Shown piece after piece: positions 1 to 64,000 of a DNA stretch of 64,000 nucleotides (position 1 is the stretch's first letter; every line of letters starts with the position of its first letter). Made by a program: the position numbers and the translations under genes. Below the pieces are notes generated by a model, which saw only the letters and a program-made list of their open reading frames with translations, made no database searches and was not told where the DNA came from. Origin of the DNA: Scytonema millei VB511283 (lineage in GTDB: Bacteria > Cyanobacteriota > Cyanobacteriia > Cyanobacteriales > Chroococcidiopsidaceae); NCBI RefSeq assembly GCF_000817735.3, contig NZ_JTJC03000001.1:319710-383709 (forward strand). Direction: 5' to 3'.

Positions 1-63
1 CAAACCTCCGAGACTTTTATCTACCTTGCCATGATCCGTATCATGGTTAGGCGGCTGGCATAA
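1..63 (+). mobile_element. IS5-like transposase, C-terminal end only (runs off the window)
   Basis: Frame 1 from the first base reads TSETFIYLAMIRIMVRRLA and then a TAA stop at 61-63. This tail, with the I-x-x-AMIRIM-x-RRLA pattern, is what DDE transposases of the IS4/IS5 group usually end with. Only about 20 residues are visible, so the family is likely but the exact IS cannot be named. No terminal inverted repeat could be assigned downstream of the stop. An unrelated reading frame that starts in or right after this tail (51-266) suggests the element landed in or beside another gene. Confidence 0.6.
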
Positions 64-266
64 AATCTCACCCTTCAAAACTTTTCAAACATCCTCTTAC
101 AGGTGTAACGCTCATTAGCGGTAGTTGGTTGTTACTAAAAACTTGGTGGCTGACGATTCTCGTTGCCATACCCGTACTCACCTGGATGACTTTTTTTCTC
201 TTCATTTACCCTAGATTAGTCATACAAAATGGTATTTTGGACGCATTGCCACCTAACGACGAATAG
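51..266 (+). pseudogene. Remnant of a membrane-protein gene next to the IS end
   Basis: An open frame from 51 to the TAG at 264-266 lacks a plausible start codon near its beginning and overlaps the transposase tail in another frame. It encodes about 70 residues. The centre is strongly hydrophobic (SWLLLKTWWLTILVAIP, then VLTWMTFFLFIYPRL), one or two membrane helices, followed by a polar tail ending LPPND E. This looks like the 3' end of a membrane protein gene cut off by the insertion sequence. A short independent membrane peptide from an internal start is possible but less likely. Function unknown. Confidence 0.4.
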
Positions 267-359
267 ATCTGCGATCGCGGTGGCAAGCGATCGAACAAAA
301 ACACTGACGCTGCGTCAAGTTAGCATGGGAGCAATCTTGCCATCCCTGGCAAACTGTAT

Positions 360-1004
360 ATGGAACAAACGCATCTGGATTGGTTAATCGAGCTGATCGA
401 GCGGGAATTACTGCCTGGATTACAGATTGACAGCATCGAACCCCACAACCCTGTAGTCGTTGGCAAAGTTCCTTCCCCTTGGCAATTACTGGGAGCGGGG
501 AATTATGCCGCAGTATTCTATCACCCCAACCAGCCAGATCGAGTCGTGAAAGTCTATGCGCCCAATCGTCCAGGTTGGACGGAGGAAGTCGAAGTTTACC
601 AGCGTTTGGGTTCCCATCCTGCTTTTTCTGAATGTTTATATGCTGAGGAAGGCTGGCTAATCATGAAGCGGTTGTATGGTATGACTCTATACGACTGTAT
701 GCACCAGGGAATACCAATTCCAAAACAAGTCATTAGAGACATTGACGCAGCTTTAGATTACGCCCGCAAGCGCGAACTGCATCCTCACGATGTCCACGGT
801 CGGAATATTATGATGTGGGAAGGCAGGGGATTTGTGGTAGATGTTTCTGATTTCTTGCACGAAGAGGCTTGCTCGGCATGGCAAGATTTGAAAAAAGCTT
901 ACTACTGGTTGTATCTCCCGATTCTTTACCCACTGCGGCTGCGAATGCCTTATTTTGTTTTAAATATTGTGCGCAAGTTCTATCGTTTTTATCGACGCTT
1001 GTGA
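360..1004 (+). CDS. Small serine/threonine-kinase-like protein
   Basis: A 214-residue protein with the landmarks of a compact protein kinase fold. It has a glycine-rich loop GAGNYAAVF (45-53), a putative ATP-binding lysine in VVKVY (K64), a catalytic-loop-like HPHDVHGRN (141-149) and a metal-binding DVSDF (161-165) in place of DFG. The C-terminal lobe is very short and ends in a basic, aromatic-rich tail (RKFYRFYRRL) that could lie on a membrane. At 214 residues it is smaller than a typical Hanks kinase (about 270) and lacks a clear APE motif, so it may be a lipopolysaccharide-kinase-like or atypical kinase. Substrate unknown. The following membrane protein lies 80 bp downstream on the same strand. 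Confidence 0.6.
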   Translation: MEQTHLDWLIELIERELLPGLQIDSIEPHNPVVVGKVPSPWQLLGAGNYAAVFYHPNQPDRVVKVYAPNRPGWTEEVEVYQRLGSHPAFSECLYAEEGWLIMKRLYGMTLYDCMHQGIPIPKQVIRDIDAALDYARKRELHPHDVHGRNIMMWEGRGFVVDVSDFLHEEACSAWQDLKKAYYWLYLPILYPLRLRMPYFVLNIVRKFYRFYRRL

Positions 1005-1084
1005 TTGGTTAATGGTTAATAGTCAATAGTCATAAACCACGCACTACTAACTGCTCGCTATCGTTAGTCATATAGTTTTGAATT

Positions 1085-1504
1085 ATGTCAAATCCCCTCC
1101 GTCGTTTAAAATTCTTACCGTGGCGATCGCTATTCCTGCTTTCTTGCCTTGTAACTCTGATTGTTGTCGTTATAGATTTCTTTTTTATCGCTGGCTCTAA
1201 CTTCTCGCCAGCGCTGGCACGGGCGATCGACCTTATGTATGGTGGTAGCCTGGGTGTATTGGTACAATTTGCTGGCGTTGTCGGGGTGGGAGCTTTAGCA
1301 GTTTACTTACTAGAAAAATTTTTCGCCAATATTACCGTTAATACTGGCGTGCTGTGGGCTTTGGTATTTTGTTTGACTCTGTGTTTGCTAGTGAGATCGT
1401 TCCTACCCATTCCCGAAAGACTAGTCAGCATATACAACAATGAAATGCAGCTCATCGCTATTGTCATTGGGGTATTTTGGAAAGGTCGTCCTTATTGGCG
1501 ATAG
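1085..1504 (+). CDS. Hypothetical membrane protein with about four helices
   Basis: A 139-residue protein dominated by hydrophobic stretches at roughly 13-36, 54-76, 86-107 and 119-132, consistent with four transmembrane helices. A basic N-terminus (PLRRLKFLPWR) predicts a cytoplasmic start. I see no catalytic motif and do not recognise the family. The ATG at 1085 follows a spacer of short repeats and has no strong ribosome-binding site. The stop lies 28 bases before the GTG of the dehydrogenase, so the two may be cotranscribed. Confidence 0.5.
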   Translation: MSNPLRRLKFLPWRSLFLLSCLVTLIVVVIDFFFIAGSNFSPALARAIDLMYGGSLGVLVQFAGVVGVGALAVYLLEKFFANITVNTGVLWALVFCLTLCLLVRSFLPIPERLVSIYNNEMQLIAIVIGVFWKGRPYWR

Positions 1505-1531
1505 AAATTCGCGACTGTAGGAGGGAAAGCA

Positions 1532-2401
1532 GTGAAGGTAGGATTTCTCGGGACTGGGTTGATGGGACTGCCGATGGCACAAAGGTTGTTAGCTGCCAAC
1601 ATAGAGCTAGTTGCCTACAATCGTACCCCAGAAAAATTAGCTCCGCTCAAATCGGCTGGCGTGGCGATCGCAACTCGTCCAGATGAGGTTTTAGTTACCT
1701 GCGAGTGTATCATTTTGATGCTGACTGACGCTAGTGCGATTCGAGATGTCCTGCTATCTCCAACAGCACAGCAACACTTGGCGGGACGCACCATCATTCA
1801 AATGGGAACTATTACCCCCACCGATAGCAAAGAAATTCAGCAACAAGTCACTGCTGCTGGAGGCGATTATCTCGAAGCACCTGTACTAGGAAGCATTCCC
1901 GAAGCACAAGCTGGAAAATTGATCGTGATGGTGGGGAGTTCGCCAGCACAGTTTCAGCAGTGGTTGAGTTTGCTACAAAACTTTGGTTTGGAACCGTTGC
2001 ATATCGGTGATGTCGGGAGTGCGGCGGCTGTGAAACTAGCACTCAATCAACTCATAGCTTCTCTCACGAGTGCCTTTGCCTTAAGCTTAAGTTTAATTCA
2101 GCGTCAGGGGATCGAGCCGGAAGCTTTCATGCAAATCCTCCGCCAAAGCGCTCTTTACGCCCCGACATTTGATAAAAAACTACAGCGAATGCTCGATCGC
2201 AATTACGACAATCCCAATTTTCCCACCAAACATTTACTCAAAGATACCAATTTATTTCTTTCCGAAGCGCGATCGCAGGGACTCAATACAAATCATTTAG
2301 AAGGAGTCCGCCAAATTTTAGAAATTGCCATCGATCGAGGCTTAGCCGATACAGATTATTCCGCTTTATATGAGGCGATCGCATCATCAGATAATTCTTA
2401 A
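1532..2401 (+). CDS. NAD(P)-dependent beta-hydroxyacid dehydrogenase (HIBADH family)
   Basis: A 289-residue member of the 3-hydroxyisobutyrate/6-phosphogluconate dehydrogenase family. The N-terminal Rossmann domain opens with FLGTGLMGLPMA (dinucleotide loop, residues 5-16). The substrate motif near 115 reads EAPVLGS, a variant of the usual DAPVSGG. The all-helical C-terminal domain carries VKLALNQL with the expected catalytic lysine K168 and partner N172. Length fits the family (285-300). The start is GTG at 1532, chosen because TAGGAGGG lies 7-13 bases upstream and the glycine-rich loop follows at once. Likely substrates are short beta-hydroxy acids or succinic semialdehyde (GLYR-like), but this cannot be fixed here. 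Confidence 0.8.
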   Translation: MKVGFLGTGLMGLPMAQRLLAANIELVAYNRTPEKLAPLKSAGVAIATRPDEVLVTCECIILMLTDASAIRDVLLSPTAQQHLAGRTIIQMGTITPTDSKEIQQQVTAAGGDYLEAPVLGSIPEAQAGKLIVMVGSSPAQFQQWLSLLQNFGLEPLHIGDVGSAAAVKLALNQLIASLTSAFALSLSLIQRQGIEPEAFMQILRQSALYAPTFDKKLQRMLDRNYDNPNFPTKHLLKDTNLFLSEARSQGLNTNHLEGVRQILEIAIDRGLADTDYSALYEAIASSDNS

Positions 2402-2437
2402 TTAATCGCTCCATTAACGTGTTGTTGGGTACGGCGG

Positions 2438-4012
2438 CTACAGTTTTTCCAGAGCTTTTAGTAGAAGATCTGCTGGTGCATTTGCTAGCTCTCTTGGTTC
2501 TAGTTTATGCAGTCCATCTCCGTAAACCCGACCTTCATGGATTAAGTTTTGTATGGGAATTGAATTCAAGGCTTTCCAAACAGAATTTCTCAATTCAAAA
2601 TTAGTTGATATTAAAGTTTCTAATTGCATTTTTGGATACATCATAAGATAAACATTAGGCGCAATTGCTTTAGAATGATTCAAAATAAATCGAAAAGGTC
2701 TGCTATTTCTAGATTTATGCCGTCCCATATACGGACACAAAAACATTGTAGGATGCCTGATTTCTTGCAAGTACCATAACGATCGATGCTTACATAAATA
2801 ACGAGCTGATATTCCGATTTTTTCACCTTGTTGGAGATAATTCCAAACCAAAGGATATTTAACTTGAAAATATTCCATTGGCTGTTTACAATTTAGCACA
2901 AAAAGTTTGCGTTCAAGTCTCGGATTTCCTTGCTCATCTGAAAGTATTTCATCATCTAGCAAGTATCGAGGGCTAGGAAGAATAGGAGTTAAAAACTCAA
3001 ATGGAATGCTAAGTTCGTTAACTCGATCGGGCGTGAGAATAAAGAAGTTATTAGCTCCAGTAGCGATTCCTCGCTTAATTTCAAACAACTCAGATAACTT
3101 AGCTCCAGAGTGAATGTTGTTCTTTTGAGTTGGTGAAATTGAAGTACGATTCCATTTCGATATTTCTTTCAGTACTCTCGATGAGATGGTTTCTGAACAA
3201 CTTGGGCGACTGATACTTTCTCCATAAGTAAACTCCACAAAATAGTCATGATTTGGCTTTGTATTTCTAAACCAAATCACTGATGTAGAAACTAGAACAT
3301 CAGTAAATTGTAAGTTCTCAGGAGCAAATCGATGCACTCGCAGCAGAGTCACGCGCTCTAGTAGATATTGCTTGAGCTTTTCTCCATAGTTTACGTCCAT
3401 AAATTCAGAAGGAATTATCCAGCAGGCTAGACCATTCCGTGCCATCCACCCATGTGCTGCTAGTATGAAATAACAGTAAAGACCTGCTAAACCACTCAAT
3501 TCAATACCAGTAGTTTTTATTCCTAGCCTTTTAAGAGAAATCTTCTTATCACTTGATAAATGGTGGTGGCGTACATAGGGCGGATTGCAGATCAGTAAGT
3601 TAGATCTAAACTTTTCATTTTGGGGTGGAACACTTTCTGTAAAATCTGCAATATTAAGCGTAAGAGAAGTCTTATCCCATAATTTGAGTGCTACCTCAGC
3701 ATAGCCTCGATCGATTTCATAGCCAACGGTACTTTTGATTTGTTCAGATGGAAATGATTGTAGCAATGCCGAATAAAATGAACCATTACCGATTGCCGGA
3801 TCTAAAAAATGAATTTCTTCACTAGCTGGAAGTAAAGTCTTAGAGTATTTGAGTACCTCAATCGCAAGCGAGTTTGGTGTAGCAAATTGCCCTAACCGAT
3901 TACGTTCTACAGAATTTTTAGAAGCATCTAGTTGAATTTGCTCGACAACCCTTTTAGCTTCTGTTAAATCAATACTGTTAGATTGCTCACAATCCAAATT
4001 CTGCAAAGTCAT
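2438..4012 (-). CDS. N6-adenine DNA methyltransferase of a XamI-type RM system
   Basis: A 524-residue gamma-class adenine methyltransferase. The N-terminus has LGQFATPNSLA (40-50), the lead-in motif of TaqI/Eco57I-like enzymes. Motif I reads DPAIGNGSF (71-79) for S-adenosylmethionine binding, and motif IV is NPPY (143-146), the catalytic tetrapeptide for N6-adenine methylation. The C-terminal half would be the target-recognition domain. The start overlaps the 3' end of the upstream endonuclease gene by 26 bp, typical of tightly coupled RM operons. Reading frame and motifs are intact, so methylation should still protect the host even though the endonuclease gene is interrupted. Confidence 0.85.
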   Translation of the reverse strand: MTLQNLDCEQSNSIDLTEAKRVVEQIQLDASKNSVERNRLGQFATPNSLAIEVLKYSKTLLPASEEIHFLDPAIGNGSFYSALLQSFPSEQIKSTVGYEIDRGYAEVALKLWDKTSLTLNIADFTESVPPQNEKFRSNLLICNPPYVRHHHLSSDKKISLKRLGIKTTGIELSGLAGLYCYFILAAHGWMARNGLACWIIPSEFMDVNYGEKLKQYLLERVTLLRVHRFAPENLQFTDVLVSTSVIWFRNTKPNHDYFVEFTYGESISRPSCSETISSRVLKEISKWNRTSISPTQKNNIHSGAKLSELFEIKRGIATGANNFFILTPDRVNELSIPFEFLTPILPSPRYLLDDEILSDEQGNPRLERKLFVLNCKQPMEYFQVKYPLVWNYLQQGEKIGISARYLCKHRSLWYLQEIRHPTMFLCPYMGRHKSRNSRPFRFILNHSKAIAPNVYLMMYPKMQLETLISTNFELRNSVWKALNSIPIQNLIHEGRVYGDGLHKLEPRELANAPADLLLKALEKL

Positions 4013-4952
4013 CTATACGGTGCTCCCAAACCCAATCTATACCTTCGGCAGCTTCATAACCTAAGTATCCAATGTCAAAGTAGCCACATAAGAATAAGAT
4101 AAACTCAATTGTATTGCCATACGTTGCATTTAGCTGCTGAACTTTTCGGGCTTCTTCTTTCCTACGTTTGTTGACATTTGTAAAGTCACCCGCTGATTTT
4201 GCTTCTACCAATAGAGGGAGATCGCCTAGTTGAGCAGTTTTACGCATAATAACCGCATCAATCGGGATATTAACCGTCTTTCTACCCTCTTCTACCAAAT
4301 TGACAGGGATGTTTAGCCGAAAACTGTATGTTCCTGGCAACATTTCATTAAACTTTACCCGTTGAGCAGTGGGCAATAAACGATACCCACGTTCATCAAG
4401 CCATACTGCGATCTCCCTTAACTGCCTTGCTTCTTGAGCATTGCGAACAATAGGATCTGCTGACGAACCACATAAACGATCTGCAACAATGGTTGCTGCA
4501 CGGTAGATTTCCCTTTGCATAGGTGTTTGATTGGTATCTAGCCAAGGGAAAATATCTCGATCCGCAAGTCTTGTAATAATATCTGTAATTTTTCTTAGTT
4601 ATTCATTAAGACGATTCCCTGTCAGCCGAACAGGTAATTTTTCCGCGACTTCCATACGATCCACAACGCCTTTAGCTACGCTTGCTAATCCAATCAGTCG
4701 ATCTCTAGCAATTGGTGGACAGGTGCACATTCTGAGAGTCGGTAGTATACCTAGATTCTGCCGAAGAATCTCTGGCTGCAACGATTTGAGATTGTTGGTA
4801 GCCTTCAAGGTCGATGCTACAACTTCAGTAACTTTAATACGGGTATCACGAAACGCCTGTGGTGCGAAATCTAAAAACCAAGAATTATACATATCCACAG
4901 ACTGTTCTATGTCTGCTTTCCAACGATCTGGTTTGTCACGATTTACAGCCAT
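3987..4952 (-). pseudogene. XamI-type restriction endonuclease interrupted by one in-frame stop
   Basis: Reading from ATG at 4952, the frame gives 117 residues (MAVNRDKPDRW ... LTGNRLNE), a single TAA at 4599-4601, then continues in the same frame (LRKITDIITRLADRDIFPWL ...) to a stop at 3987. Without that codon it would be about 320 residues, about the size expected for XamI-like endonucleases. The PD-(D/E)xK site lies after the stop: D of PIDAVI and E-A-K of LLVEAKSAG (about D232, E250, K252 in full numbering). An internal ATG at 4520 could restart a 177-residue fragment holding the catalytic motif but missing the N-terminal third. There is no frameshift or deletion, so the lesion looks recent. 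The neighbouring methyltransferase overlaps the 3' end. Confidence 0.8.
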
Positions 4953-5174
4953 TCGAGGTTTGGGAAATTGTGCGTTTCTACTTTACTTCCTAATTACCCC
5001 ACAAATGAAAATGTTGTTTACGTCATTACCGAAAACTGAATACCTAACTTGTGATTCAGTTGCAAATTGCAAACTGGAGCTGACACATCCACGTCATATT
5101 TGTTGGTCATACTAGACCCTAATACGATCGCAAAATTATCCGCCAGTACCTTACGCTTGTCGGAAGCTAAAAAA

Positions 5175-5549
5175 ATGCTGAGAACGAAAATGATGCGGAT
5201 GATAGTCACGGCTTGTTGTGTAGCAATCGTCATGGTTACTTGGACAAGCACGGCAATGGCACACCACGGATGGAGCGAATACGACAACAGCAAAACACTC
5301 AATCTATCAGGCAAAATTCAAGCCATTGGCTACGATAACCCGCACGTTATCTTACAACTGCAAACCAAAGAGCAGCTATGGGAAGCCGTCCTTGCGCCAC
5401 CCTCGCGGCTGCAAAACCGAGGACTATTACCAAAGCAATTGCAAGTTGGAGAAACGGTTAACGTTGTAGGTTATCCTCACCGTAGCGAAAAGAACGAGAT
5501 GCGGGCAGAGCAGATTATAGTCGGCGAAAAAACTATACCGCTGCGCTAA
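5175..5549 (+). CDS. Secreted DUF6152-like protein
   Basis: The frame is open from 5067 but the natural start is ATG 5175 (or 5190). From there a basic N-terminus and hydrophobic core (TACCVAIVMVTW) make a signal peptide ending TSTAMA before HHGWSEYD. The mature part of about 95 residues is a small beta-rich domain with a repeated HV-x-LQLQ pattern and ends RAEQIIVGEKTIPLR. The N-terminal AHHGWSEYD after a signal sequence is the hallmark I associate with DUF6152, a periplasmic family of unknown function. The partner membrane gene starts 5 bases after the stop, so they are surely cotranscribed. Confidence 0.65.
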   Translation: MLRTKMMRMIVTACCVAIVMVTWTSTAMAHHGWSEYDNSKTLNLSGKIQAIGYDNPHVILQLQTKEQLWEAVLAPPSRLQNRGLLPKQLQVGETVNVVGYPHRSEKNEMRAEQIIVGEKTIPLR

Positions 5550-5554
5550 GCGGT

Positions 5555-6043
5555 ATGTTTGAGCTTCAAAGCTGGTTGACTTGGCTGCAAGAGAGTGCTT
5601 TGTCTGCGGCAATGCGGCAGTGGGCGTGGCTCTATCCAGCGATCGAAACTTGGCACATTATCAGTTTTGCCATTCTAGTTGGATCGATCGCCATGTTTGA
5701 CCTGCGGTTGCTCGGCTTCTCCCGCCATCTGCTAGTAACTGACATCGCAGGGCATCTTTTACCCTGGACTTATATTAGTTTTGCGTTTGCCCTCTTGACA
5801 GGTTTCCTCTTATTTGCTTCTGATGCTGAAGCGATCGCGGCTAATCCTGCCTTTCGTCTAAAGTTAGGAGCGATCGCCCTTGCTGGGATGAATGCAGCTG
5901 CGTTTCACCTTTATTATTCCAAGTCAATTCAACGGTGGAATCGACGTGTTCGAGCGCCAGTTGGAGTGAGAGCGATCGCGATCTTCTCCCTCTTGCTCTG
6001 GGCTGTGGCGATCGTTTGCGGTCGCCTGATTGCTTATATTTAA
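5555..6043 (+). CDS. Four-helix inner-membrane protein (DUF6644-like)
   Basis: A 162-residue membrane protein with helices at roughly 32-52, 71-88, 102-120 and 140-158. Conserved-looking polar spots sit in the first helix pair (WAWLYPAIETWHIISF, FDLRLLG). It starts 5 bases after the DUF6152-like gene. Such pairs of a secreted DUF6152 protein and a small membrane protein are known in several bacteria, but their function is not established. The H in ETWHI and the H of the preceding helix end could bind haem or metal; that is speculation. Confidence 0.6.
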   Translation: MFELQSWLTWLQESALSAAMRQWAWLYPAIETWHIISFAILVGSIAMFDLRLLGFSRHLLVTDIAGHLLPWTYISFAFALLTGFLLFASDAEAIAANPAFRLKLGAIALAGMNAAAFHLYYSKSIQRWNRRVRAPVGVRAIAIFSLLLWAVAIVCGRLIAYI

Positions 6044-6199
6044 TTTGTCGATGGTCGATGGTCAATGGTTAATGGTCATTTGTTGTTGGTTGACAGTTGA
6101 CCGTTGACAGTAATTATTCTTCCTTGTCCCCTTGTCCCCTTGTCCCCCTTCTTTCCCTTTGCTCCCCTGCCCCTCTGCTCCCCTGCTTCCTCTGCTCTC
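6044..6199 (+). repeat. Short tandem repeat spacer (TGGTCAA-, CCCTTGT- and CGACTCC-type heptamers)
   Basis: The spacer between the convergent membrane-protein and histidine-kinase genes is built from degenerate heptamers: ATGGTCA units at 6050-6080, TTGACAG units near 6090-6110, CCCTTGT units around 6123-6150, then CGACTCC units running into the 3' end of the kinase gene (6205-6240). No gene or terminator is evident. Confidence 0.75.
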
Positions 6200-8251
6200 T
6201 TATCCCAACTCTCGACTTCCGACTCCCGACTCCCGACTATTAGGCAACCAAACGGTAAAAATAGAACCCGTACCTAAAGTCGATTCGACTTCAATCCGAC
6301 CTTGGTGGAGATCGACGAGTTGCTTAGTCAAGGCTAAACCCAATCCCGTCCCATCATAATGACGCTGGTAAGGAGAATCGAGTTGTTGGAATTTTTCAAA
6401 AATCAGAGGTAAATGTTCTTCAGCAATGCCAATTCCCGTATCTTCTACCTGAATTACGGCAAAGTCATTCTCGCTCCAAACTCTTAAAATCACCTCTCCG
6501 CCTTCGGGAGTGAATTTAATCGCGTTACTGAGTAGATTCCATAAGATTTGACTGACTCGTTGGGGATCGGCAAACAGCCGATAGTCAAGCGGGATTTTGA
6601 GATCGAGCATGACATTAACTGCTTGGCGCGTTGCTCGATCGCTCAGCGATCGCAAGCTAGCTTCTGCTAGTTGTGCTAGAGCAAATTCGTTTAAATTTAA
6701 AACTGCCTTGCCTGACTCGAACTGCGTCAATTCTAAAATGTCGTTGATGAGTGCTAGAAGATGTTCGCCACTATCGTGAATTGTTTGTAAGTACTGACGT
6801 TGACGCTGACTCAATTCTCCTAAAGGCCAGCGTAGTAAGGTAGATGACATCCCAATGACGCTAGTGAGGGGAGTGCGTAATTCGTGGCTCATCGTCGCGA
6901 GAAATTCACTTTTAGCGCGGCTAGCTGCTTGAGCTGCAAGTAGAGCATCATGTAATGCTTGAGTCCGCTCGATCACTCTTTGTTCTAGGGTTTGTTTTTC
7001 CAACTTCAGCGATCGCATTAACTCTTCTTGATAGATTGCGAGCGCCAGTTGTTCCGCTATTCGCCGCAGTAAATTTTTCTCATTTTCCTGCCAAGAGCGC
7101 GGTTCGTAGCATTGGTGGGCGATGAGTAAACCCCAAAGTTGTTGCTGAAATACAATTGGAGCGATTAGTTTGGCTCGTACCTGAATTTTCTGCAAAAAAG
7201 CTAGCAAGCAAGACGATAAAACATAAGCTTTGTTAACATCTGCGATCGCTAGCGTAAAACCTTGGCGATATTTCTCCCAACACCCAGAAGAAGGAATAAA
7301 GCAGTTCTCTTCTCGATAATTGAGTACGGAATCAATTGACTTGCTAGCACGGGCTTCGTAGATGACACAGCCTTGAGTGGAGAGTCGAGAGTCGGGAGTC
7401 GGGAGTTGGGAGTCGGGAGTTGGGAGTCGGGAGTTGGTGGTAACTGATAACTGGTCACTGATAACTGGTAACTGCTCCCTGCTCCCTGATTCTTGTTGCT
7501 CGAATTGATAGACTACTAGGCGATCGACTTGCAAAAACTCTCGGACTCGTTCTACGACATTGGAGATGATGATGGGTAATTCCAAGCTTTGACGAATTTG
7601 AGTCGTCACTTGGTTGAGCAAACGCTCGTGGGCAATTTGTTGGTGCAAAGCTTGTTCTACAGGTTGGCAGACCGAAACAAAAGGGTAAATCGTTTCTGGC
7701 TCGTCATTTTGGTACGAGCTTGGGGCTAGCACGGACAGCAACATTAACGTAAACTTCCCTTGTAGAGTGGCGTTGTTGGGTTGAATGACTTGGCTGTATC
7801 GAGCTAAAGTAGCGCGGGCAAGAGAATTGTCTTCTAAGCAGCCGTTTAGGTGTTGCAAAAATTGGGCGATCGCTTCTGGCTCAAATGTTAATTTGGCGTT
7901 GAGTAATTCCGAGTTTCGCTCGTGCAGTGTAACGTAAGCTTCTGTATCAAATTCTGAATTGACTGAGTTTAAAACTATTGACTCTTTTAGTGTAAGTTCT
8001 TCTCTCTGTCGCCTGGCTCCTGTCTCCTGTCTTCTTTCTGCTACTAGCAAAGCGCTAAATTGTTTTGACACGACTAATGTAAACTTATCTGTCGCTTCAG
8101 GTGGTGTCGGAATTGAAACCAGTGCTTCTTCCGTAACTATCAAAGCTTCATTTCCCAATTCTTGAGCCATCTGTTGAAGAAGTTGCCCTAATTGCTGAAA
8201 AATTGTCAGGGGCAAAAGTTGATGGAAGCTCAAGTCCTGAGAACTAGACAT
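6200..8251 (-). CDS. GAF-domain sensor histidine kinase with repeat-coded inserts
   Basis: A 683-residue cytoplasmic hybrid-free sensor kinase. Residues 1-200 form an N-terminal domain I do not recognise. A GAF domain spans about 210-410, a coiled linker follows (ALHDALLAAQAASRAK), then HisKA with the phospho-acceptor H456 in SHELRTP, then HATPase with N-box NLLSNAIKF, DTGIGI and GTGLGLAL. The GAF domain is interrupted after RLVVYQF by about 43 residues (252-294) encoded by CGACTCC heptamers, giving RLPTPDS repeats before GCVIYEA. Residues 73-86 and the last ten residues (RESGVGSREL) are also repeat-coded. It diverges from cobN with a 93-bp gap. Ligand and response regulator partner unknown. 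Confidence 0.85.
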   Translation of the reverse strand: MSSSQDLSFHQLLPLTIFQQLGQLLQQMAQELGNEALIVTEEALVSIPTPPEATDKFTLVVSKQFSALLVAERRQETGARRQREELTLKESIVLNSVNSEFDTEAYVTLHERNSELLNAKLTFEPEAIAQFLQHLNGCLEDNSLARATLARYSQVIQPNNATLQGKFTLMLLSVLAPSSYQNDEPETIYPFVSVCQPVEQALHQQIAHERLLNQVTTQIRQSLELPIIISNVVERVREFLQVDRLVVYQFEQQESGSREQLPVISDQLSVTTNSRLPTPDSQLPTPDSRLSTQGCVIYEARASKSIDSVLNYREENCFIPSSGCWEKYRQGFTLAIADVNKAYVLSSCLLAFLQKIQVRAKLIAPIVFQQQLWGLLIAHQCYEPRSWQENEKNLLRRIAEQLALAIYQEELMRSLKLEKQTLEQRVIERTQALHDALLAAQAASRAKSEFLATMSHELRTPLTSVIGMSSTLLRWPLGELSQRQRQYLQTIHDSGEHLLALINDILELTQFESGKAVLNLNEFALAQLAEASLRSLSDRATRQAVNVMLDLKIPLDYRLFADPQRVSQILWNLLSNAIKFTPEGGEVILRVWSENDFAVIQVEDTGIGIAEEHLPLIFEKFQQLDSPYQRHYDGTGLGLALTKQLVDLHQGRIEVESTLGTGSIFTVWLPNSRESGVGSRELG

Positions 8252-8344
8252 TTTCGCAGATTGAGATAGATAAGATTTGGATGATAGGCTAAGAAAGTTT
8301 TCCCATGCAGCTTAACCACTAGTCTAAGCCGAACAGAGAGTTAT

Positions 8345-11300
8345 ATGCATCGTATCAGTACCACTCCTGGAGATTGGAATCCTCAAGCTAATGGTGTCGC
8401 TTTATTTGCACAAACTCCAGCTCCTTTGGTGTTTCTTACTGCTACCGATACCGATATTCAAACTTTGGCAGCAGCAGTGACTCAGTTACCGATAGACTTT
8501 CCCACTTTTCGAGTTGCTAATTTGCTGCAATTACAGCAACAGATAGTTATAGATACTTATGCAGAAGACGTTTTAGAAAAAGCTCAAGTTATTATACTAC
8601 GGCTTTTGGGGGGACGATCGTATTGGTCTTATGGTTTAGAAGTGGTGCGGGAAACAGCACGGCGGACTGGTGCAGCACTGATAGTTATCCCAGGAGATGA
8701 CGCGATCGACCCCGATTTAATCGCACATTCGACTGTTCCGTTAGCAGTGGGAAATCGACTGTGGCGATATTTTCTAGAAGGTGGAGTAGAAAATGCCGTC
8801 AATGCTCTGCTATTCGCTGCCGATTGCTGCCTTCATACTTCATACAATCCTCAACCTCCACAGGTGGTTCCGCGCGTGGGGTTATATGGGTGGAAGGGAG
8901 TCGGAGAGAAGAGAGCTGAGGAAGCTGAGGAAGCTGAGGAAGCTGAGGGAGAAAAACAACCGTCAACCAACTACCAATTACCAACTACCAACTACCAACT
9001 ACCCAAAATTGGCATTCTGTTCTACCGCGCTCACTATTTGGCAGGTAATACGGGTGTAATTGACGATTTGTGTCAAGCATTGGTAGCCAGAAATCTATTA
9101 CCAGTACCAGTTTTCGTTTCTTCGCTACGCGATCCAGAAGTGCAAGCAGAAATTCTATCTTACTTCCAGCCTCAAGACGAGGCAGAAATTCAAGTCTTAT
9201 TAAATACAACCAGTTTTTCTCTGACACGCATTTTTCCGACTCCCGACTCCCTAGTACGGGCGCACTGTTGTGCGCCCGTACCGGCTCCCGCTAACTTATG
9301 GCAACAACTAGATATACCAATACTGCAAGTTATTTTTAGTAGCAGTTCAATTTCAACCTGGGAGACAAGTTCTCAAGGACTATCGCCACGGGATATTGGC
9401 ATGAATGTGGCTCTACCAGAAGTGGATGGGCGCATTATTAGCCGTGCTGTGTCGTTTAAAGCAGTACAGAGCTGGAATGCAGCTCTAGAGACGAATGTAG
9501 TCGTTTACGAGTCGGTGCGCGATCGCCTGGAATGTGTTGCTGAACTAACTCAGCGTTGGGTGCAGCTGCGTTCTCGTCCGCCAGCAGCACGCAAAATCGC
9601 TCTGATTTTGGCAAACTATCCCAATCGTGACGGACGTTTGGCAAATGGAGTTGGATTAGATACTCCTGCTAGTTGTATAGAAATTCTCAAATCGCTCCAG
9701 CAAGCAGGATATCAAGTAGAAAATCTACCGCGAACTGGAGACGAACTGATCCAACGCCTGACATCTGGAGTGACAAACGATCCTGATAGTCAGTGGCGAT
9801 CGCTCCCACAGCAATTAAGCTGGCAAGAGTATCAACAATATTTTGCCACCCTTCCTGAAGCAGTGCAGCAGGGGATTGTTAGTCGGTGGGAGCAGAAGAG
9901 AGCTGAGGGAGCTGAAGGAGCTGAGGGAGCTGAGGGAGCTGAGGGAGTGAATAGACTTACTACTCACTACTCACCGCTCACCACTTATTCCCGACTCCCG
10001 ACTCCCGACTCCCGACTCCCCATTCCTGGTATTCAACTCGGTAATGTTTTCGTAGGGATTCAACCAGCACGGGGGTACGATCGCGATCCGGCGTTAAATT
10101 ACCACGCGCCTGACTTGGAACCACCGCATACTTATTTGGCTTTTTATTATTGGCTGCGAGAGCATTTTGGTGCTGATGCGATCGTCCACATAGGCAAGCA
10201 CGGTAATTTGGAATGGCTTCCAGGTAAAAGCGTGGCACTCTCAAGTCAGTGTTATCCCGAAATTGCTTTAGGTGCTATGCCCCATTTCTATCCGTTTATC
10301 GTCAACGATCCTGGGGAAGGTTCGCAAGCAAAACGCCGCGCCCAAGCAGTGATTATCGACCATTTAACGCCTCCCATGACGCGGGCAGAACTCTATGGAG
10401 CGCTACACCAATTAGAAAGTTTAGTTGACGAGTATTACGAAGCTCAAAGTCTAGATCCGACTCGATTGCCAGCCATTAGCGATCGCATTTGGCAATTAAT
10501 TAAACAAGAAAATTTACACTTAGACTTGGGGATGGAGCGGGAGTCGGGAGTCGTAGGGGCGGGTTTTTTTGCAGAGCCTTATGAAAAACAAACAGTTCTG
10601 CAATTAAACCCGCCCGTACAGGAGTTGGAGAACAGAGCTAGGGGAGCTGAGGAAGAAAAAATCCAATTACCAATTACCCATTACCAACTACCAACTACCA
10701 ACTACCAACTACCAATTAACCAACTCGACGGTTATTTATGCGAACTCAAAGAAGCTCAAATTCGCGATGGTTTGCATATATTTGGGCAATGCCCGCAAGG
10801 AGAACAATTACGAGATTTAATTGTAGCGATCGCTCGTCAACCTAATTCCTACCAACCAGGAATCACCCGCGCAATTGCTCAAGCCTGGGAATTAGATTTC
10901 GATCCCCTCACGGCAGATTTCAGCACTCAACTTTCAGAGACAAGCGCTCGAATTTTATCAGCAAAAACTCAAACACCCTGTCATACAATCGGCGATGCGA
11001 TCGAGGTGTTAGAACAATATGCGGCTGAGTTGGTGGAAGTATTGATTGGGGAATCGGGAGTCGGGAGTCGGGAGTCGGGAGTTGGAGATAAACGAGCAGA
11101 GGGGCAGAGGGGCAGAGGGGCAGAGGAAGCAGAGCTAAGGAAGCAGAGGAGCAGAGCTGAGGAGCAACTACCAACTACCAACTACCAATTTTCTACACCC
11201 CCTTCCCGGCTCCCAAGTACGGACGCACAGCAGTGCGCCCCTACCGACTCCCGACTCACTTCATTAAATTGGATTCGCGATCGCCTCTTACCCGCTTTAG

Positions 11301-12613
11301 CACAAACTCAACAGGAAATTACCAATTTACTACATGGTTTGGATGGGTGCTACGTTCCTAGTGGGGCATCGGGTGCGCCGACGAGAGGTCGTCCAGAAGT
11401 ATTACCAACAGGAAAAAATTTCTACTCGGTGGATATCCGTGCCATTCCGACAGAAACGGCTTGGGATATCGGACGTAAAGCAGCTGAAGCTTTAATCGAA
11501 CGCTACACGCAAGAAAATGGGGAATATCCCAAAACTCTGGGTTTGTCGATTTGGGGAACTTCTACCATGCGGACTGGGGGAGATGACATTGCTGAGGCGT
11601 TGGCTTTGTTGGGAGTGCGTCCGGTATGGGATGGGGTTTCTCGGCGGGTGGTGGATTTTGAAATTTTGCCTCTATCGGTGTTGGCGCGTCCCCGCGTGGA
11701 TGTAACTTTAAGAATTTCTGGTTTTTTCCGCGATGCTTTTCCTAATTTAATCGATCTGTTTGACAGTGCCGTTGTTGCCGTGTCGCAGTTGGACGAACCG
11801 CTAGCCCAAAATCCCCTAGCTGCCAAGGTGAAACAAGAAACTCAGTTTTGGCACTCGGCAGGATTGACACCAGAAGAGGCAAAAGAGCGATCGCTTTACC
11901 GTGTTTTTGGTTCTAAACCAGGGGCTTATGGAGCTGGGTTACAAGGATTAATTGAAGCGCAAAATTGGACGGGCGATCGCGATTTAGCCCGTGCTTATAT
12001 TAATTGGAGTTGCTACGCTTATTCCCGCAACTCAGAAGGACGAGCCGCCCCAGAAGCGTTCGAGCAACGTTTAGGCGAAATGCAAATTGTCTTGCACAAC
12101 CAAGACAATCGCGAACACGATCTGCTCGATTCTGACGATTACTATCAATTTCAAGGTGGTTTAACTGTTGCCGTGCGTGCCGTTCGCGGTAAAAATCCTC
12201 AAACATATTTTGGTGACAATTCTATTCCGGCAAACCCTCGCGTTCGTCATTTAAAGGAAGAAATTGCCAAGGTATATCGTTCTCGCGTCGTTAATCCGAA
12301 ATGGATTGCGGGGGTGATGCGTCACGGTTATAAAGGGGCTTTTGAAATGGCAGCGACAGTAGATTATTTATTTGCCTACGATGCTACAGCTGATTGCGTG
12401 GAAGATTATATGTATCAAGGCATTGCCGAAGCTTATTTATTCGATCCAGCCGTCCAAGACTTCGTGCAACAAAAAAATCCTTGGGCATTACGAGATATGG
12501 CAGAAAGGTTAATTGAAGCCAAGCAGCGAGGATTGTGGCAAGTGACACCAGAGATTATAGATAAGTTACGAGCGATCGCCCACCAAGCAGAAGGAGCGAT
12601 CGAAGAAAAATAG
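8345..12613 (+). CDS. cobN: Cobaltochelatase CobN-type subunit (CobN/BchH family) with five repeat-coded inserts
   Basis: A 1422-residue large chelatase subunit, longer than the 1200-1300 usual for CobN. Conserved blocks include HIGKHGNLEWLPGK, IVNDPGEGSQAKRR, SIWGTSTMRTGGDD, and the C-terminal WIAGVMRHGYKGAFEM and PWALRDMAERL. The family inserts Co or Mg into tetrapyrroles using ATP with a CobST or ChlID partner. In cyanobacteria this protein is assigned to cobalamin synthesis. Five segments break the alignment at about 8899-9003, 9236-9290, 9893-10024, 10536-10720 and 11048-11262. They encode low-complexity peptides (AEEAEEAEE, NYQLPTT, RLPTPDS, AEGAEGAEG, RESGVGS), all in frame. Start ATG 8345 follows an AGAGAG stretch. 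Confidence 0.88.
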   Translation: MHRISTTPGDWNPQANGVALFAQTPAPLVFLTATDTDIQTLAAAVTQLPIDFPTFRVANLLQLQQQIVIDTYAEDVLEKAQVIILRLLGGRSYWSYGLEVVRETARRTGAALIVIPGDDAIDPDLIAHSTVPLAVGNRLWRYFLEGGVENAVNALLFAADCCLHTSYNPQPPQVVPRVGLYGWKGVGEKRAEEAEEAEEAEGEKQPSTNYQLPTTNYQLPKIGILFYRAHYLAGNTGVIDDLCQALVARNLLPVPVFVSSLRDPEVQAEILSYFQPQDEAEIQVLLNTTSFSLTRIFPTPDSLVRAHCCAPVPAPANLWQQLDIPILQVIFSSSSISTWETSSQGLSPRDIGMNVALPEVDGRIISRAVSFKAVQSWNAALETNVVVYESVRDRLECVAELTQRWVQLRSRPPAARKIALILANYPNRDGRLANGVGLDTPASCIEILKSLQQAGYQVENLPRTGDELIQRLTSGVTNDPDSQWRSLPQQLSWQEYQQYFATLPEAVQQGIVSRWEQKRAEGAEGAEGAEGAEGVNRLTTHYSPLTTYSRLPTPDSRLPIPGIQLGNVFVGIQPARGYDRDPALNYHAPDLEPPHTYLAFYYWLREHFGADAIVHIGKHGNLEWLPGKSVALSSQCYPEIALGAMPHFYPFIVNDPGEGSQAKRRAQAVIIDHLTPPMTRAELYGALHQLESLVDEYYEAQSLDPTRLPAISDRIWQLIKQENLHLDLGMERESGVVGAGFFAEPYEKQTVLQLNPPVQELENRARGAEEEKIQLPITHYQLPTTNYQLPINQLDGYLCELKEAQIRDGLHIFGQCPQGEQLRDLIVAIARQPNSYQPGITRAIAQAWELDFDPLTADFSTQLSETSARILSAKTQTPCHTIGDAIEVLEQYAAELVEVLIGESGVGSRESGVGDKRAEGQRGRGAEEAELRKQRSRAEEQLPTTNYQFSTPPSRLPSTDAQQCAPTDSRLTSLNWIRDRLLPALAQTQQEITNLLHGLDGCYVPSGASGAPTRGRPEVLPTGKNFYSVDIRAIPTETAWDIGRKAAEALIERYTQENGEYPKTLGLSIWGTSTMRTGGDDIAEALALLGVRPVWDGVSRRVVDFEILPLSVLARPRVDVTLRISGFFRDAFPNLIDLFDSAVVAVSQLDEPLAQNPLAAKVKQETQFWHSAGLTPEEAKERSLYRVFGSKPGAYGAGLQGLIEAQNWTGDRDLARAYINWSCYAYSRNSEGRAAPEAFEQRLGEMQIVLHNQDNREHDLLDSDDYYQFQGGLTVAVRAVRGKNPQTYFGDNSIPANPRVRHLKEEIAKVYRSRVVNPKWIAGVMRHGYKGAFEMAATVDYLFAYDATADCVEDYMYQGIAEAYLFDPAVQDFVQQKNPWALRDMAERLIEAKQRGLWQVTPEIIDKLRAIAHQAEGAIEEK
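9254..9281 (+). repeat. 28-bp palindrome inside cobN (GTACGGGCGCAC family, copy 1)
   Basis: GTACGGGCGCACTG and its mirror TTGTGCGCCCGTAC form a near-perfect 28-bp inverted repeat, flanked by CGACTCC/GGCTCCC heptamers and read in frame as part of a peptide containing RAHCCAPV. A related copy lies at 11217-11244 in the same gene. The base pairing predicts a strong hairpin in the mRNA. Confidence 0.75.
10553..10619 (+). repeat. 67-bp inverted-repeat element inside cobN (GGGCGGGTTT family, copy A)
   Basis: The element starts GTAGGGGCGGGTTT and ends AAACCCGCCCGTAC. The inner part contains ATGAAAAACAAACAG. It matches the layout of 15046-15110 (spacer) and 39854-39920 (inside the phytyltransferase gene). 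Here it is read in frame within cobN insert 4, giving GAGFFAEPYE and LNPPVQ. This looks like a small non-autonomous element nested in GGGAGTC heptamers. Confidence 0.7.
11217..11244 (+). repeat. 28-bp palindrome inside cobN (GTACGGGCGCAC family, copy 2)
   Basis: GTACGGACGCACAG paired with CAGTGCGCCCCTAC forms a second, slightly decayed copy of the palindrome at 9254-9281. It is again surrounded by CCCGGCT/CGACTCC heptamers and read in frame (STDAQQCAPTDS). Confidence 0.7.
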
Positions 12614-12929
12614 CGAGATTTCATGTCTAGCTTGGGGCGACTGCAAGTCGCGACTACACAGACAAAACTTGCCTGCGCAGGTTAAACTCTCAGTCCGTGC
12701 AGGCGGAAAGAGTTTGTCTAGTTTCGCAAATTCTATTCCCCCCGACTCGATAAGCTGTCACACATTTAATACCATTTTACTAAAACTATGCTACAGAAGA
12801 TCCCCCCAACCCCCCTTATCAAGGGGGGCTAGGGGGGATCTCTTTTGTCGTAGTCAAAGAGTAAATTGGTATAACTTGCATTATCAGTGCCATCAAATCG
12901 CTTGCCACGAGCTGGAAATATTTTGACTT
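12614..12929 (+). other. Intergenic region between cobN and a glycosyltransferase, no gene seen
   Basis: About 316 bp between convergent genes. It contains an imperfect hairpin near 12640-12660 (GCGACTGCAAGTCGCG), two GCAGG-containing direct matches (TGCCTGCGCAGG and CGTGCAGGCGG), the C-rich hairpin at 12799-12840, and ends in AACTTTTGACTTTT heptamers. Either hairpin could act as a terminator, but neither is followed by a clean T-run. Confidence 0.6.
12799..12840 (+). repeat. C-rich/G-rich hairpin element (GATCCCCCC family, copy 1)
   Basis: GATCCCCCCAACCCCCCTT is followed by ATC and then AAGGGGGGCTAGGGGGGATC, an almost complete inverted repeat of 42 bp. Related copies are at 55789-55856 and, in shorter form, 20430-20460. 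The three sit in spacers, two of them between convergent genes or beside 3' ends. Confidence 0.8.
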
Positions 12930-13808
12930 TTAACTTTTAACTTTTGACTTACTTATCAACTTTTTTATCGTCTTTTTCATCGTCCGTAATGGATCGATCT
13001 GTATTGCCCAAACAACACTGGATAAGGCTTGAGACTTTTGCCCCATCCGATAGGACATGAGGGCGTGATCGTAAACAAAATTCGCAAACATCTGCGGGTG
13101 GGCGCGAAAAATTGCCTGATGCTTGTCAATCAAACGTTGAAAACTTTCCTGACGCAAATTCGTATTGCGCGACACTCGCGCCCCTGGATGCTCGTAAAGT
13201 TGATAAGTGACGATCGGTAAACCCAAGATCGAACAGACAGGATTCAGCCGCAGAAAAAGTTCGGTATGGACGCGGGAACGAAACGCCTCATCCCAGCCTC
13301 CTATCTGTAAAATTACTTCCCGTTCCACCACTAAAGTTTGTTTGGTATTGTACGACTTACCTGGTTCCAAAACTTCTAATGCAAAATGACAGCCACGGGG
13401 ACGACTGGGAGGCGGAATACGTGTTTCTAAAATTTTACCTGCATCATCTACCACGTCGATCCCAGAAATAACGCCGACAGGTGGAGGTAAAGTTGCTTTA
13501 GCGATCGCCTCTAAGGATACAGCTGCCATTTGGGGTAAAAGACAGTCATCGTCATCTAAATAGGCAATCCAGCGCCCTTGCGCCGCTTTCGTACCTACAT
13601 TCCGCGCCCCTGCACCCCCGTGAGAGGTAGAGAGACGAATTATTCGCAAACGCGGATCTGCTGGTAAATCTATAGGTTGAGTTGAAGCATCGTCAACGAC
13701 AATAACTTCGAGATCTGTCATGGTTTGCGATAAAGCACTTTGAACCGCACGCGCTAATAGTTGCGGGCGATCGCGCGTCGGTATGATGATACTGAGTTTT
13801 GGCATCAT
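12930..13808 (-). CDS. Glycosyltransferase family 2 (GT-A fold)
   Basis: A 292-residue inverting GT2 protein. It begins LSIIIPTRDRPQLLARA, has VVDDAS (about 37-42), then HGGAGARNVG and the DXD metal site in YLDDDDC (about 82-88). No membrane helix is visible, so it is cytoplasmic. Residues 260-285 are basic, and the end (KKLISKSKVKS) comes from AACTTTTGACTT heptamers, so the original stop may have been overwritten. ATG 13808 is followed immediately by a second ATG at 13805; either may be used. Donor and acceptor sugars are unknown; lone GT2 genes in cyanobacteria usually serve exopolysaccharide or glycolipid synthesis. Confidence 0.8.
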   Translation of the reverse strand: MMPKLSIIIPTRDRPQLLARAVQSALSQTMTDLEVIVVDDASTQPIDLPADPRLRIIRLSTSHGGAGARNVGTKAAQGRWIAYLDDDDCLLPQMAAVSLEAIAKATLPPPVGVISGIDVVDDAGKILETRIPPPSRPRGCHFALEVLEPGKSYNTKQTLVVEREVILQIGGWDEAFRSRVHTELFLRLNPVCSILGLPIVTYQLYEHPGARVSRNTNLRQESFQRLIDKHQAIFRAHPQMFANFVYDHALMSYRMGQKSQALSSVVWAIQIDPLRTMKKTIKKLISKSKVKS

Positions 13809-13889
13809 AACTAGGGGCGAGGAGTGAGGGATGAGGAGTAAGGGAAAGAAAGAGGGGACAAGGGAAGAATAACTACAAATGACAAATGA

Positions 13890-14975
13890 CTAAGAAGAAA
13901 AAATCAATGCTTCCATCCATTCCCAAGAAATAAAAACTCGTTCTCCCTCTTTGTAAGGGCTAGTTCCGCGTCGCCGCAGTTCCGTGACGTGGAAATTGAG
14001 TCCGATCGCCTGAACTAAATAACTCGTAGCATAACCGAGGTATTGACTTTGAATAATGGTGGCTGCATAACCAATGTCGGCACGATTTAAGCAAATATTT
14101 TCTGGACGCACGACTAATCGTACTGCATTACCAGGAGAAATTGTAGCGATCGCTCCTTCAACAACTGTTCCTTCAACAATTGCTGTCTCGCCAATTTGCA
14201 CTCTGCCTCGCTGCCCATCTACACTTAACAACACGCCATCGAGAAAATTTGCCCGTCCGATAAATTCAGCGACGTATAAATCGGCGGGCTGTTCGTAGAC
14301 TTCTAGAGGCGTGCCGACTTGTAATAGCTTGCCCGATTTAAGAATCGCAATGCGATCGCTCAACGCTAAGGCTTCTTCTTGGTCGTGAGTAATATAAACA
14401 AAGCTAATTCCCGTCTGACGTTGGAGTTGTTTCAATTCCTGCCGCAGTTCCATCCGAATTTTGGCATCCAAAGCTGAAAGCGGTTCGTCTAAAAGTAACA
14501 CGTCAGGGCGATCGACAATTGCCCGTGCTAAAGCTACCCGTTGTTTTTGTCCGCCGGAAAGTTGAGAAGGTAGCCTCTGCGCCATTTCTGCGAGTTGGAC
14601 GAGTTTCAAAGCTTCCGTAACTCGTTGGCTAATTTCTGCTACGGGCGATCGCTTTGCTTGTAAAGCATATGCTACGTTGTCAAATACCGATAGGTGGGGA
14701 AACAAGGCGTAGTCCTGAAACACTGTATGGACGTTGCGCTTATAGGCAGGCAACCGACTGACATCTTTGCCCCCAATATAAATACAGCCAGTATCGGGCG
14801 TTTCAAATCCGCCAATCAGCCGCAATAAAGTTGTTTTGCCCGAACCAGAAGCCCCCAGCAGCGTGAAAAATTCTCCTTGCTGCACGTCGAGACTGACAGA
14901 CTGCACGGCTTGGACTTTGCCGTAAATCTTACTGACGTTTTCTAAAGCAACCTGGATCGCGATCGCGTGAGTCAA
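13890..14975 (-). CDS. potA: ABC transporter ATP-binding protein, PotA (spermidine/putrescine) type
   Basis: A 361-residue importer ATPase. The Walker A is GASGSGKTT, the Q-loop lies in VFQDYALFPHL, the signature is LSGGQKQR, the Walker B is VLLLDEPLSALD and the switch is THDQEEA. The C-terminal third contains a TOBE-like regulatory domain (VRLVVRPENI). The FQDYALFPH block and the length match polyamine or iron/sulfate importers, and PotA is the best guess. No permease or binding-protein gene lies beside it in this window, so the partners must be encoded elsewhere. The gene is flanked on both sides by heptamer arrays. Confidence 0.7.
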   Translation of the reverse strand: MTHAIAIQVALENVSKIYGKVQAVQSVSLDVQQGEFFTLLGASGSGKTTLLRLIGGFETPDTGCIYIGGKDVSRLPAYKRNVHTVFQDYALFPHLSVFDNVAYALQAKRSPVAEISQRVTEALKLVQLAEMAQRLPSQLSGGQKQRVALARAIVDRPDVLLLDEPLSALDAKIRMELRQELKQLQRQTGISFVYITHDQEEALALSDRIAILKSGKLLQVGTPLEVYEQPADLYVAEFIGRANFLDGVLLSVDGQRGRVQIGETAIVEGTVVEGAIATISPGNAVRLVVRPENICLNRADIGYAATIIQSQYLGYATSYLVQAIGLNFHVTELRRRGTSPYKEGERVFISWEWMEALIFSS

Positions 14976-15202
14976 AAGTTAAAAGTTAAAAGTCAAAATT
15001 GTGAATCTTATTCAATTTGAACATGGAAGTCGAGAGTTGGGAATTGTAGGGACGGGTTTTAGAGAGATCTATGAAACAACAAATAATTCTTCGGTTAAAC
15101 CCGCCCGTGCAGGAGTCGGGAGAAGAAATTTTCCTGATTGGTTGTGAATTTCATTCATTATGTCTCCTGCAAAAGTCAAGAACCATCTGCGTTCCAGAAG
15201 TA
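14976..15202 (+). repeat. Repeat spacer containing a GGGCGGGTTT element (copy B, 15046-15110)
   Basis: AGTTAAAAGTTAAAAGTC heptamers (14975-14997) are followed by an element of GTAGGGACGGGTTT ... AAACCCGCCCGTGC at 15046-15110 with ATGAAACAACAAAT inside. It closely parallels the copies inside cobN (10553-10619) and the phytyltransferase gene. GGAGTCGGGAG heptamers flank it. No gene seen. Confidence 0.7.
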
Positions 15203-17719
<2,517 letters not shown>

Positions 17720-18027
17720 GAGTGATGTTTCCTAGTTGATAACGACAAACGCCAAAAATTTAATAGTATCTTTACAAAGCTTACCCTCAGCATCCTAATT
17801 TATTTGCTTACAAAAAGATACTAATAGTAGCCGATGAGTAATTCCCAGTATTATTCTGGATGAGCGACGATCGCGCTCAAATTTCTATTTACCCGCTCCT
17901 GATTTTTCGCTTTAAGTATGCAATTCTACTAAAGGAAAATTTTATTCCTACCTTAACAACAGCCAGAGAATGCTGTCATAGCTTACGTCCGCTGTCAATT
18001 TAATATGCAATCTCCTGTAACAAAGTT
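17720..18027. other. Divergent promoter region between gyrA and a receiver gene
   Basis: A 308-bp AT-rich spacer with promoters for both directions expected. I see no structured RNA, repeat array or small gene. A strict promoter assignment is not possible by eye. Confidence 0.5.
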
Positions 18028-18429
18028 ATGATGAAAACCGTTTTGATTGTAGAGGATGACCCTATAAATGCTCGCGTTTTTGCCAAAATTTTGACAAAAC
18101 GTGGTGGCTTGGAGACAAAGCATACAGAAAATGTAGAAGAGGTCATGGAGATTGCGACATCTGGACAAGTCGATATTATTTTGATGGATGTTTCTCTTTC
18201 GCGCAGCGTTTACCAGGGTAAAGCAGTGGATGGGATCAAGATTACCCAAATGCTGAAGGCAAATCCGCAAACTGCTAAGTTACCAATTATCCTCGTCACA
18301 GCTCACGTCATGGAAGGCGATCGCGAAAACTTTCTGCGCCAAAGCGGTGCAGACGGTTACATTTCAAAACCAGTCGTGGATCACCAGCAGTTTGTCGAAC
18401 AAATTTGGGCGATGCTGCCGAAGGAATAG
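18028..18429 (+). CDS. Stand-alone response-regulator receiver protein (DivK/CheY-like)
   Basis: A 133-residue single receiver domain. Acidic pocket residues are in VEDDP (D10, D11), the phospho-acceptor is D54 in ILMDVS, T is in LVTAHV and the lysine in ISKPV. No output domain is present, so it signals by protein-protein contact. The closest general type is DivK, with MKTVLIVEDDPINARVF at the start. Two ATG codons in a row (18028, 18031) make the exact start ambiguous. The TAG stop is formed at the junction with a GGAGCAG heptamer array. No cognate kinase is adjacent. Confidence 0.85.
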   Translation: MMKTVLIVEDDPINARVFAKILTKRGGLETKHTENVEEVMEIATSGQVDIILMDVSLSRSVYQGKAVDGIKITQMLKANPQTAKLPIILVTAHVMEGDRENFLRQSGADGYISKPVVDHQQFVEQIWAMLPKE

Positions 18430-18718
18430 GGAGCAGGGAGCAGGGAGCAGGGAGCAGGGAGTAGGGAGTAGGGAGTGAGTTGCAGTCCTTGAACTCTCTG
18501 CTTTTTATCTTAATACAGATGTACTAAATAAAAGTACAAAAAGAAACCGCGAAGGCACTCTTGGCGCGATCGCGGCGGAGAAAAAAGGACAAGGGAGACA
18601 AGGGAGAGGGGGGAGACAAGGGGGACAAGGGAGAAAATCCTTCGAGTGTCCTCCCACACTTCCCACACCCCACACCCCACACCCCACACCCTATTTACTA
18701 GTCACTAGCCACTAGCCA
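18430..18718 (+). repeat. Spacer of GGGAGCA, GGGACAA and CACACCC heptamers
   Basis: GGGAGCA units at 18429-18470, a short unique part (18475-18585), then AAGGGAGACAAGGG units (18590-18635), CACACCC units (18655-18692) and TAGCCAC units that run into the 3' end of hemL. No gene is seen between the convergent genes. Confidence 0.75.
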
Positions 18719-20017
18719 CTACAATCCACTCAACACTTCCCTAGCAGCGGCTAAAGTCTGCTCTACATCTGCTTCGGTGTGAGCTAGAGAGGTAAAGCCA
18801 GCTTCAAATTGAGAAGGCGCGAGATAAACTCCCCGCTCTAACATCCCGCGATAGAAACGGCTGAATTTGATTAAATCTGCCTTTTTAGCGTCTTCGTAGT
18901 TGTGTACTGGTCCTTCGGTAAAGAAAAAGCCAAACATCCCGCTAATTTGCCCGCCACAAGCAGCGTGTCCTGTTTCTTTGGCGACTTGCAGCATTCCATC
19001 GGCTAACTTTTTCGTGATGCGATCGAGCGCTTCGTACGTCCCAGGCTTTTGCAACAATTCCAAAGTCTTAATCCCTGCTGTCATTGCTAAGGGATTACCA
19101 GAAAGCGTTCCAGCTTGATAGACGGGACCTGCTGGGGCAATCATGGACATAATATCTTTGCGTCCGCCGTAAGCACCTACAGGTAAACCGCCACCGATAA
19201 TTTTACCCAGGGTGGTTAGGTCGGGGGTGATGCCAAATCTCTCTTGAGCGCCACCGTAGGCAATCCGAAAACCAGTCATAACTTCATCAAATACGAGCAA
19301 AGCACCGCGATCGCGGGTAATTTCTCGCAATCCTTCCAAAAAGCCCGCGTCGGGAGGAATAAAGCCTGCATTACCGACAACTGGTTCTAAAATGACCCCG
19401 GCAATTTCGTCAGGGTTTTCTTCAAATAAAGCTTTGACCGTTTCTAGATCGTTGTAAGGCGCAGTGAGAGTGTTGCTTGTCGCAGATTTAGGCACTCCAG
19501 GGGAATCTGGTAAGCCAAGGGTAGCAACCCCAGAACCAGCTTTGACCAGAAACATATCGGCATGACCGTGATAGCAGCCTTCAAACTTGATAATCTTATC
19601 TCGTCCTGTAAAAGCTCGCATTAAGCGCAGGACTGCCATACAAGCTTCCGTACCGGAGTTGACGAAGCGTACCATTTCAATGCTAGGGACGGCATCAACG
19701 ACCATTTCCGCTAGCACGTTTTCCAAAACAGAAGGCGCGCCGAAGCTCGTACCTTTTTCTAAGGCGGTGTGTAAAGCGGCGATCACATCTGGATGAGCGT
19801 GTCCGCAAATGGCTGGTCCCCAAGTCCCGACATAATCGATGTATTTATTGCCATCGACATCCCAAATGTACGCTCCCTCAACGCGATCGAATACGATCGG
19901 CTGTCCGCCTACAGATTTAAAAGCTCGGACTGGAGAACTAACGCCCCCAGGCATGAGTTTCTGAGCAGCGGCAAAAATTTCTTCTGATTTAGTGGTTTTG
20001 ATGCTGGTATTAACCAA
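18719..20017 (-). CDS. hemL: Glutamate-1-semialdehyde 2,1-aminomutase
   Basis: A 432-residue PLP enzyme of the C5 pathway. It converts glutamate-1-semialdehyde to 5-aminolevulinate, the committed precursor of chlorophyll, bilins and haem. Visible landmarks are [12 protein letters not shown] near the N-terminus, [19 protein letters not shown] with the cofactor aspartate, and the PLP lysine in [17 protein letters not shown]. Length matches the family (430-433). The codon at 20017 is TTG, preceded by AGGAGAGAACC, so this gene apparently uses a TTG start. Its stop TAG lies inside a TAGTGGC heptamer array. Confidence 0.95.
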
Positions 20018-20121
20018 GGTTCTCTCCTAAGTTGGATACTAAAACTCTGTCTTTTGGGGTTTGTACGTTCGATTCAAAACACCTAAGGTAATAAATTACA
20101 CGATAAAAAAAGAATAAAATT

Positions 20122-20310
20122 ATGTTATACCGAACCAATCAAGATTTACCTGCGGAAATCCGCGATCGCTTACCTGAAGCAGCACAAGATTTGTATCGAG
20201 CTGCTTATAATTCAACCATCCAATGGTATGGAGAAACAACACAAGCTCATAAAGCAGCTCTAACTGCCGTAAAGATCTATTCTGCCAGAAATTTAGTCAC
20301 AAGTGTTTAG
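20122..20310 (+). CDS. chaB: ChaB family protein
   Basis: A 62-residue ChaB-domain protein: YRTNQDLPAEIRDRLPEAAQDLYRAAYN at the start and a helical HKAALTAVKIY region. ChaB was named as a regulator of the E. coli cation antiporter ChaA, but its general role is uncertain. In cyanobacteria it is a conserved small soluble protein. It lies divergently from hemL with a 104-bp spacer. The last residues (NLVTSV) run into repeat sequence. Confidence 0.85.
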   Translation: MLYRTNQDLPAEIRDRLPEAAQDLYRAAYNSTIQWYGETTQAHKAALTAVKIYSARNLVTSV

Positions 20311-20493
20311 AAGTGAGTGGTGAGTGTGGAAGGGGTGAGGAGTGAGGAGTGAGGAGCGAGAGGTGAGAGGTGAGAGGTCACGGGTAAGAGATAATTTTAA
20401 TTAGTCTCGCGACGTGCAACTTACATCTATTGCCCCCTTTTTAGGGGGGTTGAGGGATCGCAAGACTCTACTACTCACTACTGACCTCTGTTT
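20311..20493 (+). repeat. Heptamer spacer with a C-rich hairpin (20430-20460)
   Basis: GTGAGGA and GAGAGGT heptamers occupy 20312-20380. A short version of the GATCCCCCC hairpin family (CCCCCTTTTTAGGGGGG) lies at 20430-20460. CTACTCA repeats come just before hisIE. The hairpin may end the chaB transcript. Confidence 0.65.
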
Positions 20494-21147
20494 ATGTCCT
20501 CCAATCCAGAATTAAATTCTTTTGCTCAAGCTATTCCACTGGATAAAATTCGCTATGACGAGCGCGGATTAGTACCAGCTATCGTCCAAGATTATCTAGA
20601 CGGGACAGTGTTAATGCTGGCTTGGATGAATCGCGAGTCGTTGCAAAAAACTTTAGAAACCGGGGAGACTTGGTTTTGGAGTCGTTCCCGTACAGAACTA
20701 TGGCATAAAGGAGCAACATCAGGACACATCCAAAAAGTGCGATCGCTCCGTTATGATTGCGATAGCGATGCAATTCTCATCAGTGCCGAACAAATTGGTG
20801 ATGTCGCTTGCCATACGGGAGAACAGAGTTGTTTTCACCGCGAAGACGGACACATTGTTCCACCACCCGCAGACACCTTATCTCAAGTATTTGCCACAAT
20901 TAGCGATCGCCGTGACAATCCTCAAGAAGGTTCTTACACTTGCAAGCTTTTGGCAGGGGGAGACAACAAAATTTTAAAGAAAATTGGCGAGGAGTCGGCT
21001 GAAGTTGTCATGGCATTTAAAGACGACGAGCCAGATGCGATCGCGGGGGAAGTAGCCGATTTGTTGTACCATACTTTAGTCGCCCTAGCACATCACCACG
21101 TCGATTTGAAAGACGTTTACCGCAAACTCCAACAGCGTCGCCGTTAA
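20494..21147 (+). CDS. hisIE: Bifunctional phosphoribosyl-AMP cyclohydrolase / phosphoribosyl-ATP pyrophosphatase
   Basis: A 217-residue fusion for steps 2 and 3 of histidine synthesis. Residues 1-115 are HisI-like: LAWMNRESL, a [17 protein letters not shown] block, and Zn/Mg ligands in RYDCDSDA and [10 protein letters not shown]. Residues 120-217 are HisE-like, with [13 protein letters not shown] and EVADLLYH, the MazG-like metal site. The product is cytosolic. It stands alone, since the other his genes are not adjacent; hisZ is 40 kb away in this window. The TAA stop is followed directly by CTGTTAA heptamers. Confidence 0.95.
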
Positions 21148-21281
21148 TCTGTTAACTGTTAACTGTTAACTGTTACCAGTTAATCCTGACTTGCGACTTG
21201 TGAATGCGCGACTTGCGACCAGTGACCACGCACCACCCTTTCCTATCAACTGATAACTGCAACTGATAACTGACAACTGAT
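21148..21281 (+). repeat. TGTTAAC/GACTTGC/ACTGATA heptamer spacer
   Basis: Tandem CTGTTAA units at 21149-21178, then GACTTGCGACTTG units, then ACTGATAACTGCAACTGATAACTG up to the stop of the convergent hydrolase gene. No gene. Confidence 0.75.
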
Positions 21282-22007
21282 TCAAGCCGTTCTCCACATT
21301 CCCATTCTCGTTCTTGCCGCAGTGACAAAAGCGTGAAATATGCGATGTTGAGCGGTATCTTGAATAGACATTTCAGGATGCCATTGTAACGCGATCGCCC
21401 AAGGATGATTTTCGTGTTCTAAGGCTTCGATGACTCCATCGGGTGCTTTTGCCGCAATCCGCCACTCAGAGGGAATAGTACCAACTGCTTGATGATGCCA
21501 AGAAACGACAGGTACTTCTAACGTACCGACAATTTGAGATAGGTGAGTATCTGGAGCAATTTTTACAGTATGCTCGGTTGAAAGCGCTTGGTCAGCTCGA
21601 TGAGCTATAATCTCGCCAAATTTGTCGGGTAAGTGAGGAATCAGGCTACCACCAGTAGCTACCACTAGTATTTCTAAGCCGCGACAAATACCCAAAATTG
21701 GTATTTCAGTAGCCAAAGCCAATTGCGCCAGAGAAATTTCCGAGCGATCGCGTTCTGGGTCGATATTGTAAATTGTAGGGTGAGACACCCCGTTATACAT
21801 GTCGGGATCGATATCACCTCCCCCAGAGAAAACCAAACCATCTAACTGAGCAAACACGGCAGCTAGGTTAGGTTCTCCTGCTGGAATTAGTATTGGCACG
21901 CCTCCTGCTGAGCGTACTGCTTCTACATAGAATTTAGATAGAGAGAAATTGCCTGTAAGCATCTGTCCCGATGTGGTGATGCCAATGAGAGGTGGCTGAA
22001 ACTGCAT
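21282..22007 (-). CDS. Gamma-glutamyl-gamma-aminobutyrate hydrolase family protein (class I GATase fold)
   Basis: A 241-residue peptidase C26 protein. It has the oxyanion region GLVFSGGGDIDP, the nucleophile elbow PILGICRGLEIL with the catalytic cysteine in ICRG, and a C-terminal ALQWHPEMS block carrying His and Glu of the triad. In E. coli PuuD hydrolyses gamma-Glu-GABA in putrescine breakdown. A polyamine role here is only an inference, weakly helped by the PotA-like ATPase at 14 kb. The ATG at 22007 is well placed before the first beta strand. Confidence 0.85.
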   Translation of the reverse strand: MQFQPPLIGITTSGQMLTGNFSLSKFYVEAVRSAGGVPILIPAGEPNLAAVFAQLDGLVFSGGGDIDPDMYNGVSHPTIYNIDPERDRSEISLAQLALATEIPILGICRGLEILVVATGGSLIPHLPDKFGEIIAHRADQALSTEHTVKIAPDTHLSQIVGTLEVPVVSWHHQAVGTIPSEWRIAAKAPDGVIEALEHENHPWAIALQWHPEMSIQDTAQHRIFHAFVTAARTRMGMWRTA

Positions 22008-22161
22008 CGTGCGTTTTACTTACTGTTTTTCTAATTTGAGGTGCGATCGCGACATTCTGCTATTCTGCCATCCCTGTTGCTATTTTGCCCGATCGCAGTG
22101 AGTCAGTTGGTAACGCTGCTTACTTCCATATAGCTGTAAGGTGGGCAATGCCCACCTTAGT

Positions 22162-23550
22162 TTAAAACTCGGCACTCAACGGCGCACGGGGGAAGGGAAT
22201 GACATCGCGAATATTACCCATACCCGTCATAAACTGAACTAATCTTTCAAACCCCAAACCGAAGCCAGCATGAGGCACAGTACCGTAACGGCGCAAGTCT
22301 AAATACCACCACAGATCGTCAGGATTGATATCTTGAGCTTGCATCCGTTTTTCCAAAACTTCTAATCGTTCCTCCCGTTGAGAACCGCCGATAATTTCGC
22401 CGATTTTGGGTGCAAGAACGTCCATAGCGCGCACGGTTTTATCGTCGTCATTCACCCGCATATAAAAGGCTTTAATCTGCTTTGGATAATCGGTCACGAT
22501 AACTGGTTTTTTAAATAACTCTTCTGCTAGGTAACGTTCGTGTTCCGACTGTAAATCTAATCCCCACTCCACCGGATAATCAAAAGTTTTTGTCGCCTTT
22601 TCTAACTGGGCGATCGCCTCTGTATAAGTAATTCGTTCAAATTGATTGTTGATAATATTATCAGCCGTTGCTAACACAGAATTATCAATTCGCTGATTGA
22701 AAAAATCCATATCTTCTGGACAAGTTTCTAAAACATATTTGAAAATATGCTTCAAAAACGCTTCTGCTAAATCCATATTTCCCACTAAATCGCAGAAAGC
22801 CATTTCTGGCTCTACCATCCAAAATTCTGCTAAATGTCGAGAAGTATTAGAATTTTCTGCCCGAAATGTGGGACCAAACGTATAGACATTGCTAAACGCC
22901 ATCGCCATGACTTCAGCTTCTAATTGTCCGCTGACAGTTAAAAAAGCTTGTCCGCCGAAAAAATCTTGGCTGTAATCGATTTTGCCGTTGTCAGTCTGCG
23001 GAATCTTTTTCAGATCCAAACTCGTGACTGTAAATAGCTCCCCCGCACCTTCGCAATCGTTACGGGTAATCACAGGGGTGTGAACCCACAAGAAACCCCG
23101 TTCTTGAAAGAATTGATGGATTGCTGTCGCACAGGCATTACGGACGCGAAAAACTGCCCCTAATGAGTTGGTACGCGATCGCAAATGTCCGATTGTCCGC
23201 AAAAATTCAAATGAGTGGCGTTTTTTCTGCAATGGATATGTTTCGGGATCGGCATCACCAAACACTTTTACGGTTTCGGCTTGCAATTCAATTCTTTGCC
23301 CTTTACCTTGAGAAGGTACGAGTACACCGCTAATTTCTACCGAAGCACCTGTATTAATCTGCTTCAGAGTCGCTTCGTAGTCTGGCATTTCCGCCTTCAG
23401 TACCGCTTGCAAACTTGCCAAAGACGATCCATCGTTCACTTCCACAAACGCAAACCCTTTTAAATCGCGTTTGGTGCGTACCCAACCCTGAACCGTCACA
23501 GACTCATCTGGCTGTCCGTTGCGTAAAATTTCAATAATGCGTCGCTTCAT
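22162..23550 (-). CDS. asnS: Asparaginyl-tRNA synthetase
   Basis: A 462-residue class IIb synthetase. It has an N-terminal OB-fold anticodon domain ([25 protein letters not shown]), then the catalytic domain with motif 2 [21 protein letters not shown] and motif 3 [12 protein letters not shown] near the end. It ends [12 protein letters not shown], close to the usual class IIb ending (PFPR). Length matches cyanobacterial AsnRS (460-465). ATG 23550 is directly followed by [11 protein letters not shown]. It charges tRNA-Asn in the cytosol. Confidence 0.97.
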
Positions 23551-23615
23551 AAAAGGGAGTAGGGAGTATTGAGTTGATAGTTGACAGTTGACGGTTGACG
23601 GTTAACTGTTAACTG
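23551..23615 (+). repeat. TGACAGT/TGACGGT heptamer spacer
   Basis: GGGAGTA units and TTGACAGTTGACGGTTGACGG heptamers fill the 65 bp between the asnS start and the next gene's stop. Confidence 0.7.
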
Positions 23616-23999
23616 TCAGCCATTACCAGTAAGAGACTTTAATATCCAGCCTACAATAACTCCTAACCCACCGAAGCGGACAGCTTGCCAGAAATGGGCT
23701 TTCAGGCTTCCCCAAGAAAACAGTTGGCTTTCGAGGTTGACTTCTATGGTTTCTAGCTGTGCTTGAATTTGTTTTAATTCTGCCTTTAACTGTACTTTCG
23801 AGTGTGGCGATCGCGCTCGCTCGATGTCTCGCTTAACCTGTGTTAATTGCTGCTGGAGTTCTGCTTGCTGCTGTCGATCGTGTTTGACTTGAGTGTAGCG
23901 TTGTTTCAGGGCGACAAGCGATCGCTCAACTTCGGCGATCGAGTTTTCCAACTCATCCTCTGATGGCGCAGGTGATTCTGGTGGCTGTGGCGGTTGCAT
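23616..23999 (-). CDS. Small coiled-coil protein with a C-terminal membrane helix
   Basis: A 127-residue protein. A proline-rich N-terminus (PPQPPESPAPSEDE) is followed by about 70 residues of Gln/Glu/Lys/Leu-rich coiled coil (about 17-87), then a short hydrophobic segment FGGLGVIVGWILKSLTG (about 109-124) that could anchor it in a membrane. It appears to be a conserved cyanobacterial hypothetical protein; no enzymatic motif is present. The 5' end overlaps the reading frame of the divergent gene's upstream region. Confidence 0.6.
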   Translation of the reverse strand: MQPPQPPESPAPSEDELENSIAEVERSLVALKQRYTQVKHDRQQQAELQQQLTQVKRDIERARSPHSKVQLKAELKQIQAQLETIEVNLESQLFSWGSLKAHFWQAVRFGGLGVIVGWILKSLTGNG

Positions 24000-24031
24000 C
24001 GATATTTGTTAGATTAGCGATCGAAACTAAT

Positions 24032-24337
24032 ATGCCCACCAGTATGCTTCAACCTACCAAGTTGGATCGAAAATCATCGTTAAGCGAATTTAGCACGCAG
24101 GAACTAGCCCAAGCTTTGATGGAAAGATTGTCGATCTCGCCTGATGAGTGGCACAAGCTTAAGTCTAATCGTAAAGCCAGAGCTAACGAGCAAGCAGCGG
24201 CGGCGATCGTCTTTTTACTGAAAGACCAACCAGAAGAAGCATTACCAAGGTTACAACAGGCAGTTGGTTGGTTAGACCGCTCGATCTCTGCCCCGCCTTG
24301 TCCCACTCATCAAAAAGGGGTGAGGAGCGAGGAGTGA
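24032..24337 (+). CDS. Small conserved cyanobacterial protein (possibly DUF6439)
   Basis: The frame is open from 23963, but ATG 24032 (or 24044) is the likely start since the upstream part overlaps the divergent gene and codes for unrelated hydrophobic residues. The 101-residue product is helical and has SISPDEWHKLKSNRKARANEQAA and a tetratricopeptide-like ALPRLQQAVGWLD, ending with a conserved CPT motif. The last eight residues (QKGVRSEE) are encoded by AGGAGTG heptamers. Function unknown. Confidence 0.6.
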   Translation: MPTSMLQPTKLDRKSSLSEFSTQELAQALMERLSISPDEWHKLKSNRKARANEQAAAAIVFLLKDQPEEALPRLQQAVGWLDRSISAPPCPTHQKGVRSEE

Positions 24338-24490
24338 GGGAGAAAGGATCGGGAGACAGGGAGGCAAGGGGGACAAGGGAGCTTCAGGCGCAGGGGAGCG
24401 GAGGAAGCAGAGGAAAAATTTCTGAGGTTTTCCGACTTCCAAATTCTGAATTTTGAATTCCCCTCGCTCCTCGCTCCTCACTCCTCGCCC
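24316..24490 (+). repeat. GGAGCGA, GGGACAA and GGAATTC-type repeat spacer
   Basis: GAGGAGC/GAGTGAG units overlap the end of the preceding gene. GGGAGGCAAGGGGGACAAGGG, AATTCTGAATTTTGAATTC and CTCCTCGCTCCTCACTCC heptamers follow up to the stop of the RsbW-like gene. Confidence 0.75.
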
Positions 24491-24940
24491 CTAATTCAGC
24501 AGAGGTAAACGGAAACGGCTACCCATCTGCTTACCAAGTCTCAGTTCTGTTCCGGCTGCATTCCAAATTACGCGATCGAATATTTTGTATAAAATACAAG
24601 TACCGCGACCGTTCTCTGATTCTACTGAGGGCAAATATGCTTCAGGGTCTGGGTTGCAATCGCACGGACGGTCAAAACCACAGCCTTGATCGGAAATGAT
24701 CCACCAATAATGGTCGTCTGTGTAAGAAAAGCGGACGATGACAATCTTACCAGGATCTAGCTTGTTCCCGTGTTTAGCTGCATTGACTAGTGCTTCCTGC
24801 AAACCCAGGCGTAGTTCTGCTTGCAACCGACATGGCACTTCTGCTAGGAGTAAATCGAGAATAGAACACAAATAGAGCGTAGAGGCAAAGCTAATCGTAC
24901 TCCAGTTACGCCCAACTGGACGCGATGAGATAGTAATCAC
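24491..24940 (-). CDS. RsbW-like anti-sigma factor / serine kinase ATPase
   Basis: A 149-residue GHKL ATPase-like protein. The N-box is GLQEALVNAAKHGNK, the G1 region is ISDQGCGFD and the G2 region is ENGRGTCILYKIFD. These fit the HATPase_c_2 family of anti-sigma factor antagonists' kinases. No anti-anti-sigma (STAS) or PP2C partner is next to it in the window. Anti-sigma activity is therefore inferred from family only. The gene has a 490-bp upstream spacer, long enough for its own promoter. Confidence 0.8.
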   Translation of the reverse strand: MITISSRPVGRNWSTISFASTLYLCSILDLLLAEVPCRLQAELRLGLQEALVNAAKHGNKLDPGKIVIVRFSYTDDHYWWIISDQGCGFDRPCDCNPDPEAYLPSVESENGRGTCILYKIFDRVIWNAAGTELRLGKQMGSRFRLPLLN

Positions 24941-25430
24941 TACAAAAAACTCCGTAGCTTCCGGCTATTAATGACACGAACTTGCTGAGCGACAAACATA
25001 ACGAATTAACAAACGCTAGGTACGATTTACTTCGTTTGTATGCATTCAAAGCAAACGTTGCTGACGTGCAATAGCTGAAAGAACTACTGCGAAGCTATAA
25101 AAAACTTGCGCGTACGATCTGCGATCGCCACTCCATATAGACAACCAATCGAGCGAATCCAGTCTTTCTTCCTCAACAGCATATAGCCCCTTGGATATCT
25201 GCCAACCTTCAAAAACAACAGCCAACCTTATATATGCGTTGACTGTATTTTCACTTGAATTGTATTTACCGAGATTGAAATTGGCAGCTGCCTCTTAATC
25301 AATATTAGCATCTTTGTTATCTTCTATCCTACATATTTATGCGGATCTATCGTAATTATACCTAAAACGAGGGATAAGGGAGCAGGGAGCAGGGAGCAGA
25401 GGGGCAGGGGAGCAGAGGAGAATTAATGAC
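24941..25430. other. 490-bp intergenic region, no gene recognised
   Basis: Mostly AT-rich unique sequence. It contains pairs such as CCAACCTTCAAAAACAACAGCCAACCTT (two CCAACCTT boxes, 25202-25228), TATATATGCGTTGACTG and a repeat tail of GGGAGCA heptamers at 25378-25420. No tRNA, riboswitch or ORF with a credible start was seen. Confidence 0.5.
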
Positions 25431-26831
25431 TCACACACCACTCATTCCCGACTCCCGACTCCCGTTTTCTAAAAACGCTGCACACTCCACATGGGCGGTT
25501 TGGGGGAAAAAGTCGGCTGGTTGGACTCTGGTAAGCTGGTATTTGCCATCTTGACAGAGCAATTTTAAATCGCGGGCAAGGGTAGCAGCTTTACAGCTGA
25601 CGTAGACGATACGTTGTGGCTGGGTTTGCAGCAGGGTTTCGATGACGGCGCGATCGCATCCTTGGCGCGGTGGATCGAGCAGTACAATATCTGGGGTAGT
25701 TTCTAACTGGGGAAGCAGTTTTTCGACTTCTCCGACTTGAAATGTAGTGTTGGTAATCTGGTTGAGTCGGGCGTTGTTTTGGGCTTGTTCGACGGCGGCG
25801 GATTGAACTTCTAAACCGATTGCTTGTTGCACTTTTTGGGCTAGCGGTAAGGTTAACGTGCCGATGCCACAATATGCATCTACTAAGATTTCGCAGCCTT
25901 GTAAATTCAGGTGTTGGGTAATTTCCTGCAAGAGTGCCTCAGCCGCCTCCGTATAAACTTGAAAGAATGTATCGGGTAGCACATGAAACTTTAAACCTGC
26001 AAAAATTTCTAGTAGATACGGGTGTCCGGCAATACATCGGGTTTCACTGCCAAAAATAACGTTGGTGCGATCGCTTTGGCAATTTAACGAGACTCCGACT
26101 AGCTGCGGATAGCGGTCTAACCATTCCTGCGCCTGGGTTTCAATTCCAGGCAAGTCCCAGTTTTTTACTACCAGAGTTAGCAGCATTTCTCCCGTACGGC
26201 GACCGATTCGTAAGGCTAAATGGCGTACTTGTCCTCTGTGGTGTTTTTCGTCATATACCCGCCATCCCTGCTGTTGAATGTCTTGTTTGACTTCTGCTAG
26301 CAGGGGATTGAGGCGAGGATCTTGGACGGGACATTGATTGAGGTTAATTAACTGATGGCTGCCTTTTTGGTAGTAGCCTGCTTGGATTTGACCTGTAGCT
26401 GATTTTCCTAAAGGATATGTAGCTTTGTTACGATAACCGAGATCGGCATTCCCTGTTAAAACAGCATCGACAGGAGGATCGGCAAAGCCACCAATGCGTT
26501 GTAATGTCTGAATAACTTGATGGCGCTTGGCTTCCAGTTGTTGTTCGTAGGCGATATGCTGCCACTGACAGCCGCCACATTTATCGGCTACGATGCAGCG
26601 AGGACGAATGCGATCGCCAGAAGATTCGAGGAGTTGTTGAAGTTTACCGTAGGCGTATTGCGGCTTGACGCGCACCAAACGGACTAAAGCGCGATCGCCT
26701 GGGGTAGTATCGGGAATGAAGACAACCCTACTGTTGACACGCCCCACCCCATCACCACTATCATTTAGATCGGTAATGGATACTTCTACTAAGTCGCCCT
26801 GTTGCCAGCGGTCGGACGTGCGATCGTTCAT
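25431..26831 (-). CDS. rlmD: 23S rRNA (uracil-C5)-methyltransferase, RlmD/TrmA family
   Basis: About 466 residues from ATG 26831. An N-terminal TRAM domain (EVSITDLNDSGDGVGR) is followed by the Fe-S cysteine set in CIVADKCGGCQW and a C-terminal SAM methyltransferase with DAYCGIGTLTLPLA, DPPRQGCD and the catalytic cysteine in YVSCKAATLARDL. It modifies U1939 (or U747) in 23S rRNA. The frame is open to 26930, but MNDRTSDRW at 26831 fits the family start, and the upstream part reads as unrelated sequence overlapping the apcD promoter. The tail ENGSRESGMSGV is repeat-coded, beyond the normal ECAAFLE ending. Confidence 0.9.
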   Translation of the reverse strand: MNDRTSDRWQQGDLVEVSITDLNDSGDGVGRVNSRVVFIPDTTPGDRALVRLVRVKPQYAYGKLQQLLESSGDRIRPRCIVADKCGGCQWQHIAYEQQLEAKRHQVIQTLQRIGGFADPPVDAVLTGNADLGYRNKATYPLGKSATGQIQAGYYQKGSHQLINLNQCPVQDPRLNPLLAEVKQDIQQQGWRVYDEKHHRGQVRHLALRIGRRTGEMLLTLVVKNWDLPGIETQAQEWLDRYPQLVGVSLNCQSDRTNVIFGSETRCIAGHPYLLEIFAGLKFHVLPDTFFQVYTEAAEALLQEITQHLNLQGCEILVDAYCGIGTLTLPLAQKVQQAIGLEVQSAAVEQAQNNARLNQITNTTFQVGEVEKLLPQLETTPDIVLLDPPRQGCDRAVIETLLQTQPQRIVYVSCKAATLARDLKLLCQDGKYQLTRVQPADFFPQTAHVECAAFLENGSRESGMSGV

Positions 26832-26941
26832 GTTTTGTAAATTTTGTCCCCTTGTAACAGACATAACTGAAAAGATCCCTTTATTTGGGGGACATGAAAT
26901 CGCTAAACTACAAATGATATTCTGACTCATTACCTATAATC

Positions 26942-27427
26942 ATGAGTGTAGTAAGCCAAGTTATTCTCAAAGCCGATGATGAGCTGCGCTACCCCAGCGC
27001 TGGCGAACTCGAAAACATTAAAAACTTTTTGCAAACAGGCATACAGCGGATGCGCATTGCCGCAACCCTAGCCGAAAACGAAAAGAAAATCGTTCAGGAA
27101 GCAAGTAAAAAACTGTGGCAAAAACGTCCTGATTTTATTGCCCCTGGGGGAAATGCCTATGGCGAACGTCAGCGGGCGCTATGTTTGCGGGACTACGGCT
27201 GGTATCTGCGCCTAATTACCTATGGCGTGCTAGCTGGAGACAAAGAGCCAATTGAAAAGATCGGTTTGGTCGGTGTCAGAGAAATGTATAATTCTCTGGG
27301 CGTTCCCGTACCTGGAATGGTTGAGTCAATTCGCTGTTTGAAGAATGCTTCTCTATCTCTGTTGAGTGCGGAAGAAGCAGCAGAAGCAGCACCTTACTTT
27401 GACTATATTATTCAGGCAATGTCATAG
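26942..27427 (+). CDS. apcD: Allophycocyanin alpha-B subunit
   Basis: A 161-residue phycobiliprotein alpha subunit. The N-terminus [18 protein letters not shown] is diagnostic of ApcD rather than ApcA. The phycocyanobilin-binding cysteine is C81 in [13 protein letters not shown]. ApcD sits in the phycobilisome core as a terminal emitter and takes part in energy transfer to photosystem I and state transitions. It is monocistronic here, as is usual in cyanobacteria, and divergent from rlmD. Phycobilisome synthesis confirms the host is a cyanobacterium. Confidence 0.95.
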
Positions 27428-27554
27428 TTTTTGGGTCTACTCAAGTAGCTCAAATTTATTTTGGGTTAATAGATCGATGAATGTCTCCCCATTGTTGGTA
27501 GTGACTGTGGCAGTTTTATTGTCAGGTTGCTAGCAAGCAGTGGGGAAACTTTTT

Positions 27555-29060
27555 TTAACGCATGTCGTAACCAAACAAATTCGGATCGACGTCTCCTAAT
27601 TGCAAATCTGCCAAACCATACTCACTCCAACGTCTTTCTACCATCGCCGCTATATCGGGATCTGATTCTAAAGGTGCGCCCCATTCGTGTTCAGTTTCGG
27701 GTGGAATTTTGGTAGTTGCATCAATTCCCATGCGTCCGCCTAAACCAATTTTCTCGCTGGCAAAGTCGAGGGTATCGAAAGGTGTATTGGGTAAAATAAA
27801 CACATCTCTGGTAGGGTCAACTTTGGAACTAATCGCCCAGACAACCTGACGCGGATCGCGAATGTTAATATCCTTATCTACCACAATCACGAACTTAGTA
27901 TAGGTGAATTGGGGTAGGGCACTCCAAAAAGCTAGGGCTGCCCGTCGCGCTTGCCCAGGGTAAGCTTTATCAATCGAGATAATCGCGGCTTTGTAGCTTA
28001 AAGCTTCCATTGGCAGGAAAAAATCGACAATTTCGGAAACTTGCTGCCGCAGAATAGGAGTATAGATCCGGTTGAGAGCGATCGCCATCATTGCCTCTTC
28101 TTTTGGCGGACGACCGCTAAATGTGGTCAAATAAATTGGGTCTTGGCGATGCGTCATGCAGTGGAAGCGAATTAGGGGCGAATCTTCCAAACCACCGTAA
28201 TAACCCATATGATCGCCAAAAGGACCATCGGGTAAAACCTCGCCTGGGGTAATGGTTCCTTCTAAAACAAACTCGGAGTCGGCGGGTACTTCTAAATCTA
28301 CCGTCTTGCATTTGGCTAAATTTACGCCAGAACCGCTATAAAGTCCGGCAAACAACCATTCCGATAAATCGACAGGAATCGGCGTAGCCGCTGCCATGAT
28401 AATTAAAGGATCGACACCAAGGGCGATCGCAACTTCTAATTTCTTACCCCGTTCTGCGGCTTTACGCAAATGTCTCGCCCCACCTCGTACCGATAACCAG
28501 TGTACTGTCATGCTGTTTTGCGATTGCAGCTGTAGGCGATACACGCCGACGTTAGGCGTACCTGTCTCGCAATCTTTAGTAATGACTAAGCCCAGCGTGA
28601 TAATTTTACCTGCATCGCCTGGATAAGGACGGATCAGGGGAAGTTTGTTTAAATCGAGTTCGTCACCTTGAACTACCACTTGCTGACAAGCGGGAAAAAA
28701 ATCTCTTCCTGGTTTTGCTTTGACGACATCAAATAACACCTTGCCAAATTCTACCGCTTGAGAAATCTTCTTCGGCGGTTTTGGCTGTTGCAGCATACTC
28801 AGCTTTTTCCCCAATTCTTCTAGTTCTTGGGGTGTCTGCATATTCATCGCCCAGCAGATTCTTTCTACCGTCCCCATCAAGTTAATTGCTATAGGATGGG
28901 GCGAACCTTTGACATTCTCGAACAATAACCCAGGACCACCTTGTTGTAACATCCGGTTAGAAATCTCAGCAATTTCCAAATCGGGATCGACTAATGCGGT
29001 AATTCGCCGCAGTTGTCCTCTTTGTTCTAGAAGCTTGATGAATCCCCGCAGATCTCTCAT
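27555..29060 (-). CDS. ubiD: UbiD-family prenylated-FMN-dependent decarboxylase
   Basis: A 501-residue UbiD-family protein. It begins MRDLRGFIKLLEQRGQLRRI at ATG 29060; an upstream GTG at 29069 would add three residues. It includes MGTVERICWAMNMQ, the active-site region EFVLEGTITPGE (E/R/E triad residues) and PFGDHMGYYGG. The family decarboxylates aromatic acids such as 4-hydroxybenzoate prenyl derivatives. In cyanobacteria this step is proposed for plastoquinone synthesis. A UbiX flavin prenyltransferase is needed but is not in this window. Confidence 0.9.
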   Translation of the reverse strand: MRDLRGFIKLLEQRGQLRRITALVDPDLEIAEISNRMLQQGGPGLLFENVKGSPHPIAINLMGTVERICWAMNMQTPQELEELGKKLSMLQQPKPPKKISQAVEFGKVLFDVVKAKPGRDFFPACQQVVVQGDELDLNKLPLIRPYPGDAGKIITLGLVITKDCETGTPNVGVYRLQLQSQNSMTVHWLSVRGGARHLRKAAERGKKLEVAIALGVDPLIIMAAATPIPVDLSEWLFAGLYSGSGVNLAKCKTVDLEVPADSEFVLEGTITPGEVLPDGPFGDHMGYYGGLEDSPLIRFHCMTHRQDPIYLTTFSGRPPKEEAMMAIALNRIYTPILRQQVSEIVDFFLPMEALSYKAAIISIDKAYPGQARRAALAFWSALPQFTYTKFVIVVDKDINIRDPRQVVWAISSKVDPTRDVFILPNTPFDTLDFASEKIGLGGRMGIDATTKIPPETEHEWGAPLESDPDIAAMVERRWSEYGLADLQLGDVDPNLFGYDMR

Positions 29061-29182
29061 AATAGTCACTTGTCATTGGTCGTTGGTCATTTGCGATCGC
29101 AGACAAACATGCGATCGCATCTCCCAATATTTATAATTATGAGGAAATATTATAAATTTATAAATAAATATCTGGCGATCGC

Positions 29183-29605
29183 TTACTGTGGCTGTATGTG
29201 TTGTTCCAATAGTAAGCTAAGTTCTTCCTTACTCATTTCCCCTTGAGCTACTTGCAGTACTACTTGGTAGGCTCGATCGTCAGAACAATTCAAATTGTAA
29301 CCATTTAAGCGCAAAAATGCCTCCATCGCACCAAAAGCAGTGCGCTTATTACCATCTAAAAATGGATGATTCTTAGCAAGATGATAAAGATAAGCGGCGG
29401 CTTGTGCTTGAATCGTAGAATGCAGTAACTCACCAAAGAAAGATGCTTGTGGTTGAGAGACAGCAGATTCAAGTAATCCTTCATCTCTGATCCCAGGCAT
29501 CCCACCAAACTGTTCGAGTAAAATTTGGTGAATGGTGAGAATATCATTTATTTCTAAAAATTCAGGAGTTGGCAAGACGGCGATAAACCTCCTGACGTTC
29601 TTCAA
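29183..29605 (-). CDS. doc: Death-on-curing (Doc/Fic) family toxin
   Basis: A 140-residue Fic-fold protein with the motif HPFLDGNKR (80-88), as in Doc and FIC AMP- or phospho-transferases. The GGMPGIRDEGLLESAVSQP block is typical of the Doc subfamily of type II toxin-antitoxin systems. Such toxins phosphorylate or AMPylate EF-Tu or other targets. ATG 29605 overlaps the antitoxin gene by 44 bp. A TTG at 29575, right after CAGGAGG and a 12-base spacer, is an alternative start that would drop the first ten residues and begin at PTPEFLEIND. Likely translationally coupled. Confidence 0.85.
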   Translation of the reverse strand: MKNVRRFIAVLPTPEFLEINDILTIHQILLEQFGGMPGIRDEGLLESAVSQPQASFFGELLHSTIQAQAAAYLYHLAKNHPFLDGNKRTAFGAMEAFLRLNGYNLNCSDDRAYQVVLQVAQGEMSKEELSLLLEQHIQPQ

Positions 29606-29747
29606 GAGAAACTAAGAAAGCTTGTACTGCCTTGCTATGAGTTGTTTCCGACTTTGGCTTCAGCGAGTAGATGAATTCTAAGATTGTCTGCAACTGAGGT
29701 TCGCTGAGGGAATCAATTTCTTGTAGAATTTGCTCTTTAGTATTCAT
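29562..29747 (-). CDS. Antitoxin of a Doc-type toxin-antitoxin pair
   Basis: A 61-residue, mostly helical, acidic protein (TKEQILQEIDSLSEPQLQTILEFIYSL), typical of small antitoxins encoded just upstream of Doc/Fic toxins in cyanobacteria. Its 3' end overlaps the toxin 5' end. Its ATG (29745-29747) overlaps the TGA of the upstream glycosyltransferase gene as ATGA, so the three genes share one transcript. No clear DNA-binding domain is visible. Confidence 0.7.
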   Translation of the reverse strand: MNTKEQILQEIDSLSEPQLQTILEFIYSLKPKSETTHSKAVQAFLVSLEERQEVYRRLANS

Positions 29748-30835
29748 CTGGCAATTTTTGATTTTTGGTTGTTTCTATTGACTTCTGACTTCCGACTTCT
29801 GGCTTCTGACTTCTCCAATGTATCCCTTCTAATCTTTCGTTCTTGGATAGTGCCGATCGCTTTGACAAATAAAGTCTCTATTCGATTATATAATTTTTGC
29901 GGTAGTAACAGAAGTAGGTAGGCAGCAATTAGAGTCGAGCAAGTCCGATAGAGTTCTTCAAATACCATCTGCCAGTGAGTAGCCAAGGCTAGATGAATCA
30001 AATTAACGGCGATTTTTCCTTCCCGAAACCGGACGGCGCTGCGGGCTAAATACCGAATATAGTAAGCTTTAATTGCCCCGCGCCAACGCAAGTTTAATTC
30101 TGGTGCGTACGAACGAGTTTTCTCAACTTCTTGACTGGCAGATTCTAACCGTTTTAATAAGTTTGCTGTCATGCCTCCAGTATTGACTCTGTATAGCGTC
30201 AAAGCTGCGGGAATTCCTTCAATTTCCCATTTGGTTTGAATTAGAATCCGCAGTAAAAAATCAGTTTCTCCCCCCGAGACTCTGAATTGTTCGTCAAAAT
30301 AGCAATCCTCAAAATTTCCATCACGCTGATGCGTAAATTTGATATCTTCTAAAACTTTGCGACGGATGACTCCCGCTGACCCATTTCCAATTGGATTGCA
30401 ACGAAGTAAATACGATAAGTTAATTCTTTTCAGCTTAGGCATTTGGTAAGTTCCTAAATGCTTACCATTTACATCGATAAAACTAGAACGACAAAAACTC
30501 ATGCCAATAAAGGGAGATGATTCTAGATGCGTAACTTGTTTTTCTAATTTTGGTGGCAACCACAAATCGTCTCCATCTAAAAAGGCGATATATTCTCCTC
30601 GTGCGTGACGAATTCCCGTGTTTCTCGCCGCTGGTACGCCGCGATTTTCTTGACGAATAATTCTAATTCTCGGATCGTTAAATTGGCGACAAATTTCTAC
30701 ACTGCGATCGGGCGAACCGTCATCAATGACTAGAATTTCAAAGTTTTTGTAAGTTTGGGCTAACACTGAATGAATTGTCGCTGCAATATATGGTTCACTC
30801 TTGTAAACCAGAACAATAACAGAAACTTTTGCCAT
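29744..30835 (-). CDS. Glycosyltransferase family 2 (GT-A)
   Basis: A 363-residue GT2 protein. It starts AKVSVIVLVYKSEPYIAATIHSVLAQTYK, with VIDDGSPD and the DXD motif in AFLDGDDLWLP. The C-terminal half contains a possible membrane segment (LIAAYLLLLLP, about 305-316). The last 25 residues (EKSEARSRKSEVNRN...) are coded by CTTCTGACTTCCG heptamers, so the native end has probably been overwritten. It precedes the antitoxin gene with an ATGA overlap. Acceptor unknown; likely an exopolysaccharide or glycolipid enzyme. Confidence 0.8.
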   Translation of the reverse strand: MAKVSVIVLVYKSEPYIAATIHSVLAQTYKNFEILVIDDGSPDRSVEICRQFNDPRIRIIRQENRGVPAARNTGIRHARGEYIAFLDGDDLWLPPKLEKQVTHLESSPFIGMSFCRSSFIDVNGKHLGTYQMPKLKRINLSYLLRCNPIGNGSAGVIRRKVLEDIKFTHQRDGNFEDCYFDEQFRVSGGETDFLLRILIQTKWEIEGIPAALTLYRVNTGGMTANLLKRLESASQEVEKTRSYAPELNLRWRGAIKAYYIRYLARSAVRFREGKIAVNLIHLALATHWQMVFEELYRTCSTLIAAYLLLLLPQKLYNRIETLFVKAIGTIQERKIRRDTLEKSEARSRKSEVNRNNQKSKIAR

Positions 30836-31046
30836 CTTTAAGATTTGCGCCCATTTCAGGGATAGTAATATTTATCATACGGTAATGTTGCGTAAGAAAA
30901 CCTTTCTTACAGTAATATTTTTTACTAAAATGGCTTGTAGCTCAGCTCCGAGTCGAGCTAGAGCCGTAAAAATCCGTGCAAAAATCTATAGTTCAAAAAT
31001 CTATAATGGGTGAATGTAAAGCTAAACCCGAACTTGTCTGCACCTA

Positions 31047-32411
31047 ATGACCACTGCTAACCGCCGCTATCACATCACCACTTTTGGCTGCCAGATGAAC
31101 AAGGCTGACTCCGAACGCATGGCTGGCATCCTTGAGGATATGGGCTTCGAGTGGTCAGAAGACCCAAATGAAGCAAGTTTACTCCTCTACAATACTTGCA
31201 CGATTCGGGACAACGCCGAGCAAAAAGTTTATTCCTACTTAGGCAGACAGGCGAAGCGCAAGCAGGAACAAGCAGACTTAACAATAGTCGTCGCTGGTTG
31301 CGTGGCACAGCAGGAAGGAGAAACACTGCTGCGACGAGTACCGGAAATCGATCTCGTCATGGGACCCCAACACGCCAACCGTTTAGGAGAATTGCTAGAA
31401 CAGGTATTCGACGGTAATCAAGTTGTAGCAACAGAACCCATTCAAATTGTCGAAGATATTACGAAACCGCGCCGCGACAGCACTGTAACAGCTTGGGTAA
31501 ATGTAATTTACGGTTGCAACGAACGCTGTACTTATTGCGTGGTTCCCAACGTGCGCGGTGTAGAACAGTCTCGCACGCCGGAGGCGATTAAAGCCGAGAT
31601 GGTAGAGTTAGGCAAGCAAGGATATAAGGAAATTACCTTACTCGGTCAAAATATCGATGCCTACGGACGCGACTTACCAGGAACTACCCCAGAAGGCAGA
31701 CACTTACACACGCTGACAGATTTACTCTACTACGTCCACGACGTACCAGGAGTCGATCGCCTCCGTTTTGCTACCAGCCACCCGCGCTATTTCACCGAAC
31801 GATTAATTCGCGCCTGTGCGGAATTACCCAAGGTATGCGAACATTTTCACATTCCCTTCCAATCGGGTGACAACGAAGTCCTCAAACGCATGTCACGGGG
31901 TTACACTCACGAAAAATATCGGCGGATTATCGATAAAATTCGGCAACTCATGCCCGATGCTTCAATTAGTGCTGATGCCATTGTCGGCTTTCCTGGGGAA
32001 ACTGAAGCACAGTTTGAAAATACGCTCAAATTAGTTGCTGATATTGGTTTCGACCATTTGAATACAGCGGCTTATTCCCCTCGTCCTGGGACTCCCGCTG
32101 CTTTATGGGATGCACAATTAAGCGAAGAAGTCAAGAGCGATCGCCTGCAAAGATTAAATCATTTAGTCGCCACCACAGCTCAAGCGCGATCGCAACGTTA
32201 TTTAGGTAGGCTTGAAGAAGTTTTAGTCGAAGACCAAAATCCTAAAAATCCCCAACAAGTGATGGGAAGAACGAGGGGAAATCGTTTGACGTTCTTTGAT
32301 GGCGATATTGTCCAGCTCAAGGGGAAATTAGTTACAGTCAAAATTACCGAAGTACGGGCTTTCAGTTTGACAGGAGAACCGATAGAGGCGCGACAATTGG
32401 TAGTGAGTTGA
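31047..32411 (+). CDS. miaB: tRNA-2-methylthio-N6-dimethylallyladenosine synthase
   Basis: A 454-residue radical SAM methylthiotransferase. It has the N-terminal [4Fe-4S] domain with [28 protein letters not shown] and AGCVAQQEG. The radical SAM triad is in [15 protein letters not shown]-terminal TRAM domain ([18 protein letters not shown]) follows. It adds the 2-methylthio group to i6A37 of tRNAs. The i6A step is made by MiaA, encoded at 47.6 kb. The TGA stop is part of a TTGACAG heptamer array. Confidence 0.95.
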
Positions 32412-32447
32412 CAGTTGACAGTTGACAGTTGACAGTTATCAGTTATC

Positions 32448-32552
32448 GGTGTAGAACCAAAATTTGCTTCCGTGCGGGAATATTGGCAAGGTTTATCAGA
32501 AAACGAATTTCACCTATATGAAGTTGTTTTTACCGAGCCTGCTGAAAAGTAA
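32448..32552 (+). pseudogene. 3' remnant of an unidentified gene
   Basis: After the TTGACAG array downstream of miaB, an open frame reads GVEPKFASVREYWQG ... LYEVVFTEPAEK and stops with TAA at 32550-32552. It looks like a protein C-terminus with no start and no upstream coding, since the frame enters repeats at once. It is either the tail of a gene whose rest was deleted during repeat expansion or chance coding. Family not identified. Confidence 0.35.
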
Positions 32553-32575
32553 ATTTGAATTTGGAGATTAACTAG

Positions 32576-33685
32576 ATGAATGCAAATGTCAATCTCTTTT
32601 CACCTGTAAAGCTTGGTTGCTACACTCTGCCAAATCGAATGATAATGGCTCCTATGACTCGGTTGCGGGCGATCGACAGCATTCCCAATGCTCTCATGGC
32701 AACCTACTACGCTCAAAGGGCTTCTGCGGGACTTATAGTAACTGAATGCACGATGGTTTCACCAATGAGTCTGGGTTACATGAATTGTCCTGGGATTTAT
32801 TCGTCAGAACAGGTGGAAGGATGGCGGTTAGTGACTGATGCCGTACACGATCGCGGCGGACGAATATTTTTGCAGTTGTGGCATTGCGGTCGCATCTCGC
32901 ACCCAGCTTTACTAGGAGGCAAATTACCAGTTGCACCCAGCGCGATCGCGGCTGTCGGCGAACTGCACACCCCAGTGGGTAAAGTTGCGATGGAAGCACC
33001 CCGCGCTTTAGAAACCGCTGAAATTGCCGAGATCGTCGCACAGTTTCGTCAAGGTGCAGGGAATGCTTTAGCAGCTGGATTTGATGGCGTAGAACTGCAT
33101 GGTGCATTTGGATATCTCATCGATCAATTTCTCCAAGACGGTTCGAACCAGCGATCGGATGAATACGGTGGTTCTGTAGAAAACCGCGCTCGATTTATGT
33201 TGGAAGTTGTAGCTGCTGTTGCTAGCGTCTGTGGTGCAGATCGATTGGGAATTAAACTTTCTCCCAGTAACACCTTCTACGGAATGCACGATTCCAATCC
33301 GACAGAAACTTTTGGCTATGCGATCGATGCACTCAATCGCTTTCGTCTTGCCTACCTTCATTTAATGGAGCCAAACGAAACCGATCTATCGACTCGCAAT
33401 GTTCTCAACCCAGTCACGCCTTACTTTCGTCCCATCTATCGAGGAACTTTGATAACAAATGGTGGTTACGACCATCCAAAGGGCGATAGTATTTTAGCTA
33501 GTGGCGATGCCGATTTAGTTTCCTTCGGCAAGCTATTTCTGGCTAATCCTGACTTACCAAAACGCTTTGAACTGAATGCAGGCTTGAACGATCCAAACTC
33601 CAAAACCTTCTACAGTCCCGGCGAAAATGGTTACATCGATTATCCCTTCTTAGAAGATGGATCGATGGCAACAGTCAAAAGTTAA
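32576..33685 (+). CDS. Old yellow enzyme-family alkene/ene reductase
   Basis: A 369-residue FMN-dependent TIM-barrel reductase. N-terminal LFSPVKLGCYTLPNRMIMAPMTRLRA, WHCGRISHPALLGG, a substrate-site HGAFGYLIDQFLQDG (the usual H-x-A-N/H-G-Y pattern has F in place of N or H), the QRSDEYGGSVENRARF block with catalytic Tyr, and FMN-phosphate region GYD... GDADLVSFGKLFLANPDL. It likely reduces electron-poor alkenes with NADPH; the altered substrate residue may change the range of substrates. GGAG 9 bases before ATG supports the start. The tail TVKS is repeat-coded. Confidence 0.85.
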   Translation: MNANVNLFSPVKLGCYTLPNRMIMAPMTRLRAIDSIPNALMATYYAQRASAGLIVTECTMVSPMSLGYMNCPGIYSSEQVEGWRLVTDAVHDRGGRIFLQLWHCGRISHPALLGGKLPVAPSAIAAVGELHTPVGKVAMEAPRALETAEIAEIVAQFRQGAGNALAAGFDGVELHGAFGYLIDQFLQDGSNQRSDEYGGSVENRARFMLEVVAAVASVCGADRLGIKLSPSNTFYGMHDSNPTETFGYAIDALNRFRLAYLHLMEPNETDLSTRNVLNPVTPYFRPIYRGTLITNGGYDHPKGDSILASGDADLVSFGKLFLANPDLPKRFELNAGLNDPNSKTFYSPGENGYIDYPFLEDGSMATVKS

Positions 33686-33823
33686 AAGTCAAAAGTCAAA
33701 ACCTTTTTACACCCCATACTCTCTAGAGCGATCGCTGATAACTGACAACCGACAACTTTGTACAAACGTTACATGTAACGTCTCTACACTGATAACTGAC
33801 AACTGATAACTGATAACTGAATC
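33686..33823 (+). repeat. Heptamer spacer with a 30-bp palindrome (33759-33788)
   Basis: AGTCAAA units and CTGATAACTGACAAC units surround a 30-bp imperfect palindrome whose right arm is TGTAACGTCTCTACA and left arm TGTACAAACGTTACA. An almost identical copy is at 38533-38562. Both lie between TGACAAC-type heptamers. Confidence 0.75.
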
Positions 33824-34219
33824 ATGCAAGTTCGTAATTCTTACACTAGGCTTTTAGTAACTGACTTAAAAGCTTGTTTTGCTTTTTATCGGGATATTTT
33901 GGAATTTAAGGTAATAGTAGATGCTACTCAGGAAGGGTATGCTGAATTTGCCGCTGGAGATATGAAACTAGCAGTATCGCAACGGCAAGAAATGGCAGAA
34001 ATAATTGGTAGCGATCGCCTCCCACTTCATGCAGAATGTCAAGATCGCGCCGTATTAGTTTTTATAGTTGCTGATGTAGAAACAGTTTGTCACGAATTAA
34101 AACAAAAGGGAATTAAATTTACTAGAGAGCCAATGAGTAATCCTAGCTACGATCTCAAAACTGCTTATATACGCGATCCTGATGGAAACTTAATTGGGAT
34201 TTATCAATATATGATTTAA
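33824..34219 (+). CDS. VOC-superfamily protein (glyoxalase/bleomycin-resistance fold)
   Basis: A 131-residue protein with two beta-alpha-beta-beta-beta modules: TRLLVTDLKACFAFYRDILEFKV at the start and TAYIRDPDGNLIGIYQY at the end, with a metal-ligand-like E/H pattern. The DPDGNLI motif is typical of VOC proteins. Substrate unknown. It begins right after a heptamer array, ATG 33824. Confidence 0.8.
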   Translation: MQVRNSYTRLLVTDLKACFAFYRDILEFKVIVDATQEGYAEFAAGDMKLAVSQRQEMAEIIGSDRLPLHAECQDRAVLVFIVADVETVCHELKQKGIKFTREPMSNPSYDLKTAYIRDPDGNLIGIYQYMI

Positions 34220-34496
34220 TCGAGTTGACGATCGATCGGGGTGCAATTGAGTTGACAATATAGCTTTCCTTGTTTTACCTTGAAATATACATGAGAAACT
34301 AGCGATCGGGCAGCTAGCAATTGAAAAATAAAGTAGAAATTAAAGAAGTGGCAGATTAAGAAATTAGGGTTATTTTCTGGATTTTAGCTAGTTGTATCGA
34401 AACAAATTGAGTGGATTTAGACTTTGCAAACCAAAACGTACAACTGATAATTCGATCGCGCCATAGAGTAAACCAATTCAGCAATTGGAGAGTTTT

Positions 34497-35369
34497 ATGA
34501 TATCTGGGCAAAATTCTCGCGTGTGGTTGATTACAGGTAGTTCCAGTGGTTTCGGGAGAGCGATCGCCCAAGCAGTATTAGATCGGGGCGAGAAAGTCGT
34601 GGTAACGGCGCGAAATCCCCAGCAGGTTGAAGATATTCAGACAAAATATCCCGATGGCGCCCTAGCAGTACAGCTAGACGTGACTCAGCCAGCACAAGTC
34701 CAAGCAGCAGTAGAAAAAGCGATCGCTAAATTCGGACGCATTGACGTACTGGTAAATAATGCTGGCTACGGTGCGATGGGGGCGTTGGAAGAACTCAGCG
34801 ATGAAGCAACCCGCCGCCAGTTTGAAACGAATGTTTTTGGGGCGCTGAACATGATGCGGGCGGTGCTACCCTCGATGCGGCAGCACCGCAGTGGATACAT
34901 TCTCAACCTTTCTTCGGTAGGTGGTTTTGTGTCCTTTCCTGGTGCTGGAATTTACTGTGCGACTAAGTTTGCTCTAGAAGCCTTGTCTGAAGCACTTGTC
35001 AAGGAAGTAGAGGCGTTAGGGATTAAAATTATCATCGTCGAACCAGGGGCGTTCAGGACAGATTTCAACGGGCGATCGCTCGTCCTAGCTGATACTCAAA
35101 TTGCCGACTACGAACCCGTAATTAGCGGTTTCCGTCAGTGGTTGCAAGATATGGATGGCAAGCAACCGGGCGATCCCGTTAAAGCAGCCGAGGCAATGAT
35201 TCAAGCCGTAAATAGCGACAACCCACCTTTACGACTCGCTTTAGGTGCAGATGCCGTGAGTGCAATTGAAACAAAACTAGAATCAGTCAAGGCAGAGATG
35301 GGGGCTTGGAAAGACGTAGCCGTGAATACGGCTTATGAAGGGGCGACTGTCGGCGCGATCGGCGGGTAA
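34497..35369 (+). CDS. Short-chain dehydrogenase/reductase
   Basis: A 290-residue classical SDR. The cofactor site is TGSSSGFGRAIA, followed by NNAGYG, the catalytic Ser in LSSVGG, and YCATKFA (YxxxK). PG-motif EPGAFRTDF follows. Start at ATG 34497 is preferred over the TTG at 34485, because TTGGAGAG lies 6 bases before it. Substrate not predictable. An NADPH oxidoreductase gene follows on the same strand after 57 bp. Confidence 0.85.
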   Translation: MISGQNSRVWLITGSSSGFGRAIAQAVLDRGEKVVVTARNPQQVEDIQTKYPDGALAVQLDVTQPAQVQAAVEKAIAKFGRIDVLVNNAGYGAMGALEELSDEATRRQFETNVFGALNMMRAVLPSMRQHRSGYILNLSSVGGFVSFPGAGIYCATKFALEALSEALVKEVEALGIKIIIVEPGAFRTDFNGRSLVLADTQIADYEPVISGFRQWLQDMDGKQPGDPVKAAEAMIQAVNSDNPPLRLALGADAVSAIETKLESVKAEMGAWKDVAVNTAYEGATVGAIGG

Positions 35370-35426
35370 GCGATCCGTTAAATTTCCCCCACTTCTTCCA
35401 TACCCACCCCATCCCTCATACAACTC

Positions 35427-36338
35427 ATGAAAGCAATTCGGATGCACGCTTATGGTGGTGCAGATGTCCTAAAGTACGAAGACGTGCCGCTACCTCAACC
35501 CGCAGCAGATGAAGTTTTAATTCGGATTTATGCGGCAGGAGTTAATCCTGTAGATTGGAAGATTCGCGAGGGATATGTGGGTAAAACCTTCAAATTGCCT
35601 CATATTCTCGGTGCTGATGTTGCGGGAGTTGTGGAGTCTGTTGGTGATGCGGTACAGCGACTGAAGCCAGGAGATGAAGTATACGGCTACGCTAGCTTGC
35701 GGCGGGAAGGTACGTATGCTGAATACATCGCTGCTAAAGAATCGGAAGTCACGCTAAAACCCAAAAGCATCGATTTTATTCAAGCAGCAGCTTTACCAGT
35801 GGCAGCGCTGACATCTTGGCAGGCAATCTTTGATACGGCGCACTTAGAGGCAGGACAAAAAATTCTCATTCATGCCGCATCTGGTGGAGTCGGATCGATC
35901 GCCGTGCAATTGGCAAAAGCCAAGGGTGCGCATGTTATCGGTACAACTTCTACTCGGAATACTGAATTTATCCGCAAATTGGGAGTAGACGAAGCAATAG
36001 ATTACCAAGCAACACCATTTGAAGATGTCGTGCGCGATCTCGATGTGGTATTAGATACAATTGGTGGTGAAACGCGATCGCGATCGCTCAAAGTCCTCAA
36101 ACCAGATGGAATACTCGTTTCAATTGTCGGTTCACCATCAGAAAGTGCCAGCGTGAGAGTTGCTGTGACTCACGTACAACCAAATGCGGCGCAATTAGCT
36201 GAAATTACCACTCTCATCGACTCAGGGCAAGTTAAACCTCATGTAGAAACGATACTACCCTTGAGCGAAGCCGCACAAGCACACCAGTTAAGCCAGAGCG
36301 GACGGACGCGGGGTAAAATCGTGCTGCGGGTTGACTAA
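35427..36338 (+). CDS. NADPH-dependent quinone-oxidoreductase-like MDR protein
   Basis: A 303-residue zinc-free medium-chain dehydrogenase of the zeta-crystallin/QOR type. It has AAGVNPVDWKIREGY, GADVAGVVESVGD, the nucleotide motif HAASGGVGSIAVQLAKAKGAHVIGT and a C-terminal HQLSQSGRTRGKIVLRV. No zinc-binding cysteine lobe is present. It likely reduces quinones or enones with NADPH. It may form a unit with the preceding SDR. Confidence 0.85.
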   Translation: MKAIRMHAYGGADVLKYEDVPLPQPAADEVLIRIYAAGVNPVDWKIREGYVGKTFKLPHILGADVAGVVESVGDAVQRLKPGDEVYGYASLRREGTYAEYIAAKESEVTLKPKSIDFIQAAALPVAALTSWQAIFDTAHLEAGQKILIHAASGGVGSIAVQLAKAKGAHVIGTTSTRNTEFIRKLGVDEAIDYQATPFEDVVRDLDVVLDTIGGETRSRSLKVLKPDGILVSIVGSPSESASVRVAVTHVQPNAAQLAEITTLIDSGQVKPHVETILPLSEAAQAHQLSQSGRTRGKIVLRVD

Positions 36339-36441
36339 AGGCGAAAAGCGGGAAATTTTTCTCCGATCGCCAAGTCGCTGCATACTAGTCCCTATACTTG
36401 AAGAAGTTGGTGTATTCGATCGATCCAACTTACAATCGAGC

Positions 36442-37929
36442 ATGGAAAATCCTCGCCAACTAGCTTTTATCGCTCTCAAGGCAGTACATCGCGATGCCTA
36501 TGCAGATGTCGCTTTAGATTGGGTACTCAGTCAATCGAATTTAAATGCTAACGATCGCCGTTTGGTAACAGAATTAGTTTATGGCAGCGTTAGGAGAATG
36601 CGATCGCTCGATGCTCTGATCGATCGCTTAGCTAAAAAAAAATCTCACCAACAACCCCCCGACTTACGCACTATTCTCCATCTCGGCTTATACCAGCTAT
36701 GCTACCTGACTCAAATTCCCTCCTCTGCTGCTGTCAATACGACAGTGGAATTGGCAAAAACTAATGGTTTGGCTGGATTGAAGGGATTTGTCAATGGGAT
36801 TTTGCGTCAATTGATTCGGGAGATGGAAGGGAGCAGGGAGCAGGGAGCAGGGAGCAGGGGAAGAGAACAGAGGAGCAGAGGAGCAGAGGAGCAGAGGGGC
36901 AGAGGAAGTATCTCTAGCCACCAGCCACTAGCCACTAGTCACTCATGTCAACTGTCTTCAAGTAGTGTAGCGCCAGCGTCTACTGTCATCCCATTACCAG
37001 AAGATCCAGTTGAAAGACTAGGAATTCTACACAGTTACCCTAATTGGATGATTGAATTGTGGCTGGAACAGTTGGGTTTGGTAGAGACAGAACAACTGTG
37101 TGAATGGTTTAATCAATCGCCAGCGATCGATCTACGAGTTAATACTTTACAAACTTCTATCGAAGAAGTAGAGAGGCAGTTACAAGCAACAGGAGTGTCT
37201 GTAACGCGGCTTCCCCATCTACCCCAAGCTTTGAGGTTGACTGGCAGTATTGGTGCAATTCAAAACTTGCCTGGATATAGTGCGGGATGGTGGACTGTAC
37301 AAGATAGTAGCGCTCAACTTGTGAGTCATGTACTCGATCCGCAAGCGGGGGAAGTTGCGATCGATGCTTGTGCTGCACCTGGAGGTAAGACAACTCACAT
37401 CGCCGAATTAATGCAAGATAAAGGGACAATTTGGGCTTGCGATCGCACGACATCTCGTTTGAATAAACTTAAAACAAATGCCGAACGCTTACAACTGCGA
37501 TCGATAAAAATTTGTCCTGGGGATAGTCGTTCTCTGCCTCAATTTACGAATATAGCCGATCGCGTGTTGCTTGATGCTCCCTGTTCTGGATTAGGAACTT
37601 TGCACCGCCACGCCGATGCTCGTTGGCGACAAACGCCCGCATCAGTACAAGAACTTGCTAACCTACAAAGAGAACTACTCGATCGCACGGCTACCTGGGT
37701 GAAACCTGGTGGTATTCTTGTCTACGCCACTTGCACTCTTCATCCTTTAGAAAATGAAAGAGCAGTGGAATGGTTTTTATCAAGCCATCCCCAATGGCAA
37801 ATCGATCCTCTTCCACCCGATTCTCCTGCAACTCCATTTTCCACCGCCGCAGGCTGGCTGAAGTTATATCCCCATCAGCATCAAATGGATGGCTTTTTTA
37901 TGGTTCGATTGAAGAAGAGGGAGCAGTGA
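36442..37929 (+). CDS. rsmB: 16S rRNA (cytosine-C5)-methyltransferase RsmB (Sun) with a repeat-coded insert
   Basis: About 495 residues from ATG 36442 (MENPRQLAFIALKAVHRDAY), longer than the usual 430-450. It has an N-terminal NusB-like helical domain (about 1-130), then a RossmannMTase domain with AIDACAAPGGKTTHIAELMQ, DAPCSGLGTLHRHADARW (motif IV PCS), and ATCTLHPLENE with the catalytic cysteine. A low-complexity stretch (GSREQGAGSRGREQRSRGA ...) at 36826-36948, encoded by GGGAGCA and GGAGCAG heptamers, separates the two domains. The final REQ and stop come from an array that continues downstream. It methylates C967 of 16S rRNA. Confidence 0.9.
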   Translation: MENPRQLAFIALKAVHRDAYADVALDWVLSQSNLNANDRRLVTELVYGSVRRMRSLDALIDRLAKKKSHQQPPDLRTILHLGLYQLCYLTQIPSSAAVNTTVELAKTNGLAGLKGFVNGILRQLIREMEGSREQGAGSRGREQRSRGAEEQRGRGSISSHQPLATSHSCQLSSSSVAPASTVIPLPEDPVERLGILHSYPNWMIELWLEQLGLVETEQLCEWFNQSPAIDLRVNTLQTSIEEVERQLQATGVSVTRLPHLPQALRLTGSIGAIQNLPGYSAGWWTVQDSSAQLVSHVLDPQAGEVAIDACAAPGGKTTHIAELMQDKGTIWACDRTTSRLNKLKTNAERLQLRSIKICPGDSRSLPQFTNIADRVLLDAPCSGLGTLHRHADARWRQTPASVQELANLQRELLDRTATWVKPGGILVYATCTLHPLENERAVEWFLSSHPQWQIDPLPPDSPATPFSTAAGWLKLYPHQHQMDGFFMVRLKKREQ

Positions 37930-37999
37930 CCAGTTATCAGTTATCAGTCATCAGTTAACTGTCAGTTGTCAACCAATTACCAATTACCAATTACCAAAA
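37930..37999 (+). repeat. CAGTTAT and CCAATTA heptamer spacer
   Basis: GTTATCAGTTATCAGTCATCAG and ACCAATTACCAATTACCAATTACC heptamers fill the 70 bp to the TerB-like gene. The TGA of rsmB is at the array start. Confidence 0.75.
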
Positions 38000-38422
38000 A
38001 TGACTAATAATTCTAATACCAAAACTTTAATGAAAATCTTGATTGGTGCTGCTTGGTTGGACGGTAAAATTCAACCAGCGGAAAGAAAATATCTTCAGCA
38101 AGTCGCTCAAGCAAAAAATTTGGCTGACGATCCAGAGATTCGACCTTTACTCAACGAACTCCGAACAGTACAGCCTACAGAATGTTATGAATGGATTCAA
38201 GCATATTTGGGCGATCGCCCTAGTGAAACAGCTTATCAAAGTTTGATTGAAGCTATTAGCGGCTTAATTTATAGTGATGGCGATGTTGCCGTAGAAGAGG
38301 CTAAATTGCTCAACAAAATAGAGTCTTCTCATTCAGAGGAAATAGAGCATCATTCCATTCACAATTCCACAATTCACGCAATTCAAAAGCTCTACCGCCG
38401 TTGGGTAGAGACTCAAAATTAG
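38000..38422 (+). CDS. TerB-like tellurite-resistance-family protein
   Basis: A 140-residue all-helical protein with TLMKILIGAAWLDGKIQPAERKYL (like TerB's AAADGxxxxxE) and a second similar half (EAISGLIYSDGDVAVEEAKLL), giving the typical paired metal-binding DG...E motifs. Such single-domain TerB proteins are common in cyanobacteria, where function is unproven; stress or metal sensing has been proposed. Not evidence of actual tellurite resistance. Confidence 0.75.
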   Translation: MTNNSNTKTLMKILIGAAWLDGKIQPAERKYLQQVAQAKNLADDPEIRPLLNELRTVQPTECYEWIQAYLGDRPSETAYQSLIEAISGLIYSDGDVAVEEAKLLNKIESSHSEEIEHHSIHNSTIHAIQKLYRRWVETQN

Positions 38423-38597
38423 TCATTGGTCATTTGTTATGAGTGGCTAGTGGCTAGCGAACGGGGGTTAGCAGCTGAATTCTTCATCTGTTCACTTTTC
38501 ACCAGTCACCAATCGCTGATAACTAATAACTCTGTACAGACGTTACATGTAACGTCTCTACACTGACTTTTGACCTTTGACTTTTGACTTTTGACTT
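38423..38597 (+). repeat. Heptamer spacer with a 30-bp palindrome (38533-38562)
   Basis: AGTGGCTAGTGGCTAG units, CACCAGTCACCAATC units, then TGTACAGACGTTACA/TGTAACGTCTCTACA (30 bp, second copy of the palindrome at 33759-33788), then TTTGACTTTTGACTTTTGAC heptamers running into the stop of the next, convergent gene. Confidence 0.75.
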
Positions 38598-38828
38598 TTA
38601 TTTTGGTTCGCCAACTCCAGGAGTTTCTTCTTTTTTCACTTCTGGTACTACGCCGGGACGTTCTTTATCTTCCCAACCTACAGGACGCTTGGAATTGTAC
38701 CAAGCAACTGAACCAATTGTCGCAGCAGCAATAAAACCAACTACATATACTAGAGTTGCAGAGATTGGAAAGTGGGGCTGATTTACTGCCGCATCTGCTG
38801 CTGCTTGCATTAATATGTGCATAGTCAT
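38598..38828 (-). CDS. Small single-helix thylakoid-type protein (possibly Psb35)
   Basis: A 76-residue protein with one membrane helix (TLVYVVGFIAAATIGSVAWY, about 25-45) and a polar C-terminus containing NSKRPVGWEDKERPG. This is a conserved cyanobacterial signature, and I associate it with the small PSII assembly protein Psb35 (Ssl2148 in Synechocystis), but from memory and without comparison. The residues after PGV (VKKEETPGVGEPK) look variable. The ATG may be 38828 or an internal one. Confidence 0.45.
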   Translation of the reverse strand: MTMHILMQAAADAAVNQPHFPISATLVYVVGFIAAATIGSVAWYNSKRPVGWEDKERPGVVPEVKKEETPGVGEPK

Positions 38829-39080
38829 ATTTCCTCAAATTGCTAATACTACTGTTTAGACCCTATACAAACAGAGTACCATTTCCATCCTCCCCAGGAA
38901 AGAAGCTAAGTGACACTTATCAGTTGTCAGTTATCAGTTATCAGTTATCAGCTATCAGTTATCAGCTATCAGTTGTCAGTTATCAGTTATCAGTTATCAG
39001 TTGTCAGTTGTCAGTTGTCAGTGAAGAAAGGGAGTAGGAAGCAGCATACAAATGACCAGTGACTCTTGACCAATGACAAA
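38829..39080 (+). repeat. Long CAGTTAT/CAGTTGT heptamer array (about 38915-39020)
   Basis: Close to 15 consecutive heptamers (TCAGTTA, TCAGTTG, TCAGCTA) fill 38917-39022, the longest uninterrupted array seen. Unique sequence at 38829-38915 holds the likely promoter of the upstream minus-strand gene. No gene seen. Confidence 0.8.
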
Positions 39081-40223
39081 TTAACCCAGCAAACAAGCTA
39101 CCGGAAACAAAATATATTCTAAAAAGAAGAGTTTCCAAATGAATTGATAACAACTCGCGATCGCGCTTTTATCTTGTAAGTTTACTTGACGGCTGCGCCA
39201 CCATAGCAAAGCTAAGAGTAATAAGTGGGTACTGATGAGAAAAGTTGAGTTAACTGAGGGAAGTCCTAGAATTCCTGCAATTATTATACCTATATAACAT
39301 GTAGTTATTACCCAAAGTGCTAGGTTAAAAACTTTTTCTTTCCCTAAAGCAATGGTGAAAGTTGTAATGTGATATTGGCGATCGCCTTCTAAATCGGGAA
39401 TGTCCTTAAAGATTGCGATCGCAAAGGTAAATACTAAAATAAATAAAGTTAGCGTCCAAACCGAGCTAGGAATTCCTGAAAATCCTTGCCATAACCAGTT
39501 GAAATGTAGAAATAATCCTAAGTTGACTATTGCTCCTCTAACCGAAAAAATGCATAAAGCTGCCCAAAAAGGAAATCTTTTCAACCGGATTGGTGGTAAG
39601 GAATAAGCTGTTCCAATAGCTAAACTGATTGCTACCATGCCAAATAAATACCATCCAGCAACCCCAGCTAATACTAGCGCTAAAAGCCCCGTTATGGCTA
39701 TTAAAATTTGACCTGTACGCCGGGAAAACTCACCAGATGCTATTGGTAAATGAGGTTTATTAATTTTGTCGATTTCAACATCTTCCAGTTGATTCAAGCC
39801 AACAATATAAATATTGCCACACAGACAAGCAACCCACGCCAAAAATAGGGGCTGTAGGGGCGGGTTTAGCCAATGAATTATGCGTTCGATGAGAGAACTA
39901 TCTACAAAACCCGCCCGTACGGAAGTCGAGAGTTGAATTATGCGTTCGATGAGAGAACTATCTACAAAACCCGCCCGTACGGAAGTCGAGAGTTGAATTA
40001 TGCGTTCGACAAGAGAGCTATCTGCAAAACCCGCCCGTGTGGGAGTTGGAAGTTGGGAAAGATCGATTTGTGCATCAAAGGCAATTAAATACATTCCTAA
40101 GACGCTTAAACTCGTACCGATAATTGTGTGGGGACGCGAGAACTTCCAAAAAGCATAAAGCCACTCAACTAAATTTAATCGCCTGACTTTCGGCGTTCTC
40201 TGCGTCTTGACGGTACGTTTCAT
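39081..40223 (-). CDS. hpt: Homogentisate phytyltransferase with a tandemly repeated insert
   Basis: A 380-residue UbiA-family membrane prenyltransferase, longer than the usual 310-320. The prenyl-diphosphate site NQLEDVEIDKINKP and the second acidic site DIPDLEGDRQYH define homogentisate prenyltransferases, which join homogentisate and phytyl diphosphate in tocopherol synthesis. About eight membrane helices are expected. Residues about 56-115, before the first conserved aspartate loop, hold a 20-residue unit (RAGFVDSSLIERIIQLSTSV) repeated three times. The unit comes from a 60-bp tandem repeat at 39876-40055. The gene starts at ATG 40223, overlapping the methyltransferase stop as TAATG, so the two tocopherol genes are coupled. 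Confidence 0.9.
   Translation of the reverse strand: MKRTVKTQRTPKVRRLNLVEWLYAFWKFSRPHTIIGTSLSVLGMYLIAFDAQIDLSQLPTPTRAGFADSSLVERIIQLSTSVRAGFVDSSLIERIIQLSTSVRAGFVDSSLIERIIHWLNPPLQPLFLAWVACLCGNIYIVGLNQLEDVEIDKINKPHLPIASGEFSRRTGQILIAITGLLALVLAGVAGWYLFGMVAISLAIGTAYSLPPIRLKRFPFWAALCIFSVRGAIVNLGLFLHFNWLWQGFSGIPSSVWTLTLFILVFTFAIAIFKDIPDLEGDRQYHITTFTIALGKEKVFNLALWVITTCYIGIIIAGILGLPSVNSTFLISTHLLLLALLWWRSRQVNLQDKSAIASCYQFIWKLFFLEYILFPVACLLG
39854..40055 (+). repeat. GGGCGGGTTT element (copy C) extended into a 3 x 60-bp tandem repeat
   Basis: GTAGGGGCGGGTTT at 39854 is followed by the first of three copies of a 60-bp unit starting at 39876, 39936 and 39996. Each ends with AAACCCGCCCGTAC or a variant, then GGAAGTCGAGAGTTG. 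Copies 1 and 2 are almost identical; copy 3 differs at a few bases. The element's outer arms match copies A and B. All lies inside the hpt reading frame. Confidence 0.85.
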
Positions 40224-41077
40224 TACTTAATCCCACACAACAAGCCAAATCGAATTAAACCACGCTGGTAGCCCCGCTGCATCAGCCCCAGAGACAATGC
40301 TGCTTGAATTGTTTCCCAGCCAGATAAAATTAAACCTAATATTGCCGTGGGATTAAGAGCGGAATCGATGACTACATCCCAAAATGGCGCTACAGCAGTT
40401 GACCAATCTGCGGTACGGATGCCGTTTAAATTAAGATTGCGGGCGATCGCTTCATATTCCGGTAAGGCGATCGTGTAAGGTAAGTGATACACCTCGTAAA
40501 TCTCGTTTAGATGCTTTTGCTCGTCTGCTGTCAGAATACCTCCTGACTGAGCATCCGTAGGGCGATGACACCAAGTCACCATAATTAGCTTTCCCCCAGG
40601 TTGCAGCACGCGGTAGCACTCTTGCATGAACTGAACCTTATCGGGCATATGTTCACCGCTTTCTAATGCCCAAACAAAGTCAAAACTGTTATCCGCAAAA
40701 GGCATATTCTGAGCATCTGCAACTAAAAATTCGGTTTTTTGACTCAACCCGATAGCTTGAGCGCGTTGAGCCGCTCGATTTGCTTGAAACGGGCTGAGAG
40801 TAATTCCCGTGGCTTGGGCATTGTATTTTTGGGCGAGATATAGCGAACTACCACCTATACCGCAGCCAACATCAAGGATATGCTTTGCTTGCTCGACATC
40901 TGCCCATTGCAGCAGTTCTTCAATTAAATCAATTTGTGCCTGTCGCCGCTCTTTTCTCTGTTTTCCATCTGTGCCATAGTAGCCATGATGCATGTGTTCC
41001 CCCCACACCTGTTCCCACACACTAGAGGAGGAATCGTAGAATTGCCCAATCCGCTCGTAAAGTGTTGCACTCATCAC
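40223..41077 (-). CDS. Gamma-tocopherol methyltransferase (SAM-dependent)
   Basis: A 284-residue methyltransferase with motif I HILDVGCGIGGSSLYLA (about 66-82), QNMPFADNSFDFVWALESGEHM and a C-terminal LIRFGLLCGIK. The start MSATLYERIGQFYDSSSSVWEQVWGEHMHHGYYG matches the tocopherol/plastoquinone methyltransferase family, and pairing with hpt on the same transcript points to tocopherol (VTE4/Slr0089-like) rather than MPBQ methylation. The ATG pair at 41077/41074 leaves the start open. Acts at the membrane surface on gamma-tocopherol or tocotrienol. Confidence 0.85.
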   Translation of the reverse strand: MMSATLYERIGQFYDSSSSVWEQVWGEHMHHGYYGTDGKQRKERRQAQIDLIEELLQWADVEQAKHILDVGCGIGGSSLYLAQKYNAQATGITLSPFQANRAAQRAQAIGLSQKTEFLVADAQNMPFADNSFDFVWALESGEHMPDKVQFMQECYRVLQPGGKLIMVTWCHRPTDAQSGGILTADEQKHLNEIYEVYHLPYTIALPEYEAIARNLNLNGIRTADWSTAVAPFWDVVIDSALNPTAILGLILSGWETIQAALSLGLMQRGYQRGLIRFGLLCGIK

Positions 41078-41104
41078 AACTCAGTATTAACGTAACCCGC
41101 AATT

Positions 41105-41240
41105 AGCCTACCACAAGAGACAAGTCGTAAGTCGTAAGTCGTAAGTCGTAAGTCGTAAGTCAAAATTTACCTCTCTCACCTCTTACCCCTCACCTCTTAT
41201 CTCTCCCCTCTCACCCCTTACCTCTCACCCCTCACCCCTC
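41105..41240 (+). repeat. AAGTCGT and CCTCACC heptamer arrays
   Basis: AGTCGTA units (six in a row, 41120-41160) and CTCACCTCTTACCCCTCACC units (41170-41238) run up to 3 bases before the ktrB start. The divergent methyltransferase lies upstream. If a promoter is present it must be embedded in these arrays. Confidence 0.75.
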
Positions 41241-41243
41241 CAA

Positions 41244-42578
41244 ATGACTGTTCCTCGAACTATTTCTTTAGGATTTTTAGCGGTAATCGCTGTTGGAACG
41301 TTGCTGTTGATGTTGCCTTTTTCTTCTAGTAGCGGTGATTGGACTAACCCAATTGTGGCGCTGTTTACGTCTACTTCTGCTGTTTGTGTTACTGGGTTAT
41401 CTGTAGTAGATGTGGGGACTTATTTCTCATTTTTTGGACAGGTAATTTTGGTTGCTTTGGTGCAAATTGGTGGTTTGGGTTACATGACAGCTACCACTTT
41501 TTTATTAGTTTTAATTGGAGTGAAATTTGGATTGCGCGATAAAGTGGCAATTCAACAAGCGCTCGACCGAACAGGTTTATCTAATAGTGCCGATTTAATC
41601 CGTTCGATCATTGGCGTAACTCTAATTTTTGAAATTACGGGAATCTTTCTACTTCTACCAGTTTTTACACCTCAATATGGAATCGATCGCGCCTTGTGGC
41701 TAGCTATATTTCATAGTGTCAATGCTTGGAACAATGCGGGTTTCGGTTTATTTAAAGATAGTTTTATAGGCTATCAATCTTCGGTCTTATTAAATTTAGT
41801 CGTAACTGGATTAATTATCTTTGGTGGAATCGGATATGGAGTTCTTTTTCAAATTTATATCTATTTGCGCGATCGCATCCAACGCAAGCCAGAAAGAGTC
41901 GTGTTTTCTCTAGATTTGAAAGTAGCAATTAGCACGAGTTTAATTTTATTGATTGCTGGTACAGTTGCTTTCTTTTTAATCGAGTCGAGAAATCCCAATA
42001 CTTTCGGTAATCTTAGTTGGCAAAATAAAATACTAGCTGCTTGGTTTCAGTCTGTGACTCCTAGAACAGCTGGATTTAACACGATTGATATTGGTAAAAT
42101 GACCAATGCTGGCTTATTTCTGACTATTGCCTTTATGTTTATTGGTGCAAGTCCAGGTGGTACGGGGGGAGGTATCAAAACTACAACTTTGCGCGTGTTA
42201 ACTAGCTGCACCAAGGCAATTTTACAAGGCAAAGAGGAGGTACTACTTTACGAGCGCCAAATTCCACTCAACCTGATTTTAAAAGCTGTTGGCGTACTAG
42301 TTGGTTCCATCGCCACGGTCATACTAGCAACAATTTTGATATCCTTGACTGACCCGAACATAGATTTTATTCAAATCTTGTTTGAAGTCGTGTCTGCTTT
42401 TGCTACTGTAGGACTTTCGACCGGAATCACTGCCAATGTCTCTGCTGCGGCTAAGTTAGTCTTAATCGCCACCATGTTTATCGGACGGGTAGGTATTTTG
42501 TTACTCATAGGAGCCGTACTAGGAGATCCTCGCCCTACTGCTATCCACTATCCCGAAGAAAATTTACTTGTGGGATAA
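41244..42578 (+). CDS. ktrB: TrkH/KtrB-type potassium uptake protein, membrane subunit
   Basis: A 444-residue K+ transporter subunit with four M1-P-M2-like modules. Pore-loop sequences include TSTSAVCVTGLSVVD, FHSVNAWNNAGFG, QSVTPRTAGFN and FEVVSAFATVGLSTG, the expected glycine-containing selectivity strands. It is Na+-coupled in cyanobacteria. The regulatory KtrA subunit follows 140 bp downstream. Located in the plasma membrane. Important for osmotic adaptation. The ATG is preceded by repeats, not by an obvious ribosome-binding site. Confidence 0.9.
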   Translation: MTVPRTISLGFLAVIAVGTLLLMLPFSSSSGDWTNPIVALFTSTSAVCVTGLSVVDVGTYFSFFGQVILVALVQIGGLGYMTATTFLLVLIGVKFGLRDKVAIQQALDRTGLSNSADLIRSIIGVTLIFEITGIFLLLPVFTPQYGIDRALWLAIFHSVNAWNNAGFGLFKDSFIGYQSSVLLNLVVTGLIIFGGIGYGVLFQIYIYLRDRIQRKPERVVFSLDLKVAISTSLILLIAGTVAFFLIESRNPNTFGNLSWQNKILAAWFQSVTPRTAGFNTIDIGKMTNAGLFLTIAFMFIGASPGGTGGGIKTTTLRVLTSCTKAILQGKEEVLLYERQIPLNLILKAVGVLVGSIATVILATILISLTDPNIDFIQILFEVVSAFATVGLSTGITANVSAAAKLVLIATMFIGRVGILLLIGAVLGDPRPTAIHYPEENLLVG

Positions 42579-42718
42579 ATCGCTAGAAACAAGTGATATC
42601 GGGAGATCTAGGCAAACCTGCTGTTTTTGAGTTGTAAAGGTATATATTTGAGTTGGAACGATTTAGTAACTTTACTTCACATAAGAAGTAAAGCCGATTG
42701 AAGCAAAGGTATAAGCGT

Positions 42719-43414
42719 GTGAATCTGTCGTCTTTAGGTTTTTTTCGCAGTCTCCGCAAAGATAACCACCAGTTTGCAGTCATTGGCTTAGGGCGGTTTG
42801 GGCGTGCTGTCTGCTCTACTTTACATCGATTGGGTTATGAGGTACTAGCGACGGACATTGATGAGAAAAACGTCAATCAGGTTATGAGCGAACATATTGC
42901 AGCTCACGCTGTACAACTTGATTCTACTGACTCTGTAGCGTTAAAAGAAGCGGGAATTTACGAGTTTGATACGGTCATTGTTGCGATTGGTAACTATATA
43001 CAAGAAAGTATTATTACGACGCTGAACTTGAAAGAAGGTGGCGTACCGCATATTGTGGCAAAAGCATCTTCAGGGGTTCATTGCAAATTGTTACATCGCG
43101 TTGGCGCGGATCACGTTGTCTTTCCTGAGTATGAAGCAGGATGCGAGTTAGCGCGATCGCTCACCAAACCAGCTATTCTCGATCGCTTCGACCTCGATCC
43201 AGATAATAGCATCGTTGAAGTTATCGTACCTGACGAATTTCATGGCAAAACAATCGGCGATCTACAAATTCGCAACCGCTATGGTTTAAACTTGCTAGCA
43301 GTGAGTCAAGATGGCAAATTTGAAATCAACCCCGATCCTAGAAAACGCTTAGAGAAGGGTTCTGCTATGGTTGTAATTGGTTGTAATAAGGATATTAATC
43401 GCTTACCAATTTAA
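42719..43414 (+). CDS. ktrA: KtrA-type RCK regulatory subunit for potassium uptake
   Basis: About 231 residues from GTG 42719 (VNLSSLGFFRSLRKDN). The frame is open to TTG 42698, but the GTG with AAAGG about 10 bases before it agrees with the family N-terminus. An RCK_N domain FAVIGLGRFGRAVCSTLHRLGYEVLATDID binds nucleotide, and a C-terminal TrkA_C domain (DPDNSIVEVIVPDEF) follows. It forms a cytoplasmic ring that gates KtrB. The terminator-like hairpin 130 bp downstream belongs to Yfr1. Confidence 0.88.
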   Translation: MNLSSLGFFRSLRKDNHQFAVIGLGRFGRAVCSTLHRLGYEVLATDIDEKNVNQVMSEHIAAHAVQLDSTDSVALKEAGIYEFDTVIVAIGNYIQESIITTLNLKEGGVPHIVAKASSGVHCKLLHRVGADHVVFPEYEAGCELARSLTKPAILDRFDLDPDNSIVEVIVPDEFHGKTIGDLQIRNRYGLNLLAVSQDGKFEINPDPRKRLEKGSAMVVIGCNKDINRLPI

Positions 43415-43495
43415 CTTGGCTTGCATCTATAGATGTCATAATTTTTTTTCATGCGATCGCTATCTACCTGTCACTTTTTTGTCACATTCACTCAT

Positions 43496-43501
43496 TAGTA
43501 T
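43496..43501 (+). promoter_or_regulatory. Candidate -10 box of the Yfr1 small RNA
   Basis: TAGTAT at 43496-43501 lies 7 bases before the predicted 5' end of the RNA at about 43509, as expected for a sigma-70-like -10 element. An acceptable -35 at 16-18 bases upstream is not clear. Confidence 0.4.
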
Positions 43502-43508
43502 GTTTGTA

Positions 43509-43580
43509 AGTAGACTCTATGTCTGCTCCTCACACCACACTTCAAGGCAACCCTTCCGCACCACAACGGAAGGGTTTTTT
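43509..43580 (+). ncRNA. yfr1: Yfr1 (cyanobacterial functional RNA 1)
   Basis: The layout is that of Yfr1. A small 5' hairpin has GTAGAC (43510-43515) paired with GTCTGC (43521-43526) around the loop TCTAT. A single-stranded core reads CTCCTCACACC (43526-43536), the ultraconserved Yfr1 motif. After a short linker comes a terminator hairpin AACCCTTCCG / CGGAAGGGTT plus six T. The predicted RNA is about 65-72 nt. In other cyanobacteria Yfr1 controls outer-membrane porin mRNAs through the CUCC core. It lies between ktrA and lipA, not near trxA as in marine Prochlorococcus. Confidence 0.85.
43549..43580 (+). terminator. Rho-independent terminator of Yfr1
   Basis: A 10-bp perfect stem AACCCTTCCG / CGGAAGGGTT with loop CACCACAA, directly followed by TTTTTT. 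On the minus strand no T-run follows, so it is a terminator only for + strand transcripts (Yfr1, possibly also ktrA read-through). Confidence 0.85.
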
Positions 43581-43581
43581 A

Positions 43582-44451
43582 TTAGCGAGGATAACGCTGC
43601 ATCAACTCCCGCACTTGTTCGGCGTGATAGGAACTCCGGGTCAGGGGTGAAGAAACCACTTGCAGGAAACCCAAAGATTCACCATACTCCCGCCAAGCAT
43701 CAAATTGTTCTGGAGCAATAAAACTATCTATTTTTAAATGCTTTTGGCTGGGTTGAAGATATTGTCCTAGTGTGAGAATATCGCAATTTACAGCCCGTAG
43801 ATCTTGCATCACCTGGCAAATTTCAGCATCAGTTTCTCCCAGTCCTACCATCAAACCAGATTTAGTGTAGACAGAAGGAGCTAAAGTACGCGCTCGCCTT
43901 AACAATTCTAAGGAGCGATCGTAGTCTCCTTGGGGACGTACTCGCCGATACAGTCGGGGAACGGTTTCTGTATTGTGATTTAAGACTTCTGGTTGCGCCT
44001 GTAAAATCGTCGCCAAAGCATCCCAATTCGCACATAAATCGGGAATTAAGACCTCAATCGTAGTTTGCGGGGATAGTTCGCGAATAGCTTGAATACAGCC
44101 GACAAACTGAGATGCACCCCCATCCGATAAATCGTCTCTATTTACGGAAGTGATCACGACATGATTGAGCCGCAGCCGCCGAACTGCTTCAGCTAGGCGT
44201 TGTGGTTCTGTGGGATCTAGGGGTTTAGGTTTTTTTTCAAAATCAATATCGCAGTAGGGACAAGCACGGGTACAAGCTGGACCCATAATCAAAAACGTTG
44301 CCGTACCTGCATTAAAACACTCGCCAATATTAGGACATGAGGCTTCTTCGCAGACAGTATTGAGGGCTAAATCTCGCAAAATGTCTTTAACTTTACCGAC
44401 GCGCTGCCACTGCGGCGCTTTTACCCGTAACCACTCTGGCTTAACAGTCAC
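43582..44451 (-). CDS. lipA: Lipoyl synthase
   Basis: A 289-residue radical SAM sulfur-insertion enzyme. The auxiliary Fe-S cysteines are in [13 protein letters not shown] (C34, C39 and C45). The radical SAM triad is [12 protein letters not shown]. Near the C-terminus [11 protein letters not shown] supplies the serine ligand (RSSY). It makes lipoyl cofactor on octanoylated E2 or H proteins in the cytoplasm. The start [27 protein letters not shown] at 44451 matches the family. One of two lipA copies typical of cyanobacteria may exist elsewhere. Confidence 0.95.
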
Positions 44452-44517
44452 AATTGGCTCTAACTACTGTAGTTTCTTAGTGTCGATCTTATCAGGCAAA
44501 GGAATGGTCGATCGCTG

Positions 44518-45486
44518 TTAGTTAGCGTTTTTACTTCTTCGCTTGCGCCAGCGGGACGTTGGTTCTAATGGACTGGTTTGTTGTTCTTGGATTCGTCTTT
44601 GACAAATTATCTCGGCTGAATCGCACAACTGAGGATCGCGATAGGGTATTGCCGCACGGGTCTGTAAATGCTCTCGTTCTTCCTGGGAAAGTGGGGGTAA
44701 GGCAAGATCGTTCCAACTAGCTACAGTACCAGGCGATCGCCTACCTACGGGTGATGTGGAGCCGATTTTCAATCCTGCTGTTTGTAAAGCCGCTCGTACA
44801 GATGCAGCACAGGAATAAGTTGCCAAAATTCCACTACTATGCATACATCGAGCTACGTATCCTAAAAACTCTACCGTCCATAGCTGAGGACAGGTAGGTG
44901 GGGAAAATGGATCGAGAAAAACCGCATCTGCTTGAAATCCAGATGCTTGTAATGTTTGAATAGACTGTCTAGCATCACCTAGCAATAATTTTGCTTGCAG
45001 GCGATCTGTTGTAAGTTGATGAGTTGTGGCTAACTGAGTTAATTGGGGTACGAGTGGCGACCAATCATTGAGAAGATTGTGGGCGATCGCCGCTTGGGGT
45101 ACTGTTGGATCTAACTCTAAGCCCACGACTTCTACATCACAATTGGGGTTAACGTCCCAAATTGCAGTTAAAGCAGCGGCAGTGTTGTAGCCCAAGCCGT
45201 AACATACATCTAGTAATCGTAAAGATTTTTGTTGCCGAGCCTTTTGCCGTAGTTGTGTCGGTTCCACAAACTTAAACTCAGCTTCCTGACGCGCCCCAAA
45301 TTGACTGTGATACGCTTCGCCAAATTCAGTTGAGAAAAACGTGTAAGAGCCATCGGCTGTGAGTTTAGGGAGCAGGGAGCAGGGAGAGGGCAAGTCGTAA
45401 GTCGTAAGTCGTAAGTCGTAAGTGCTATTTTGACTTTTGACTTTTGACTTTTGACTTTTGAATTGCTCTCCTTGTCCCTGCATCAT
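44518..45486 (-). CDS. MnmC-type SAM-dependent methyltransferase (DUF752) with a repeat-coded N-terminus
   Basis: 322 residues from ATG 45486 (or 45483). The start overlaps the gyrB stop as TAATG, so translation is likely coupled. Residues about 3-48 are repeat-coded (GQGEQFKSQKSKVKSQ, YDLRLTTYDL, SPCSLLP). The conserved domain begins LTADGSYTFFSTEFGEAYHS, followed by SAM-site LLDVCYGLGYNTAAAL and VFLDPFSPPTCPQLWTVEF. This is the methyltransferase half of MnmC, which converts nm5(s2)U to mnm5(s2)U at tRNA position 34. The FAD-oxidase half is absent. The frame continues upstream inside gyrB, but those residues are out-of-frame gyrB shadow. Confidence 0.75.
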   Translation of the reverse strand: MMQGQGEQFKSQKSKVKSQNSTYDLRLTTYDLPSPCSLLPKLTADGSYTFFSTEFGEAYHSQFGARQEAEFKFVEPTQLRQKARQQKSLRLLDVCYGLGYNTAAALTAIWDVNPNCDVEVVGLELDPTVPQAAIAHNLLNDWSPLVPQLTQLATTHQLTTDRLQAKLLLGDARQSIQTLQASGFQADAVFLDPFSPPTCPQLWTVEFLGYVARCMHSSGILATYSCAASVRAALQTAGLKIGSTSPVGRRSPGTVASWNDLALPPLSQEEREHLQTRAAIPYRDPQLCDSAEIICQRRIQEQQTSPLEPTSRWRKRRSKNAN

Positions 45487-47423
45487 TAAATATCCAACTC
45501 TACCAAGTTGAGACGAGAACCGTAGGTTTCGATGAATTCGCGTCGAGGCGCAACGCGATCGCCCATTAATACGGTAAAGATCCGGTCGGCTTCGGCTGCG
45601 TCTTCGATCTCGACTCGTTTGAGGGTGCGGGTTTCGTTGTTCATTGTGGTATCCCACAACTGTTGTGGCATCATTTCACCCAAACCCTTGAACCGCTGGA
45701 TCGTATAGTTGGCATTGGCAGGGAATTCAGCGATTTTTTGTTGCAGTTCGCGATCGCTATAACAGTAGTAGTGATTGCGTCCGCGTTCTAGTTTATATAG
45801 TGGCGGACAAGCAATATAGATGAAACCTTGCTCGATCAGTTGCCGCTGATAACGATAGAAGAATGTTAGCAACAAAGTTCTGATGTGCGCTCCATCCACG
45901 TCAGCGTCCGTCATAATCACGATTTTGTGATAGCGCAGTTGCGACGCATCAAATTCTTCTCCCTTTACGCCCAAGCCTAAAGCGGTAATCAACGCCTGGA
46001 TCTCGGTATTTTTGTAGATTTTGGCATCGTCAGTTTTCTCAATATTGAGAATTTTACCGCGTAAAGGCAAGATTGCTTGGTTGCGGCGATCGCGTCCTTG
46101 CTTTGCACTCCCGCCGGCTGAATCGCCTTCGACGATGAAGATTTCCGACTCGCCAGGATCTCTAGAACTGCAATCTGCTAGCTTTCCTGGTAGGGGCGAA
46201 GATTCTAATACTGATTTGCGTCGGACTAATTCCCGTGCATGGCGTGCGGCTTCAGCAGCTTTAAAAGCTTGAATTGCTTTATCTAGAATCGAGTCAGCAA
46301 TGCTGGGGCGAAATTCTAGATATTCCGTTAGCACTTCTCCCACTAACGAGTCTACAATCCCCCGCACTTCCGTGTTACCGAGTTTTGTCTTGGTTTGCCC
46401 TTCAAACTCTGGATCTGGAACCTTGACAGAAATTACTGCTGTTAATCCTTCACGGACGTGTTCGCCGCTGAGGTTGGGTTCGTTATCCTTGATTTTATTT
46501 CGCTTGCGGGCGATCGCATTGAGCGTCCGGGTCAAAACTGTTTTCAGCCCTTCTAAATGCGTCCCGCCGTCCACCGTGCGGATGTTGTTGGCAAAGCCTA
46601 ACAAGTTATCGGTATAGGCATCCGTACACCACTGCAAAGCGACTTCAACTTGGACGTTGTTGCGTTCCCCTTGCACGAAGATAATTTCTTCATGTAAGGC
46701 TTGCTTGTCGTTGTTAATGTAGCTGACGTACTCGCGAATCCCACCCTTGTACTCGTAAGTCTCAACTTTCGGTTCTTGGCTTTTGAGTAGTTCTAAACGG
46801 TGGTCGGTAAAAGTAATTTTTACCCCTGCATTTAGATACGCTAGCTCTCGCAGGCGACCAGCTAGCGTGATAAAGTCGAATTCCGTGCCAGTGGTAAAAA
46901 TTTCTGCGTCAGGTTTGAATCTAACTCCAGTTCCAGTCTTCGCTTCTTTAAAAGACTTGGTTTGCAGTTCTCCCATCGGTACACCCCGTTCGTAGCGTTG
47001 GGTATGTACCTTTTTATCCCGCCAAACTGTAACTTCTACCCATTCCGATAGCGCGTTAACGACAGAAATCCCAACTCCGTGCAAACCGCCAGAAACTTTG
47101 TAACCGCCACCACCAAATTTACCTCCAGCATGTAATACTGTCATCACGGTTTCCAGTGCCGATTTCCCCGTCTGCGGATGGGTATCGGTGGGAATACCTC
47201 GACCGTCATCGACCACTTGTACTGAGCCGTCAGCGTTTAAGTCGATTTCTATGTGAGTACAATATCCTGCTAGAGCCTCATCAATGGAGTTGTCTACCAC
47301 CTCGTATACTAAATGGTGGAGTCCCCTCGGTCCGGTGGTTCCGATATACATCCCTGGTCGTTTGCGGACGGGTTCCAGACCTTCCAAAACTTGAATTTGC
47401 TCGGCGCTGTAGCTGCTCGTCAT
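45486..47423 (-). CDS. gyrB: DNA gyrase subunit B
   Basis: A 645-residue gyrase B subunit. The GHKL ATPase has [27 protein letters not shown] and [15 protein letters not shown]. The TOPRIM domain has [20 protein letters not shown] and [23 protein letters not shown] with the catalytic acidic residues. The C-terminus ends [19 protein letters not shown], as in bacterial GyrB (MYRRxFIxxxA...LDI). It works with GyrA at 15.2-17.7 kb. Length matches cyanobacterial GyrB. No repeat insert is present, unlike gyrA. Confidence 0.96.
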
Positions 47424-47551
47424 GCAAGGGAGTCTCCGATAATGAGGTTAAATTAACCAATGATATCTAAAATAAGAAATCGTACCAAAATTCTAACACA
47501 ATAGGCTTAAAGACGGCTCTAGGGCATTCTAAAGAGCAATTTATCTAGGGG

Positions 47552-48553
47552 ATGTACCAAACTGATATTTCGCATGGATTTGGCTTGATTACCATCTGTG
47601 GAGCAACCGCCACGGGTAAATCAGGGTTGGCAATAACTATCGCTCAAAGACTCAATTCTGTCATTATCAGTGCCGATTCGCGTCAAGTTTATCGCGAATT
47701 TAATCTTGGCACGGCTAAACCTACGGCAGCTCAACAACAACTCGTACCTCACTATTTAATTGACATTTGCGATCCCACCGAGACTTTTACCGTGGCTGAG
47801 TATCAGGAACAAGCACGGGAGTTGATTGAGAATTCGGAATTCGGAATTTGGAATTCGGAATTAAATGCTCCCTCAGCTTCCCTAGCTTCCTCAGCTCCCC
47901 CAGCTCTCTTGGTAGGGGGGACTGGGTTGTACATCCGTTCTATCGTGCGGGGAATGAAGATTCCTAGAGTAGCATCACAGCCAGAATTGCGATCGCAACT
48001 CCTATCTTTGGGTCAAAAGCAGCTTTACGCCATGCTACAACAAGTCGATCCGCTAGCAGCAACTAAAATTCATCCCAACGATCCCACTCGAACTGTCAGA
48101 GCTTTGGAGGTATTTTACGTTACTGGTCGTCCAATCTCGACACAACAGGGAGAAGATCCCCCCCTTTATCCAATTTTACAAATTGGTTTGGACTGTGAAT
48201 CGAATGCTTTGACTCAGCGAATTTCTCAGCGCACAGAACAAATGGTAGCTGATGGTTTGGTGGCTGAAGTCGAGTCTTTGTGTCAAAAATACCGCATGGA
48301 TTTACATTTACTCAATACGTTAGGATATCAAGAGTTCAAGCAATATTTAGCTGGCGATCTCTCCTTAGAAGAAGCAAAAAAATTAACTGTATTGCATACG
48401 CGACAATTTGCTAAACGACAGCGAACTTGGTTTCGAGCATATCCTCAAATTGAATGGTTTGATGCTGACAGTTCCGACTTAGTAGAACGAGTGTGGCAGC
48501 GAATTCAGAATTTCATGGCTCAACTAAATCTGAAAGAAAATGAGAAATTATAG
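47552..48553 (+). CDS. miaA: tRNA dimethylallyltransferase with a repeat-coded insert
   Basis: 333 residues, above the normal 295-310. The P-loop is GATATGKS (17-24), the active-site pattern is ISADSRQVYREF and the substrate loop is PHYLIDICDP. An insert (ENSEFGIWNSELNAPSASLA) at residues about 93-118, from GGAATTC heptamers at 47830-47862 and CAGCTTCCCTAGCTTCCTCAG units, separates EQARELI from ALLVGGTGLYIRSI. It adds dimethylallyl to A37 of tRNA, the substrate of MiaB (31 kb). The start ATG lies after GGGG at 47549. Confidence 0.9.
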   Translation: MYQTDISHGFGLITICGATATGKSGLAITIAQRLNSVIISADSRQVYREFNLGTAKPTAAQQQLVPHYLIDICDPTETFTVAEYQEQARELIENSEFGIWNSELNAPSASLASSAPPALLVGGTGLYIRSIVRGMKIPRVASQPELRSQLLSLGQKQLYAMLQQVDPLAATKIHPNDPTRTVRALEVFYVTGRPISTQQGEDPPLYPILQIGLDCESNALTQRISQRTEQMVADGLVAEVESLCQKYRMDLHLLNTLGYQEFKQYLAGDLSLEEAKKLTVLHTRQFAKRQRTWFRAYPQIEWFDADSSDLVERVWQRIQNFMAQLNLKENEKL

Positions 48554-48556
48554 AAT

Positions 48557-49141
48557 GTGAAACTACGCCGTTTTATCATTTTATTCTTAGCGATTGCTAG
48601 TATTTTTCTCGTAGGATGGATATGTTCTCCTGCTACTATTGTACCTCCTGGCAATCCCATTAATCCAGTTAATATTTATCTCATTGACTACGGGTTTCAT
48701 GCTAGATTAATTCTACCCAGCGACCGAGATAACTGTCTGGAATATGCCTATGGTGATTGGAAATATTTCGCTTTAAATCAACAAGATTGGTTGACTGGAG
48801 CAGCAGCATTATTTTTACCAACTCAAGGAGCTTTAGGACGCAAGTTAAAAAACTGCGATCGCTTCGATTTATTAGCCACTCAAAAGGATAATTTTTTACT
48901 CAGCATTACTGTAGATAAAACAAAAGTCGATCGCTTGCTAAAGGTCTTAAATTCATATTTCGATCGCCCTACTACTATCCAAATAGAAAATTCTTACACG
49001 GGAATGACCCTAGTTCCCTACGATCGCACTTATACCGTGCTACACAATAGCAATCATGAATTAGTGCGGTGGTTGGAAAATTTAGGCTGTCGCGTTGAAG
49101 GTTTTGTCTTATGGGCAAACTTTAAATCAGTTAACAGTTAA
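48557..49141 (+). CDS. DUF2459 family membrane-anchored protein
   Basis: 194 residues starting at GTG 48557, 4 bases after the miaA stop. An N-terminal signal-anchor (FIILFLAIASIFLVGWI) leads to an extracytoplasmic domain with NIYLIDYGFHARLIL, YAYGDWKYFALN and a conserved N-x-WV-like tail. These fit the DUF2459 family (NlpC/P60-like fold suspected; catalytic role unproven). The last five residues (SVNS) run into AACAGTT heptamers. Coupled to miaA by position. Confidence 0.65.
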   Translation: MKLRRFIILFLAIASIFLVGWICSPATIVPPGNPINPVNIYLIDYGFHARLILPSDRDNCLEYAYGDWKYFALNQQDWLTGAAALFLPTQGALGRKLKNCDRFDLLATQKDNFLLSITVDKTKVDRLLKVLNSYFDRPTTIQIENSYTGMTLVPYDRTYTVLHNSNHELVRWLENLGCRVEGFVLWANFKSVNS

Positions 49142-49291
49142 CAGTTGTCAGTTGTCAGTTAACAGTTATCAGCGGGTATTCACAAATGACAAATGACAAA
49201 TTCACATTTGTTGCAAAAAATTAACGAAATAGCTAAATCTGTTGCAGTTTGTAACTAAATTTGTATAGCGAAACACTGTTCCTTTAGACTG

Positions 49292-49645
49292 ATGGGAATT
49301 GAAAGTTTTGGATATACATATATGCAGATACAAAATTTAAACTTTTCAGACGCGATCGCTTTTATATCTGCCATTGCCTGTATTGCTGGTCTGCTATTGC
49401 TTTCAGGAGCTAATTCAGCAGAGGTAAACGAGCTAGAAGAAGCGGAGCAAAATCTATTGCAGATGAGCTTTACTTACTGGCTGCTTTACTGTATTTGTTT
49501 GGGATTACAAAAAATTACCTTACCAGATTGGGAAGTTTTGTTAATGAGTTTAAAACTCACTGCGGCTTTGTCTTACTTTCTTACCTTTGCTTGTATTCTT
49601 TGTCTACCCCTACATCGATTTGCCGTGCGACAAGTAGAAGAGTAA
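49292..49645 (+). CDS. Hypothetical membrane protein, three helices
   Basis: A 117-residue protein with hydrophobic segments at about 22-39, 61-72 and 84-107 and an acidic central loop (EVNELEEAEQNLLQM). ATG 49292 or 49322 could be the start. Not recognised; no motif. The tail and stop run into CAGTTAT heptamers. Confidence 0.4.
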   Translation: MGIESFGYTYMQIQNLNFSDAIAFISAIACIAGLLLLSGANSAEVNELEEAEQNLLQMSFTYWLLYCICLGLQKITLPDWEVLLMSLKLTAALSYFLTFACILCLPLHRFAVRQVEE

Positions 49646-49719
49646 ATCAGTTATCAGTTGTCAGTTATCAGTTAACCGTCAACCGTCAACCGTTAACCGT
49701 TAACCGTCAACTAACAATA
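49646..49719 (+). repeat. CAGTTAT and ACCGTCA heptamer spacer
   Basis: TCAGTTA/TCAGTTG units at 49648-49670, then AACCGTCAACCGTCAACCGTTAACCG units to 49713. The array separates convergent genes. Confidence 0.75.
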
Positions 49720-50007
49720 CTATTTCAAAACATTTGTCACTGCTGTTACTAGTTCATCCTGGCTAAGAGTCGTCAGGATGAATACTTCTTGTACGGTCTT
49801 GCCTTGGCGTGCTATGAGTTTAAATCCACCCCGAATCGGCACGGAAACACGTATTTGCATTTTGGGAGAGTGACCTTTTACCCGTCCAATGACTCCAGGG
49901 GTAATTGTTTGAATCCCATCAACGCGAGTCAGGCGTTCTAGCACTGGAATTAAACCTGGAATGTGGGTTGAGTGATTCCAGACCAGCCTACCGTTGACAT
50001 TAGCCAT
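49720..50007 (-). CDS. DUF2103 family protein
   Basis: A 95-residue protein with NGRLVWNHSTHIPGLIPVL, GVIGRVKGHSPKMQIRVSVP and QEVFILT, matching the pattern of DUF2103, described as a predicted metal-binding domain. Located just downstream of clpS (53-bp gap), often conserved with it in cyanobacteria to my knowledge. Role unknown. Confidence 0.7.
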   Translation of the reverse strand: MANVNGRLVWNHSTHIPGLIPVLERLTRVDGIQTITPGVIGRVKGHSPKMQIRVSVPIRGGFKLIARQGKTVQEVFILTTLSQDELVTAVTNVLK

Positions 50008-50060
50008 AATAAGGTTAATAAGTTTTAATATTTCATTTTAATATTTAATCATTTATTGTC

Positions 50061-50387
50061 CTAAGCTGTCTCTAGGGGAGCCATAGTTAAGCCAGCACGT
50101 CGGAGTTGCTGATGATAGAGTTCTGCCTGTTCTTGCGGTCCTACCCAAACGATCGCCTGACCTTCGTAGTGAACTTGATTGGTTAATTGCCAAGCGCGAT
50201 CGCCCGTCATACCAGGTATATACTTCATCAAACACTCAGCTACATGCTGAAACGTGTTGAAATCGTCATCCAACACGATTACCTTGTAATTAGGATATAG
50301 CTTACTGACGACTTGAGACGATTTCTCAGGGGCGATCGTCGGTGCTGTCGCCATCCCGTAAACTGTTGTAGAAACTACCCTGTTCAT
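50061..50387 (-). CDS. clpS: ATP-dependent Clp protease adaptor ClpS
   Basis: A 108-residue protein with YKVIVLDDDFNTFQHVAECLMKYIPGM, HYEGQAIVWVGPQEQAELYHQQLRRAGLTMAPLE. This is the N-degron-binding ClpS fold. The DDDFNTFQHV motif carries the acidic and Asn ligands, and the family normally has D-D-N-H. The DF in place of DN at the second step is a variation seen in cyanobacterial ClpS1/2. It delivers N-end-rule substrates to ClpC/ClpAP-type proteases. ATG 50387 or 50354 (MATAPT). Confidence 0.9.
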   Translation of the reverse strand: MNRVVSTTVYGMATAPTIAPEKSSQVVSKLYPNYKVIVLDDDFNTFQHVAECLMKYIPGMTGDRAWQLTNQVHYEGQAIVWVGPQEQAELYHQQLRRAGLTMAPLETA

Positions 50388-50526
50388 AGCACGACAGACA
50401 GAACTTCACAAAAATACATTCTTTCAAGATAACAAGGAATGGTTGGTTGTTGGTAATGGGTAATGGTAAGTCGTAAGTCGAAATTAGCTGATAACTGGTC
50501 ACTGATAACTGACAACTGATAACTGT
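50388..50526 (+). repeat. Heptamer-rich spacer before the FAD oxidoreductase stop
   Basis: Mixed TGGTAATGGGTAATGG, AAGTCGTAAGTCG and CTGATAACTGACAACTGATAACTG heptamers fill 50440-50526. The upstream 50 bases hold the clpS promoter region. Confidence 0.7.
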
Positions 50527-52578
50527 TTATCGCCAATCATCCCAATCGAGATTGAAAATCGATGTATCTGGAAAAGCGGTAGGATTGTTATTTTCTTGGA
50601 GGCGATATTGCAGTTGTTCGAGTAGGGGTTCTCGTCTGGGTAAGTCGTCTACGAGTTGATAAGGCGCGATCGCTTTTTCTAAGCTAAAAGCAGCAGTGGT
50701 TCCGGCAGCTGCACCTACAGACCATTCAAAGGAATGCACCCGATAAGCAGCAGAGGCGATATGACTGGTAGCAATACTTTTTCCAGCTACGAGTAAATTA
50801 TCGATCTTTTGAGGAATCATTGCCCGTAAGGGAATTTGGAAAGGATAGGCTTCACCCGCACCTTGGCGTTCCCCTTCTCGTTCGGTGTTTCCTGGAAGTT
50901 CGGGGGGACTTTTGGTCATGCAGGGATGAAAGTCGATCGCATAGTGACCGATCCCTACTGAGTCGGGAAAGATGGTGGAACGAGTCCGTCGCTCGATCTT
51001 TTCTGGTGGCTGAGTACTCGCGATCGCATTGATGGTTTCCAGTCCTGCCAAAGCGATTTTCAAACGGCGATACATTTGGGGGGGTAAAGTCTGACGGTAG
51101 TAATCGTCATTGTAGTTGCGGCGAGAAATATCGATTTCCCATACAGTAAAGCCTTCTGGCTGTCCCCAACTCGGTCTACCAATAATCCGCCGTCCTTCCC
51201 GCATATAAGGATACTTGGACAAGCCGTGTACCGTTCCCATCGGTGAATCTAGTCCAGATAAGTAGCGATTGTTCGGTTGGGGTTGTTTTACCCCGTCCCC
51301 CAGTTGTGAATCGGTTGTACCCGTCACCAACCAGTAAAAGTAACCGATCGCGTGTTCTTCTGCTTTACGCAAGCTTTCTGTTCTCAGTCCCCCTAACCAA
51401 TTTCCGGGCAACAGTTGACCGCTTGCCTGTAACTGAGCGCGAGTATAGATTAAATTATCCGCAGCAGTACCAGGACGGTAATCGTTGCCCCACGTCCAAT
51501 TCTGCATTGAAATATCATCTGGTACGGGAGCTTCAAAATTAATCCCTCCGAATGACATGGGTTCGCCGTCTTTCGGACTCCAAATGCGACGGTAGGTAAA
51601 TACTAAAGGAAAGCTTGCTAAGCGCGGCAGTTCGTAGCTATAGTAAGCAGAATACTGAGAGTAAAATGGGGGTATGTCATGACTTATAGGGTCTTTAGTT
51701 GCCTCCATCGCAAAAGTATAAGTAAAGCCTTGAGTGCAGTAGGGATCGTTAGTCCCGCTAGAGGCAGAAGGTTCTAAATAAGAACGGGCATCAATCCCAA
51801 GCCGATAGGGGACATCCGCTAAAGCAATTAACTCCCCCGTCTCCGTTGCATCCACCACATACCACTTAGATACTCCCTCACTCCTCACCCCTCGCTCCTC
51901 GCTCCTTTCCAAAGGTACAAACCGCAAAATTTCCTTATTCAACCGAGCTGAATTTTCGTAGCGATAGGAGTCTTCAATTGTTTGAGATAGAGGTAGGGTA
52001 TTGAGAGGTAGCGCGCCAGCAGCAGGACGATGTTGAATTGCGATCGCGCCTTGAATAGTTTGTGCCGATCCAGCGCGATTCAATTCCAGTTCCTTCACCA
52101 CAGTAGCGGGAAACCATTTCAGCTTGCCATCACCCTTTTTTGCCGCATCCTGCAACATATCGTAAAGAATTTCGTGACCGTCGTGAGGGAGAAAGCAAGA
52201 ATCGCTCACCCAGCAATCACCAGGGTTTAAATTGCCATTATATTTATCGGCAATGCGTTTTCTTAGTTCTAAATAACCACGGGAGAAAAATAACTGCAAC
52301 CGTTGGGTTCTGCGTTCGTCCAAGGCAGAAGTTCCTTGAGTCGAAATTTGCCCTCCCATCCAATCGGTAATTTCGGTCATGCAGACAGTCCGTCCTGCTA
52401 ACAATCCCTCGTATGCAGTGGCGACACCAGCAAGTCCTGCACCTGTAACGAGAATTTCACACTCTACCGTTTGGTTAGGGGTTTTAGGTGGTGCGGAGAG
52501 GACGGAAAAAGGGATGAGGGGTGATGTAAAGGAGGCTAAAACAAGACCGATAAAAGCCGCTAAGCGTCTGCGCTGCAT
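50527..52578 (-). CDS. Exported FAD-dependent oxidoreductase with a short repeat insert
   Basis: 683 residues. N-terminal RRRLAAFIGLVLASFTSPLI is a signal with a twin-arginine-like RRR, fitting export of a folded FAD protein. The FAD motif is VTGAGLAGVATAYE, followed by ITDWMGGQIST. The C-terminal half has FQIPLRAMIPQKIDNLLVAGKSIATSH, typical of FAD/NAD-binding oxidoreductases of PF12831 type. Residues about 226-235 (ERSEERGVRSEG) come from GAGCGAGGAG heptamers at 51880-51909, directly after FVPL. Substrate unknown. The stop TAA is next to ACAGTTATCAG heptamers. Confidence 0.75.
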   Translation of the reverse strand: MQRRRLAAFIGLVLASFTSPLIPFSVLSAPPKTPNQTVECEILVTGAGLAGVATAYEGLLAGRTVCMTEITDWMGGQISTQGTSALDERRTQRLQLFFSRGYLELRKRIADKYNGNLNPGDCWVSDSCFLPHDGHEILYDMLQDAAKKGDGKLKWFPATVVKELELNRAGSAQTIQGAIAIQHRPAAGALPLNTLPLSQTIEDSYRYENSARLNKEILRFVPLERSEERGVRSEGVSKWYVVDATETGELIALADVPYRLGIDARSYLEPSASSGTNDPYCTQGFTYTFAMEATKDPISHDIPPFYSQYSAYYSYELPRLASFPLVFTYRRIWSPKDGEPMSFGGINFEAPVPDDISMQNWTWGNDYRPGTAADNLIYTRAQLQASGQLLPGNWLGGLRTESLRKAEEHAIGYFYWLVTGTTDSQLGDGVKQPQPNNRYLSGLDSPMGTVHGLSKYPYMREGRRIIGRPSWGQPEGFTVWEIDISRRNYNDDYYRQTLPPQMYRRLKIALAGLETINAIASTQPPEKIERRTRSTIFPDSVGIGHYAIDFHPCMTKSPPELPGNTEREGERQGAGEAYPFQIPLRAMIPQKIDNLLVAGKSIATSHIASAAYRVHSFEWSVGAAAGTTAAFSLEKAIAPYQLVDDLPRREPLLEQLQYRLQENNNPTAFPDTSIFNLDWDDWR

Positions 52579-52706
52579 AAGTTTGGAGTTGGCTTGCTAC
52601 CAAAAGCTAACTGGCTTATAGACGTTAGCACTGCACGACTGAGGTGACAAGTTTTTTGTAAGTGAAAGTAAAGTCGGTAGCGATCGCTCAGCTAACAATT
52701 AAATTA

Positions 52707-53363
52707 CTACGATACATTACTAGCTACTGTGCCAGCTTGTTGCAACAGTTCGCACACTTGTGTATCGCTAGTTTGGGGGAATTCGGCGTACCAAGAACCA
52801 ACACTGTAAAAAGGTGTGGGCGTTTCTACACAGACGATTTCATCAACTTGAGTGGCTAATTCTTGCTGGGTTTCAGGAGAAGCAACTGGCACGGCAACGA
52901 CAATTGCCGCAGGTTGCTGTAATTGTATTGCTTTCACAGCTGCCCGCATGGTTGCGCCTGTTGCTAGACCATCATCTACTAAAATGACCGTGCGATCGCG
53001 TAATTGGGGAAAAGGACGGTTTTGCCGATAGAGCCGTTCGCGTCGCTCTAATTCCTGTTGCTGTCTGGCTGTAACGCGATCGATTTCTGCTTCAGACAAG
53101 TGTAGCGTTTCAATAATATCGTAGTTCAGCACTTTTATACTACCAGAGGCGATCGCCCCCATTGCTAATTCTTCTTGCCCGGGGACACCCAACTTACGTA
53201 CCAGAAACACATCTAAGGGTGCGTGTAATGCTTGTGCTACCTCAAAGGCGACTGGTACACCACCTCTAGGCAATCCTAGTACTAAGACATCGCTACGGTT
53301 AGCATAGGCTAATAACCGATCGGCTAGCGCTTGACCTGCTGTAGTTCGATTTTGGAATAACAT
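52707..53363 (-). CDS. Phosphoribosyltransferase family protein
   Basis: A 218-residue type I PRTase. The PRPP loop is VILVDDGLATGATMRAA (about 120-136). The N-terminus has DRLLAYANRSDVLVLGLPRGGVPVAFEVA. Similar proteins in cyanobacteria are annotated only as phosphoribosyltransferase. GAGGAG 8-13 bases upstream of ATG 53363 supports the start. Specific base substrate unknown; a purine salvage role is possible. Confidence 0.85.
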   Translation of the reverse strand: MLFQNRTTAGQALADRLLAYANRSDVLVLGLPRGGVPVAFEVAQALHAPLDVFLVRKLGVPGQEELAMGAIASGSIKVLNYDIIETLHLSEAEIDRVTARQQQELERRERLYRQNRPFPQLRDRTVILVDDGLATGATMRAAVKAIQLQQPAAIVVAVPVASPETQQELATQVDEIVCVETPTPFYSVGSWYAEFPQTSDTQVCELLQQAGTVASNVS

Positions 53364-53666
53364 AACATTCTCCTCTCCCGAAGCTGCATACTTATTAGCT
53401 TAGGAGTTATTTATTTCTGCGCGCAGCCGCAAGATGCATCATTTTCTTTGCGTTATGTATTTGCTGTCCACTCTAGCGCTAGGTCGAGCGCGATGAATCT
53501 TCTGCGATCGCATTTTCACTCTAAAAGGCTGAAAGTGGTTTTGTCTTTAACCGAAAGTATGAATTTCTTGCCTTCAAGCAAAAACTAACTCGTTCTATTT
53601 TAAGGCGATCTCTCAGAAAAAAATTCAGCGCGACCCATAAGCGAGGGAAGAAATCTAGCTCTAATT
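53364..53666. other. 303-bp intergenic region, no gene recognised
   Basis: Unique AT-rich sequence with two HIP1-like sites. It presumably carries the promoter of the phosphoribosyltransferase gene. No hairpin followed by T-run and no array were noted. Confidence 0.5.
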
Positions 53667-53894
53667 TTACAATACTCCCTGAATATCTGCTTCGTCTAAT
53701 AAGACTGTCGTTTCAAAACCTATTCTGCCCATTTCTGGCGGGGTTCCCATCTCCATTTCAACAGTATAAGACCAGCTTCCAGCAGTATGTTTATATTGCT
53801 TGATTTTGCCACTACCACCGATAAATCGAACTACGCGATCGCGGCTAAATTTTGGTAGCGCTTGGCGCTTTTCTACCCAATGTTTGCCGTTCAT
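53667..53894 (-). CDS. Small conserved-looking protein of unknown function
   Basis: A 75-residue protein with KHWVEKRQALPKFSRDRVVRFIGG, IKQYKHTAGSWSYTVEMEMG and TTVLLDEADI. The pattern of short beta strands resembles an SH3-like or KOW barrel, but I do not recognise a named family. GAGGAG about 11 bases before ATG 53894 supports translation. It shares strand and spacing (68 bp) with the next small gene. Confidence 0.5.
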   Translation of the reverse strand: MNGKHWVEKRQALPKFSRDRVVRFIGGSGKIKQYKHTAGSWSYTVEMEMGTPPEMGRIGFETTVLLDEADIQGVL

Positions 53895-53962
53895 GTTATA
53901 AATATCTCCTCAGTTAGTTCTTAATTATTCAATCGGACAGCGATCGGACTTCATATCAGAGT

Positions 53963-54202
53963 TTATCGGATTGCTAAACTTGTCCTCTGAGCTTGAGCTG
54001 TAGGAATTAATTGCCAACCCGCTTTATGTAATTTCTGATAAGTTGCCCATCCTTTTGAGCCACCATCTATTTTGTAGTCGGGAACCGAATATTCAGGACA
54101 ACTCGTATAAGGTTTCCAAGGTTTATCTGGCGATCGCCGTAGATATAAAACCTTTTCGCTATCAGCACCTAAACTAGAAAACCAACACATTTGACCAGCC
54201 AT
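53963..54202 (-). CDS. Small protein of unknown function
   Basis: A 79-residue protein with two cysteines (MCWFSSLG, TSCPEYS) and aromatic residues; the C-terminal half (KGWATYQKLHKAGWQLI) could fold as a small alpha/beta unit. AGGAGG 8 bases before the ATG at 54202 gives a strong ribosome-binding site, so it is very probably translated. Family not recognised. It likely forms an operon with the 75-residue gene downstream. Confidence 0.5.
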   Translation of the reverse strand: MAGQMCWFSSLGADSEKVLYLRRSPDKPWKPYTSCPEYSVPDYKIDGGSKGWATYQKLHKAGWQLIPTAQAQRTSLAIR

Positions 54203-54697
54203 TCCTATATCCTCCTGACTGATAAAAATTCCTGTTCTGTAACCCTTGTAACTAAAACTTTGGCAAATTTATAAAATATTTGGCAAAAAAGTTAGGAGTT
54301 ACTCTTACAAAACTTATATTGTTAGTTCTAATTCAAATGAAAGCCAATCTCACTCTATCTCTAGTTCAAAAATATCAACACAAGAACGTAGCCGAAAGGA
54401 TGAGTTTTATGCTTTAGTAACACGTTAATTCGATAACACTTCTTATTATTTGGCAACCTTACTCAACAATTAAACTCTAGACAAACTGTATGAAAATAGT
54501 TAACTAGATCGGCGATCGAATAATTTGATTTTAGAGTTACGATGCCCTGTCTAAAAAGTTTGGTGTATTTATATCTCTCTTTTAACCCGCAAATTTAATC
54601 CTTCCGAAAGAGTGCATTCAGAGTGAAATACTGTAAAATGCAGTACGGTTAGTTACAAACAACTAATAGCAGCAAGAGTTGATAGAAGCAATAGAGA
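54203..54697. other. 495-bp intergenic region between divergent genes, no gene recognised
   Basis: AT-rich, without heptamer arrays. It likely holds promoters for both the small-protein operon and the channel gene. I could not assign a riboswitch, tRNA or ORF. Confidence 0.5.
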
Positions 54698-55753
54698 ATG
54701 GATTTATTATTAAAATTAACTGGTGCGGGAATAATCTTTTTAACTCTTTTAGATATTTACCTAACTGTACTTTTCCATCGCCTTGGTAGCAGTATCATTA
54801 GTATGCCTTTGAACAGAGGTATATGGTGTTTGTTTCGCCTATTAACGCAGATAATCCCTAGTAAAAGCGATCGCCTACTTGCTCATAGTGGCTCTATGAT
54901 GATAGTTGCTATTTTAGCTGTATGGGCGGCTGCGCTTATAAGTGGTTTTGCTTTAATTATTTTGCCAGAATTAGGTTCTGCGATTCAGGCTAGCGAAGGG
55001 CAAACGCCTACTGATTTCATTACCGCACTCTACTATAGTGGGTTCTCTCTCACTACACTAGGCACAGGCGATCTAGTTCCAAAAACAGCTACTTATCGAT
55101 TACTAACTTTATTAGAAGCAGCGCTGGGATTTTCTAGTTTTACAATTACAATTACCTACTTACTCTCAGTTTATAATGCTTTGATTACCCGCAATACATT
55201 TGCTCTCAGCTTATACCATCGCACTGATGGCAAGGGGGATGCAGCGGAGTTATTAGCAAGACTGGGAGCTAGCGGCGAACTCAGTGGGATTCAGCAGGAT
55301 CTTTCTAATATGGCGAGAGATTTGATTGAGTTACTAGAGCTACAACATTCCTATCCAGTACTAATTTATTTCCGGTTTCGTGAAACGTATTACACCCTAC
55401 CGCGAGTCATACTCTTAGCAATAGACACGGCAACCCTGATTAAAAGCGCATTGAATGCTGAAAAATATCGTTCTCTATTACACTCTACAGCAGTAGCAGA
55501 ATTGTGGGGTGGCAGTACACATATTCTCTCCGAACTATCTCAATCGATTCTACCCAAACACCGGATAAAATGCGATCGCCAAATGGAGTTAGTCTGGCGA
55601 AAAAGATATTATGATGCACTAGAAAGATTGAGTGCTGAGGGTATAGAAACAACAACAGATCGAGAAGCAGGTGCAGATTTATACGTTGCTTTGCGGCGCA
55701 AATGGCAACCCCTGTTAACAACCCTCAGCAATTATTTAGTAGTAGACTTATAA
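54698..55753 (+). CDS. Two-pore-helix potassium-channel-like protein
   Basis: A 351-residue membrane protein. Four hydrophobic segments (about 8-26, 66-90, 105-118 pore, 128-151) hold the pore-loop SGFSLTTLGTGDLVP, an Ion_trans_2 filter where TLGTGD replaces the canonical TVGYGD. The C-terminal 200 residues are cytoplasmic and helical (LARLGASGELSGIQQD, DLIELLELQHSYPV) and unrelated to RCK. Such proteins are annotated potassium-channel family in cyanobacteria; ion selectivity is uncertain because of the changed filter. Confidence 0.7.
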   Translation: MDLLLKLTGAGIIFLTLLDIYLTVLFHRLGSSIISMPLNRGIWCLFRLLTQIIPSKSDRLLAHSGSMMIVAILAVWAAALISGFALIILPELGSAIQASEGQTPTDFITALYYSGFSLTTLGTGDLVPKTATYRLLTLLEAALGFSSFTITITYLLSVYNALITRNTFALSLYHRTDGKGDAAELLARLGASGELSGIQQDLSNMARDLIELLELQHSYPVLIYFRFRETYYTLPRVILLAIDTATLIKSALNAEKYRSLLHSTAVAELWGGSTHILSELSQSILPKHRIKCDRQMELVWRKRYYDALERLSAEGIETTTDREAGADLYVALRRKWQPLLTTLSNYLVVDL

Positions 55754-55788
55754 CCCAATACGGTTCAGTTAAGCGATCGATCCGCGAA

Positions 55789-55856
55789 GATCCCCCCTAG
55801 CCCCCCTTAAAAAGGGGGGAACAATGCCCCCCTTTTTAAGGGGGGTTGGGGGGATC
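55789..55856 (+). repeat. Double C-rich hairpin element (GATCCCCCC family, copy 2)
   Basis: GATCCCCCCTAGCCCCCCTT, AAAAAGGGGGG, a 7-base middle, CCCCCCTTTTTAAGGGGGGTT and GGGGGGATC. The unit folds as two stems or as one long one. It ends with the same GATC as the copy at 12799-12840. It separates convergent genes and could terminate both. Confidence 0.8.
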
Positions 55857-55892
55857 GTCTTATCTGAATTGTATTAACTTATAACCTACTAT

Positions 55893-56321
55893 CTAAAATA
55901 TTCCGATTAGTACAGGAATAGTAAATACAACCACCAGCACTACCAGAATGAAAGGCATTAAGTTAACATTATGCGGTTTGTGTGGCTCTACAATTAGATT
56001 TTCATCCTCTTCAAATCGAGCTAGGCGAATCGCATCAGAAATTTCTTGAGCATCTTTGACGTGATGCAATGCTTTTTTTTCGCCATTTGGATATTCAAAA
56101 ATAAAATAAGTTGGAACCTGAATCCAGTCACCTGTAATATCAGGTGCATCTACAGCCATTTGTTGAGCTTTTTCTACTAATGTCTGCGGCTCTTTAGCGA
56201 TGCGATCGCCTGGATTAACAGTTAAAATTTCGCTCTCGAATGGCTGGTATATTTTAGCTGTCTTTGTCGAAGATTTTTTAAATGTTTTTTGACCGGATTT
56301 TTTCAAGTTGAAGCCAACCAT
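55893..56321 (-). CDS. Conserved hypothetical protein with a C-terminal membrane helix
   Basis: A 142-residue protein: a basic N-terminus (LKKSGQKTFKKSSTKTAK), a soluble middle (KKALHHVKDAQEISDAIRLARFEED) and a single hydrophobic C-terminal segment (MPFILVVLVVVFTIPVLIGIF, about 121-141). It is probably tail-anchored. AAGGAG 6-8 bases upstream of ATG 56321 supports the start. No family recognised. Confidence 0.55.
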   Translation of the reverse strand: MVGFNLKKSGQKTFKKSSTKTAKIYQPFESEILTVNPGDRIAKEPQTLVEKAQQMAVDAPDITGDWIQVPTYFIFEYPNGEKKALHHVKDAQEISDAIRLARFEEDENLIVEPHKPHNVNLMPFILVVLVVVFTIPVLIGIF

Positions 56322-56633
56322 AAAATTCTCCTTTTAAGTGAGGAATTATTTCAGTTGTTCGTCAAGCTTGAGGAGTATTCAAATAAGTTATCCGTACTTC
56401 GTACCGCTTTGCTAGCAAATGTTTTTCCAAACTAGGATGATACCTTACCAACTTATAGTCAAACTAAAATTATAGCCAAACTAAATTGTTACCCCACAAA
56501 CTTGAGTGTTTACTAAAGCGAGGCGTTTGAATGAAAAGATTGTTTCAAATTTATTACTAACATTATAAAAAATTGCTGGCGAAACTATATGTTTTCAAAC
56601 AAAGAATTTATGAATATTGAAAAAACTTTAGAT
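56322..56633. other. 312-bp intergenic region, no gene recognised
   Basis: AT-rich, with ACCAACTTATAGTCAAACTAAAATTATAGCC-like imperfect repeats around 56448-56485 (AAACTAAA occurs twice). It likely contains the promoter of the 142-residue gene and the end of the convergent MFS gene. No array or hairpin terminator was noted. Confidence 0.5.
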
Positions 56634-57851
56634 TCACCACCTGCTGCTAACTCTTACGCAGGCAGCCAAGCACAGAAAAGCGATTGCACCACCAATGGCT
56701 CCTACATAAGGGATAACGCTTTGTTCTGAGGGAAGGAGCAATCCCGACAGACTTTCTGCCCCAGCTATGCCACCAAAATACATCCCTACGCCAATTCCGG
56801 CTTGATGCGGTGGTACTAACATTAGCACAAAAGGAATTGCACCATTCAGCACGAGATTAAAAGCAACTAGTAACCCGAGAATGGCAAGAATCAAAGTCAA
56901 CCAACTGGGAATAAATACTGCAATTTGTAGCAAGATAGTAGTTGCGATCGCACCTACGCACATAGCACGTCGATTATCTATCCGTAGCGTCCAGTCGGCA
57001 GTTGGCGGAGCTGCAAGTGCCAGCATAATTCCTACTCCTACCATCAACCAATTCACGTTATTTATTTCTAGTCGTAGCATCAGCATTTTGGACAGAGTAG
57101 CTGTCAAAAACTGTGTTCCCCAAGCGATCGCCATCCCACTTAAAAAAATTAAACTCAAAGCGATTTTGAGCGGTGGAATGTCTGTGCTTTTTTGTTCTAT
57201 AGCTGCTCTAGCAGTTAAATTTGCCCTTGCCAACGTTTCTGGCAAATTGACATATCTTAAAATAGCTGCCGCACCTAGCAATGAAAACGAACCAATCGCA
57301 AAAGCAAAAATAGTATTTAAATTTAACGCTAAATTGTGAGCAACTGGTCTAAAAGCTGTCAATAATCCGGCTACGAGAACTAACAAACTATTAGCTAGCA
57401 CTAATCCCTCTGGAGGGGCATAATTTCTTAGTAAAGAGATAGCTGGGCTGCGAAATACTGTCATTGCTAAAGCCCAAGCTATCGATACCGCGATCGATAC
57501 CCAACGAAATTCGCCTACACCCTTGCCAAAAATAACCACAGTTGGAATCGCTATGAAAAGAGTTGATGCTAGAACGATCCCTGCTGCTATGAGCGGAAAA
57601 CGGCTACCAAACTGCTGTTTATCGCGATCGGACAAGCCTCCCATTAAGGGTTCTAGTACCATTGCCAATCCGTTTTCAACTACGAGTAGAGCAGTAGCAA
57701 CTAGAGTTGGAAAGTTAAATTCTGTCAGCAATTTGGGCAAATACACGCTATAAATTAACCAAGTTAGCGCGATCGCTCCTTGCAATCCTGCCAATCCCCA
57801 TACTTGCAACCACAATACTTGTACGGACAGCTCTTCCTCCTGTTTCTCCAT
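56634..57851 (-). CDS. Major facilitator superfamily transporter
   Basis: A 405-residue membrane protein with about 12 helices. The A-motif region between helices 2 and 3 reads MEPLMGGLSDRDKQQFGSRFPLI, related to the GxxxD(R/K)xGRR pattern, and PVAHNLALNLNTIF follows. The loop before helix 2 (VVENGLAMVLEPLMGGLSDR) resembles sugar or drug:H+ carriers but no substrate can be assigned. ATG 57851 begins MEKQEEELSVQV. It is convergent with nothing close; the next gene is divergent. Confidence 0.75.
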   Translation of the reverse strand: MEKQEEELSVQVLWLQVWGLAGLQGAIALTWLIYSVYLPKLLTEFNFPTLVATALLVVENGLAMVLEPLMGGLSDRDKQQFGSRFPLIAAGIVLASTLFIAIPTVVIFGKGVGEFRWVSIAVSIAWALAMTVFRSPAISLLRNYAPPEGLVLANSLLVLVAGLLTAFRPVAHNLALNLNTIFAFAIGSFSLLGAAAILRYVNLPETLARANLTARAAIEQKSTDIPPLKIALSLIFLSGMAIAWGTQFLTATLSKMLMLRLEINNVNWLMVGVGIMLALAAPPTADWTLRIDNRRAMCVGAIATTILLQIAVFIPSWLTLILAILGLLVAFNLVLNGAIPFVLMLVPPHQAGIGVGMYFGGIAGAESLSGLLLPSEQSVIPYVGAIGGAIAFLCLAACVRVSSRW

Positions 57852-58374
57852 GCTCTATATCCTTTGTGTCTCAGTCGTTAGATAAAATTCAACCACCTAA
57901 AATTCAACCACCTACAATATTTAAAGACACAAACTCACCAAAGCTTTTTCCGGCTAGATGCACTATTTTGTGGAAAAAATTTGGTAGCGATCGAGATTTT
58001 GATGCTCAATTGTTAAAGTCGATCTATCAACAAGGCTATTTCTCTTGTGGGCGATCGCAACTTTATTCTTTAGATATACCGTCTTCCCTCTTTTCTCTCA
58101 TGGCTATAAAAAGTATTTCATTTAATGAATGAGTTGAATGTTTTTCCAAAAAATAACTTTCTAGAAAACTAAAAAGTAATAAATCGACTCATATTACTCA
58201 AATTATTGAACCGAAAATTGAAATTACTATCATTTACTTTAATTACAACTACCAACTACCAACTACCAACTACCAATCACCAATTACCAACTCATTGCTA
58301 TCGCGGTAGCAATTGGTCTATTCTAGTAAAAGTGTTAAGTTTACGAAATTTTACATACTGCTCCCTGTGCGCTC
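57852..58374. other. Intergenic region with a doubtful short ORF
   Basis: A GTG-initiated 88-codon frame (57866-58132) has low-complexity IQPPKIQPPTI at its start and no recognisable domain; I treat it as probably non-coding. AACTACCAACTACCAACTACC heptamers occupy 58245-58290. The end has the likely promoter of the pterin gene. Confidence 0.4.
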
Positions 58375-59241
58375 ATGCAATGTATAGTTAACCGCCGCGC
58401 TCAATTTTCCGCCAGCCATCGCTATTGGTTGCCAGAGCTGAGCGAAACAGAGAACCAGCAACAATTTGGCTTATGTTCCCGCTTTCCAGGTCACGGACAC
58501 AACTACGTCTTGTTTGTTTCTCTTCTCGGAGAGTTAGATGAATATGGCATGGTGTTAAACCTGTCTGATGTCAAGCACGTAATAAAGCGAGAAGTGACTA
58601 GCCAGCTAGATTTTTCCTATCTCAATGACGTTTGGCAAGAATTTCAGCAAACACTGCCAACAACGGAAAATATCGCCCGTGTCATCTGGCAAAAGCTTGC
58701 CTCGCACTTACCGATAGTCAAAATTCAGTTATTTGAACATCCTCAACTTTGGGCAGAATATCAAGGAAATGGCATGGAAGCATACTTAACTATTAGCACT
58801 CATTTTAGCGCCGCTCATCGGTTAGCTCATCCCGATCTCAACCAACAAGAGAATACCGAAATTTACGGGAAATGCGCTCGTCCTAACGGTCACGGTCATA
58901 ATTACCACTTAGAAGTGACTGTAAAGGGGGAAATTCACCCTCGTACGGGCATGATTGTAGATTTGAGTGCATTGAACCAAGCGATCGAAGATTTGGTTAT
59001 TGAACCACTCGACCATACTTTTCTCAACAAAGATATTGCCTACTTTGCCAAAGTCGTGCCTACGGCAGAAAATATCGCCGTGTATATCTCAAATGTACTG
59101 CAACAGCCAGTGCGAGAGTTAGGTGCAGAACTACACAAGGTCAAGTTGATTGAAAGTCCAAATAATTCGTGCGAAGTCTACTGTACTTCAGATGATTCAA
59201 TCAAGAGCGCGACTAGAGAGCCAGCGTTAGCCGAAGTTTAG
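58375..59241 (+). CDS. Tandem-domain 6-pyruvoyl-tetrahydropterin synthase / QueD-like protein
   Basis: A 288-residue protein with two complete PTPS/QueD modules. Module 1 (about 1-135) has QFSASHRYW, CSRFPGHGHNY and a Glu-rich end LFEHPQLWAEY. Module 2 (136-288) has THFSAAHRLAHPD, YGKCARPNGHGHNY and IVDLSALNQAIEDL. Each shows the Zn-binding His set (FSAxH, GHGHN), and each has a Cys five residues before GHGHN. PTPS enzymes act on dihydroneopterin triphosphate; QueD makes 6-carboxytetrahydropterin for queuosine. Two fused copies would make a pseudo-symmetric subunit. Product cannot be decided here. Confidence 0.75.
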   Translation: MQCIVNRRAQFSASHRYWLPELSETENQQQFGLCSRFPGHGHNYVLFVSLLGELDEYGMVLNLSDVKHVIKREVTSQLDFSYLNDVWQEFQQTLPTTENIARVIWQKLASHLPIVKIQLFEHPQLWAEYQGNGMEAYLTISTHFSAAHRLAHPDLNQQENTEIYGKCARPNGHGHNYHLEVTVKGEIHPRTGMIVDLSALNQAIEDLVIEPLDHTFLNKDIAYFAKVVPTAENIAVYISNVLQQPVRELGAELHKVKLIESPNNSCEVYCTSDDSIKSATREPALAEV

Positions 59242-59303
59242 AGAAGGCAGAAGGGAGAGGGTAGAAGGAAAAAGCCTTTCAGACACTGATAACTGACAAC
59301 CGT

Positions 59304-60113
59304 TTACTGCTTCCAAGCTTGCGGTTGCTGAAAGGCATAGATGTCTGCAATGACTTGTACCCAACCATCAGCGACAGAGGCAAGGATGCGATCGCCTTTT
59401 TCTTTTGTCGCTATGGTTGGATCGCCTAAAATTCCTGTCTGCGTCAGATCGCGGGTTGCCCAAGCAAAAGGTAATTTCCCTTCCATTGAAAGCAGACTAT
59501 TTTCAGGTAAGCCGTGAGGGTATTCTTTCACAGCGGCTTCCATTTTGACTTGTTCTGGTAAAATCGACAGCATCACACTGGTTTCAGCATCACCAGCATG
59601 GATACCAAACTCTTTCTCGCGATCGGAAAGTAACTCTCCGGCAATGTGAGGAACTCGCCAGGTAAAAAGTGGAAATACGAGAAAGTCTGCATATTTGACG
59701 TGCAAATCCCGTGCAGCAATTTCCATAATTTGAGGTTGTCCACCGTGGGAATTCATCAACACGAATTTGCGAAATCCGGCACGGTAAATACTTTCAGCAA
59801 CTTCAATTAAAGTTGCAAGTAAAGTTGACACACTTAGGGTAATCGTGCCAGGAAAATGCCAATGTTCGTTCGATTTACCGTAGTACAAGGGTGGTAGAGC
59901 ATAAGCGGGAATGCGATCGCTTAATTGAAACAAAGCCTTGCCTAAAACTGCCGTACCAATTGCAGCATCTACAATTAACGGTAAATGGGGACCGTGTTGT
60001 TCGATCGCTCCTACAGGTTGAATAATCACAACATTTTCTTTATCTGGCATCTTTTGAATGTCAGTCCAAGAAAGATAGGGAAAAAATCTGTTAGGGGGAA
60101 TGTAACCGTGCAT
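59304..60113 (-). CDS. Creatininase-family amidohydrolase
   Basis: A 269-residue member of the creatininase family. Metal-binding motifs are PVGAIEQHGPHLPLIVD, SNEHWHFPGT, MNSHGGQ and GIHAGDAETSVML. The family includes creatinine and FAPy-deaminating or mycofactocin-related enzymes; the true substrate in cyanobacteria is not known. Cytosolic. Located 110 bp downstream of the ROK kinase, on the same strand. Confidence 0.8.
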   Translation of the reverse strand: MHGYIPPNRFFPYLSWTDIQKMPDKENVVIIQPVGAIEQHGPHLPLIVDAAIGTAVLGKALFQLSDRIPAYALPPLYYGKSNEHWHFPGTITLSVSTLLATLIEVAESIYRAGFRKFVLMNSHGGQPQIMEIAARDLHVKYADFLVFPLFTWRVPHIAGELLSDREKEFGIHAGDAETSVMLSILPEQVKMEAAVKEYPHGLPENSLLSMEGKLPFAWATRDLTQTGILGDPTIATKEKGDRILASVADGWVQVIADIYAFQQPQAWKQ

Positions 60114-60223
60114 CAGTTGTCAGTTATCATTTATCAGTGAAGAATGGGGTGTAGGGTGTAGGGTGTAGGGTGTGGGGCGTAGGGGTTGAATTGTGACTTG
60201 TCTTCCTTGTCTTTCTTATGCCC
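60114..60223 (+). repeat. GTAGGGT/CAGTTAT heptamer spacer
   Basis: TCAGTTATCATTTATCAG, GTGTAGGGTGTAGGGTGTAGGG and CTCACTCCTCACTCCTCGCTCC units fill the space. The last array overlaps the 3' end of the ROK gene and codes its final residues (GARSEE). Confidence 0.75.
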
Positions 60224-61195
60224 TCACTCCTCACTCCTCGCTCCTCTAACCAGTAAATCTTCTGCTAAAGCGACTGCGCCCCAAAGTGGTGCTTTATCTC
60301 CCAAGGCGGCGGGGACGATCTCGAAGTGGACTTCGGGTAATGCGGTGGCTCGCGCTACACGATGGATAGCATTCCAAAAGCGATCGCCTGCTTTGGTGAC
60401 GCTACCACCTAAAATAAACCGTTGGGGATTGATGAGGTTGGCGACGTTGCCAATCGTTACTCCCAAAGCCCAACCGGCTGTTTCTAATGCCTCGATCGCA
60501 ATTTCATCTCCTTGGGTAGCGGCTTGACTGACTGTCAGTCCAGTAATCTCATCAAGGTTATCGTGACAAAGCGATCGCAGCACCTTACCTTTATCTGGAT
60601 GTAGGTTTAACCGATCTCTAGTCTGTTGGGCGATGTAGGGACCCGAAGCTAGTCTTTCTACACATCCGCGCTTACCGCACAAACAAACAGGTCCAGCGGG
60701 ATCGACGACGATATGCCCAATTTCCCCTGCCATTCCTTCTATTCCCCGCCAAGGGCGATCGTTGAGAATCCAGCCACCACCTACACCCGTGCTGACAGTG
60801 ATATAGAGCAAACTGTTATAACCCATCCCCGCACCATAGCGATGTTCGCCCAAAGCTGCAACATTAGCATCGTTGTCCACACTGGCAGGAGCGCCAAATT
60901 CTCGCTCTAGGATCTCCTGTAAAGGCATATTCTCCCATCCGCTAACGTGGTGCGATAGTCTGACTGTACCGCTTGCAGCATCTACAGGTCCACCAAAGCT
61001 GACACCGATCGCCGATGGTTGTCTACCTGCTAACAGTTTCCGTGCCAAACTAAACATTATTTCTAGATCGGATTGAGCATGAGGATTTAGCGGCGAAAAA
61101 GCCTTTTTGTCACTCAGCTGGTGTTTTTCTCCTGAAGCTACCACCGCCGCCGCGTGTTTAGTTCCACCAAAATCTAGCGCCAGAATTAATTTCAT
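60224..61195 (-). CDS. ROK-family sugar kinase/regulator
   Basis: A 323-residue ROK protein: ATP-binding LALDFGGTKHAAAV at the N-terminus, VDNDANVAALGEHRYG with the catalytic Asp, GVGGGWIL, EIGHIVVDPAGPVCLCGKRGCVE with the Zn-binding CxCGxxGC motif. No N-terminal helix-turn-helix, so a kinase (glucokinase-like) rather than a repressor. The last seven residues are repeat-coded. The natural substrate is unknown; ROK glucokinases occur in cyanobacteria. Confidence 0.85.
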   Translation of the reverse strand: MKLILALDFGGTKHAAAVVASGEKHQLSDKKAFSPLNPHAQSDLEIMFSLARKLLAGRQPSAIGVSFGGPVDAASGTVRLSHHVSGWENMPLQEILEREFGAPASVDNDANVAALGEHRYGAGMGYNSLLYITVSTGVGGGWILNDRPWRGIEGMAGEIGHIVVDPAGPVCLCGKRGCVERLASGPYIAQQTRDRLNLHPDKGKVLRSLCHDNLDEITGLTVSQAATQGDEIAIEALETAGWALGVTIGNVANLINPQRFILGGSVTKAGDRFWNAIHRVARATALPEVHFEIVPAALGDKAPLWGAVALAEDLLVRGARSEE

Positions 61196-61262
61196 TTAGT
61201 GGTAATTGGTAGTTGGTAGTTGGTAGTTGTTATTCTCCCCTGCCTCCCCTACTCCCTGCTCC
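61196..61262 (+). repeat. TTGGTAG/CCTACTC heptamer spacer
   Basis: GGTAATTGGTAGTTGGTAGTTGGTAG and CTCCCCTACTCCCTGCTCCCTACTCC fill 61200-61270 and form the last codon and stop of hisZ. Confidence 0.75.
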
Positions 61263-62516
61263 CTACTCCCTCTTTATCGTTTCAATCTCAGCTGAACCGT
61301 CATCCTTGAGCCAAGCAATTTGTTGGATGCGGCGCTGGCGGGCGTAGGTGCGGATTTCCTCTGGTTGGCGATCGCCTAAGTCCATTTCGACTCGGATCGC
61401 TGGGGTATGGCGTAACTTTTCTGCATAGGCAAAAGCCGCCGCGTAAGCTGCTGGCGATCGAGCGACAACGAGCAGATCGCTCGCAGGTGTGGCTTGCGGT
61501 AAGCGATCGGCAGACAGCAAGGCTTGTTGTAAATCTTCCGTGTTCAGGACAAAGCCAATCCCCGGAATCGTTTTACCTTGGGGATGATACAGTCCTAAAA
61601 GTTGGTCGTAACGACCTCCTTGTCCTAAAATTTGCGGTTGAGCTATTGTATTGTCGATCGCTGCATTGCCGATGACTTCAAACACGATCCCCGTGTAATA
61701 GTCAAAGGTGCGAATCATGCTCAAATCTAGAATGACTGGAAAGTTTTGCGAGTTTTGGTTTGAGTCTACACTAAAGCATCGATTCAAAATCTCAACTAGC
61801 GATTTGAGTCGGTGTAAAGCTGCTTGTTGTGGTGCATCTAAACTTAATTTTGTGACTTTTTGCAATACATCTGCGGGATGTCCGCGCAAATCGAGCATCA
61901 TTAAAGCTCTAGCTCGTAGATCTTCGCTTAAAGGTAGAGTTTCAAGCGTGACGCGATCGAGGTGAGCGATCGCCTGTCGAACGCGATCGCGTCCAGATGC
62001 GGGGAAAGGAGCCAATAGCGATTGGGTAATTTCCGCTTCGCCGAGAATCAGCTGCCAGTGGTGTAAGCCCAATTCATTCAAGCACTCAGCTAGGAGCAAT
62101 AACACTTCAGCGTCAGCCAGTAATCCTTCGCTACCCAGCAACTCCACCCCAGTTTGATAAAACTCCAACTGGCGATTGTGGCTGCTATCGGGCGTGCGGC
62201 AAAAGACGTTAGCGTTGTAGTAGAGGCGTTGCGGAAAGGTCGCTCCTGCCATCCGAGTTACAGCAGTGCGAGCGATCGAGGCTGTCAATTCTGGACGCAA
62301 CCCCAATTCTTCCTCGCGATCCTGAACTTGGATCACCGTCGATCGCTGAATTGCTCCTCCAGCCATCAGCGTATCTAACCGTTCGAGGGTTGAAGTAATG
62401 ATGCGGTGATAGCCCCAACGATGAAATACCTGCTGCAACCGTTCTTCGACCCAGTGTTTCTGAGCCACATCTAAGGGTAATAAATCTCTTGCTCCCGCAG
62501 GCGATTGGTAGACCAT
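61263..62516 (-). CDS. hisZ: ATP phosphoribosyltransferase regulatory subunit HisZ
   Basis: About 417 residues from ATG 62516 (MVYQSPAGARDLLPLDVAQKHWVEERLQQVF). It is a catalytically inactive histidyl-tRNA synthetase-like protein with RPELTASIARTAVTRM, YYNANVFCRTP and GGRYDQLLGLY and no anticodon domain. It is needed with the short HisG to make the first step of histidine synthesis. The longer frame to 62570 adds residues that overlap the preceding J-domain gene, so ATG 62516 is preferred. It ends ...IKRE, with the TAG inside a GGGAGTA array. Confidence 0.9.
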   Translation of the reverse strand: MVYQSPAGARDLLPLDVAQKHWVEERLQQVFHRWGYHRIITSTLERLDTLMAGGAIQRSTVIQVQDREEELGLRPELTASIARTAVTRMAGATFPQRLYYNANVFCRTPDSSHNRQLEFYQTGVELLGSEGLLADAEVLLLLAECLNELGLHHWQLILGEAEITQSLLAPFPASGRDRVRQAIAHLDRVTLETLPLSEDLRARALMMLDLRGHPADVLQKVTKLSLDAPQQAALHRLKSLVEILNRCFSVDSNQNSQNFPVILDLSMIRTFDYYTGIVFEVIGNAAIDNTIAQPQILGQGGRYDQLLGLYHPQGKTIPGIGFVLNTEDLQQALLSADRLPQATPASDLLVVARSPAAYAAAFAYAEKLRHTPAIRVEMDLGDRQPEEIRTYARQRRIQQIAWLKDDGSAEIETIKRE

Positions 62517-62526
62517 TGATTTTTGT

Positions 62527-63486
62527 TTATTTTTTCTTGCCTCCAAATAGACCGCCAAACATTCCCCCACTTCCAGATGGTTCTGATGGTTTTTTCGACG
62601 CAGTTTTAGATGCAGTTTTATCAGAAGTGGCTGTTTGAGTGCCAGCTTTACTCGCCAGCCGATCTAACAGTTGTTTTCCTTCTAGGGCGATCGGATCTTT
62701 AGGGTCTAATTGTAGGGCTTTGTTAATATGTACCTTAGCCATAGTAGCCTGATTCTGCTTCAAATAAACCGTGCCAATTAAGCTATGACAGCGACTATTA
62801 TTTGGCTCTAGTTTCAGCGCGTCTTTTAGCTCTACACTCGCTGGGGCGAAGAGATTCTTTTCCATCAAGGACTGGGCGCGACGAAGATAAGGTTCGGCTG
62901 GCGATGGAGGTGACTCTGGCTCAGTTGGGGGAGGCGAAGATGCTGTCGGTCGAGAATGTTGGCTGGGAACCACAGATGGCACAGTCGTTCTAGCAACCAT
63001 AAACCCAGTACCACCTTTACGCCCTAAGTAGACTAGGTTTAATTCGCTGATTTGACTAATTGTAGGGATAATTCTTTCGAGAGATTCATACTGTTGTTTT
63101 GTCACTTCAGCGATCGCTTTTTGATATACCTGGTCGATATCTGTACTGTGTTGAAGTTGGATCGATCGTTCGTTTTTGAGCGAAATGCTAGTTGTATCCT
63201 GAGCTAACCGCTTGCCCATCTCCCGCAGCGTCACCATGTATTCAACACGACTGTAATCCTGGGATAATTTTTTATAAGCGGGATTGACAAGCTTGGACAA
63301 AATATGATTTGCCGCTTGTTTATCTGAAATACTTTTAGCCGTGCAAGTATCGGGATGCAAGCAGCGAGCAATAATCAGATAGCGTTTGCGAATTTCTTTA
63401 AAGTCGGCATCAATTGGAACGCCCAAAATTGCATGGCAATCTGTGAAGTCAAATAAAAATAATCCGCCATCAATCTTAAAAGACAT
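62527..63486 (-). CDS. J-domain protein with TPR repeats and Gly-rich tail
   Basis: About 319 residues from ATG 63486 (the frame opens at 63501). Residues about 15-75 are a J-domain, with the HPD tripeptide in RCLHPDTCTA. A proline-rich linker (PPPTEPESPPSPAEP) leads to two or three TPR-like repeats (ASVELKDALKLEPNN, VHINKALQLDPKDP). The C-terminus is GGMFGGLFGGKKK. It probably stimulates a DnaK partner with substrate binding through TPRs. The stop is 10 bases before the hisZ start, so they share a transcript. Confidence 0.75.
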   Translation of the reverse strand: MSFKIDGGLFLFDFTDCHAILGVPIDADFKEIRKRYLIIARCLHPDTCTAKSISDKQAANHILSKLVNPAYKKLSQDYSRVEYMVTLREMGKRLAQDTTSISLKNERSIQLQHSTDIDQVYQKAIAEVTKQQYESLERIIPTISQISELNLVYLGRKGGTGFMVARTTVPSVVPSQHSRPTASSPPPTEPESPPSPAEPYLRRAQSLMEKNLFAPASVELKDALKLEPNNSRCHSLIGTVYLKQNQATMAKVHINKALQLDPKDPIALEGKQLLDRLASKAGTQTATSDKTASKTASKKPSEPSGSGGMFGGLFGGKKK

Positions 63487-63583
63487 ATGTTTTTGTCTCA
63501 CCTCTGCCTATTGCACGATCGCTGGAATGTGATATTAGCGTGGTTTGGTTATCACCACCGATCTAATAATTCCCAGATTGTGG

Positions 63584-64000
63584 CTAGGGATTATAATGAC
63601 TCCAAGTTGATAGTGGTGGCACTTGAAGTAGTTCTTGGCTGAGACTTGGATGAATTAGTCCGTTTGTGGCTAAAATTCTGCCAGTTGCTAAGTCGATTGG
63701 GCTACCATCATAGGCACTGACTTGACCCCCTGCTGCTTTGAGAATGGCAATTCCAGCAGCAATATCCCATAGAGAAATTCCCCGTTCCCAGTAGCCATCA
63801 ACGCGCCCGCTGGCAACATAAGCTAAGTCTAAAGCTGCTGCGCCGCTGCGTCTAACTCCTTGAGTCAGGTGAGTCAAATGACAGAATTCGGCATAGTTAT
63901 TATCGGCTGTTTCGCGGCGATCGTAGGCGAAACCAGTTACCAGAAGACACTTACTCAGTTCGGCTGTGGTTGAAACGCTTATAGGTTTGCGGTTACAGGT
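63584..64000 (-). CDS. Inositol-monophosphatase-family phosphatase, C-terminal part (partial)
   Basis: The frame is open to the window edge and yields 138 residues before the stop at 63584-63586. It includes PISVSTTAELSKCLLVTGFAYDRRE, GAAALDLAYVASGRVDGYWERG and the metal-binding C-terminal motif LWDIAAGIAILKAAGG. N-terminal metal-binding DP(L/I)DGT must lie beyond the window. The product is most like IMPase/HisN-type Mg-dependent phosphatases. It precedes the J-domain and hisZ genes, on the same strand. Confidence 0.8.
   Translation of the reverse strand, partial: TCNRKPISVSTTAELSKCLLVTGFAYDRRETADNNYAEFCHLTHLTQGVRRSGAAALDLAYVASGRVDGYWERGISLWDIAAGIAILKAAGGQVSAYDGSPIDLATGRILATNGLIHPSLSQELLQVPPLSTWSHYNP

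Follow-up and report, generated by a model that had tools for sequence, protein, structure and literature searches.

A dispersed GTAG-tipped palindromic element, coding in frame and partly repeated in tandem, in a membrane loop of homogentisate phytyltransferase of Scytonema millei and its relatives

In many genes, Rickettsia palindromic elements have turned into in-frame coding sequence, and Nezha and other cyanobacterial MITEs are small non-autonomous inverted-repeat elements. Intragenic GTAG REPs are described in the main-text sections of Di Nocera et al. 2013 (PMC3733652) as short GTAG-tipped palindromes that are dispersed, often lie in tandem together with their flanks and are in some cases wholly intragenic. 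Their dimers or groups code for 20–30 residues and their clusters for 43–82, and the host genes include DNA repair genes. Most single GTAG REPs have short loops (2–4 bp in many, 9–15 in GTAG-15 and up to 27 in some GTAG-14), and they often occur with a RAYT gene (PMC3733652). Cyanobacterial REP families are named there as well, without a cyanobacterial host gene in the sections considered, as are Nezha and cyanobacterial MITEs, and the Rickettsia palindromes in genes are given as CGTC-type repeats (RPE-4, RPE-6) or the longer RPE-1 (PMC3733652). A related system, the REPINs, has inverted conserved ends in one hairpin, with doublet spacing peaks at 71 and 110 bp in the authors' strain; in the parts of that account that deal with clusters, tandem REPINs include the flanks, and Nostoc punctiforme is named (Bertels and Rainey 2011, PMC3116915).

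The locus reported here lies in a window of 64,000 nucleotides, the whole stretch of DNA analysed, from the source genome of Scytonema millei VB511283 (G000; assembly of 5.97 Mb in 17 contigs), which was compared with two genomes of the same genus (G008 and G009), one of the sister genus (G007) and further members of the family. A 67-bp GTAG-tipped stem-loop was found in the loop between the first two membrane helices of homogentisate phytyltransferase (HPT). The features of the locus are as follows.

39081–40223, minus strand: homogentisate phytyltransferase (HPT, UbiA superfamily), 380 aa; PF01040 2.7e-44; NF009525
40223–41077, minus strand: methyltransferase gene directly upstream of HPT; its stop codon and the HPT start share one base
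39854–39920, plus strand: complete 67-bp element with left arm GTAGGGGCGGGTTT, a middle of about 40 nt and right arm AAACCCGCCCGTAC; folds as one 3+10 bp stem
39854–39867, plus strand: left arm GTAGGGGCGGGTTT of the HPT element, single occurrence
39874–39933, plus strand: tandem unit 1, 47 bp of element and 13 bp of flank (46+14 with the phase one base later)
39921–39934, plus strand: 14-bp flank GGAAGTCGAGAGTT, like two GGGAGTC-type 7-mers, carried within the tandem unit
39934–39993, plus strand: tandem unit 2, identical to unit 1
39967–39980, plus strand: right arm, second copy
39994–40038, plus strand: tandem unit 3, partial and diverged; codes for the first copy in protein order
40027–40040, plus strand: right arm, third copy, with a degenerate tip

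The host gene is a single open frame of 380 codons (39081–40223, minus strand) and is identified as HPT by its score with the NCBIfam HPT equivalog NF009525 (478.7 bits against a cut-off of 226, the match being split over two stretches), by an Asp-rich NQxxDxxxD motif of which N, Q, D and D are invariant among 36 aligned HPT sequences, and by a UbiA fold, since the top PDB fold matches were UbiA homologues (6m31, 7bpu, 4tq4). The one-base overlap with the methyltransferase suggests an operon of tocopherol or quinone synthesis; among the 25 NCBIfam matches listed for the methyltransferase (40223–41077), none reached its cut-off. In the AlphaFold model the helix bundle is good, with helix 1 at residues 31–52 and helix 2 at 123–147, and residues 51–120 between them have block pLDDT values of 46–59, with three short low-confidence helices within 70–119. 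The Asp-rich motif occupies residues 144–152 at the distal end of helix 2, so the TM1–TM2 loop lies on the opposite side of the membrane, which in UbiA proteins would be the lumenal or periplasmic face.

The initial annotation had proposed a small inverted-repeat element inside HPT and a frame-neutral tandem of 60 bp. Both are borne out by the 67-bp element at 39854–39920 in a gene that is HPT by NF009525, and by Tandem Repeats Finder, which reports a period of 60 with 2.8 copies (2.75) and 96% matches at 39874–40038, with the HPT frame open throughout. That the element itself was tripled holds in part: a 60-bp unit is present 2.75 times, but the left arm occurs once and only 46–47 of the 67 bp, including the right arm, are repeated together with 13–14 bp of flank. 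The phase of this unit is ambiguous by one base because one junction base is common to both. Likewise, the peptide RAGFxDSSLxERIIQLST had been read three times; three copies exist, yet QLST closes only two of them. In protein order, copy one is PTRAGFADSSLVERIIQLST and copy two SVRAGFVDSSLIERIIQLST, whereas copy three ends in RIIHWLNPP. With one mismatch allowed, GGGGCGGGTTT occurs nine times in the window against 1.0 expected, and none of 100 shuffles reached nine. Element and tandem together add about 60 residues to HPT, in line with the loop enlargement claimed ahead of the Asp-rich motif. In the 36-sequence alignment, length is constant in 13 of 17 intervals, and interval 45–130 is by far the most variable, with a median of 23 and a maximum of 85 residues, the latter in the source protein; the other variable intervals include 240–256, which spans 12–24 residues, and 309–325, which spans 15–16. 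The interval minima of 0 (30–45) and 8 (45–130) are meaningless, as they stem from the start-less fragments L104 and L108; the shortest loop in a wider survey of HPT loci had 19 residues, counted from a different anchor.

Beyond HPT, the element is one member of a dispersed family. A search with the exact pattern GTAGGGGCGGGTTT-N20-50-AAACCCGCC, which counts symmetric elements on both strands, gave 145 matches in G000 (71+74) and none for the reversed-pattern control, and 168, 64 and 37 matches in G008, G009 and G007, respectively. At least 97 distinct elements of G000 were read in their loci among the matches listed. Their lengths peak at 67–68 bp (67/97), and the right end is CGTAC in 59 of 97, so that the mirror is GTAC and not GTAG; the GTAG at the left end of matched elements is fixed by the search pattern. 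The arms measure 14 nt with one mismatch. When 46 distinct elements of 67–68 bp with the CGTAC ending were folded with DNA parameters, the arms were paired in all 46, and the consensus stem has 3+10 bp with one mismatch and closes a variable middle of about 40 nt. A local hairpin within the first 25 nt was present in merely 2 of these 46 typical elements, so that each end is not itself a palindrome as in a REP.

Like the GTAG REPs, the element is GTAG-tipped, dispersed in high copy number, found in tandem with its flank and intragenic; unlike them, its arms pair across about 40 nt and rarely fold singly (2/46), and no RAYT was found in G000. With REPINs it shares the high copy number, the inverted pair of ends in one hairpin and the tandem copies that include flank; however, a REPIN is a RAYT-tied doublet of palindromic REPs, whereas the ends of this element are not palindromic. 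Rickettsia palindromic elements are alike in being palindromes that code in frame, but their sequences and host are unrelated. The element is short, has terminal inverted repeats and carries no transposase of its own, as a MITE would, and Nezha-like MITEs resemble it in small size and inverted repeats; for this element neither a parent IS nor a target duplication was demonstrable, the parent having been sought by PF01797 alone. Since its arms pair with each other and rarely fold alone, it is not a strict REPIN, and we call it REP/MITE-like.

A RAYT was considered as the mobiliser and was not found in the PF01797 (Y1 transposase) search of G000, which gave eight matches of two repeated types, none with an element arm in its locus; PF01797 matches are present in the element-bearing relatives too. 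Restriction of the element to the genus and its sister genus holds within the family, where 4 of 19 genomes carry it, but fails in the order, where the exact pattern is patchily distributed over 93 of 291 genomes. The few empty sites lie in or beside degenerate 7-mer repeats, and 17 of 97 elements have a 7-mer motif no more than 30 bp away, compared with 13 of 1695 control positions. This is an enrichment, which may reflect target preference or joint spread, as both fit. Among the 60 Tandem Repeats Finder rows in the window, many have a unit of 7 bp or a multiple of it (e.g. 38917–39022 and 41122–41161). A degenerate copy of the element was also noted at 15046–15110 of the window (GTAGGGACGGGTTT ... 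CCCGTGC) and was not seen in the aligned regions of G008 and G009.

A search for HPT in the family gave a match in all 19 genomes; the one in G016 was weak (1.6e-8) and was taken for a paralogue, leaving 18 family genomes with HPT. The HPT loop holds three units in G000, two in G008 and one in G009. The loop of G007 has, at the same place and in the same frame, a diverged element of this type (VRAG ... YPPL). These four are the same genomes that hold the element at all. In the remaining 14 the loop is short and without the element, so that the case which would have spoken against the initial annotation, a loop common to all related phytyltransferases, is not what the family presents (4/18 with the element, 14/18 without). 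A clean empty site is not seen in HPT because the loops of the element-free relatives are too diverged. By comparison of flanks, G000 has exactly 60 bp of extra DNA relative to G008 and 120 bp relative to G009. With the units numbered as in the protein, there is one difference in 57 bases between units 2 and 3 of G000 and there are two in 57 between the pair in G008, and units of different genomes differ at 4–14 bases; unit 1 of G000 is closer to G008 (5/60) than to its own neighbour (9/60), so duplication or exchange of the units probably happened more than once. The likeness of the units could be due to recent duplication or to constraint. Over the aligned region, HPT identity is 93.1% for G000 and G008, 92.4% for G000 and G009 and 93.9% for G008 and G009, and these near-equal values (92.4–93.9%) give no branching order for the three. 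Outside the insert, pN/pS is 0.07, calculated for the G000–G009 pair alone, G008 being off in length by one codon, and in this one species pair the value points to strong purifying selection.

For these observations we consider it highly probable that a REP/MITE-like element was captured in frame, neutrally, in a tolerant loop of HPT and then expanded by slippage; the mechanism of insertion, the slippage and the neutrality of the units are what we infer. The element family, its in-frame coding, the series of one, two and three units and, for one species pair, the purifying selection on the remainder of HPT are shown. A non-autonomous, dispersed GTAG-tipped palindrome of about 67 bp would have entered HPT in frame before the genus diversified. 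It would have landed in the TM1–TM2 loop, away from the Asp-rich active-site motif and little constrained in length, and the enzyme would have stayed functional. A 60-bp segment would then have been duplicated, most simply by replication slippage, giving two and three units in different species, with the frame kept because any multiple of 60 is frame-neutral. The extra 20-residue units would be short, flexible, partly helical linkers, probably without an acquired function, and the HPT insert looks harmless.

It has also to be considered that the units are selected, for example for membrane-surface anchoring, partner binding or tuning of the amount of enzyme, and that their copy number is adaptive. 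The units are still open and alike, one, two and three of them are kept in three species, and the AlphaFold model has a short helix per unit; the open, diverged element at the same place in the sister genus would also fit a useful loop. Nevertheless we regard this explanation as unlikely, as the AlphaFold confidence is low at the units, the same element recurs, also in tandem, in unrelated proteins, and the HPT loops of other lineages hold unrelated repeats or none.

As to the unrelated proteins, an element of G000 was scored as genic when no fewer than 60 codons ahead of it and 40 behind it were open in its frame. This applied to 14 of 97, of which L213 and L223 were judged doubtful and counted as non-genic, leaving 12 genic elements in 10 ORFs. 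Eight ORFs were identified by family models, namely HPT and seven others (CobN, BchH, a lipid-A-disaccharide synthase-related protein, RecN, UvrC, homoserine dehydrogenase and an acyl-CoA ligase-like protein); for the ORFs at L055 and L209, Pfam gave no match at 1e-5. Three of the seven carry in-frame tandems, with periods that are all multiples of three: RecN (L060) and the acyl-CoA ligase-like protein (L210) of 78 bp each, and homoserine dehydrogenase (L204) of 66 bp, where one of the two copies has a degenerate arm. All 12 genic elements have a length of 1 mod 3, compared with 36 of the 85 others, a contrast of about 1e-4 by simple arithmetic that becomes weaker when tandem pairs are counted once. 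A net insert must therefore add 2 mod 3 beyond the element. One of these sites has an empty counterpart in a congener:

10553–10619: element in frame within CobN (8345–12613, plus strand), empty site in congener G009

Against this empty site, CobN of G008 has gained a net 81 bp (67+14), which fits the 2 mod 3 addition; for CobN of G000 the excess is 98 bp, which is not divisible by three, as the repeat tracts beside the element differ. In UvrC, 13 of 20 loci were readable (the motif failed in seven), and the element is present in G000 only; the linker of G008 and G009 holds another palindrome with repeats, and the remaining readable loci have none. This DNA-repair protein appears to have received layered repeat insertions. 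The second palindrome, GTAGGGGCGCATAGCTATGCGCCCCTAC, has versions in frame in UvrC of G000, G008 and G009 (L227–L229), beside the site of the G000-only element. In homoserine dehydrogenase, the element is likewise in G000 only (17 loci read).

A selected open frame of the element itself was considered as well. Of the six frames in G000, VGAG...NPPV is open in 68 and VRAG...NPPL in 72 of 97 elements, against about 43 and 42 in shuffles (0/400 as high), and they remain raised among the 85 elements counted as non-genic. After clustering at 0.75 similarity both are open in 36 of 55 (0/400 shuffles each); after clustering at 0.65, which leaves 23 elements, VGAG...NPPV is open in 16 (6/400 shuffles) and VRAG...NPPL in 11 (167/400). 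The same two frames are open in 16/21 and 13/21 in f32_g75 (shuffles as high 0/300 and 1/300), in 15/27 and 16/27 in G007 (12/300 and 13/300), where two other frames are raised more, in 9/24 and 4/24 in f32_g61 (209/300 and 300/300), and in 4/21 and 2/21 in f16 (300/300 for both). Across lineages the result is mixed, and a selected frame was not adopted; we take the raised frames to reflect shared ancestry of element subfamilies and not a general property.

Other lineages were covered by a survey of 124 HPT loci with 116 distinct loops, which were mostly the best matches to the source HPT and not a random draw. By motif tags, which may overlap, four loops hold this element, 17 hold GTAGAGAC-type palindromes (among them L012, which is false, and L086, with a different centre), three hold TACGCTCACGG repeats, 15 hold 7-mers, and 80 hold none. 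Units of 24 bp occur three times in L070, L074 and L284, twice in L076, L077 and L079, and once in L084, L095, L120 and L143. The exact Nostoc palindrome is dispersed in 8 of the 10 genomes asked, with 1–11 sites each (both strands counted), and was found in 6 of the 7 asked genomes that have a palindrome loop, the exception being that of L074; the other Nostoc repeat was found in 4 of 5 genomes, with 40, 8, 6 and 5 matches, the exact HPT copies included. Judged from these loci, the HPT loop of Nostoc evidently holds different dispersed repeats in frame, sometimes in tandem. Given this dispersal in the host genomes, the loop has taken in unrelated repeats in other lineages. We give about an even chance to the wider idea that dispersed repeats have landed and been amplified again and again in the TM1–TM2 loop of HPT in cyanobacteria. 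No fewer than three unrelated dispersed families (this element, the Nostoc GTAGAGACGCG palindrome and the Nostoc TTCGRCTACGCTCACGGCAAGCC repeat) would then have become coding there independently and multiplied in frame. Loop length would be evolving and perhaps vary between strains, and repeats of this sort would generally supply these genomes with new linker peptides.

Another proposal is that the repeat acts as RNA or DNA, for instance through a transcript hairpin that slows translation or alters mRNA stability. The arms are complementary, and pairing of the arms in all typical elements (DNA parameters) would suit such a role; yet the HPT stretch folded as RNA had a modest stability (z −1.77, 13/200 shuffles as good), 39000–41200 gave no Rfam match up to E=1, and we hold this to be very improbable. 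Least probable of all is that the assembly created the third unit, or any unit beyond the first. Units 1 and 2 match each other at all 60 bp, and G000 is in 17 contigs; but unit 3 differs from them, which makes it likely that two units or more are real, and the congeners have two units on a 6.66-Mb contig and one on a 6.3-Mb contig.

With neutral capture and slippage as the preferred reading, the case is ordinary in kind and unusual in clarity, and is part of a wider habit in G000. REPs inside genes and REPs clustered in tandem have been described before; what is added is HPT as a host gene, the series of one, two and three units, and the repeated use of the loop. In the open literature, as covered by titles and the beginnings of abstracts, no report was found of tandem repeats in HPT or of this element in Chroococcidiopsis or other cyanobacteria. 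For annotators, VRAGF/VGAGF...NPP stretches in element-bearing proteins are a warning that such sequence is repeat-derived. The set of CobN, BchH, UvrC and RecN allows asking which protein positions tolerate repeat peptides and whether any of these are used. HPT itself offers a tractable case of how a mobile-looking palindrome becomes protein, in one gene of one genus, with one, two or three units and the remaining enzyme under selection.
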